The notes beneath the pieces were generated by a model. It saw nothing but the letters and a program-made list of their open reading frames with translations, had not been told where the DNA came from and ran no database searches. From IMG/VR virus record IMGVR_UViG_3300038825_000790, positions 3,071-30,067 of that record: DNA of 26,997 nt; one strand, 5' to 3'. The stretch comes from a virus. Of this stretch, positions 1 through 26,997 are shown one piece after another (position 1 is the first letter of the stretch; every line of letters starts with the position of its first letter). A program made the position numbers and the translations under genes.

Positions 1-1
1 T

Positions 2-2116
2 AAAACTTATAATAAGTCTTTTAAGGATGAAGGTTCTAGAGCTGTTGTTAAATTAATGGGAACTGCAAACAATAATAGAGTTGCAAGAATATCTACTCAA
101 ATGTCTAATTTAAAAAAATCTCCTATATTTGATTTGTATAAAGACGCTGAATTGATGAAAGCAGTCTATAGAGAGCACGTTAACTTAACTCCTAGAACTA
201 GAGCTAATAAAAAATATACAGACTGGCTTGATAATTGGGCTGAAGAATCTTATAATTATGCTGGTAGTGCAGGTATAGTAAGAGCTGGAAAAATAAAAGG
301 ATATCTTCCTATTATATATAAGCCAGCAGTTAGAGATGCATTGTTTAATGACTTTATGACTATAGAGCAAAAATTTAATAAAGTATTTGATAAGAGTTTA
401 GTTGGTGAGCCTGTTCAAAGAAATTTTGAGCAAATGATTAGAGCTATGATTAATAGAAAAGAAGTCAGTAAAAGCACCATAGGTGTATTAAACAGTCTTA
501 AAAAAACTTATAATATTAATTATGAAAAAGCTTATAAGTTATTAGAAGCTGATATACTCCCTGATAAAATAAATCCATTTAATGCTATAGAGAAAGTTCG
601 TAAGTATGAAATAACAGATGACTTGCTTCCTTTTTTAGAAACTGATTTAAGAGCTTTGGTAACTGTATATGATGAAAGATTAGCTAGGAGAGCTGAAACT
701 GTTAAAATTTTTGGAAGAAATAATGAAACATTAAGAAACATGACTCTTGAAATATCAAAGAGAAGTCCTAATGAAGCTAAGTTACTTAATGAAGGAATAG
801 ATAAGTTAACTGGTGCTATAGAAAAAGACCCTTTGAATATGTACAGACCTAGAGTTAGAAAGTTTTTTGAAAATATAATGGCATTTGAAGCTATGTCTAA
901 AATATCTCTTGGTACAGCAACTGTTGCAAATATAACTCAAGCACTCATATCTATAGTTACTAATTTAGGATTAGGAAGAACAGTTAAGGGATTTGTAAGA
1001 CTTTCAAATAAAAAAGTTAGAGAAGGCATTCCTGCTCCTCAAGTAGATTTTTTAAGAGAAATGTTAGGAGAAGTGGGTAGCGGTTCTTTAATAAGAAAAG
1101 CATCTGATAAGTTAGCGACTGTGAGTGGATTTACTGGTATAAATAAACTTAATAATTTAACAGCAGCTTCTACAGCTGAAATAGCAATTAGAGATTATAT
1201 TAAAATGTTTAATCGTAATCCAAATTCTATTAGAGGTAAATACGCTAAAAGTAAATTAAAAAAACTATTTAATATATCTATAAAAGAAGGAGTAGATGTT
1301 TCTGAGAGTTCTGTTGTATCAGCTATGACAAACTTTGCTAAATCATCTCAGCTACAAAGAGATTTTCTATCTGAACCTTTTTGGGCTAGTAATCCTAAAG
1401 CTAGACCTTTCATTATGTTTAAAAGTTTCGGATATAAACAAGCTGGATTGATAACTGATAGTATAAAAAGAGAAATGAAACTAGGTAATCCATTAATATT
1501 TCTAAGGCTTGGCTTGGCTGGTATGGCTGGCGGTTCTTTTGTTAATTGGGCTAAGGATGGTATATATACTTTTTTATCTGGAAGAGAAGTCTACAGAGAA
1601 GATGACAGTAAGATGAATGAGTTTATAGAAAATCTAGGATCGGTGGGAGCTTTTGGTATGCTTACTGAGTTTATGGATGCAGAAGATTTTTATGGTAATA
1701 TTGAGTTCGCTGTAACCCCTCCGTTTCTTAGTGATTTAAATGTTGGGTTTCAAGCTCTACAAACATTTACTAAAGAGTTAGATGAGTGGGGGTTTACTCA
1801 AACTCCCTTTAGGAAAGCTTTATATAAAGCATCTCCAATTTTAGGTTCTCTACCAAAAAGAGCAGCTGAAAGACTTGTGGCTACTGAACAACAAAAAAGA
1901 GATGCTGAACAAACAAGAAAAGGAAAGCTTAGGTCTAAAATAATAGACTTAATGATGGAAGGTAAAGGTGAGTTGGCTATAAAAAAAGTAAAACAATGGA
2001 ATAAGATACATCCTTATAATGCTTTTACTTATGATAGCATAGGTTATAAAGCTATATACAGAAGAGCTTTAGAAAAAAATATGAAAAAAATTAAAGAGAA
2101 TCTACCATTAAGATAA
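2..2116 (+). CDS. C-terminal part of a large virion-associated protein (5' end outside window)
   Basis: The reading frame is open to the left edge, so the ATG at position 56 is probably internal and this is the end of a longer gene. About 705 codons are visible. The product is mostly helical and Lys/Arg-rich, with a hydrophobic glycine-rich stretch (LRLGLAGMAGGSFVNWA, about residues 483-499 counted from the ATG at 56). Just before it lies a region like FIMFKSFGYKQAG that recalls the ends of very large internal virion (polyvalent) proteins of marine phages. That likeness is from memory of style, not an alignment. The last ~70 residues are strongly basic. It precedes a run of small basic genes, consistent with the end of the late virion operon. 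It could be an internal core or ejection protein; no catalytic motif was seen. Confidence 0.75.
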   Translation, partial: KTYNKSFKDEGSRAVVKLMGTANNNRVARISTQMSNLKKSPIFDLYKDAELMKAVYREHVNLTPRTRANKKYTDWLDNWAEESYNYAGSAGIVRAGKIKGYLPIIYKPAVRDALFNDFMTIEQKFNKVFDKSLVGEPVQRNFEQMIRAMINRKEVSKSTIGVLNSLKKTYNINYEKAYKLLEADILPDKINPFNAIEKVRKYEITDDLLPFLETDLRALVTVYDERLARRAETVKIFGRNNETLRNMTLEISKRSPNEAKLLNEGIDKLTGAIEKDPLNMYRPRVRKFFENIMAFEAMSKISLGTATVANITQALISIVTNLGLGRTVKGFVRLSNKKVREGIPAPQVDFLREMLGEVGSGSLIRKASDKLATVSGFTGINKLNNLTAASTAEIAIRDYIKMFNRNPNSIRGKYAKSKLKKLFNISIKEGVDVSESSVVSAMTNFAKSSQLQRDFLSEPFWASNPKARPFIMFKSFGYKQAGLITDSIKREMKLGNPLIFLRLGLAGMAGGSFVNWAKDGIYTFLSGREVYREDDSKMNEFIENLGSVGAFGMLTEFMDAEDFYGNIEFAVTPPFLSDLNVGFQALQTFTKELDEWGFTQTPFRKALYKASPILGSLPKRAAERLVATEQQKRDAEQTRKGKLRSKIIDLMMEGKGELAIKKVKQWNKIHPYNAFTYDSIGYKAIYRRALEKNMKKIKENLPLR

Positions 2117-2125
2117 GGAGAGAAA

Positions 2126-2305
2126 ATGAAAAAAGCAATTAAAGGAGTTAATATTACAACTCTAAATAAAAGACAACAAGCCTCTATGGTTAAACACTCA
2201 AAGCATCATACTGCTAAACATTTAAAGTCAATGGTAGCATCTATGAAGAGAGGTAAAACTTTTACTCAATCTCATAAGATAGCTATGAAGAAGGTGGGCA
2301 AGTAG
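2126..2305 (+). CDS. Small basic phage protein, 59 aa
   Basis: ATG follows an AAGGAGAG Shine-Dalgarno by a few bases, right after the stop of the large virion gene. The 59-residue product is rich in Lys, His, Ser and Thr (KKAIKGVNITTLNKRQQAS at the start, KHSKHHTAKH in the middle) and ends in KKVGK. The next start follows its stop after one base. I recall similar short basic proteins beside virion genes in marine phages, but no function is known to me. High positive charge and a late-operon position would suit a DNA-packing or virion-internal peptide; that is inference. Confidence 0.75.
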   Translation: MKKAIKGVNITTLNKRQQASMVKHSKHHTAKHLKSMVASMKRGKTFTQSHKIAMKKVGK

Positions 2306-2306
2306 T

Positions 2307-2597
2307 ATGCCTAAGAAAAAAGATTCAAGATTAAAGAGAGCTGGAGTATCTGGATTTAATAAACCAAAGAGAACTCCTGGTCATCCTAAGAAGAGCCATA
2401 TCGTAGTGGCTAAAGTAGGAGATAAAATTAAAACTATTAGATTCGGGCAGCAAGGAGTTACAACGGCTGGTAAGCCTAAGGCTGGTGAATCTAGAAAACA
2501 GAAAATGAGACGCAAGTCATTTAAAGCTAGACACAGAAAGAATATAGCTAAAGGTAAAATGTCTGCTGCTTATTGGGCAAACAAGGTGAAATGGTAA
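2307..2597 (+). CDS. Small basic conserved phage protein, 96 aa
   Basis: A 96-residue, strongly basic protein. The N-terminal half is Lys/Pro/Gly-rich (PKKKDSRLKRAGVSGFNKPK); the C-terminal third has the pattern KARHRKNIAKGKMSAAYWAN followed by KVKW. I recognise that ending as a conserved block of small phage proteins, catalogued I think under a DUF label (possibly DUF6321; not checked). It starts one base after the preceding stop and its own stop overlaps the next ATG by one base (TAATG), so translation is probably coupled. No enzyme motif is visible. Nucleic-acid binding is plausible from charge only. Confidence 0.8.
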   Translation: MPKKKDSRLKRAGVSGFNKPKRTPGHPKKSHIVVAKVGDKIKTIRFGQQGVTTAGKPKAGESRKQKMRRKSFKARHRKNIAKGKMSAAYWANKVKW

Positions 2598-2734
2598 TGG
2601 CTAAACAAAAAAAAGTAAGCTGGATGTATGGTGGCAAAAAATATAGTGGAACTTTTATTAGAGAAACTAAAAAAGCTATATTTGCTAGAACTACAAATGG
2701 TAAAATTAAAAAAATTATAAAAAAGAAAAAGTGA
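2597..2734 (+). CDS. Tiny polycationic protein, 45 aa
   Basis: The ATG overlaps the previous stop by one base (TAATG) and its TGA is embedded in the next GTG start (GTGA). The product has 16 Lys/Arg and one acidic residue in 45, with a Trp/Tyr-containing first half (VSWMYGGKKYSGTF) and a tail of lysines (KIKKIIKKKK). Codon overlaps on both sides argue that it is real despite its size. Function unknown; the charge suggests a nucleic-acid or virion-interior partner. Confidence 0.7.
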   Translation: MAKQKKVSWMYGGKKYSGTFIRETKKAIFARTTNGKIKKIIKKKK

Positions 2735-3576
2735 ATCCAGAAAACACATTGCTAGGGTTACTTACTGGTGGTAGATACACTCAGTCATCGGACTTGCCAA
2801 CTGCTAAACAAGTTGGAAGTAGTGCAATAGATGTTATTATAGAGGCTGATAATAAAAGAAAAAGTAGAGTTCTTTTTGAGTCTGGTAAAAATATATTTGG
2901 GAAACCAACCGATAAATTTACCCAAGGAGATTTAGATAATTTAGTTATGGGTTTAATATCTCCAAGAGGAGTATTGCCAAAATCTTCTAAAGTTGATGAC
3001 ATTATAGATAAAATTAAAAATGACCCTCATTCTCCTATTTTTTTACCAAGAACATTGCCAGTTAAGGAGCGCGCTGAATTCTATGGAAAAACAATAGGTC
3101 AAGCACAAAGAGGTGATCCAGAAGAGGCAATGGTAAAAGTGCAAAAAGCATTGGGTGGTGGAGTTCTTGGTGGTGCAATAGAACCTATGGGCGACATACT
3201 TAATAGAATGTATTTTTACGCAGGTAGATATCCTGGCAATATGGGAGTTACAAGGGAAAAAATTGATAGAGTTCTGTCTTATTTAAAACACCCTTATGGT
3301 TTTGCAAAGGAACATAAAGAGAACGTTATAAGTAATGCTAGGTTTAGCAAAGTGCCAGTCAAAGAGTACGAGAATAACTTAAATAAAGCTTTAAAGGAAT
3401 ATGGAAAAGCTCATTCTAACCTTCCAGCAAATTACAACGAAGTGCAGGAACTAATAAAGGAAGCTAATGAAGAGTTTGCAGAACAAAATTGGAAAAAAGT
3501 AATAGAGAATCTTGAGACTGTTAAAGGATATATGGATGAAGGAGTAGAGAGCTTTACTAAAAGGATATTAAAGTAG
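2731..3576 (+). CDS. Hypothetical late protein, 281 aa
   Basis: The start is a GTG whose last two bases form the TGA of the previous gene. The alternatives lie far inside, so GTG is preferred. The 281-residue protein has a mixed N-terminal half with Pro/Gly loops (SPRGVLPKSSKVDD; GGGVLGGAIEPMGD) and a C-terminal ~90 residues of charged helices ending QNWKKVIENLETVKGYMDEG, which could form a helical hairpin or coiled coil. No signal peptide or catalytic motif was seen. The late-operon position suggests a virion or assembly role. I do not recognise the family. Confidence 0.75.
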   Translation: MNPENTLLGLLTGGRYTQSSDLPTAKQVGSSAIDVIIEADNKRKSRVLFESGKNIFGKPTDKFTQGDLDNLVMGLISPRGVLPKSSKVDDIIDKIKNDPHSPIFLPRTLPVKERAEFYGKTIGQAQRGDPEEAMVKVQKALGGGVLGGAIEPMGDILNRMYFYAGRYPGNMGVTREKIDRVLSYLKHPYGFAKEHKENVISNARFSKVPVKEYENNLNKALKEYGKAHSNLPANYNEVQELIKEANEEFAEQNWKKVIENLETVKGYMDEGVESFTKRILK

Positions 3577-3689
3577 TGCCTAACAAAAAAGCTAAGAACA
3601 GAAAAAGATTGCGCTTAAAACTAGCGATACAGAATAAGCGTAGAAAAAGAGAATTGAAAAAATTACAAAAGGAAAAGAGCAATGAATGA
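3576..3689 (+). CDS. Tiny polycationic protein, 37 aa
   Basis: A GTG start shares its first base with the preceding TAG, and the stop overlaps the next ATG by 8 bases. The 37-residue product (beginning PNKKAKNRKRLRLKL) has 17 Lys/Arg and only 3 Glu. I recall similar very short 'PNKKAKNRKR' proteins in marine phages. It is the fourth tiny basic gene in this stretch. Function unknown. Confidence 0.7.
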   Translation: MPNKKAKNRKRLRLKLAIQNKRRKRELKKLQKEKSNE

Positions 3690-4170
3690 ACAAGAGTTGT
3701 TTGCATTAATAGACTCACTTACTAAAGGTCAAGGAGAAATGTCTAAGACTCCTATGGGAAGAGAAGTTTTATTTATGACAGACCCCAATATAGGTGTTGG
3801 CGCTCCAGAAAACATTGATATACAAGAGCTTATAAAAGGAATGATTGACCCTAAATCTCCTATACGAAGTCAGTTTTCTAGTGCATTAGGTAGAAACAAA
3901 TTACAGAAAGATGTAGGAGAGTCTAAATCTATAGATGATATTATAAGCGCATCTGATGTAGCTGAGTTTTTATCTAAAGCTATGGCAGATAAAACTAATG
4001 TAGAGTCTAGTGAAATGCCAATGAGAGAGGATATAACTAAGTACTCTTCAGATGATCCACTAGATTTATTATTTAAAATGCAAAGCAATCAAAGAAGAGA
4101 GCCTTCAAATATAGAAGGCTTAATGAAAATATTAGAAGACCTGTCTAAAACTAAACCAAAGACTTCATAA
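3682..4170 (+). CDS. Hypothetical late protein, 162 aa
   Basis: ATG lies 8 bases inside the previous gene and follows an AAAGGAAAAG Shine-Dalgarno. The 162-residue product is acidic-to-neutral and Met/Ser/Pro-rich, without cysteines or membrane segments (for example KGQGEMSKTPMGREVLFMTD, then IDPKSPIRSQFSS). The last helix, NIEGLMKILEDLSKTKPK, is amphipathic. It shares a flavour with the 281-residue gene upstream (both have an 'I-P-K-S/G' patch), but I would not claim homology. It is the last rightward gene before the convergent junction. Confidence 0.7.
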   Translation: MNEQELFALIDSLTKGQGEMSKTPMGREVLFMTDPNIGVGAPENIDIQELIKGMIDPKSPIRSQFSSALGRNKLQKDVGESKSIDDIISASDVAEFLSKAMADKTNVESSEMPMREDITKYSSDDPLDLLFKMQSNQRREPSNIEGLMKILEDLSKTKPKTS

Positions 4171-4171
4171 A

Positions 4172-4211
4172 ATAAAAGAGGAGCGTGGGCGGAAATAAAC
4201 CCACACCCCTC
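4172..4211 (-). terminator. Rho-independent terminator of the leftward block
   Basis: In leftward RNA, GAGGGGUGUGGG pairs with CCCACGCUCCUC across a 10-base loop: 12 pairs, two of them G-U, followed by UUUUAUUUUAU. On the rightward strand the two wobbles become A-C mismatches and no U tract follows, so the element is built for leftward transcription. It lies just past the bS21 stop. Confidence 0.85.
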
Positions 4212-4237
4212 TAGCTACGCACACAGTAGGTGGACTA

Positions 4238-4414
4238 CTAAACTTTTCTCTCTCTTATTGCTTTTTTCTCTCTCTCCCTCCTGAGTTGGGAGGGCTTAGT
4301 GTAAAATCTTCGCTCTTCCAACTCTATTAGAAGTCCAGATTCTCTCACTTTCTTTTTAAATTCTGATAACATCTTACCTATCTCTTTATTTTTCGTCTTC
4401 TTCACTAATATCAT
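4238..4414 (-). CDS. rpsU-like: Phage-encoded ribosomal protein bS21 homologue, 58 aa
   Basis: A 58-residue protein carrying the bS21 signature: an N-terminal VKKTKNKEIGKMLSEFKKK (compare E. coli VIKVRENEPFDVALRRFKR), then RESGLLIELEERRFYTKPS (E. coli EKAGVLAEVRRREFYEKPT), then a basic tail that is shorter than the host version (E. coli 71 residues). Family knowledge: bS21 sits on the 30S platform near the anti-Shine-Dalgarno of 16S rRNA and helps initiation. Phage copies are known, including in SAR11 phages. The ATG at 4414 is 29 bases inside the metallopeptidase gene and has GGAG seven bases upstream. The gene is last in the leftward block, before a terminator. An alternative in-frame ATG at 4372 would remove the conserved first strand, so it is disfavoured. 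Confidence 0.88.
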   Translation of the reverse strand: MILVKKTKNKEIGKMLSEFKKKVRESGLLIELEERRFYTKPSQLRREREKKAIRERKV

Positions 4415-4766
4415 TTACTCTCCAATTGTTTTCATATTCTTTCGCAGCCCAATTCTCTGCTTTAATCTCCCACTTGTTATCTTCATAATAATCTCTATTA
4501 CAATAGACAGCCATATTACCAGCTTGAGCATACTTCTTAATAAATTTTCTAATACCAATTCTGCGAGCATCAATAGCGTGTTTACCCTCATGCAACACAG
4601 TCATTATAAAATCTTTAGGGTCTACATTATCTTGGCTTACATCTCTAAGTATAATCTTATCTTCTTCTGCTAAATACATACCATTAACATCTAGTGTCTT
4701 AGACATTACTACAGTAGGATAAATATTATACTTACCTAAAATTGATTTAGCTATTATATCACGCAA
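4386..4766 (-). CDS. Small zinc metallopeptidase, ImmA/IrrE-like
   Basis: A 126-residue protein with an HExxH zinc-peptidase motif (VLHEGKHAID; H59, E60, H63) and a downstream helix WEIKAENWAAKEY whose Glu (E100 or E104) would be the third zinc ligand, the arrangement of ImmA/IrrE-type gluzincins. No DNA-binding domain or signal peptide is present, so it acts in the cytoplasm as a catalytic domain alone. Family knowledge: ImmA cleaves a phage repressor and IrrE a stress repressor; the target here is unknown. The start overlaps the helicase stop by 8 bases and the end overlaps bS21 by 29. It could also be a SprT-like or other small metallopeptidase. Confidence 0.7.
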   Translation of the reverse strand: MRDIIAKSILGKYNIYPTVVMSKTLDVNGMYLAEEDKIILRDVSQDNVDPKDFIMTVLHEGKHAIDARRIGIRKFIKKYAQAGNMAVYCNRDYYEDNKWEIKAENWAAKEYENNWRVNDISEEDEK

Positions 4767-6114
4767 TTACAATCTCCGATTCTTGTACTAATAATTTTTT
4801 ATTTCTTTCATGTTCAGTAGCATCTAGTATATCATCAAATAATTTACAACTATCTCCAGAGTAACCCATCTCTACTGAGCCTGGTGTTCCGTATCTATTC
4901 TTAGATACTATAAGCATCATTTCATTTGGCATCCATATCCTACCATTAGAATCTTCTGCACCAAATCTAGATACATAGGGATAGTGAGTAAACACTACCA
5001 TCTCTGCATCTTGCTCTAGCGAACCAGACTCTGCCAGGTCAGATAGCCTAGGAGTAGAATCAATTCTATGTTCTATATTTCTATTTAGCTGCGATACTAA
5101 TATGATACACATATCATGACCTTTGGCTAACCATTTATATCTCATAGTTGTTTCTCTAATCTTATGCCTTAGGTCTCTATTATCGTTAGATGGAAACTCT
5201 ATAAGTCCTATATGATCGTCAATAACAACATCTGGCTTTACTCTTTTTATCTCATTAAATGTTTCATGCATATCTCTAATAGAGTCATACATAAATAAAT
5301 TATCTTTGTAGTTCTCTCTAATGTATTCCATAGCTCTTTCTACTTCTGGCTTGACAGTTTTAGTTCCGTGCCTAAGACCTCTATATGATATAGTATCTGA
5401 TTCCATAGCTATAAACTTCTTCATCATCTCTACATTTGGCATCTCACGATTGAACATCATTACTTTCTTACCAGATAAGACTAGCTGCCTAGCCATATTA
5501 GCTACTACTGTAGTCTTTCCATTGGCTGGTCTACCAGCTACAATAGTTATCTCACCTCTAGTCATTCCGTGTACAACAGAATCTAGTTTACCTAGTCCTG
5601 TTTTTATAATTCCTTTACTGTTAAATATAGAATCACTTGTCTCATCAAGTAAATTATCTATATTGAAATCATTCTTAGATGGTCTAAGGTTTATTAAGTT
5701 ACTAGAATCTGTATTCACTTGAGTTATCAGCGAATCCATATCTACAGAATTATCTTCTGCATTCTTTATTATAGTATGAGAATGCTTTACCATCTGTCTT
5801 CTTAACCAATGCTCATGCATTAGTCTAGCATAGTACTCTGCTCTAGATGTTGTAGCTTCCTTAGTACATATAGCAGTTATCTCGTAAGTAACTTGCCTGC
5901 TTTGATAATTTTTAGAAGGAAAGTTGTGAGCTATAGATATCATATCTATATCTTCTCCCTTAGCCTCTAATTTCTTTACTGTCTTCCATATATCTCTGTT
6001 AAAGTCATTGTAAAAAACATCGTCAGTTTCTATCCACCTCTTGACAATATCAATATTACTTGGCTTATTTATAACTGAGAATAATACAGCTTCTTCTATT
6101 TCTACGTTATGCAT
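4759..6114 (-). CDS. dnaB-like: Replicative DNA helicase, DnaB family
   Basis: 451 residues, about DnaB length. A short N-terminal helical domain (about 1-105) is followed by a linker and a RecA-like motor from about 165. Seen: Walker A GRPANGKTT (194-202), catalytic Glu region FNREMPN (221-227), Walker B PDVVIDD (294-300), motif H4 LVSQLNR (339-345) and DLAESGSLEQDAE (359-371) near the arginine finger. It should be a hexameric 5'-3' helicase at the fork. No primase domain is present, unlike T7 gp4, and no primase or polymerase is seen in the window. The ATG follows AGAGGAAAT. The 124-residue gene just upstream could be its loader, from position only. Confidence 0.95.
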   Translation of the reverse strand: MHNVEIEEAVLFSVINKPSNIDIVKRWIETDDVFYNDFNRDIWKTVKKLEAKGEDIDMISIAHNFPSKNYQSRQVTYEITAICTKEATTSRAEYYARLMHEHWLRRQMVKHSHTIIKNAEDNSVDMDSLITQVNTDSSNLINLRPSKNDFNIDNLLDETSDSIFNSKGIIKTGLGKLDSVVHGMTRGEITIVAGRPANGKTTVVANMARQLVLSGKKVMMFNREMPNVEMMKKFIAMESDTISYRGLRHGTKTVKPEVERAMEYIRENYKDNLFMYDSIRDMHETFNEIKRVKPDVVIDDHIGLIEFPSNDNRDLRHKIRETTMRYKWLAKGHDMCIILVSQLNRNIEHRIDSTPRLSDLAESGSLEQDAEMVVFTHYPYVSRFGAEDSNGRIWMPNEMMLIVSKNRYGTPGSVEMGYSGDSCKLFDDILDATEHERNKKLLVQESEIVIA

Positions 6115-6121
6115 ATTTCCT

Positions 6122-6496
6122 CTAATCTATTTTTGGTGGTATCCTATCCATAGATAGATACTCATGTCTCTTCCTAGCAGACTTACTAGAATTATTATTA
6201 ATAATAATAGCAGATAGATACTTCAATCCTTTGCCCTCTTTAGGAGCATTAGATTTTAAATAGTTATTGATAGACATTATAACCATATCGTTATCACAAT
6301 TATCTATCTCAGATAAGAATCCATATATATCAGAATCAGTTAGTTTTAAATCTCTAGATGAGTTAACTGTCTCTACACTTGTATCTATTAATAGCAAAGC
6401 TTCTTTACTATAAGACATTCTTTTCTTTTCTATCTGCTTAGTATAAGTCTGCTTCTTTACTGCGCTGCCACAGGTTGGGCATTTTGATTTCGGCAT
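6122..6496 (-). CDS. Zinc-motif protein upstream of the helicase; possible helicase loader
   Basis: The preferred start is the ATG at 6496, which has AGAGG about ten bases upstream; a TTG three codons earlier lies almost on the Shine-Dalgarno. The 124-residue product opens with KSKCPTCGSAVKK, a single CxxC knuckle, then a helical body that includes YGFLSEIDNCDNDMVIMSIN and a Lys-rich end. It ends 7 bases before the helicase start and overlaps the previous gene by 40 bases. Short proteins directly before DnaB are often loaders or primosome partners; that is inference from position, as no AAA+ motif is present. Family not recognised. Confidence 0.65.
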   Translation of the reverse strand: MPKSKCPTCGSAVKKQTYTKQIEKKRMSYSKEALLLIDTSVETVNSSRDLKLTDSDIYGFLSEIDNCDNDMVIMSINNYLKSNAPKEGKGLKYLSAIIINNNSSKSARKRHEYLSMDRIPPKID

Positions 6497-6936
6497 TCTA
6501 AGCAATCCTCTTTTTCCATAGGTACATTACCAAATACATCTTTAGCAAGGTACTCTATATATAATTCAGCTCTATCTCTATATTCATGGTAGGCTCTTCT
6601 GCATTTACTACACCTTCTAGGTATAGACATACTACCAGAATTAAAGTTTGTATTACTAGTAAGACCTTTAATTAAATTATCTTGAAGTAATTTATCTAGG
6701 TCAAACCATTCATCATCAAAATAATACAATAGAGTCTCCATAAAAGCATAGTGTTTTACCATAGCATCTCTACTATAATCAGCACCATTTGCTCTAGTCT
6801 CTAGCACTCTCTTCATGCTAGAAGAGATACTTATTTTGCCATCTCTAACCAGTCTTCGTACTTCTGGATCACGTAGATTTGCCCTCGGTCTTCCTTTACT
6901 ATCTGAATATCTACTTCTTCTGTTGGCTTTAGCCAT
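6457..6936 (-). CDS. Zinc-finger protein with basic N terminus, 159 aa
   Basis: The N-terminal ~35 residues are Arg-rich (RRSRYSDSKGRPRANLRDPE), followed by a helical centre with YYFDDEWFDLDKLLQ and a C-terminal zinc site from CSKC (109, 112) and CLEC (145, 148). The start at 6936 has a GAGAG-type Shine-Dalgarno. That start makes the first 106 bases overlap the resolvase gene in another frame. The next ATG (6816) would remove the overlap but has no Shine-Dalgarno and drops the basic segment. A nucleic-acid-binding role is plausible from the zinc site and charge; no family recognised. Confidence 0.65.
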   Translation of the reverse strand: MAKANRRSRYSDSKGRPRANLRDPEVRRLVRDGKISISSSMKRVLETRANGADYSRDAMVKHYAFMETLLYYFDDEWFDLDKLLQDNLIKGLTSNTNFNSGSMSIPRRCSKCRRAYHEYRDRAELYIEYLAKDVFGNVPMEKEDCLECRNQNAQPVAAQ

Positions 6937-7124
6937 TTAGCTACTCTCTTTCTAACTTTACATTGTGCTTTATATTTATCTATAAGCAAGTCTACTTCTG
7001 CTGTCTCGCCAAGAGACCTACCATCAGAACCCCAGGCTCGCTTAGATTTAAATCCTTTTTCTTTTGCTATATCAACACATTCTCTTTCGAATCTGTTACC
7101 TTTTTGTTTACTTCTACTAGGCAT
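6831..7124 (-). CDS. Holliday-junction-resolvase-like nuclease (PD-(D/E)XK, Hjc type)
   Basis: About 97 residues. The pattern is that of archaeal Hjc-like phage resolvases: KQKGNRFERECVDIAKEKG (an N-terminal helix with the catalytic Glu), RAWGSDGRSLGETAEVDLLI (Gly/Ser-rich loop and catalytic Asp in VDLL), then AQCKVRKRVAKWL, where QCK stands in the (D/E/Q)xK position. Expected role: cutting branched replication and recombination intermediates before packaging, alongside the annealing protein and exonuclease farther up the block. The ATG at 7124 gives an N terminus (MPSRSKQKG) like homologues I recall; a GTG at 7148 would add eight residues. Its last 106 bases also encode the start of the next gene. 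Confidence 0.8.
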   Translation of the reverse strand: MPSRSKQKGNRFERECVDIAKEKGFKSKRAWGSDGRSLGETAEVDLLIDKYKAQCKVRKRVAKWLKPTEEVDIQIVKEDRGQIYVIQKYEDWLEMAK

Positions 7125-7128
7125 AATA

Positions 7129-7368
7129 TTATTGAGAACCACAATCACAAGGCTTGTGTATCTCTGTATTCCTTTCTATCCAGAATCTATAGTCTGGTTC
7201 AGAGTTACTATAATACCTATAGCAGTCTACGCACATCAATAGATGCTTAGGGTTTCTTCTACAGCACAAAAGAACTGGAGTCCATTTCTCACTCCGATCT
7301 GTCTCGCAAATAGAACAATTATTTGGCAGCCTCGTCTTCTTTAAGAACCGCATCTCTGTCGTTTTCAT
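7129..7368 (-). CDS. Small Cys-rich zinc-ribbon protein, 79 aa
   Basis: 79 residues with CSIC, a CC pair, CVDC and a final CDC (CSICETDRSEKW; LMCVDCYRYYS; HKPCDCGS), so at least one zinc site. The first ~50 bases overlap the preceding gene; a second in-frame ATG at 7353 is possible and neither has a strong Shine-Dalgarno. No family recognised. It belongs with the other small zinc proteins of this block. Confidence 0.6.
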   Translation of the reverse strand: MKTTEMRFLKKTRLPNNCSICETDRSEKWTPVLLCCRRNPKHLLMCVDCYRYYSNSEPDYRFWIERNTEIHKPCDCGSQ

Positions 7369-7558
7369 TCTCTATTTTCTCCGTTTTGGCTTCCATAAAC
7401 TTAGCCAGTTTCTTGGTATCCTTCTTCATTTCTAAATAGTTTTCTAGAAGAATGCGAAGAGTATCTATTGTATAGCTATGTGAGGCTACCACTTTATATA
7501 CTGTCTGCAAGTCTTCAGATAACTCTTTGACTGTGGGTTTTTTTCTTTTATTTTTCAT
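7319..7558 (-). CDS. Small coiled-coil protein, 79 aa
   Basis: 79 charged residues predicted mostly as one helix: a basic start MKNKRKKPTVKELSEDLQTV, a heptad-like centre (TLRILLENYLEMKKDTKKLAKF) split by a Lys/Asp patch, and an acidic end. The ATG overlaps the preceding stop by four bases (ATGA), indicating coupling. I recall similar KNKRKKPT-starting short proteins in marine phages; no function is known to me. Confidence 0.7.
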   Translation of the reverse strand: MKNKRKKPTVKELSEDLQTVYKVVASHSYTIDTLRILLENYLEMKKDTKKLAKFMEAKTEKIENENDRDAVLKEDEAAK

Positions 7559-7809
7559 CTAGCAATCTTTGTCTCTTTCTTTCTGCCAAAGTCTGAATTA
7601 TAAACTGCATCTACAAGATTTTTATCCCAATCATTTCTAAAAGATGCTCGCATTTCTTCTCTCAATGAGCCAGAATTATAATCCATTGTATCTCTAATCT
7701 CATGTAAGACATCAAATAAACTTCTAATGTTATCATTTAACAGATACAACAACCTTGTTTCATCACTCTTTAACTTATCATATTTTACTTCATTATCTTC
7801 AGTATACAT
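7555..7809 (-). CDS. Hypothetical protein, 84 aa
   Basis: 84 residues, charged and helical, with no cysteine (SDETRLLYLLNDNIRSLFDV; later SLREEMRASFRNDWDKN) and a basic end. It is coupled by four bases to the next gene. Its start sits inside the end of a possible 37-codon reading frame. Family not recognised. Confidence 0.65.
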   Translation of the reverse strand: MYTEDNEVKYDKLKSDETRLLYLLNDNIRSLFDVLHEIRDTMDYNSGSLREEMRASFRNDWDKNLVDAVYNSDFGRKKETKIAR

Positions 7810-7912
7810 TGTCTATCCCTTTTTTATTTAAAAATATTAGGTGGAGAGTGTCGCCAAACCTAGTATCACTTTTTCTATCAATAGCCAAACCACCACCAAA
7901 AAGACCTTTCAT
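7799..7912 (-). CDS. Possible small protein with unclear start
   Basis: From the ATG at 7912 this encodes 37 residues (MKGLFGGGLAIDRKSDTRFG, then DTLHLIFLNKK), ending 11 bases inside the next gene. The frame stays open for 15 codons upstream with protein-like content (NWWREYNKISIKTKL) but no ATG, GTG or TTG. There is no Shine-Dalgarno before 7912. An ATT at 7933 has GGAGAGAG a suitable distance upstream. The composition looks coded; the start is uncertain. Confidence 0.4.
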   Translation of the reverse strand: MKGLFGGGLAIDRKSDTRFGDTLHLIFLNKKGIDNVY

Positions 7913-7937
7913 TAGTTTAGTTTTAATAGAAATTTTA

Positions 7938-8126
7938 TTATACTCTCTCCACCAATTCTGTTAACTCATCAAAAAGATGATTCTGCATATCCATAGAATT
8001 CTTTAGATTCTCTAACCCTCTCGTATCTTTTTCTGAGTTTAAATAATAATAATTTATCTTGTCTTGAAGAGAGGTCGTAGATTGGGACTTTTGGTGCAAC
8101 CTCTCTTTTTGCTTCGACCATTTCAT
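7938..8126 (-). CDS. Possible small protein coupled to the preceding gene, 62 aa
   Basis: The ATG overlaps the stop of the 73-residue gene as TGATG and has GAGAAGG seven bases upstream, a classic coupled start. The product starts KWSKQKERLHQKS and ends with an amphipathic helix, NHLFDELTELVERV. It shares 158 bases with another leftward frame (7969-8196) that also has a good Shine-Dalgarno. At least one of the two is real; I cannot decide by eye. Confidence 0.5.
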   Translation of the reverse strand: MKWSKQKERLHQKSQSTTSLQDKINYYYLNSEKDTRGLENLKNSMDMQNHLFDELTELVERV

Positions 8127-8196
8127 CAATGCCCTTCTCCCATCCCATTAAGCTGCACATCTCCTCCTCTATCTCTATCCACTTCTCTACTTTCAT
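7969..8196 (-). CDS. Possible protein nested between two other frames, 75 aa
   Basis: 75 residues with an ordinary hydrophobic/charged mix (EKWIEIEEEMCSLMGWEKG; DKLLLFKLRKRYERVRESK). The ATG has AAGGAG ten bases upstream, lying inside the upstream coding sequence. It overlaps the gene before it by 71 bases and almost all of the competing 62-residue frame. Sequence flavour favours this frame in its first half. Family not recognised. Confidence 0.5.
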   Translation of the reverse strand: MKVEKWIEIEEEMCSLMGWEKGIDEMVEAKREVAPKVPIYDLSSRQDKLLLFKLRKRYERVRESKEFYGYAESSF

Positions 8197-8347
8197 TATT
8201 ATAACGCTCCTTATTATTAACTATGAGACCACGTTTTTCTGCGTGTCTCCATATAAATTTAATAAAATCGTCTATATCTTCTTGAAGCGTATCATCACCT
8301 CTTTCTATGTATATAGATTCTACATCATCTACCATTTTAAATTTCAT
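8126..8347 (-). CDS. Small acidic protein, 73 aa
   Basis: The ATG at 8347 follows AGGAG by nine bases and overlaps the methyltransferase stop by four (ATGA). The first ~47 residues look ordinary (DDVESIYIERGDDTLQED; DFIKFIWRHAEKRGLIVNN); the last ~25 (REVDRDRGGDVQLNGMGEGH) are Gly/Asp-rich and lie where a second frame begins. Function unknown. Confidence 0.65.
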   Translation of the reverse strand: MKFKMVDDVESIYIERGDDTLQEDIDDFIKFIWRHAEKRGLIVNNKERYNNESREVDRDRGGDVQLNGMGEGH

Positions 8348-9333
8348 AAATAAATACTCCTAATTACTTCAGAAACTACGTTAGTTGTTACTGCATTTCC
8401 AAGACATTTATACCTTTGAGTATCAGATAATCCTTCAGTCCATCCGTCTGGAAAACCCTGCAGCCTCTCGCATTCTATTGGAGTTAATCTTCTTATCTTT
8501 GAGTTCTGTAATGTATGCTGTTGCATACCAGTATCTAGTGTCTGAGCTACTCCTCTACCTACTCTACCTCTCCTAGTCTTAGAACTAGGCACAGATAGGT
8601 TAATACTATCTCCTTCTTGAGCTATAGCATAGCCTGTCTTAGTAGCTTCCTTAACTTTATATAATCCTGTCTTAGCTCCTATCCCACCACCAACAGACTT
8701 TAACGTAGTCGCTAAACCATCTTGATCGTAGACACGATAAGCTTGAGATTTATTCTCAGTCAATTCTTTTAGTCTACTTTCTTTACTATCTTCTTTAGAG
8801 ATTTGTCCGATAGGAAATACTTTTCCTCTACCTCTTCCTCTAAGATTTCCGACAAGATAGATTCTTTCCCTATTTTGAGGGACTCCGAAGTTCTTACTAT
8901 TGAGTAGTTCCCATTGCACCATATACCCAATGTCGGAGAGAACCCTAAGGATTGTCTGGAAAGTCCTTCCAGAGTCATGAGAAAATAAACCTCGTACATT
9001 TTCGAGTATAAAATGTCTGGGTTTTTTGTGGCTGAGAATCCGTGCGATATCAAAAAATAGAGTACCTCTCGTCTCTCTAAATCCGAGTCTTTTTCCAGCA
9101 ATGCTGAAAGCTTGACAAGGAAATCCTCCAACGAGGAGGTCGAAGTCGGGAAGTTCTCTCTCATTAATCTTTGTTGCGTCTCCATAGTTCTTAACACCTT
9201 TAAAATTCCTTTCATATATTTGTGTTGCGTATTTGTCTATCTCCGAGTAGCCTATAAATTCGGCATTCGGAATAGTATTCTTTATTCCTAACTCAAATCC
9301 TCCTATACCAGAGAACATTGAGAATACTTTCAT
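8344..9333 (-). CDS. DNA cytosine-5 methyltransferase (Dcm/M.HpaII type)
   Basis: 329 residues with the C5-methyltransferase motifs in order: motif I FSMFSGIGGFELG (SAM binding, 4-16), motif IV GGFPCQAFSIAGKRLG with catalytic Cys73, motif VI ENVRG (111-115), motif VIII QNRERIYLVG (153-162), a target-recognition region of about 165-280, motif IX RRLTPIECERLQGFP (281-295) and motif X GNAVTTNVV (312-320). It should transfer a methyl group from SAM to C5 of cytosine in a short site that cannot be read from sequence. No restriction enzyme is adjacent, so it is an orphan, most simply protecting phage DNA from host restriction. The ATG follows AGGAG by eight bases. Confidence 0.96.
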   Translation of the reverse strand: MKVFSMFSGIGGFELGIKNTIPNAEFIGYSEIDKYATQIYERNFKGVKNYGDATKINERELPDFDLLVGGFPCQAFSIAGKRLGFRETRGTLFFDIARILSHKKPRHFILENVRGLFSHDSGRTFQTILRVLSDIGYMVQWELLNSKNFGVPQNRERIYLVGNLRGRGRGKVFPIGQISKEDSKESRLKELTENKSQAYRVYDQDGLATTLKSVGGGIGAKTGLYKVKEATKTGYAIAQEGDSINLSVPSSKTRRGRVGRGVAQTLDTGMQQHTLQNSKIRRLTPIECERLQGFPDGWTEGLSDTQRYKCLGNAVTTNVVSEVIRSIYL

Positions 9334-9368
9334 CTATTATCTCCTATTCTATTATGCTTGCAGCTAGA

Positions 9369-9524
9369 CTAATTTCCTGTAGCCTCAGCTTCAGCTATGT
9401 TATACCAAACAGCCTCCCAATATTCATCTGTCTCTTCGAGGCACTCTTGGCATTTATCTTCTTCGAATTTTACATCATCTTTGTTATATAATTCTTTACA
9501 ATCTCTACAAATTTTATTACTCAT
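9369..9524 (-). CDS. Small zinc-ribbon protein, 51 aa
   Basis: 51 residues: KICRDCKELYNKDDVKFEED, then KCQECLEETDEYW, giving CxxC at 6/9 and 25/28, a compact zinc ribbon, with an acidic helical tail. TGGAG lies five bases before the ATG. It sits between a hairpin terminator and the methyltransferase gene. Function unknown; it could be a protein-protein or nucleic-acid adaptor. Confidence 0.75.
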   Translation of the reverse strand: MSNKICRDCKELYNKDDVKFEEDKCQECLEETDEYWEAVWYNIAEAEATGN

Positions 9525-9544
9525 AGTAACTCCATATTAAGAAA

Positions 9545-9580
9545 TAGGGGTGCAGAAAAAATAATAAAACTACACCCCTA
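9545..9580 (-). terminator. Internal leftward terminator or attenuator
   Basis: In leftward RNA, UAGGGGUGUAG pairs with CUGCACCCCUA (11 pairs, one G-U) around an all A/U loop, then UUUCUUAAUAU follows. It lies just after the SSB-like gene stop and upstream of the zinc-ribbon and methyltransferase genes, so it may set a step down in their expression. The stem resembles that of the terminator at 4178-4211 (shared AGGGGUGUR core). Confidence 0.7.
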
Positions 9581-9603
9581 CCATTATGAACACAACTAAC
9601 TAA

Positions 9604-10182
9604 CTAAAAAGGTAAGTCAGCTAATCTCCTCTTTTGACCGTCCCAAGTAAAAATCGCTCCAGCTTTTGGAGTAGTTCTATTATTACCCTGGTTGTCTGTC
9701 CACTCATCGTGAAAGACCTCTAGAATAACAGGCATACCAACGACATCACTCTCGTCTACATTAGGTAGAAAAAACCTACCTTCGTTGTCTGCTTCTGTCT
9801 CAACACCAAATGATTCTATTAGCTCCATATAGGATTTATTAGAACCACTGTTTTCTTCTAGGTTAGGGTATATAGATTTGTCAGGTGTCTTAAATCTAAA
9901 GAAACCTTTAGACCTAATTTCTTTACCTACAAAATTCTTACCATTGATTTCTTTTCCGTCTACATCATACACATTATCTGCATTCTCCTCAGCGACTTCG
10001 AACTTAACCTCGTATACATCTGCTAAGAACTTACCTCTAACCACTAGGTTTTCTTTCACTATCAGTTCTTTAGCATAGGCTTTGTAAGTTCCTACAGGCA
10101 TAACTCCAGAGAAGTCTGCTGATGGATCGTACCAAGCGTTAGAGGAAGAGCTTGAGTCTAAGACTGTTGCAACATCACTCAT
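9604..10182 (-). CDS. Putative single-stranded-DNA-binding protein
   Basis: 192 residues ending in RRLADLPF, which matches the SSB C-terminal tip (hydrophobic LPF after an acidic or Asp residue) that recruits replication partners, though the acidic run is short. The body is beta-rich and acidic (VYEVKFEVAEENADNVYDVD; VVGMPVILEVFHDEW). N-terminal Ser-rich linker, then PVGTYKAYAKELIV. The fold cannot be proved by eye, and it also recalls DUF669-type phage proteins. It overlaps the upstream annealing-protein gene by 8 bases and follows the nuclease gene, so the three form a recombination cassette. The Shine-Dalgarno GGAG is upstream of the ATG at 10182. Confidence 0.65.
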   Translation of the reverse strand: MSDVATVLDSSSSSNAWYDPSADFSGVMPVGTYKAYAKELIVKENLVVRGKFLADVYEVKFEVAEENADNVYDVDGKEINGKNFVGKEIRSKGFFRFKTPDKSIYPNLEENSGSNKSYMELIESFGVETEADNEGRFFLPNVDESDVVGMPVILEVFHDEWTDNQGNNRTTPKAGAIFTWDGQKRRLADLPF

Positions 10183-10750
10183 TATCTTCTGTCTCCTTTT
10201 GTTTAATTAAATCTTTTAACCTAGCTCTGAATGATGCTAGATTAGATTTGTTTACTTCACCACTAGCTAACTTTGAATTGACTTTCTTTAAGATATCTTT
10301 ATCTCCAGTTTTTTCTGCTAGGGATATAATTTCTTTTATTAACGAATCGTCCAAAGAGTTATCTGGTAAATCTTCTCCAGCAAATATATACAGACCTAAG
10401 CCATGTAGTGCAATAGCCTTAGCTAGACATCTCTGTATAGAGGTGTTAACTTGGAACGCATCTGGTGTCTTTATAGGTTTATTTCTGTTATCTAATACTG
10501 GGTGTACTTGTTCTCTAGTTACTCCGTTAACAGTAACAGATACTTTTACAAAGCAGCCAGCTTCTGTCTGCATATAAGGTTGTCTATTACCTTCCATACC
10601 CCACTCGTGTACCTCCCACGTAGCATCTGGAGCAACTCTAAGTAGTTCTCTAACTGCCCATGCCCAACTAAGATAGGTAAACATACCTTTCTTTTCAGAC
10701 TTAGCAGAGACATCTACTTTATCTAGTATATTAAATACATTATTATTCAT
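10175..10750 (-). CDS. Single-strand annealing protein, DUF1071/Sak-type
   Basis: 191 residues. The signature block is KKGMFTYLSWAWAVRELLR near the start, then PVLDNRNKPIKTPDAFQVNT and SIQRCLAKAIALHGLGLYIF. These are the conserved segments of DUF1071 phage proteins, related to Sak/Rad52-like annealing proteins; family from memory. Expected role: annealing complementary strands in phage recombination and replication, fed by the exonuclease encoded just upstream and helped by the SSB-like protein downstream. The C-terminal ~55 residues are a charged helix. It starts 9 bases after the nuclease stop. Confidence 0.85.
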   Translation of the reverse strand: MNNNVFNILDKVDVSAKSEKKGMFTYLSWAWAVRELLRVAPDATWEVHEWGMEGNRQPYMQTEAGCFVKVSVTVNGVTREQVHPVLDNRNKPIKTPDAFQVNTSIQRCLAKAIALHGLGLYIFAGEDLPDNSLDDSLIKEIISLAEKTGDKDILKKVNSKLASGEVNKSNLASFRARLKDLIKQKETEDNE

Positions 10751-10759
10751 ATATATCCT

Positions 10760-11626
10760 TTAGTTAATATGTGGACATAGGTGTCTTACATCGCAGTATC
10801 TCTCACACTTGACACCATTCCACGTTTCTGTTTCATTGCATTTCTCTGGAGTACTTTTAGTATCTAAAGCTTCTACTAGCCTATCTCTCTTGCTTTTGAA
10901 GAACTCCAATAGGTGGTCATTATGTATATAAGGAACTTCTACTAGGTAGATATTTCTTTCTATACCTCTATCTCTAGCAACAGCTATCCCACCATCTCTA
11001 ACTGTCATCTGCACATACATCTTATCTACTTGCTTACCTTTAGATTCTAGCATATATCTATACATATTTATCTGCCAAGACCAGTCTCCAAAGTCTGCTT
11101 TCTCTGGATTCCTAAAGTATCTCTTTACTTTCTTAGGAGTTCCAGCAGCTCCCCATCTACCACTTCTCTTATACAATGCACCACTCGGATCAGGCTCTAG
11201 ATAGAAATCCATACCTAGTATCTGAGAGGCTTTGTAAGAGCCAGTATTTTTATAGTCTATCAAACAGTTTGTATTCGAGTCATACAAGTCTACAATTCCT
11301 GTAATATCTATTCCCTCTAGCGATATCTCTGCTTCGCTATCATCTGCATTATCCTCCAATTTCTTATGATGTAGAGTTCCTGCAAGAGAGAATGCATATT
11401 CCTGTGGATTGATATGATATGTCTCAGTCCTTTGTAGATATGCTTGACAAGTACCATTGATAAGCTCTGTTACTGATGGCTTTCTGTCTGGGTCTCGCTG
11501 TTTAGACATTTCTTTAAGAGCAGTAGGGTATACTCCCATACGCTCTATGTCTAGCTTTTTATTTTCTAAGGCATCTTCAAAAGAGATTGTATCTCCCTCT
11601 GGGTATTTAAATCCTATAGCTGGCAT
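10760..11626 (-). CDS. Cas4/RecB-type PD-(D/E)XK exonuclease with probable Fe-S cluster
   Basis: 288 residues. Nuclease core: LAGTLHHKKLED (histidine near 86-87), GIVDLYD (Asp113), CLIDYKNTG (Asp124, Lys126). A lone Cys60 (NGTCQAYLQRT) plus a C-terminal group Cys263, Cys274, Cys278, Cys284 matches the split four-cysteine 4Fe-4S frame of Cas4 and AddB nucleases. It should be a single-strand-generating exonuclease paired with the annealing protein. The stop of the upstream gene overlaps its ATG by one base (TAATG). No helicase domain is fused. Family assignment is strong; polarity is unknown. Confidence 0.85.
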   Translation of the reverse strand: MPAIGFKYPEGDTISFEDALENKKLDIERMGVYPTALKEMSKQRDPDRKPSVTELINGTCQAYLQRTETYHINPQEYAFSLAGTLHHKKLEDNADDSEAEISLEGIDITGIVDLYDSNTNCLIDYKNTGSYKASQILGMDFYLEPDPSGALYKRSGRWGAAGTPKKVKRYFRNPEKADFGDWSWQINMYRYMLESKGKQVDKMYVQMTVRDGGIAVARDRGIERNIYLVEVPYIHNDHLLEFFKSKRDRLVEALDTKSTPEKCNETETWNGVKCERYCDVRHLCPHIN

Positions 11627-12072
11627 TAAATATCCTCTATCCTTACTTTCTTAATAAGCTTGTAATCTGCATTCTCAAACTCTACAAACTCAATAATCCT
11701 ATGAGAGTTATTTTCTTTCCACTCTCTTTTTCTTCTAAGCATTTCCATTCCACTCTTTCTAATCTGTTCAAGAGTCTTTTTATCTCTCTTAAATGGATGT
11801 AGTTTTCTATCTAATCCTCTCTTAGTAGGAGTGTACCTTCCATTCTCATCTTTTTCGATTAAAGGATTGTCTCCTCCTCTAAGTCTACATAGACTAGTAT
11901 TCCAATAACCCTGATAGTCTCTTCTAAGTTTCCATCTACCACCTCTCCACTTAGATTCTATCTCCCAACCTCCATGCAAACCTTTCTTTACAGACTTCAT
12001 TAGTCTATTCATTTCTGAGAATTTTAATGGCTCTTTCTCTAACCAATTAATTAAGAACGTTGCTTTATTCAT
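11626..12072 (-). CDS. Basic protein of unknown function, 148 aa
   Basis: 148 residues, strongly basic with many Trp/Arg/Gly (GGWEIESKWRGGRWKLRRDY; DENGRYTPTKRGLDRKLHPF) and a helical Lys/Glu stretch, EQIRKSGMEMLRRKREWKEN. The start KATFLINWLEKEPLKFSEMN and the middle could be a winged-helix-like DNA-binding fold, which I cannot confirm. It is coupled by one base to the nuclease gene, so a role in the recombination cassette is plausible. Confidence 0.7.
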   Translation of the reverse strand: MNKATFLINWLEKEPLKFSEMNRLMKSVKKGLHGGWEIESKWRGGRWKLRRDYQGYWNTSLCRLRGGDNPLIEKDENGRYTPTKRGLDRKLHPFKRDKKTLEQIRKSGMEMLRRKREWKENNSHRIIEFVEFENADYKLIKKVRIEDI

Positions 12073-12073
12073 T

Positions 12074-12256
12074 CTATATCCTTTTATCTAGATTCATTGT
12101 CTTAGCCAGAGTGCTAATGAGTCTCATTATCTCTACTCTAATTCTAGCTGCTTCTAATACATCTAGTCTATCTAGTTGTAGATTTAACTTCTTCATACAG
12201 TCTCTAACGCTCTCCTCTGGACTGACTGTGAAAGTGTGATTGTTAAATTCCTTCAT
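12074..12256 (-). CDS. Small helical protein, 60 aa
   Basis: 60 residues: a short start, then VRDCMKKLNLQLDRLDVLEA and RIRVEIMRLISTLAKTMN, probably two helices forming a hairpin. It is first after a 135-base gap and one base before the next gene, so it may be the first gene of a sub-operon. AAAGGA lies ten bases before the ATG. Function unknown. Confidence 0.65.
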   Translation of the reverse strand: MKEFNNHTFTVSPEESVRDCMKKLNLQLDRLDVLEAARIRVEIMRLISTLAKTMNLDKRI

Positions 12257-12391
12257 ATGTGTCCTTTTAATTTGGTTGAAATTACTATTGATTTACCAAT
12301 AAATGCAAGAAAATAATCTTTTTCATTGACAATTCTAGATAAACCACTTATTTTGTAAGTACATTGTTCGTTGGGCTAGATATACTATATA
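12257..12391 (-). promoter_or_regulatory. Intergenic gap, possible weak leftward promoter
   Basis: The only sizeable gap in the middle of the leftward block. On the leftward strand a TTGCAT and a TAATTT lie 18 bases apart just before the 60-residue gene, a weak match to the promoter form seen elsewhere in the window. Nothing stronger was found; the call rests on position and A/T content. Confidence 0.3.
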
Positions 12392-12401
12392 CTATATACT
12401 A
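12381..12401. repeat. Three tandem 7-base units (TATACTA)
   Basis: TATACTA occurs three times in a row, spanning the stop codon of the amidoligase gene. Read leftward, each unit gives TATAGT, a -10-like hexamer (5 of 6), but no -35 lies 17 bases upstream. It may simply be slippage in A/T-rich DNA. Confidence 0.8.
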
Positions 12402-13639
12402 TATTCTAGTACTCTATAATCCTCTGCCTTGCTCTTATTGTAGAACTTAGCCATTCTCTGATCAACATACTCTCTTACATCATCATCTAACTTAAGATAC
12501 TTAAAGAATTCTTCATAAGTAAAGTCTCTGCCTCTGATTAGGTTCTCTATCTCAACAGTCTCAGTCTTATACTTGGATAACTCTATACCTACATCTACTA
12601 TAGCTGTACATATCTTAACCCAATTAAGTATCTTCTCTTGATTGATAGTACCAGAATGGTATCTGAACTCTATAGAACCATTGATTATTCTAGAATGCAT
12701 ATTCATACCACAGTATCTAGAATCGTTGTACTTCTCCATAGATGGGTTCACACCCCAGGAGTTATACCAAGCCTCTATGAATTCCTCATTAGAGCTTATC
12801 TCAAAGATGTCTGACCTAGACATAGGTATTCTTCTACACCACCTACCATTGTCTCTAGAAGGTGGTAACATCTTATAGATTACATCTTGTACAGCCTTAC
12901 CTAGTAAGAGAATGTATTTAAGCTGTCTCCACTCGCAATCTCTAGCGTCTACGTGTACGTGTAAACCGCAGCTTCTATTAACATCAAAGTCTGCGTATTT
13001 AAGGTACTCAGTTAGATTTGCTATACGATTATACAAGTCATCTCCATTAGAAGGAGTTTTCATTACCCACTCTACACCACTACCATTATCTTCTGGACTT
13101 ATACTACCATCGTGTACAGGTCTAAATGTAGAAGGATACTCTCCATCATTATCTTCCCAGAAGTTCCAACCATTTGATACACTCTCTACTTCTAGACCTA
13201 TTAACCTCATAGATTTGATAATGCGATTAGACCTAGCATTTTCTCCCATATTTCTTTGAGAGTAACTATCTAAGTCTACTTCATTATGTTCCTCATAACA
13301 TTGGTCGCAGTAGTATTCTTCATCATAATCTCTCCAATGCAGGTCATCTCTATGACATTCATTCTCACATTGATTACAATTATCATAAGCTTCATAGTAA
13401 CAATCTTCACAGTAACAATCGCCATACTCTGTCATACGAAGGTTATTAGACTCCGACCACATAGAGTGACCACAATCCTGACATTCGTAAACATCCTCTT
13501 GGCAAGAGTCACATAGAAACTCTTGAGTTTCTCCATCTACTGTTATATCTTCTTGGTAACTATCAGTAATCTCTTCACAAGAGGTACACAGCACTTCATC
13601 TGGCTCTACTTCTGTAGAGGGATTATTTTCTGTCGGCAT
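12392..13639 (-). CDS. GS-fold amidoligase with N-terminal zinc ribbons
   Basis: 415 residues in two parts. Residues about 18-115 carry fourteen cysteines, mostly in CxxC pairs (CTSC, CDSC, CQDC, CEDC, CNQC, CDQC), forming several LIM/zinc-ribbon-like units. Residues about 140-400 match the amidoligase_2 family of the glutamine-synthetase/glutamate-cysteine-ligase fold: GLEVES (148-153), HDGSI (176-180), GVEWVMKTP (188-196), CGLHVHVD (224-231), RYCGMNMHS (308-316), IEFRYHSGT (323-331). Family knowledge: these use ATP to join a carboxyl to an amine. The substrate is unknown. GGAGG precedes the ATG. The nearby class II amidotransferase could supply ammonia. Confidence 0.85.
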   Translation of the reverse strand: MPTENNPSTEVEPDEVLCTSCEEITDSYQEDITVDGETQEFLCDSCQEDVYECQDCGHSMWSESNNLRMTEYGDCYCEDCYYEAYDNCNQCENECHRDDLHWRDYDEEYYCDQCYEEHNEVDLDSYSQRNMGENARSNRIIKSMRLIGLEVESVSNGWNFWEDNDGEYPSTFRPVHDGSISPEDNGSGVEWVMKTPSNGDDLYNRIANLTEYLKYADFDVNRSCGLHVHVDARDCEWRQLKYILLLGKAVQDVIYKMLPPSRDNGRWCRRIPMSRSDIFEISSNEEFIEAWYNSWGVNPSMEKYNDSRYCGMNMHSRIINGSIEFRYHSGTINQEKILNWVKICTAIVDVGIELSKYKTETVEIENLIRGRDFTYEEFFKYLKLDDDVREYVDQRMAKFYNKSKAEDYRVLEYSI

Positions 13640-13647
13640 AAACCCTC

Positions 13648-13968
13648 CTAAGCTATTGCGTAGTTAGCAGTTATCATATAGAAAGCCATATAGTTAATCT
13701 CTCTAAGCCAACCTATTCTTTTAAGAGTCTTATATATACTCTCTGGCTCTACTGATTCTACTATTATGCCTTCTTGTTGTTCTATCTGCTTGGCTACATA
13801 GTTAAGATAAGATTCGAATGAATCTGTATCTACAAAAGGGTTATTCTTGGCTTTCTTATAGAGCTTCTTCATTACATATAATTTAGATTTTATACGTATT
13901 GGACTCTCTATACCAACTACCATCGCTGATCGCTTCTTCTTAGAGGAAACAAGTTTGTCTATCATCAT
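13648..13968 (-). CDS. Unknown protein between amidoligase and amidotransferase, 106 aa
   Basis: Start chosen at the ATG at 13968, nine bases after GGGAG; an earlier ATG at 13992 lacks a clear Shine-Dalgarno. The ~106 residues are basic at the N terminus (KLVSSKKKRSAMVVGIES; LYVMKKLYKKAKNNP), then helical (FESYLNYVAKQIEQQEGIIV) with a hydrophobic end, YMAFYMITANYAIA. No known domain. Its place between two partner enzymes, overlapping one and 8 bases from the other, makes it a candidate partner, regulator or acceptor protein; that is inference only. Confidence 0.65.
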   Translation of the reverse strand: MMIDKLVSSKKKRSAMVVGIESPIRIKSKLYVMKKLYKKAKNNPFVDTDSFESYLNYVAKQIEQQEGIIVESVEPESIYKTLKRIGWLREINYMAFYMITANYAIA

Positions 13969-15061
13969 CAGACTTTCTCCCTTCCTCAGCATCTACTATT
14001 CTATGATTATCAAACTCATAGCAGCTATTACATATGTAGTAGCCGTGAGTCTTAATAGGATTGTCAGCCCACTCTCCACAGTATCCACAATCTATTCCAT
14101 CTTCATACTCTCTCTTGGAGATGTTCTTCTTGACAGAATATTCACAGTCTACACATATATACTCTCTAGTATCTGCATTGTAGATAATATCCCACCAATC
14201 TGTATGTTTATTACATACATCACAATCTCTATCTCTAGAGTCTCCTCCGAAACTATTATTATAACTACTAAATTCGTTATAATGTCCTCCGAAGTAATTA
14301 GTCTCTAACATATAGTTAGATGCTATTGTATTTGTATCATATGACTTCTTAGTGAAGTTCATCTTTCTATTAAACTTACTAGTATCTATAGTATATAGAG
14401 TATCATTCTTCAACTCGTATATCTTCATAGATATTTCTGTACCTTTAATAGCTTCTTCTAGAATGTCTTGTTGAGAGGCATAGAGTAATACTCTAGCTTC
14501 TTTCCAATATCCGAAATAACAAGGTCTACCTTTCTCTTTTAGTAGATGTAGTACATCTCTATTGCCTTTATTCCAGGCGAGTGCGTAGTCTCCGTATATT
14601 TCATCTAGACATTCTTGAAGGTTACTATTGGAATCAAATAGAGCAAATACAGCCTGAGAATCTACTTCGTAAACTTCTTTCTTGTTTACAGAGATATCTC
14701 TATGGTTATGTATTATTCCATTATGAGTTCCAATAACAGAGCCAATGTGGAAGGGGTGAGCATTTTCCAGAGTTATCTTTCCGTGGGTCTTCCATCTAGT
14801 ATGTCCCAACACTACGGATGTCTCTGGGGTAAGCTCTTCTATGATCGTATCCCAGTCTCTATGCTTGACAAGATTACTTGACTTTTTAAGAGACTTGAAT
14901 ATCATAGGGTTCTTCCCATTACTGATAAAAGCAAGTCCTGTAGAGTGTTCACCTCTAACTACTGATAGTGCAGTAAGCTTAGTTAGAACTCTCTCCAATT
15001 GCTTTATCTGGTACTCTGATTGTGCGTTTTTCTGTTTGGCTATGCCAAATATTCCACACAT
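13940..15061 (-). CDS. Class II glutamine amidotransferase with C-terminal zinc ribbons
   Basis: 373 residues. The Ntn-hydrolase glutaminase domain fills about 1-230: catalytic Cys2 in MCGIFGIA, RGEHSTGLAF (36-45), LGHTRWKTHG (85-94), AHPFHIGSVIGTHNGIIHN (101-119). These are the class II amidotransferase motifs (as in GlmS, PurF, AsnB) that release ammonia from glutamine. No synthase domain follows; instead a Tyr/Asn-rich linker and two zinc ribbons (CDVC/CVDC at 280-306, CGYC/CNSC at 325-347). The missing synthase is plausibly the GS-fold amidoligase encoded downstream, which also carries zinc ribbons. Cys2 must be exposed by Met removal. The ATG has AGAGGGAAAT upstream. Confidence 0.92.
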   Translation of the reverse strand: MCGIFGIAKQKNAQSEYQIKQLERVLTKLTALSVVRGEHSTGLAFISNGKNPMIFKSLKKSSNLVKHRDWDTIIEELTPETSVVLGHTRWKTHGKITLENAHPFHIGSVIGTHNGIIHNHRDISVNKKEVYEVDSQAVFALFDSNSNLQECLDEIYGDYALAWNKGNRDVLHLLKEKGRPCYFGYWKEARVLLYASQQDILEEAIKGTEISMKIYELKNDTLYTIDTSKFNRKMNFTKKSYDTNTIASNYMLETNYFGGHYNEFSSYNNSFGGDSRDRDCDVCNKHTDWWDIIYNADTREYICVDCEYSVKKNISKREYEDGIDCGYCGEWADNPIKTHGYYICNSCYEFDNHRIVDAEEGRKSDDDRQTCFL

Positions 15062-15105
15062 ATTTCCCTCTTTCTGTTAGTTAGAATACTATCATATATA
15101 TTCCT

Positions 15106-15522
15106 CTATATCCAATAATATTCTAGGTTATCTGGTTCACTCCAACCATACCTTGAATAGAACTCATAGTCCTTTCTAAGTAGGTTGCTTCTATGAGATG
15201 CGTGTAGCTTCTCGTTTCCTAACCACTGCGGCATCTCTACGTTCTCCGAGACTCCTACCATTTCCATAGTATTGTTATAGCCTCTGAGAATCCATTCCTC
15301 TATCATTTTGTTCTTGTAGAGGAGCAGAGCCTCTTCGTAGCCTCGCCACATAGTTACAGCAGGGTGATTTAGCCACCCTCTATAGCTTCTACCTGTCTTT
15401 GTAGGTATTCCAGATAGAGCGTTAAATATTTGTAGAGCTTCTACTCTTTGCTTACCTAAACGTCTATAGTCTAGGGATTGTGCAGAGAGAGTGAAGTCTC
15501 TATATGGTAGGAATGTCTGCAT
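15106..15522 (-). CDS. Pyrimidine-dimer-DNA-glycosylase-like protein (MSMEG_6728/DenV-type)
   Basis: 138 residues, the length of T4 DenV. Segments I recognise from the Pyr_excise/MSMEG_6728 family: QTFLPYRDFTLSAQSLDYRR, LGKQRVEALQIFNAL, GWLNHPAVTMWRGYEEALLL, then HASHRSNLLRKDYEFYSRYG. Family knowledge: DenV cuts pyrimidine dimers with a glycosylase and AP-lyase step using an N-terminal Thr amine and a catalytic Glu. Here the order differs (start MQTF) and I cannot assign the catalytic residues, so activity is uncertain. UV repair would suit a phage of sunlit water. It overlaps the 67-residue gene upstream by 23 bases. Confidence 0.75.
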   Translation of the reverse strand: MQTFLPYRDFTLSAQSLDYRRLGKQRVEALQIFNALSGIPTKTGRSYRGWLNHPAVTMWRGYEEALLLYKNKMIEEWILRGYNNTMEMVGVSENVEMPQWLGNEKLHASHRSNLLRKDYEFYSRYGWSEPDNLEYYWI

Positions 15523-15703
15523 CTTGTTCTATCTTTACATTCATTACAATTTCTCTACCACGTGCATCTTCGAATCTAATTGTACCTATAGATATATTAC
15601 TATCTATATCTTTAGATGTCTCTAATCTTACGGCTTTAATTTCTTTTACATTATTAGATGCTAACAATGTATAGAGAGCCGCATTTATATTCTGTGTCTC
15701 CAT
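15500..15703 (-). CDS. Small protein, 67 aa
   Basis: 67 residues: a short helix INAALYTLLASNNVKEIK, then probable strands (IGTIRFEDARGREIVMNVKI) and an acidic end. The ATG directly abuts the previous TAA and follows GGAGAAAGTAA. The last 23 bases overlap the glycosylase-like gene. Family not recognised. Confidence 0.65.
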   Translation of the reverse strand: METQNINAALYTLLASNNVKEIKAVRLETSKDIDSNISIGTIRFEDARGREIVMNVKIEQDADIPTI

Positions 15704-15859
15704 TTACTTTCTCCATATGTTATCTCTGATCCACCATCTCATAGTCTTGTACACGTATAGAAACATAGTCCCTATAAATGCACCAAATACGTACATAGCG
15801 TGTAGAAGTCCATGACTTTCTCCACACAGTCCTAGTAGATGTTTGAGTGCTTCTAGCAT
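15704..15859 (-). CDS. Small single-pass membrane protein, 51 aa
   Basis: 51 residues. A short N-terminal helix (MLEALKHLLGLCGES) is followed by a hydrophobic segment HAMYVFGAFIGTMFLYVY (about 20-37) and a basic tail RWWIRDNIWRK, so N-out/C-in insertion is expected. I recall similar 'MLE..K.LLGLCGE' short proteins in marine phages. Good Shine-Dalgarno (AAAGGAATAGGAA). It could be a holin-like or host-membrane-acting protein; neither is shown. Confidence 0.7.
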   Translation of the reverse strand: MLEALKHLLGLCGESHGLLHAMYVFGAFIGTMFLYVYKTMRWWIRDNIWRK

Positions 15860-15900
15860 TTCCTATTCCTTTCGTTAAATATTTTCTCTGATTCCCACGG

Positions 15901-16128
15901 CTATAGACTAGGCAGTTCTCTTTCTAGTAATCTATCTGTAATTGAACTGATATAATTAGGCTTTGCTCTTTCTCTAAATTTCTTTGGGATAAATAATTTA
16001 TTATCTCTCTTGAAATATTTACATAGGCTGCGCATCAATTTCTCTGTGTCTGCTACATATAGACTGCCTAGTCTAGAGCCATTGTCTCTTATGATGTCGG
16101 CTATCTCTTCATAGTCTTTTCTACTCAT
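15901..16128 (-). CDS. Small basic protein, 75 aa
   Basis: 75 residues, helical: SRKDYEEIADIIRDNGSRLG, then LMRSLCKYFKRDNKLFIPKK. GGAG lies seven bases from the ATG, which abuts the stop of the 53-residue gene before it. No motif recognised. Confidence 0.7.
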   Translation of the reverse strand: MSRKDYEEIADIIRDNGSRLGSLYVADTEKLMRSLCKYFKRDNKLFIPKKFRERAKPNYISSITDRLLERELPSL

Positions 16129-16290
16129 TTACTTTCTCCTATTGTTTAACTCTCTATAAAATATTGCTCTAATTCTTTTTAAACTATACTGATATAATTT
16201 CTCTCCAGGTGTGTTAAACTTACGCTGTAACCACTCTCTACCTTGTTCTAGTGTCTGTGGTGGTATAGCTTTTATATAGTGATTATTCAT
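16129..16290 (-). CDS. Small basic conserved phage protein, 53 aa
   Basis: 53 residues: NNHYIKAIPPQTLEQGREWL, QRKFNTPGEKLYQYSLKRI, then RAIFYRELNNRRK. I recall very similar short proteins ('PPQTLEEGREWL') in marine podophages. The start overlaps the preceding stop by 8 bases and its TAA abuts the next ATG. Function unknown. Confidence 0.75.
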   Translation of the reverse strand: MNNHYIKAIPPQTLEQGREWLQRKFNTPGEKLYQYSLKRIRAIFYRELNNRRK

Positions 16291-16597
16291 AGAGTAAGCC
16301 TTGACTACTTAACCACCCATAGAGAACTTCTTCTGCTCTGAATAAGTGATCGTAGACTTCTGTATGTCTCTCTAATGGAACTTCGTAACCACTGCCAGTA
16401 ATCTCTATATAGCCTACGTTCTGGCTACCATCTCTACCATATAGATACACCCAGCCTACTCTATCTTCTAGGAACTCTGCAGCTAGATTGCTTTGTGTAG
16501 AGTGCAATCTCTTTCTAGTAGCTTTCCATTCCTCTAGAGTTATGCTGTCTCTACTATTTCTAGCTCTACATTGGCATTTGCCTCTCTTACAGCTCAT
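16283..16597 (-). CDS. Hypothetical protein with Cys-rich N terminus, 104 aa
   Basis: The first 15 residues hold three cysteines (SCKRGKCQCRARNSRD), a metal or disulfide patch. The rest looks like a small alpha/beta domain: TLEEWKATRKRLHSTQSNLA, then VGWVYLYGRDGSQNVGYIE and an acidic helix near the end. AAAGG lies eight bases before the ATG. Family not recognised. Confidence 0.7.
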   Translation of the reverse strand: MSCKRGKCQCRARNSRDSITLEEWKATRKRLHSTQSNLAAEFLEDRVGWVYLYGRDGSQNVGYIEITGSGYEVPLERHTEVYDHLFRAEEVLYGWLSSQGLLYE

Positions 16598-16632
16598 AGT
16601 CTCTACCTTTCTTGTTTATTACGTTAATGTGT

Positions 16633-17079
16633 CTACCAGGTTTTCTCATCTCTAAGTATTGGTCGTAGAATCTTGGGGTCGTGTCTCTTGACCTCTGATT
16701 TTATAGGTTTTATAGGTTGTCTCCTATGCAATTTTCTATTATAACTTTGCAAGTAGCTAGATTCTGTTACTCTATCTTTTATCTTGCTGTTCTGTTTAGA
16801 TACTCTCTCCACCTCTAGCATTTTTTCTTCTGCATCTAGAACTAGCCTGGCTAGTCTCCAATGATTAACTCTATGAGTTGAACGACTATTTCTATTATAT
16901 ATTTCTAAGATATCAATTTCTTTAGATACTACGCTACGTAGAAATAATATATGGTCTACTAAGTCTTGACCTCTACTAGCTGTTTTGATCAGAGTACCTT
17001 CTAAATAGAGTTGCCATTTCTTAGAGTCATATTCCATTTCTAATGGTAAAATTTCTATATTATTTTGTTTAGCTGCCAT
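16633..17079 (-). CDS. Hypothetical basic protein, 148 aa
   Basis: 148 residues: a strand-rich start (NIEILPLEMEYDSKKWQLYL), long helices in the middle (GQDLVDHILFLRSVVSKEID; WRLARLVLDAEEKMLEVERV) and a very basic Pro-containing tail (RKLHRRQPIKPIKSEVKRHD). It is the first gene after an internal terminator. The Shine-Dalgarno is weak. Function unknown. Confidence 0.7.
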   Translation of the reverse strand: MAAKQNNIEILPLEMEYDSKKWQLYLEGTLIKTASRGQDLVDHILFLRSVVSKEIDILEIYNRNSRSTHRVNHWRLARLVLDAEEKMLEVERVSKQNSKIKDRVTESSYLQSYNRKLHRRQPIKPIKSEVKRHDPKILRPILRDEKTW

Positions 17080-17126
17080 AGTTGAATTTCTCTGTAATTT
17101 GTTAGGTAGATAATAATACTAGTTAG

Positions 17127-17155
17127 AAAAAAGCCCCGTATCTCTACGGGGCTTT
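17127..17155 (-). terminator. Strong leftward rho-independent terminator
   Basis: AAAGCCCCGTA and TACGGGGCTTT form a perfect 11-pair stem with a 4-base loop. Leftward RNA continues with a U run (six As at 17127-17132 on the + strand). It separates the 158-residue gene from the rest of the leftward block, so genes from 17079 on need read-through or a promoter that I do not see. Confidence 0.92.
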
Positions 17156-17170
17156 AATCTCTTTCTCTTT

Positions 17171-17647
17171 TTATTTCTCCTCCTCTGCTTTTCTCTGTTC
17201 CTCTTTTTTCTCTGGAACTGTTAAAAGCTTGCCATGTTTATTGTAGAATCGTGTTTCAGTCTTAAAATTAAGCTTTACATCTACTACTTTTCTAATAGTT
17301 CTGCTGGAGTCCACTTCATCACCTATTAACAAAGAGGTTTTTACTTCACCCTTGTTTAAGGTTAGAGGGTTATACTCCCAACTATCAATATCTGCAACGG
17401 CTTTTTCTGCACTTGTTATTTTCTCTAAGTTCTTAGAGTCTGTACAGAAGTGTTTATGAGTTTTACGCTCTGCTTTTTCCACTAACTCCACATTATCAGA
17501 CTTTACTTTCTCCTCTAATGCTTTAACATCTAAGCCAAGCCTTGCAAGAACCGATTTAGTTTCCAACAATTCTTTGTTAGTCATTTGTACATTTGGTACT
17601 ATTGGAGTAACTGGAGCAGTTGAAACTGTATTTTTACTAGGTTGCAT
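17171..17647 (-). CDS. Charged protein of unknown function, 158 aa
   Basis: The ATG at 17647 follows AAGGA by seven bases; a TTG thirty bases earlier (17677) is the TTGACA of a possible promoter and is not preferred. The ~158 residues begin with a low-complexity Ser/Thr/Pro/Val stretch (STAPVTPIVPNVQMTNKELL), then charged helices and LNFKTETRFYNKHGKLLTVP, and end Glu/Lys-rich. It is transcribed from the repeat region and closed off by its own strong terminator, so it is a single-gene unit with potentially high expression. Family not recognised. Confidence 0.7.
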   Translation of the reverse strand: MQPSKNTVSTAPVTPIVPNVQMTNKELLETKSVLARLGLDVKALEEKVKSDNVELVEKAERKTHKHFCTDSKNLEKITSAEKAVADIDSWEYNPLTLNKGEVKTSLLIGDEVDSSRTIRKVVDVKLNFKTETRFYNKHGKLLTVPEKKEEQRKAEEEK

Positions 17648-17694
17648 TTTCTTATTCCTTATTTTGTTATTTGTCAATTAGCTTTTAACCTCCC

Positions 17695-17722
17695 CTCTAC
17701 CAAGTATCTTGGAGAGTTTTTT
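17695..17722 (+). terminator. Rightward hairpin plus T6, no rightward gene before it
   Basis: CTCT-A-CCAAG, loop TAT, CTTGG-AGAG, then TTTTTT. The stem has nine pairs with one bulged A. It would end rightward transcripts, yet all genes for more than 13 kb upstream point left. It may stop antisense RNA. Confidence 0.6.
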
Positions 17723-17830
17723 AGTCTCTATAAAATCTTGGATTTTGGAGGTCTCGTTCATAAGTGGAATTTACGTCTAAATAAAATATCAACCTACTAA
17801 AAAAATTTGAAAATCGAAAAAGCTGTCGAT

Positions 17831-17986
17831 GAGCGTTATGAGCGTTATTATATGGAATCTTGCAAAGCCTTGAACTTACAAATAAAAACTAATACAAGTC
17901 AAGAACTTTTTACAAAATATAAAAAATATAATTGGAGGTATTATAACAAAGTCAAGAGGTTTTTTATGGTGAGCGTTATGAGCGTT
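17831..17986. repeat. Two copies of GAGCGTTATGAGCGTT
   Basis: Exact 16-base copies at 17831-17846 and 17971-17986, 140 bases apart; each is itself GAGCGTT twice, 9 bases apart. A further ATGAGCGT lies in reverse at 18692-18699. The two copies fall in different frames of the only long frame here, so it is the DNA, not a protein, that is repeated. Confidence 0.85.
17925..17955 (-). promoter_or_regulatory. Possible leftward promoter
   Basis: Leftward TTGACT at 17955-17950 and TATATT at 17930-17925 are 19 bases apart, wider than the 17 of the other promoters here. A second candidate, TTGACT-17-TTAAAT, lies at 18047-18019. Either could serve the 158-residue gene. Confidence 0.4.
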
Positions 17987-18062
17987 TTAATGCGTCAAAA
18001 TGGTTGTACTCAAGAGTAATTTAATACTAAAAATATATATGAGTCAAGTGTTATTTTGATCT

Positions 18063-18104
18063 GTGATAATGAGACTCAATCTCAATTAAAGTGATAATGA
18101 GACT
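18063..18104. repeat. Two copies of GTGATAATGAGACT, 28-base period
   Basis: Exact copies at 18063-18076 and 18091-18104. The spacing of 28 bases is close to whole helical turns, so a protein could bind both on one face. Iteron- or operator-like. Confidence 0.85.
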
Positions 18105-18290
18105 AAGAATCATTTGCAACTTTTTCAACGTAGAAACCAAATTGCAAACGAAATGCGACGGGGGGTGTATCATGAAAGAAAGAGAGGCACACAAAATAGA
18201 GCAATTTTACACAATTTAGGAGTGTAAGTTTACTTTTTATAAAATATAGGGTATAAGTATTATATAGGAATAGTCTTATTTGTCCCAAAT

Positions 18291-18557
18291 TTAGGTCAAT
18301 TTCGTATTTTTTTGATTTTTTCTAGGTAATACCCGTTGATTGGTATTTTTAGGTGGTTTTGGGCGTTTTACAAATTCATATCTTTCATGAATAATACACC
18401 AATTATCATTATTAATTAAAATTTGTCTGTAAATATGTTTTTTTCCGAATATATCTTTTATACTAGTAGTAGAATTATTATCATCTGTTTCCTTAATTGA
18501 TGCCCAGACCATTAGTCCAGACCAAACAGACAACCACACAAAGAGGATCTTTTTCAT
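18291..18557 (-). CDS. Small secreted or membrane-anchored protein, 88 aa
   Basis: 88 residues. The N terminus KKILFVWLSVWSGLMVWASI is a signal peptide or membrane anchor; the rest is polar and basic (DIFGKKHIYRQILINNDNW; EFVKRPKPPKNTNQRVLP) with one Cys. The ATG is one base after the previous stop, so translation is coupled. It is the third of three small genes nearest the leftward promoter, so it is probably made early and placed in or across the inner membrane. Function unknown; an exclusion or envelope role is possible. Confidence 0.65.
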   Translation of the reverse strand: MKKILFVWLSVWSGLMVWASIKETDDNNSTTSIKDIFGKKHIYRQILINNDNWCIIHERYEFVKRPKPPKNTNQRVLPRKNQKNTKLT

Positions 18558-18558
18558 T

Positions 18559-18699
18559 TTACGTTTTCTTCAACCTTTCTTTCTTTTCAAGTTTTGGGAC
18601 TGGTGTTTTTGTTTCTACCCAATTCCCAAATATTTTTGTATAATTTTTCTCATAACGAGTATGATCGGTAACTCTGCTCTTATCTCCTTTCACGCTCAT
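18559..18699 (-). CDS. Small basic protein, 46 aa
   Basis: 46 residues: SVKGDKSRVTDHTRYEKNYT, KIFGNWVETK, then a Lys-rich tail ERLKKT. GGAG lies seven bases before the ATG. It overlaps the gene before it by 20 bases and precedes the next start by one base. I recall similar 'KGDKSRV' short phage proteins. Its first codons coincide with a reverse ATGAGCGT word of the repeat family nearby. Confidence 0.7.
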   Translation of the reverse strand: MSVKGDKSRVTDHTRYEKNYTKIFGNWVETKTPVPKLEKKERLKKT

Positions 18700-18841
18700 C
18701 CTCTAACTCCGTTTGTTTTTCTGGTTCTACATAGAGACCTACTTTTTTCTCAAAAGCAATTATAGATGGTTCTAATGTTCCTTTAGCATCAGCGATCAAT
18801 ACAACAACAGCAGCCAAGCAATGCAAATAAAACCAAGTCAT
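18680..18841 (-). CDS. Small membrane or exported protein, 53 aa, first leftward gene
   Basis: 53 residues: hydrophobic start TWFYLHCLAAVVVLIADAKG, a membrane segment or signal peptide with a Cys at position 8, then EPSIIAFEKKVGLYVEPEKQ and a charged end. AAGGA precedes the ATG by eight bases. It is first behind the leftward promoter at 18950-18978, after a ~100-base A/T-rich leader. Function unknown. Confidence 0.65.
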   Translation of the reverse strand: MTWFYLHCLAAVVVLIADAKGTLEPSIIAFEKKVGLYVEPEKQTELEDERERR

Positions 18842-18861
18842 AAAAAAATCCTTTCTTTTTG

Positions 18862-18887
18862 GATATTATATTTATAATATCTTTTTT
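18862..18887. promoter_or_regulatory. Perfect 9-base inverted repeat in the leftward leader
   Basis: GATATTATA, spacer TT, TATAATATC, followed rightward by TTTTTTC. It could be an operator half-site pair or an A/T terminator for rightward RNA. It lies about 20 bases before the first leftward gene. Confidence 0.55.
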
Positions 18888-18896
18888 CTTTAGTAG

Positions 18897-18920
18897 TATA
18901 TATAATATATATTATATATA
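18897..18920. repeat. 24-base perfect A/T palindrome
   Basis: A self-complementary run made only of A and T in the leader of the leftward transcript, centred at 18908/18909. It could melt easily, form a cruciform, or bind a dimeric regulator. Long A/T runs give palindromes by chance, so the meaning is uncertain. Confidence 0.6.
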
Positions 18921-18949
18921 TATAATATTCTCTTAGAGTAACTATATAC

Positions 18950-18978
18950 AATATAAGGACTATATACATAATTGTCAA
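18950..18978 (-). promoter_or_regulatory. Leftward sigma70-type promoter
   Basis: TTGACA (18978-18973), exactly 17 bases, TATATT (18955-18950) followed by G. It is a full -35 match and a good -10. It should drive the leftward block from 18841, with transcription starting near 18943. Confidence 0.82.
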
Positions 18979-18993
18979 GTAAAATAATAGTTC

Positions 18994-19022
18994 TTGCAAA
19001 AATAGTGTATACTACTTATATT
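18994..19022 (+). promoter_or_regulatory. Rightward sigma70-type promoter, divergent partner
   Basis: TTGCAA (18994-18999), 17 bases, TATATT (19017-19022) followed by G. Its -35 is 15 bases from the -35 of the leftward promoter, back to back. The expected start, seven bases past the -10, is the A of the ATG at 19029, so the message would be leaderless. Confidence 0.75.
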
Positions 19023-19028
19023 GAGTGT

Positions 19029-19226
19029 ATGCGAAATTATAAAAAACAAGATGCACTTAAGTATTGCTGCAATTGGAATGCTGGTAAATGTCTAGGTTGT
19101 GATATGCGTAGTGATGGTGGCATCTTAGTTATGTATGTTGATTCTAAAAAAGCTGGGAAGGAATGTACCATTGATAAAGAGTGTAATTATTTTAACAGAG
19201 TTGTCGTACCAGGAATAATTAAATAA
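19029..19226 (+). CDS. Cys-rich conserved phage protein, 65 aa
   Basis: Start set at the ATG at 19029, because the promoter -10 (19017-19022) leaves no room for the in-frame codons open to the left. No Shine-Dalgarno is present. The 65 residues hold seven cysteines (KYCCNWNAGKCLGCDMRSDG; KECTIDKECNYFNRVV), suggesting a zinc or Fe-S site, and end VVVPGIIK. I recall relatives in marine phages with the same Cys spacing. The stop overlaps the next ATG by one base. As the first rightward gene, its product may be made very early. Function unknown. Confidence 0.75.
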   Translation: MRNYKKQDALKYCCNWNAGKCLGCDMRSDGGILVMYVDSKKAGKECTIDKECNYFNRVVVPGIIK

Positions 19227-19438
19227 TGAAAAAGATAAGTCCGAAGAAGATAAAGTTTTTAGAAAAGATTATAGATGATGTAATTAAAAAGCCTAGTCCA
19301 TCTAGAGCATCAGCTACGTACTATACGTCGCCTGCCTGGGGCTGGGGGAGGGAGTCAAATGAGAGAAAAAGAAGTAATACAAGCGATAGAGAAGACATAT
19401 CCAGAAATGATGAAGAGGTTCAATCAGATAACGAATGA
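19226..19438 (+). CDS. Small basic protein, 70 aa
   Basis: The start overlaps the previous stop (TAATG). The first half (KKISPKKIKFLEKIIDDVIK, then KPSPSRASATYYTSPAWGWG) looks coded; the last ~26 residues are Ser/Asp/Glu/Asn-rich and overlap the next gene by 80 bases. Confidence is lowered by that overlap. Confidence 0.5.
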   Translation: MKKISPKKIKFLEKIIDDVIKKPSPSRASATYYTSPAWGWGRESNERKRSNTSDREDISRNDEEVQSDNE

Positions 19439-19709
19439 ACAATATCAGCTATTCTGTAGAAAGCAGTATGACTATGGCAGCGGTAACATAACACTTGGTG
19501 GCGATCTTGATAAAGAAGATGATAGAATGATGTCATTGATTGCTTTGGTTATTAGAATGAACGATAAAGTAAGTCGTTTAAAAAACATTATTATTAAACA
19601 TAGAGGAAAGAATGCTGTTGCTGATGAAACATATCTAGATGCATTCAAAGATTTATCTATCTATGGTGTGATAGCTCAACTAGTATCTGAAAAAGTCTGG
19701 GGTAAATAA
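19359..19709 (+). CDS. Nmad1/DUF1599-like protein (nucleotide-modification associated)
   Basis: 116 residues. Pattern: FCRKQYDYGSGNITLGGD (the K-x2-DYG-x2-N core), LIALVIRMNDKVSRLKNIII (R-x3-DK-x2-RL) and DETYLDAFKDLSIYGVIAQL (DE-x4-D-x3-DL-x2-Y). This matches the DUF1599 family, called nucleotide-modification-associated domain 1 and predicted to be an all-helical NTP pyrophosphohydrolase-type fold. The role in this phage, perhaps acting on a nucleotide pool or a modified base, is inferred from the family. The ATG has a strong GGGAGGGAG Shine-Dalgarno. The stop overlaps the next ATG. Confidence 0.75.
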   Translation: MREKEVIQAIEKTYPEMMKRFNQITNEQYQLFCRKQYDYGSGNITLGGDLDKEDDRMMSLIALVIRMNDKVSRLKNIIIKHRGKNAVADETYLDAFKDLSIYGVIAQLVSEKVWGK

Positions 19710-19786
19710 TGAAATTGTTTAAATTAATAGAATCTTATATTTTAAAGTTTGCTTTTTTCTTAGTTAAACTGGGAGATAAACGATGA
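19709..19786 (+). CDS. Possible 25-residue hydrophobic peptide
   Basis: The ATG overlaps the previous stop (TAATG) and the TGA overlaps the next ATG (ATGA). It encodes KLFKLIESYILKFAFFLVKL then GDKR, an amphipathic or membrane helix. Perfect coupling on both sides is the only support; it may just keep ribosomes moving to the exonuclease gene. Confidence 0.45.
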   Translation: MKLFKLIESYILKFAFFLVKLGDKR

Positions 19787-20748
19787 AGTGGTCAACACAA
19801 GAGATTAATATACTTAGGCAGTATGAAAATACAAATAAGAAAGCGTCTGATATTTATGAACAGTTATCTGTAAATGGATATAGTCGTACCTTGAAGGCAG
19901 TTCGGAGGAAAATCGAGTCAATGCGTTTAGGTAAACCTTATAAAAACTTGGATATCTGTAATCTACCAAAGATACTGATGTTAGATATTGAGACTACCCC
20001 TATACCAGTGTGGTCTTGGAGCTTAGGTAATCAATATATACAGACACATAATATGATGAAAGATGCTGATGGTAAAGTAATAGATTGGTATGTACTGAGT
20101 TGGTCTGCGAAATGGTTGTATGACGATCAAGTGTTAAGTGATGTGTTAACTTCAAAAGAAGCTATTGGTAGAAAAGATGAGAGAATACTACAATCAGTAT
20201 GGAGATTGCTTGATGAAGCTGATATCATTATTGCTCATAATGGAGATAGATTTGATTTAAGAAAGTTAAAAGCAAGATTTCTTGCAAATAACATTATGCC
20301 GCCTATGCCTTATAAGACTGTAGATACGTTGAAGGTAGCCAGAAAAGAATTTGCTTTGTCTTCTAACAAACAAGATTATATAACTAAGTTGTTAGGTGTA
20401 CAAGAAAAGTTAGATACAGATTTCCAACTATGGATTGATTGTATGAATGGAGATACAGAAGCTTTAAAAAGAATGGAAAGATATAATAAACATGATGTTA
20501 TTGGTTTAGAGCAAATGTATTTAAAACTTAGACCTTACATAACCAGTCATCCTAATATTGCGATTATGATGGAGGAGAATGTATGTTCTTCTTGTGGAAG
20601 TGATTCGCTAACTAGTGTTGGTAAATATTATTATACTGGTTCAAGTAAGTATGAGCTTTACTATTGTGGTGGTTGTATGTCTCCACATATTCGTGGCAAA
20701 AGTAATATGTCTGAAAAGAATATTCTTATACGTCCAACGGCTAAGTAA
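19783..20748 (+). CDS. DEDD 3'-5' exonuclease with HTH and zinc ribbon
   Basis: 321 residues in three parts. Residues 1-50 look like a Myb/SANT-type helix-turn-helix (WSTQEINILRQYE; SRTLKAVRRKIESM). Residues ~62-255 are an RNase-H-fold exonuclease: Exo I MLDIETTP (Asp68, Glu70), Exo II AHNGDRFDLRKL (Asp158), Exo III RYNKHDVIGL (Tyr234, Asp238), the DEDDy pattern. Residues 268-298 hold CSSC/CGGC, a zinc ribbon. It is a metal-dependent nuclease without a polymerase domain; it could proofread in trans or trim DNA ends. GGGAG precedes the ATG. The TerS promoter starts three bases after its stop. Confidence 0.85.
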   Translation: MKWSTQEINILRQYENTNKKASDIYEQLSVNGYSRTLKAVRRKIESMRLGKPYKNLDICNLPKILMLDIETTPIPVWSWSLGNQYIQTHNMMKDADGKVIDWYVLSWSAKWLYDDQVLSDVLTSKEAIGRKDERILQSVWRLLDEADIIIAHNGDRFDLRKLKARFLANNIMPPMPYKTVDTLKVARKEFALSSNKQDYITKLLGVQEKLDTDFQLWIDCMNGDTEALKRMERYNKHDVIGLEQMYLKLRPYITSHPNIAIMMEENVCSSCGSDSLTSVGKYYYTGSSKYELYYCGGCMSPHIRGKSNMSEKNILIRPTAK

Positions 20749-20750
20749 TC

Positions 20751-20779
20751 TTGACTTTATGTGTAAAACAGCTTATATT
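20751..20779 (+). promoter_or_regulatory. Rightward sigma70-type promoter for the packaging genes
   Basis: TTGACT (20751-20756), 17 bases, TATATT (20774-20779) followed by G. The predicted start near 20786 leaves about 2-3 bases before the ATG at 20789. An in-frame TAG sits directly before that ATG and no Shine-Dalgarno is present. Confidence 0.8.
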
Positions 20780-20788
20780 GAATAATAG

Positions 20789-21553
20789 ATGATTACCAGA
20801 AAAATAAAAAAGGTAAATCATCCGATTTATGAAAATGTTGAAGAATTCCAGAGGTACAATCCTAGTGGTGATGTTGTCAGCAATTGGAGGAAAGGCACCG
20901 AGGGTAGCTGGGTAGTTTCAGACGATGGACAAGTTTGCCAGGTATTGAAACGTGGGGAGTTGCGTGCATCCGCTTCTAACAAAGTAGTTAGAAATTATAT
21001 TAGGATACCTCTGGGAACTTTTGTTTGCGATGAGAAAGTTAAGATAGAAGGAGAGCCTAGAAAAAATCTTTACTCATTTGGCTTGGCTGATAAGAGTGCT
21101 TATAGACACAAGATTGAGAAAAAGGAAACCACACAAAGAGAGTTTTTGTTTGCTCAGTTTGTGGCTAAGGGCGAAAACATAGTAGATGCTTTCTTAAAAG
21201 CTTATCCTACAGACAATCGTCGTTATGCGGAAGGTCAAGCCAAAATTTTATTAAAAGCAAAGAGGATACAGAAATTGATTAGAGATGAAATAGATAAAGT
21301 ACTTGTGGATGCTGATATAACTCCTTTGTATCTTTTAGAACAAATGAGAAGTATTGTAGATAGTGGCGACTCTCAAGATAGAGATAAAATTCAAGCAATA
21401 AAAACCTTAATGCAGATTAGCGGAATGATGGATACTGAAAAGAGAACTGAATCCGTTGCTGTATTCCAAGGATTTACAAAGGAGCAATTAGATGCGATCG
21501 GGTCAGGCAAAGTCAAACAGCTTGCAGCGGCTGAAAAAGAAGTTGAACTCTAA
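20789..21553 (+). CDS. terS: Terminase small subunit (probable)
   Basis: 254 residues. The C-terminal half fits small terminase proteins: QREFLFAQFVAKGENIVDAF, LKAYPTDNRRYAEGQAKILL, then IQKLIRDEIDKVLVDADITP and IQAIKTLMQISGMMDTEK. This is a helix-turn-helix-like segment that would bind the packaging site, then a helical oligomerisation core. The first ~110 residues are a basic, strand-rich extra domain that I do not recognise. The gene has its own promoter and lies three small genes before TerL. The call rests on sequence flavour and position; no motif is absolutely diagnostic. Confidence 0.8.
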   Translation: MITRKIKKVNHPIYENVEEFQRYNPSGDVVSNWRKGTEGSWVVSDDGQVCQVLKRGELRASASNKVVRNYIRIPLGTFVCDEKVKIEGEPRKNLYSFGLADKSAYRHKIEKKETTQREFLFAQFVAKGENIVDAFLKAYPTDNRRYAEGQAKILLKAKRIQKLIRDEIDKVLVDADITPLYLLEQMRSIVDSGDSQDRDKIQAIKTLMQISGMMDTEKRTESVAVFQGFTKEQLDAIGSGKVKQLAAAEKEVEL

Positions 21554-21716
21554 ACATTGCGACCTTTGTGGGTCAAAATTATTTCCATCAGCTTTTATAA
21601 TACAAAATTTAGATAGTGATAGCATATATGTTGAATGCGTAAGTTGCTTTACTATCTATGATGAAAAGTTAGAGATAGATAGTGTCGGTTTACCAGAAAT
21701 ACATGGAGTGAGTTAA
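21492..21716 (+). CDS. Small zinc-ribbon protein, up to 74 aa
   Basis: From the ATG at 21492 it overlaps TerS by 62 bases; a TTG at 21543 would reduce this to 11. The core is HCDLCGSKLFPSAF and YVECVSCFTIYDEKLE, two CxxC knuckles 26 residues apart. Its stop overlaps the next ATG by one base. Function unknown. Confidence 0.65.
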   Translation: MRSGQAKSNSLQRLKKKLNSKHCDLCGSKLFPSAFIIQNLDSDSIYVECVSCFTIYDEKLEIDSVGLPEIHGVS

Positions 21717-21955
21717 TGAAAAAAGTTAGTTTTGAGTTTGAATTAGAGGTGCATGATAAATTAAGAGATGAAGATTTAAAAGAATGCATATCAAATTACT
21801 TAATAAATGAAGAATCTTTTGGCGCGCTTGTGATGAAAGTTATTGGAGAGCCAGGAAGCTCTCAGTATTTTGATATAAACTTTAGAAAGTTTGATTTAAA
21901 ACCAAAAGAAAAACCTAAGCCTAAGTCTAAAGCAAAAACAAAAACAAAAAAATGA
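21716..21955 (+). CDS. Small protein with Lys/Pro tail, 79 aa
   Basis: The first ~62 residues look like a small alpha/beta domain (KKVSFEFELEVHDKLRDEDL; SSQYFDINFRKFDL); the tail is low-complexity Lys/Pro/Thr (KPKEKPKPKSKAKTKTKK). It starts in TAATG and ends in ATGA, so it is coupled on both sides. Function unknown. Confidence 0.7.
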   Translation: MKKVSFEFELEVHDKLRDEDLKECISNYLINEESFGALVMKVIGEPGSSQYFDINFRKFDLKPKEKPKPKSKAKTKTKK

Positions 21956-22302
21956 AGTTAGCTGTATACGGAACATTAAGAAGTGGTAATAAGAATACAG
22001 GTATACTAGAAAATTCTTCACTTGTATATCCAGGTCATCATACTTTTCCAGCTGTTATACAAAACAAAAATGGTTCTGGAACTGTAGTAGAAGTCCATGA
22101 TGTCACTGAAGAAGATTTAGCTAGATATGATATGTATGAAGGAATTGATTCTGGATTATATAGAAGAGTTAAGACTGATGTTAAAATGGATAGTGGAGAT
22201 ACAGAAAATGTTTGGGTGTATGTAGCTGGCGATGAGTTAATGCAAAGAAGTAATTCTTTTAAAGTTATTAAAAGCGGAGATTGGTACAATAGAAAAGTTT
22301 AA
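21952..22302 (+). CDS. Gamma-glutamylcyclotransferase-like protein (AIG2/GGCT fold)
   Basis: 116 residues with the family's opening KLAVYGTLRSGNKNT (YGTLR-x-G), the central LARYDMYEGIDSGLYRR and the final strand ENVWVYVAGDE. GGCT-fold enzymes turn gamma-glutamyl amines into 5-oxoproline plus free amine. The catalytic Glu is probably in DMYEG or just before, but I cannot fix it by eye, and many relatives are uncharacterised. It sits inside the packaging operon and its end overlaps the open frame leading to TerL. A link to the amidoligase system on the other strand is possible. Confidence 0.78.
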   Translation: MKLAVYGTLRSGNKNTGILENSSLVYPGHHTFPAVIQNKNGSGTVVEVHDVTEEDLARYDMYEGIDSGLYRRVKTDVKMDSGDTENVWVYVAGDELMQRSNSFKVIKSGDWYNRKV

Positions 22303-22345
22303 TATAATACCTAATGACCTAAGTGAAAAAGAACGTGTTCTTAAT

Positions 22346-23860
22346 ATGGTATCTAAAGACCTAGTTGCTTTTGGTCAACTGTTTTTGCCTGAGGATTTTA
22401 TGAAAAGTTCTCCAGCTCCATTTCATTATGAAGTTGGAAATAAATTACTAGATAGAACTTTAAGAAAGCTATGTGTTGTTCTTCCTAGAGGTCACTCTAA
22501 ATCTACAATGGCTAAAGCAGCTTTACTTCATAGAATATATTTTAACCCTAAAGGAAAAAAAGAATTTGCAGCTTGGGTATCGGAAGAACAGGGTCAAGCA
22601 GTTGATCATTTAAAGTATATAAAAAATCATATTGAATATAATAATGCATTACATTATTACTTCGGAGATATGGTTGGAAATAAATGGACTGAAAAAGAAA
22701 TAACTACTAGCAGAGGAGACAGGTTAATTGCAAAAGGAACAAGTCAAAGACTTAGAGGTAGGTCTGAGCTAGGTACACGATATACAAATATTATACTTGA
22801 TGACTTTGAATCTGAATTAAATACTAAAACTCCAGACAGAAGAAGAGAAATTAAAGAGTGGTTGATGTCTACAGTTTATCCATCATTAGAAGAGTCAAAA
22901 GGAAACGAAGGTTCTATCTGGTTGATTGGTACTATTGTACATTATGATTCTGCATTGCAAGCCATATACGATGGTTATTTAGAAGCTAAAGATAAAGACG
23001 AAGAGTATACTTGGGATGTTATTTTTCATAGAGTTTTAGAAGATGGAAAACCTCTTTGGGAATCTTATTTTAATAAGAAAAAAATAAATCAAATAAGAAA
23101 AGATTATGAGAATGTAGGTCAGTTACATAAGTTTGCTCAAGAGTATATGAATGATGCTAGAGACTTGGCAACTGCTAAATTTAAAATAGATAAATTGCAA
23201 CATCATGATTATCAATTTGTTTCAAGTAACAAACAGGCTTACATAAGGGATAATGATAAAGTTATTCCAGTTAATGTTTATATTGGTGTTGATTTAGCTT
23301 ATGAATCTAATGCTCATAATGACTTCCAAGTTATAATGGTAACTGCTGTGGACAGTGAAAAGAATTTTTATATATTAGATTATTATCACGAGCATCTTCC
23401 TTTGTATGAAATGCCTCAAAAAATATTTGAATACGCTAAAATGTATTCTCCAGTTAGAAGAGTTAATGTAGAACACGTTGGTGCTCAGGGTATCATAAAA
23501 GACTCTGTTAATAAGATGGGTGGATTTGATAGAAAGATGGCACCAGGTATTGCAAGAGGAGTTAGACCTCCTAATGGAATAAAAAAAGAAGATAGATTAG
23601 AATCTGCATTATGTCCTATTGTTAACAGAGGAAAGTTATTTCATAGAAAGATACATCAAGAAATTGTTGATGAGATGTTTCACTTTCCAAAAGGAAAGAA
23701 CGATGACCTACTTGATGGTCTTTGGTATTCTGTAGTCAATGCTAGATCTCCTCTTAGTAAAAGCTTTTCTTCTGATAAATTTGATGTTGAAAAATCAGAT
23801 AGACGTAAAAAATCAAAGAAATCTCTTGTTAGAAGCTGGATTACTGGACAAAGAACCTAA
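22346..23860 (+). CDS. terL: Terminase large subunit
   Basis: 504 residues from the first ATG. ATPase: Walker A-like VVLPRGHSKST (44-54; R-G-H-S-K-S-T variant), Walker B NIILDDFESE (about 148-157) and a coupling segment WLIGTIVHYDSA. RNase-H-type nuclease: VYIGVDLAYES (first Asp), VNVEHVGAQG (Glu), then GKNDDLLDGLWYS (C-terminal Asp). It powers and cuts DNA during packaging. The ATG at 22346 has a poor Shine-Dalgarno, and the frame continues upstream with sensible residues (NIIPNDLSEKERVLN) but no ATG, GTG or TTG, so the true start may be ATA or ATT between 22280 and 22307. Confidence 0.96.
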   Translation: MVSKDLVAFGQLFLPEDFMKSSPAPFHYEVGNKLLDRTLRKLCVVLPRGHSKSTMAKAALLHRIYFNPKGKKEFAAWVSEEQGQAVDHLKYIKNHIEYNNALHYYFGDMVGNKWTEKEITTSRGDRLIAKGTSQRLRGRSELGTRYTNIILDDFESELNTKTPDRRREIKEWLMSTVYPSLEESKGNEGSIWLIGTIVHYDSALQAIYDGYLEAKDKDEEYTWDVIFHRVLEDGKPLWESYFNKKKINQIRKDYENVGQLHKFAQEYMNDARDLATAKFKIDKLQHHDYQFVSSNKQAYIRDNDKVIPVNVYIGVDLAYESNAHNDFQVIMVTAVDSEKNFYILDYYHEHLPLYEMPQKIFEYAKMYSPVRRVNVEHVGAQGIIKDSVNKMGGFDRKMAPGIARGVRPPNGIKKEDRLESALCPIVNRGKLFHRKIHQEIVDEMFHFPKGKNDDLLDGLWYSVVNARSPLSKSFSSDKFDVEKSDRRKKSKKSLVRSWITGQRT

Positions 23861-23866
23861 AAATGC

Positions 23867-23895
23867 TTGACAAATAGCACACTTTGTGTTATATT
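23867..23895 (+). promoter_or_regulatory. Rightward sigma70-type promoter for the virion genes
   Basis: TTGACA (23867-23872), 17 bases, TATATT (23890-23895). The predicted start near 23902 leaves a ~22-base leader with AAGGAG (23911-23916) ahead of the portal gene. The -35 begins six bases after the TerL stop. Confidence 0.85.
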
Positions 23896-23923
23896 ATATA
23901 TATAGATACCAAGGAGTCGCAAT

Positions 23924-25933
23924 ATTAACTACGTAGAAACTTTTGCCGAGCATGAAGATGCTCAGGCTAACCGAGACTTATGGAGAAGATGGAGAGATGC
24001 TAGGTCTAACTGGGAAGTAGAATCTAGAGATGCTATAGATTTTGTTCTAGGCAATCACTATTCTACTGAAGAATCAGAAATGCTTCAATCAGTTGGGCAA
24101 GGTGATTTTATTATAGACAGAGTTTATGCTGCTGTAGATAAGCTTAAGTCTTTATTAACTTCTAGGAATCCAAAATTCTCTGCTGTTGCTAGAGAGGATT
24201 CCGATTATAAACTAGCAAACGTATGGCGTACCATACTAGAGTACGTTTGGGATATCTCCGATTGTAACACACATTTTAAACAAGTAGTGCATGATTACTC
24301 TGTTGCAGGCATAGGTTATTTCTATGTTTATGTTGACCCAGAATCAGACTATGGAAGAGGTGATGTTAAAATTACAGGAGTGAATCCTTTTCGTGTTTAT
24401 GTAGACCCAGCCTCAAGAGATAGATATAACGCAGATGCTTCTTCTATTATGCTTTCTACTATTCTTACCAAAGAGCAACTCCTTGGATTATACCCACAAC
24501 TTGAAGAAATAATAGATAGTATAGATAGTTCAACAGATGAAGAAGATTATCCTGCCTCCAAAAAGAAAAATTCCTCTTCTTCTTTTACGCCTGACATTGT
24601 TAAAGATTATGATCGCGGTGGTTACGAAAAATTCAGAATCTTGGAGAGGTTTGAAAAAATTAAAGTTCCTTATTACAGATTGTTTAATAAGGAAACTCAA
24701 GAAGAAAAAATAGTAGATTTAGAATCATTTCAAAAAATTCTATCTGAAAACTCTCATTTGATAGAATCGGGACTGGTAGAAGCAGTAGAAGTCCTACAGA
24801 CACGTATACGACACGTCGCGACTGTAGGGCAAATTTTACTATACGAGCAAGTTCTCAACACTGATATATATCCTATTGTACCAGTCCCAAATATTTGGAC
24901 TAACACTCCATATCCTAAATCAGATGTTACTAAAGTAAAAGATTCACAAAGATTAATTAATAAATTATTTTCACTTACATTAAGCCATGCTCAAGCTTCA
25001 GCTGGTTTAAAATTGTTAGTTCCAGAAGGTAGTGTAGATGATATAGGTCAGTTAGAAAGAGACTGGGCTAATCCAAATGCGGTTATTGAATATAATCCAG
25101 AGTTTGGTGAACCACACTATCCAGCTCCTCAACCATTGGCTTCAGAGTTTTATGGCTTAATTGCTAGAGTGGAACATTATATAGATTTAAATTTTGGCAT
25201 ATCAGAATTAATGCAAGGATTTAGACAAGGAACTCCAGATACGGCTAGAGGGACGTATATGCTTCAAGAAATGGGAGAGACTAGAGGACGTTCCAAACTT
25301 AAAGATATAGAGGGAAGCCTAGATGTTCTTGGAAAAGTAGTATATAACTTTTGCAAAGGACACTATGGATTTAAAAAGACTTTTAGAGTCGTGCAACCGA
25401 ACAATGACTTAACAGAATTTACCATCAACAATAGAATGTATGATGATAAAACTAATGAGTTAATGTCTATTGAGAATGATATTTCTCTTGGTCAGCATGA
25501 TATTCGGATAATATCAGGTTCAACGCTACCATCTAATAAGATGGCTGAGTACAATATGTATTTAGATGCTTATAAGTTGGGCTTGGTAGATGATGTCGAG
25601 GTTTTAAAGAAAACAGAAATCTACGACAAAGAAGGTGTCTTGCAACGGAAAGGCGCTATGAGTCAGATGCAAGGTTACATACAACAACTTGAAGAACAGG
25701 TTAAGAAACTAAGTGGTGATTTGCAAACGTCAGAACGTGAAGCAGTAAATGCTAGAAAGCAAACTATTACTCAGAAATTTAAGACTGGATTAGATTCCGT
25801 TCTTAGTGATATAAAAGATAAAGAAAGAAAAAATCTGAACAAGTTAGAAAATGTAATTGACAAAGCTGATTTGCAGGCTAAGTATGGTCAAAAGCAGGGA
25901 CAAGGCATACAGGGTGCCGAAGAAGGCGTTTAA
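23924..25933 (+). CDS. Portal protein, apparent ATT start
   Basis: 669 residues if begun at ATT 23924, 617 from the first ATG at 24080. The 52 upstream codons read as protein (NYVETFAEHEDAQANRDLW; EVESRDAIDFVLGNHY) and AAGGAG lies seven bases before the ATT; no ATG, GTG or TTG occurs between. The body fits T7-like head-tail portals: FIIDRVYAAVDKLKSLLTSR, GIGYFYVYVDPESDYG, NPFRVYVDPASRDRYNAD, SELMQGFRQGTPDTARG, then a long C-terminal coiled coil and a Gln/Gly-rich end. It should form the dodecameric ring for DNA entry. It follows TerL and precedes scaffold, as expected. Confidence 0.9.
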   Translation: MNYVETFAEHEDAQANRDLWRRWRDARSNWEVESRDAIDFVLGNHYSTEESEMLQSVGQGDFIIDRVYAAVDKLKSLLTSRNPKFSAVAREDSDYKLANVWRTILEYVWDISDCNTHFKQVVHDYSVAGIGYFYVYVDPESDYGRGDVKITGVNPFRVYVDPASRDRYNADASSIMLSTILTKEQLLGLYPQLEEIIDSIDSSTDEEDYPASKKKNSSSSFTPDIVKDYDRGGYEKFRILERFEKIKVPYYRLFNKETQEEKIVDLESFQKILSENSHLIESGLVEAVEVLQTRIRHVATVGQILLYEQVLNTDIYPIVPVPNIWTNTPYPKSDVTKVKDSQRLINKLFSLTLSHAQASAGLKLLVPEGSVDDIGQLERDWANPNAVIEYNPEFGEPHYPAPQPLASEFYGLIARVEHYIDLNFGISELMQGFRQGTPDTARGTYMLQEMGETRGRSKLKDIEGSLDVLGKVVYNFCKGHYGFKKTFRVVQPNNDLTEFTINNRMYDDKTNELMSIENDISLGQHDIRIISGSTLPSNKMAEYNMYLDAYKLGLVDDVEVLKKTEIYDKEGVLQRKGAMSQMQGYIQQLEEQVKKLSGDLQTSEREAVNARKQTITQKFKTGLDSVLSDIKDKERKNLNKLENVIDKADLQAKYGQKQGQGIQGAEEGV

Positions 25934-26045
25934 GGTTAACAATCAGAGTCAAGCTTTACCTAAGGGATATCTATTGGTATCGCCCATTTTAAGAGTAAAG
26001 AGATTCGGAAAGGAAGAATGGAAGACCAGAAAACAGAACAAGTAG
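25914..26045 (+). CDS. Small basic protein between portal and scaffold, 43 aa
   Basis: A GTG start at 25914, with AAGG upstream, gives PKKAFKVNNQSQALPKGYLL then VSPILRVKRFGKEEWKTRKQ. It overlaps the portal end by 20 bases and the scaffold start by 28, and fills the gap between them. An in-frame ATG at 25857 would run far into the portal gene. Basic; function unknown. Confidence 0.65.
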   Translation: MPKKAFKVNNQSQALPKGYLLVSPILRVKRFGKEEWKTRKQNK

Positions 26046-26893
26046 GAAAGACTTATGAAGATAAGTTAGTTGAGGATCGTCAGGGTATTGATATATCAAT
26101 GCCAGACGTTGAGGTAGTTAGTAAAGAAGTCTCAGTTGATGAAAATATGGAAGCTGAGGGTGAAGGTGTTGTAAGAAGACCTAGTGTTATTACCGATGAA
26201 GGTAATGAAGAGCAAATAGATTATGGTACTGATTGGGAAAATGAAACTAAAAAATTCCAATCTATGTATGATAAACAAAAAGCTGAATACGATTCTTTGC
26301 AATCTCAAGTTCAACAAATGGAACCTTTAAAACAATTGCAAAATGTTTTAGAATCTAGACCTGATGTAGTTGAAGCTATACAGGAAAGATTACAGGGAAA
26401 ACCTACTACTAGAAATGAGACGATTCAACCTGATAATCAAGTTGATGAATCCTCATTTGACCCGTGGGAAGCCTATTACAAACCCGACTCTCCTTCGTAT
26501 AAATTACGAGTAGAGAAGGAAAGGGCTTTGGTTAACGAAGCAGTCACCGAACAGATGGCTGGTATCCAAAGTCAGGTTGCTATGCAGAATTTAAAAGGCG
26601 AGTTAAAGTCTAAGTACGGTATGGCGGATGATAGTGAAATTGAAGAATTTATTAACTTTGCAATGACTCCAAGAGATCAATTGCCAGTTGATTTATTAAT
26701 TGATGTTTACAGACAGCATTACAATAAAGGTGTTAATGCTCCATCATCTGAAAATATACAAGCTGTGGCGAATACTCAAGCTATGCCAAAGTCAGCTGGT
26801 GTTTTACAGGGCGGTGAGCCTAACGTAAAAAGCGAAGTTGATGTTTCTTGGGATAGAATTTTAAAGGCTGGCAACGCAGGAAGATTACTTTAA
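26018..26893 (+). CDS. Capsid scaffolding protein (probable)
   Basis: 291 residues, acidic and without cysteine. The N-terminal ~75 residues are Glu/Asp/Val-rich and probably disordered; a coiled coil follows (TKKFQSMYDKQKAEYDSLQS, VQQMEPLKQLQ), then a Pro/Asn-rich hinge and a C-terminal helical region with YKLRVEKERALVNEAVTEQM. The composition and its place between portal and capsid are those of T7-type scaffolds that guide procapsid assembly. The ending WDRILKAGNAGRLL is typical of scaffold ends that touch capsid protein. AAGGA precedes the ATG. The call is positional plus composition. Confidence 0.85.
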   Translation: MEDQKTEQVGKTYEDKLVEDRQGIDISMPDVEVVSKEVSVDENMEAEGEGVVRRPSVITDEGNEEQIDYGTDWENETKKFQSMYDKQKAEYDSLQSQVQQMEPLKQLQNVLESRPDVVEAIQERLQGKPTTRNETIQPDNQVDESSFDPWEAYYKPDSPSYKLRVEKERALVNEAVTEQMAGIQSQVAMQNLKGELKSKYGMADDSEIEEFINFAMTPRDQLPVDLLIDVYRQHYNKGVNAPSSENIQAVANTQAMPKSAGVLQGGEPNVKSEVDVSWDRILKAGNAGRLL

Positions 26894-26922
26894 AATAAAA
26901 TAAATAACGGAGGTTATTAAAA

Positions 26923-26997
26923 ATGGCTATTACACAGGGAACTAAACTCTCTAGTAATATTACGGCTGCTGCAACTAGCGCAGGTGTAGGTCAAGCT
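26923..26997 (+). CDS. Start of the probable major capsid protein (runs off the window)
   Basis: Only 25 codons are present (MAITQGTKLSSNITAAATSA, then GVGQA). A near-perfect GGAGGTT Shine-Dalgarno lies about nine bases upstream, one of the strongest in the window, as expected for an abundant protein. The call rests on position after scaffold. Confidence 0.7.
   Translation, partial: MAITQGTKLSSNITAAATSAGVGQA

Follow-up and report, generated by a model that had tools for sequence, protein, structure and literature searches.

A glutamine amidotransferase, amidoligase and cyclotransferase cassette of phages in a reduced variant with zinc ribbons

Introduction

A class II glutamine amidotransferase (GAT), a GS-fold amidoligase and a gamma-glutamyl cyclotransferase (GGCT) are encoded together in a tailed phage (Table 1), and the locus is most safely described as a reduced, zinc-ribbon-bearing variant of a cassette of these three enzymes that phages are known to carry. 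The window, by which we mean the whole stretch of DNA analysed, covers 27.0 kb of a virus record 30,067 bases long; it encodes a P22-like portal, and close relatives have SU10-type capsid and adaptor proteins. Membership of the locus in the cassette is very probable. The kind of cassette is already known; new in the window lineage are zinc ribbons, carried by the glutaminase and the amidoligase, and a small partner exclusive to these two, the product of an orphan gene. The lineage presents the cassette cut down to a small and rigidly conserved core, with the partner and with ribbons that may serve as docking domains.

Table 1. Positions of the cassette genes and their domains in the window
Feature	Position	Strand	Remarks
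Class II glutamine amidotransferase (GAT), 373 aa	13940..15061	-	PF13522; Ntn glutaminase domain aa 1-230 + C-terminal tail
Two C4 zinc ribbons of GAT (aa 278-349)	14015..14230	-	8 invariant Cys
Orphan, 114 aa	13648..13992	-	Between the GAT and amidoligase genes
GS-fold amidoligase (Amidoligase_2), 415 aa	12392..13639	-	PF12224
Three C4 zinc ribbons of amidoligase (aa 16-117)	13289..13594	-	12 invariant Cys
Catalytic GS-fold core of amidoligase (aa 143-406)	12422..13213	-	Range aligned to YbdK/GCL/GS structures
Gamma-glutamyl cyclotransferase (GGACT/AIG2-like, GGCT)	21952..22302	+	PF06094

Two enzymes with intact active sites

The original prediction, made from the sequence without database searches, described a stand-alone Cys2 glutaminase without a synthase, and profile searches bear this out. 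GAT matches GATase_6 above the Pfam cut-off (E 7e-12), with no synthase domain among the Pfam results for the protein; its NCBIfam match is to the glutaminase half of GlmS only, and its profile matches the GlmS glutaminase 1xff (E 1.4e-11). All hallmarks of a class II glutamine amidotransferase are present, namely a Cys nucleophile directly after the initiator Met, the glutamine-binding Arg, the Asn-Gly of the oxyanion hole and the Asp, and these catalytic residues (Cys2, Arg89, Asn114-Gly115 and Asp134) are invariant in relatives. The N-terminus reads MC in 67 of 70 relatives and MSMC in the remaining three. GAT is thus an Ntn glutaminase like the corresponding domain of GlmS, with the same Cys2, Arg, Asn-Gly and Asp, but it has a linker and two ribbons where GlmS has its synthase half.

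The amidoligase scores 75.5 bits against Amidoligase_2 (cut-off 22; E 7.7e-21) and carries the ExE, DGS, HxHxD and ExR motifs with which GS-fold enzymes bind metal and ATP; its catalytic residues (E150/E152, D177, E190, H227/H229, R262, E324 and R326) are invariant in relatives. Loss of such residues among relatives had been named as the observation that would speak against the pair, and the opposite is seen: HNG is kept in 70/70 GATs, DGS and HxHxD each in 69/69 amidoligases and ExR in 68/69.

Structures were predicted for the amidoligase (pLDDT 74) and, with low confidence, for the orphan, each singly. The closest fold neighbour of the amidoligase model is YbdK, a glutamate-cysteine ligase 2 (Z 12.4-12.7, rmsd 3.9 over 224-230 residues), followed by plant glutamate-cysteine ligase (GCL; Z 12.1) and by glutamine synthetases (GS) and gamma-glutamylmethylamide synthetase (GmaS; Z about 11). 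GCL, GS and GmaS activate the gamma-carboxylate of glutamate. The window enzyme shares the GS fold and the gamma-glutamyl ligase architecture of all these proteins (Z 11-12.7) but differs from them in its zinc ribbons, and its sequence identity is about 12%.

A conserved trio with an exclusive small partner

As had been proposed, the two enzyme genes are near neighbours with a single gene, the 114-aa orphan, between them. Direct reading of the sequence shows the orphan ORF overlapping the GAT stop; the ATG at 13968 is probably the conserved orphan start. Ahead of the amidoligase ATG stands an AGGAGG motif that overlaps the orphan stop. Given these overlaps, GAT, orphan and amidoligase are likely to be translationally coupled. 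A promoter scan gave no excess over shuffled sequence.

A scan of viral contigs with an amidoligase alignment, followed by annotation with HMMs, yielded 77 loci, 67 of which hold GAT, orphan and amidoligase in the same order. Since several loci are near-identical contigs, cluster counts are given as well: grouping the amidoligases of 69 loci gives 54 clusters at 95% identity and 34 at 70%. The loci were retrieved by similarity to the window family, and the counts describe that family rather than the pairing of all phage amidoligases with GAT. Where a member of the trio is missing, the contig edge cuts the locus or a start codon has been mis-called. The two genes failing to co-occur would have counted against the original prediction; of the 47 loci that a scan from the GAT side gave, 44 have an amidoligase no more than 1.5 kb away and the other three are cut by contig ends, and the pairing extends to distant lineages at 24-32% identity.

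The orphan is as conserved as the two enzymes, or more so (identity among relatives 47-96%). The window orphan has no match in Pfam, PHROG, PADLOC, NCBIfam or PDB, and its low-confidence model is helical, with PDB fold matches no better than E 2.8. Searching from the orphan side gave 42 loci; 41 of them have an orphan HMM match, and in every one GAT and amidoligase flank the gene. Where flanks exist, the orphan was always seen with both neighbours. The protein is Lys-rich and on average basic. Two candidate roles were rejected. A Pup-like tag would end in Glu or Gln, and the C-terminal residue is A, S, V, T or G in 71 relatives; for a tail-anchored membrane protein, the C-terminal hydrophobicity is raised, but no more than 6 of the 71 attain 1.6 over a 19-residue stretch.

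Zinc ribbons shared by the enzymes

Several zinc ribbons had been predicted on each enzyme, and there are three on the amidoligase and two on GAT, conserved in relatives. In the amidoligase the 12 invariant cysteines form six CxxC pairs between aa 18 and 114; the four CxxC pairs of GAT have their cysteines at aa 280, 283, 303, 306, 325, 328, 344 and 347. At least four CxxC pairs are found in 69/69 amidoligases located downstream of the orphan, and at least two in 69/70 GATs, all beyond the first 230 residues, the exception being a truncated ORF. As a control, at least two occur in 16/154 other long ORFs of the same loci; the ribbons on both enzymes therefore exceed chance.

The two sets of ribbons had also been thought to match. 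When the ribbon regions of the amidoligase and GAT are compared as profiles, they score 41.9 (probability 93%); 60 shuffles with the cysteine columns held fixed reach at most 16.9, and the exonuclease ribbon from the same phages reaches 14, so the ribbons are likely to be related beyond their cysteine spacing. They are not unique to this pair: the ribbons of a phage protein unrelated to either enzyme (locus L005) score 74 against those of the amidoligase. The ribbon module is mobile, and sharing it does not by itself prove a common target. Two further arrangements, which lack the orphan, likewise have ribbons on both enzymes, one represented by loci L132 and L138 and the other by the Omnitrophica-binned contigs L149 and L150, and CxxC pairs are confined to the glutaminase in tf, CVT22, KZY1 and EK010. 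The fold neighbours in BFVD include an uncultured-phage protein named 'LIM domain containing protein'; LIM domains themselves give no more than weak profile and fold matches to the amidoligase ribbons, and the ribbon spacing seen is C-x2-C-x17-C-x2-C with linkers of 7 residues. The ribbons are acidic, with a mean charge of -19 in the amidoligase and -8 in GAT, a composition that would favour protein partners over nucleic acid.

Relation to the published phage cassette

A gene overlooked in the original prediction places the pair in a wider context. The cyclotransferase (E 2.1e-15) sits beside the large terminase gene in the packaging region and is encoded on the other strand from the trio. It accompanies the trio in 45 of the 52 loci with 8 kb of upstream sequence and lies further off in six of the remaining seven; for the near-identical loci L049 and L050, the record of L049 was the one searched.

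In RIO-1-like Pseudoalteromonas phages a 'peptidoglycan modification cassette' of amidoligases, an ATP-grasp enzyme, a gamma-glutamyl cyclotransferase and a glutamine amidotransferase has been described, and is stated to be conserved in phiEco32, LUZ24, PaP3, tf, PA11 and CW02 (PMC5498523). The prediction is traced to Iyer et al. 2009, as cited in PMC5498523, PMC10580990 and PMC11945000. The cassette has been annotated in OM43 phages as amidoligase and GATase (PMC10580990) and in LUZ24-like phages (PMC3890496; PMC11945000), and amidoligase plus cyclotransferase in Arthrobacter phages (PMC5513430). What stood of the original interpretation is the conserved pair with intact active sites and similar ribbons; the pair as an isolated novelty did not stand, since a cassette with a cyclotransferase has been described in many phages. 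The roles proposed in the literature, superinfection exclusion or weakening of the wall ahead of lysis, are predictions, and a literature search found no experimental test of cassette function, in keeping with the earlier statement that no tested function was known for such a phage pair. Related GAT and amidoligase genes are nevertheless annotated in hundreds of sequenced phages, and with three or four small genes the question of what is ligated to what becomes directly testable.

The window locus agrees with the phiEco32-, LUZ24/PaP3/tf- and RIO-1/PSA-HP1-like cassettes in having a class II glutaminase, Amidoligase_2 and a cyclotransferase in one genome, with the amidoligase adjoining or near the glutaminase. 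The usual cassette of phiEco32-, LUZ24- and RIO-1-like phages adds an ATP-grasp enzyme and a second COOH-NH2 ligase, and neither was found in the window lineage. Across 22 records of the window lineage and two related ones, which include some of more than 40 kb and one of 80 kb with two related genomes but may be fragments, ATP-grasp and the phiEco32-type COOH-NH2 ligase were each found in 0/22, with 4/4 positive controls in each search; PF13535 likewise detected no ATP-grasp enzyme in 20 records. The window further differs in its three amidoligase ribbons, in the orphan between the enzyme genes, and in the position of the cyclotransferase. Among the records compared, the full cassette is present in MW202615, EK010, tf, Vibrio 1.293.O and KZY1, and in the stretch covered CVT22 has every member but an annotated cyclotransferase. 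The Arthrobacter Laroyevirus phages Waltz and Salgado have the minimal GGCT-amidoligase-GAT triad only and no annotated ATP-grasp enzyme; unlike in the window, their triad lies in one run with no orphan, and Waltz is without CxxC ribbons.

Proposed mechanism and alternative explanations

The explanation that we consider best overall, with a probability of about 0.5, is a reduced cassette that carries out gamma-glutamyl or amide ligation together with an eraser, docks through its ribbons and acts on the cell wall. Gamma-glutamyl chemistry is taken as its basis because the fold neighbours of the amidoligase form gamma-glutamyl bonds and because a glutaminase and a cyclotransferase accompany it. 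The glutaminase would split host glutamine; the amidoligase would spend ATP on activating a carboxylate, which the analogy to YbdK, GCL and GmaS suggests to be that at the gamma position of glutamate, and would couple the activated group to an amine or ammonia on an acceptor. The cyclotransferase could strip gamma-glutamyl groups as 5-oxoproline, giving a set able to write and erase gamma-glutamyl-type bonds. The acidic ribbons and the orphan may hold the enzymes together or dock them on one target. The least sure part is the target, which may be a cell-wall precursor, as proposed for related cassettes, with the host surface changed during infection. Complex formation, the hand-over of ammonia or glutamate, the target and the biological role of the set are what we infer here, and the parts differ in strength: we lean slightly towards gamma-glutamyl or amide ligation as the chemistry, direct cooperation of glutaminase and amidoligase is an even bet, and the cell wall is a tentative choice of target. 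With the ATP-grasp enzyme and the second ligase not found, the three proposed peptidoglycan linkages cannot all be made here.

A protein may be the substrate instead. PafA and Dop of the Pup system are, like the window enzyme, GS-fold amidoligases or deamidases, and a PafA-like amidoligase could put glutamate or a peptide on a host or phage protein, with the ribbons docking proteins and the orphan serving as acceptor, tag or adaptor. Strongly acidic ribbons beside an on average basic orphan fit such a scheme, as does an orphan tied to the pair and at least as well conserved as the enzymes. We nevertheless regard it as unlikely: the Dop/PafA fold match is weaker than that to YbdK and GCL, the set has no Pup-like tag with a C-terminal Glu or Gln, the conserved end that the orphan would need, and the orphan is absent from distant cassettes. 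In an elaborate form, which we consider a long shot, GAT, the orphan and the zinc-ribbon amidoligase or amidoligases would be a complex that marks a specific protein with glutamine-derived ammonia or glutamate, the orphan acting as adaptor or acceptor and the cyclotransferase reversing the mark; if true, this would be a phage-encoded, glutamine-fed and reversible gamma-glutamyl tagging machine.

Small-molecule metabolism, in which a gamma-glutamyl metabolite (a thiol, polyamine or amino-acid derivative) is made or recycled, or nitrogen is moved, and no macromolecule is targeted, would suit the best fold matches, which produce small gamma-glutamyl compounds. A planctomycete phage that encodes amidoligase, GAT, glutathione synthase and GGCT has been argued to use them in auxiliary metabolism (PMC10945688). 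For small-molecule enzymes, however, it would be unusual that each ligase and glutaminase bears conserved multi-ribbon domains, and a glutathione-synthase-like ATP-grasp enzyme was not found in the records searched; this reading, too, seems improbable to us.

The enzymes might also act separately, the glutaminase as a deamidase or gamma-glutamyl hydrolase and the ribbons merely as stabilisers of the proteins. In Bacillus phage 031MP004 no glutaminase was found near the amidoligase and cyclotransferase, so that a glutaminase is not always needed, and the ribbon module is widespread. Against this stand the near-absolute adjacency of GAT and amidoligase with the orphan between them, and the glutamine-binding Arg, Asn-Gly and Asp that GAT retains, and we hold separate action to be quite improbable. 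DNA base hypermodification, with the amidoligase adding an amino acid to a modified base, is rejected as highly improbable: a cytosine methyltransferase lies nearby and positions 19359-19709 give a weak, sub-threshold match to DUF1599, a nucleotide-modification-associated domain, but no base-hydroxymethylating, kinase or queuosine-type pathway genes are among the Pfam matches of the window and the 80-kb relative, and the ribbons are acidic. A defence system was likewise rejected, PADLOC giving only a partial GGCT match (E 0.0016).

Loci with a second amidoligase

In 49 of the 67 trio loci a second zinc-ribbon amidoligase, usually longer, lies directly upstream of GAT. These loci cluster on the GAT tree (support 86/85), which indicates that the gene was gained or lost few times; the window represents the form without it.

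Distribution of the zinc-ribbon module and amidoligase variants

The four-cysteine zinc ribbon also occurs outside the amidoligase/glutaminase pair. An unrelated 483-aa phage protein ends in a tandem ribbon block that is 38% identical to amidoligase residues 42–117 (E 2e-6), and because of this close likeness in sequence the module appears to be LIM-like and mobile.

Many relatives encode a second zinc-ribbon amidoligase immediately upstream of the class II glutaminase (GAT); the protein comprises ~450–680 aa, mostly 560–640 aa, and in most cases is extended at its N-terminus by a long stretch that matches no Pfam family. Where present, its gene lies between GAT and the pyrimidine-dimer DNA glycosylase, which in the window lies immediately upstream of GAT and shares 79–93% identity among relatives.

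In loci L132, L138 and L149, amidoligase and GAT alike bear ribbons, the gene order is reversed and the orphan gene that separates them in the window is missing. Bacteroidales-type genomes (L154–L156, L160, L162, L172, L174, L175, L177, L179, L182, L185 and L187) encode an amidoligase without ribbons followed directly by a short GAT-like ORF (172–187 aa), an arrangement that may be related to the pair and reside in a chromosome or prophage.

One viral record, G005, holds two related phage genomes in succession, with two portals, two terminases and two GAT–orphan–amidoligase sets that differ in identity; it is either an assembly chimera or an unusual concatemer.

Neighbouring genes

The C5-cytosine methyltransferase gene belongs to the same leftward block as GAT and the amidoligase, and its product likely counters host restriction. 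The window also encodes a homologue of ribosomal protein bS21, 98% identical in two close relatives and possibly a translation take-over factor.

Coordinates of the features discussed
Feature	Location	Strand	Remarks
Second zinc-ribbon amidoligase	L004 6347-8053
Second zinc-ribbon amidoligase	L049 6492-8369
Second zinc-ribbon amidoligase	L069 6850-8670
Reversed ribbon-bearing pair	L132 8215-11266		distant phage
Reversed ribbon-bearing pair	L138 8180-11242		distant phage
Reversed ribbon-bearing pair	L149 10001-12272		contig binned as Omnitrophica
Ribbon-bearing 483-aa protein	L005 2295-3746	+	ribbon block C-terminal
Pyrimidine-dimer DNA glycosylase	window 15106-15522	-	PF03013
C5-cytosine methyltransferase	window 8344-9333	-	PF00145, E 1.8e-87
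Phage-encoded bS21 homologue	window 4238-4414	-	58 aa; PF01165, E 1.7e-8
Double-genome record G005	IMGVR_UViG_3300030708_000851		80,282 bases; loci L018-L021

Follow-up and report, generated by a model that had tools for sequence, protein, structure and literature searches.

How is translation of a portal protein begun when the first ATG in its reading frame is codon 53? This question is raised by a 26,997-nucleotide stretch of viral DNA (hereafter, the window), which covers the greater part of a virus record of 30,067 bases. The initial annotation proposed that the portal gene starts at an ATT codon, and our reading of the locus agrees with all of the elements from which this proposal was assembled, namely the TAG, the AAGGAG, the gap of 7 nt, the ATT, and the ATG at 24080, together with the absence of ATG, GTG, and TTG between the last two (Table 1). 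The ATG lies 52 codons downstream of the ATT, with no in-frame canonical codon in the interval, and no canonical start is present in any frame between the Shine-Dalgarno (SD) sequence and the ATT. What had been described as a good promoter is likewise real as a pattern. With the promoter ending at position 23895, a leader of ~20 nt is expected. In addition, the TTATATTATA element upstream of the portal gene recurs in most close relatives.

Table 1. Positions of the translation signals and genes discussed in the text, numbered from the first base of the window.
Feature	Position	Strand	Details
SD-like GGAG for large terminase	22276..22279	+	Within the 3' end of the upstream gamma-glutamylcyclotransferase-like (GGCT) gene
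Large terminase CDS	22289..23860	+	Probable ATA start at 22289-22291, 9 nt after GGAG; listed ATG at 22346 probably internal
Sigma-70-type promoter, TTGACA-17-TATATT	23867..23895	+	11/12 consensus matches; in the top three of 52 in the scanned region
In-frame stop TAG	23903..23905	+	Left limit of the portal frame
SD sequence AAGGAG	23911..23916	+	7-nt spacer TCGCAAT before ATT
Portal start codon ATT	23924..23926	+	SD-spaced ATT, ATC, or ATA in 82/124 distinct relatives
Portal CDS	23924..25933	+	669 codons counting ATT as start; PHROG 156; stop-bounded frame 23906-25933
Predicted portal N terminus from ATT			(M)NYVETFAEHEDAQANR; fMet-Asn-Tyr-Val-Glu-Thr
Possible mRNA hairpin, portal codons 8-15	23945..23967	+	3' of the proposed weak start; a lead only
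First in-frame ATG (internal Met53)	24080..24082	+	Not conserved; rejected as start

The gene can be assigned as a portal by a match to the PHROG 156 profile (E = 2.1e-66) that spans residues 23-663 of 669, and by a match to the PDB portal 8jov (E = 6.6e-10). Gene order around it is large terminase (PHROG 38, 22289-23860), portal, a gene in the scaffold position (26018-26893), and then a gene in the capsid position, which we read in the related contig L020 (8976-10379); the scaffold and capsid genes are named from gene order and appearance rather than from profile matches. An AlphaFold model of the portal, computed from a 22-sequence alignment, has a mean pLDDT of 40 and supports no claim made here. 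Searches with the terminase and exonuclease gave only remote matches, all below 60% identity and, among the matches listed, reaching up to ~26% and 46%, and a scan of genome contigs revealed no cellular or prophage relatives. All of the relatives used below are metagenomic contigs, from a large group of uncultured, mostly marine phages. At the left edge of the window, a 704-codon frame (2-2116, open at the edge) has no match to a PHROG family.

As part of trying to establish whether the ATT is peculiar to this phage, we scanned IMG/VR with the portal protein and obtained 274 relatives, of which 80 were kept. In the 79 that have a readable codon at the corresponding place, this codon is ATT or ATC in every case and never ATG, lying two codons further on in three of them (L066-L068). 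Further scans reached ~60% identity and, after removal of duplicates, gave 124 distinct portal 5' regions (60-100% identity) in which the start codon is read as ATT in 45, ATC in 29, ATA in 8, ATG in 40, and TTG in 2. The three isoleucine codons (the AUH class) thus account for 82 of the 124 sequences, and an SD core is located 6, 7, or 8 nt upstream in 82/82. The scoring of spacing in this class favored 7, although there was usually a single candidate. Moreover, in 71 of the 82 the stretch that runs from the upstream stop to the RRWRDAR motif contains no in-frame ATG, GTG, or TTG; a canonical codon does occur in the remaining 11, but it is not placed relative to the SD where the scoring accepted a start. 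An ATG at the SD-spaced isoleucine position, for which the initial annotation had suggested looking in relatives, was seen in none of them. The use of all three isoleucine codons in its place favors the view that the non-AUG start is genuine and maintained by selection.

Conservation at the level of codons points to the same place. In the clade to which the window belongs (35 sequences), codon-like conservation sets in exactly at the isoleucine codon: mean entropies at the three codon positions are 0.22, 0.16, and 0.82 over codons 2-24, as against 0.81, 1.26, and 1.10 just upstream. The first two bases of the start codon are invariant, and the third is T, C, or A. The N termini of homologues, another comparison that had been proposed, also fall where an ATT start predicts, since solved portals align with the product of the ATT frame from close to its first residue (residue 16 of the query with residue 13 of the chain in the Pam1 portal 7eep, and residue 23 with residue 22 in 9vyf), and the PHROG 156 alignment begins at residue 23. 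With the codons seen in relatives, the SD spacing, and these N termini all in its support, the original placement of the start at position 23924 is upheld, and on these comparisons of sequence and alignment we regard a start at the isoleucine codon as near certain.

Other accounts of the 5' end are hard to reconcile with these observations. Translation might instead begin at Met53, at a non-AUG codon further upstream, or in another frame followed by frameshifting or coupling; AUG is, after all, the default start, and an out-of-frame ATG is present at 23952. Residues before position 53 are, however, conserved and align with known portals, whereas Met53 itself is replaced by I, A, S, or D in relatives that do not have M, and the ATG at 23952 is not kept. 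The upstream stop lies only 1-8 codons before the isoleucine codon in most relatives, a distance of 4-8 codons being usual, and in three of them (L154, L161, and L189) it falls between the SD and the start, leaving just ACC and the isoleucine codon. In the window, no frame has an ATG, GTG, or TTG between SD and ATT. We consider a start elsewhere very improbable, and both Met53 and a frameshift from another frame were rejected on the strength of this conservation, these stops, and the alignments to known portals. An error of sequencing or assembly that hides a true ATG, or decay of the gene, comes to mind because a single base separates the two codons and because 669 codons without a canonical start look artefactual at first. 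This chance is negligible: the six contigs L001-L006, assembled independently from different samples, have a leader nearly identical to that of the window and the same ATT, so that a sequencing error at 23924 is excluded, isoleucine codons appear in 82 distinct sequences, and all 669 codons are intact and under strong purifying selection. It is therefore confirmed that the ATT is neither a sequencing error, a possibility raised at the outset and refuted by conservation across relatives, nor a quirk of one phage.

Why such a codon should be kept in this gene is a separate matter. The portal of tailed phages, the ring by which DNA enters the head, is a dodecamer, present in 12 copies per virion, and the coat protein is needed in hundreds of copies. 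The initial annotation had thought an AUU start unusual for an abundant structural gene, but this description of the portal is wrong, and a weak start makes sense for a low-copy protein. We propose that the normal initiator fMet-tRNA would start the portal at AUU (AUC or AUA in relatives) by near-cognate pairing, so that the protein would begin with methionine, and that the strong SD at the best distance would help this initiation to proceed at a fraction of the AUG rate. The non-AUG codon would then represent deliberately weak initiation, keeping the portal far below the nearby major capsid protein, which is encoded with an AUG and a good SD. In the major capsid gene, located two genes downstream and serving as control, the start is ATG in 68/68 sequences with an SD spacing of 5-11. 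This contrast, like the codon, its conservation, its spacing from the SD, and the absence of other starts, can be read directly from the sequences.

The portal genes that do begin with ATG offer a second comparison. In all 40, a spacer of just 3-4 nt separates the SD from the ATG, which occupies the codon before the isoleucine position, in contrast to the 6-8 nt found for every AUH start; in 38 of the 40 (sister clade, e.g. L193, L178, and L210), the ATG follows GGGAG by 3 nt, an unusually short and conserved spacing. In this group, therefore, a favorable codon comes with a short spacer and a poor codon with a favorable spacer, and the sister clade seems to arrive at the same outcome by means of an AUG placed 3-4 nt behind the SD. 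A spacer-3 AUG would be weak under the E. coli spacing rules that are assumed here. Two observations count against the reading of the portal start as deliberately weak, these being that the ATG of the scaffold-position gene is also often found 3-5 nt behind its SD, and that the lack of ATG at the isoleucine position rests on few independent events. A tree of the portals requires at least 11 changes of start codon, of which three are between AUH and canonical codons, and at least 8 are exchanges among isoleucine codons. Given that these exchanges are few, the fact that the third base is never G is, taken alone, suggestive rather than decisive. We nevertheless infer weak initiation in the host, with a benefit in dosage, and we think it quite probable that deliberately weak initiation sets the dose of the portal and, probably in the same way, that of the large terminase.

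Only two genes of the window, those for the portal and the large terminase, conspicuously combine the lack of a canonical start with an isoleucine codon placed behind an SD. No ATG, GTG, or TTG precedes position 22346 in the terminase frame, and a conserved N terminus, FNIIPNDLSEKERVLN, lies upstream of the ATG at that position. An ATA is found 9 nt after GGAG in 51 of 56 main-clade sequences, and 13 of the 56, the window included, have no canonical start before a conserved FN motif. In the terminase frame of L201, with a stop located after the SD, no candidate but ATT is left. Two points call for caution: the bases around this start are also constrained as the 3' end of the overlapping GGCT-like gene, and an ATG or GTG is present five codons upstream in many relatives. 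We conclude from these sequences that the terminase of the window probably starts at ATA, and this protein, which is also low-copy, probably uses its AUA as the portal is proposed to use AUU.

Three other explanations for the persistence of these codons deserve consideration. The AUH codon may be a neutral relic, in which an ancestral mutation was tolerated and inherited without benefit, and the clustering of codon states on the portal tree (11 changes, compared with ~50 in shuffles) is in keeping with such a history. Selection normally favors AUG, however (PMC5622118), and drift does not readily explain why at least 8 exchanges among isoleucine codons include none to ATG, or why a strong SD has been kept at 6-8 nt when AUG is found only at shorter spacing; we regard this history as improbable. 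A regulatory role is somewhat easier to imagine. Initiation on the portal (AUU) and terminase (AUA) might rise at a low ratio of free IF3 to ribosomes, and an IF3-controlled switch of this type would time synthesis of the packaging motor, much as infC or sigR (GTC start) respond to IF3. The codon class is that of infC (ATT in E. coli and ATC in Streptomyces; compare IF3-repressed sigR, PMC5472188), the feature is common to two adjacent packaging genes, and a search of the records of 20 relatives found no IF3 gene, so that host IF3 would be the input. Sister clades, however, use UUG or spacer-3/4 AUG starts that should be less sensitive to IF3, and the existence of these lineages means that IF3 sensing cannot be essential across the whole group. 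Such a switch is possible but doubtful, and it seems on the whole unlikely that synthesis of the packaging motor (portal AUU/AUC/AUA and terminase AUA) follows the ratio of IF3 to ribosomes in infected cells; if it did, the coupling would amount to phage-wide use of infC logic for the stoichiometry and timing of virion assembly. Finally, a special initiator tRNA or altered decoding, encoded by phage or host, might read isoleucine codons as starts, as could be imagined from the use of all three isoleucine codons and of no other non-canonical codon. No tRNA genes were found in the window or in the loci of 13 relatives, AUA would need a different anticodon from AUU and AUC, and ATG is the start of other genes in these phages. 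This explanation was rejected on these three grounds, its likelihood being exceedingly small.

The deliberately weak start that we favor may be accompanied by structure in the mRNA. Relative to random synonymous codons, folding energies in the region of the possible hairpin (Table 1) are lowered in two AUH clades, with mean z values of -1.6 and -1.9, compared with -0.2 for the ATG clade. RNAalifold returned no alignment-wide consensus pairs for this hairpin, which is accordingly only a lead. In a separate part of the window, the gene at 20789, in the position of the terminase small subunit (region 20751-20791), is without an SD. A TTATATTATA-type -10 element is found almost directly before the ATG of this gene in relatives (L134, L058, and L062), perhaps implying that its mRNA is leaderless or nearly so.

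A practical outcome is that gene finders limited to ATG, GTG, and TTG will miss or truncate the portal and large terminase in these genomes, the portal losing 52 residues in the window and ~95 in L020. Beyond annotation, an essential assembly gene has kept an AUH start throughout a large group of phages, with turnover among the isoleucine codons, providing a natural experiment on the portal-to-capsid ratio of a virus. We found no report of an AUU-type start for portal genes or any other phage assembly gene, most subscription literature being outside our search.

This class of start codon is already known (infC, sigR, and ccpN), with AUU, AUC, and AUA starts described from a handful of mostly cellular genes, and their rarity is illustrated by a reconstruction over 36 groups of prokaryote genomes in which one of 61,358 AUG starts became AUU (PMC5622118). 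Portals of the same family, such as the members of PHROG 156 and the Pam1 portal (7eep), have N termini that match the ATT frame from close to its first residue, and the annotated relatives MW202615, LASTA, and BA3, only 18-26% identical, carry conventional portal annotations. An AUU start that was missed by annotation, with truncation of the N terminus, has been described for pncA/bbe22 of Borrelia burgdorferi (PMC13398362), a single bacterial gene with no phage context. In S. aureus, cvfC1 (AUU) and ccpN (AUA) resemble the portal in having a non-canonical start behind a strong SD, and the start of ccpN is conserved between S. aureus and B. subtilis; AUU and AUA starts with extended SDs in S. 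aureus give ~10% of AUG output in poor medium and, for ccpN, up to 30% in rich medium (PMC13009471). Unlike the portal, these are cellular genes with no link to virion stoichiometry. The comparison with infC made in the initial annotation is apt as a type of mechanism, because this gene for IF3 also has an isoleucine start that is exchanged across relatives (AUU in E. coli, ATC in Streptomyces, and AUA in S. aureus; PMC5472188, PMC13009471) and a strong SD, extended in S. aureus (PMC13009471). It differs in being cellular and self-regulating through its own product, whereas the portal gene encodes a structural protein of phages in which we saw no gene for IF3. For the balance between portal and capsid, Streptomyces sigR offers a parallel: its GTC start, repressed by IF3, lies outside the AUH class and belongs to a bacterial sigma factor, but, as proposed here for the portal, a non-canonical start keeps one of two neighboring, interacting products in the minority (PMC5472188).
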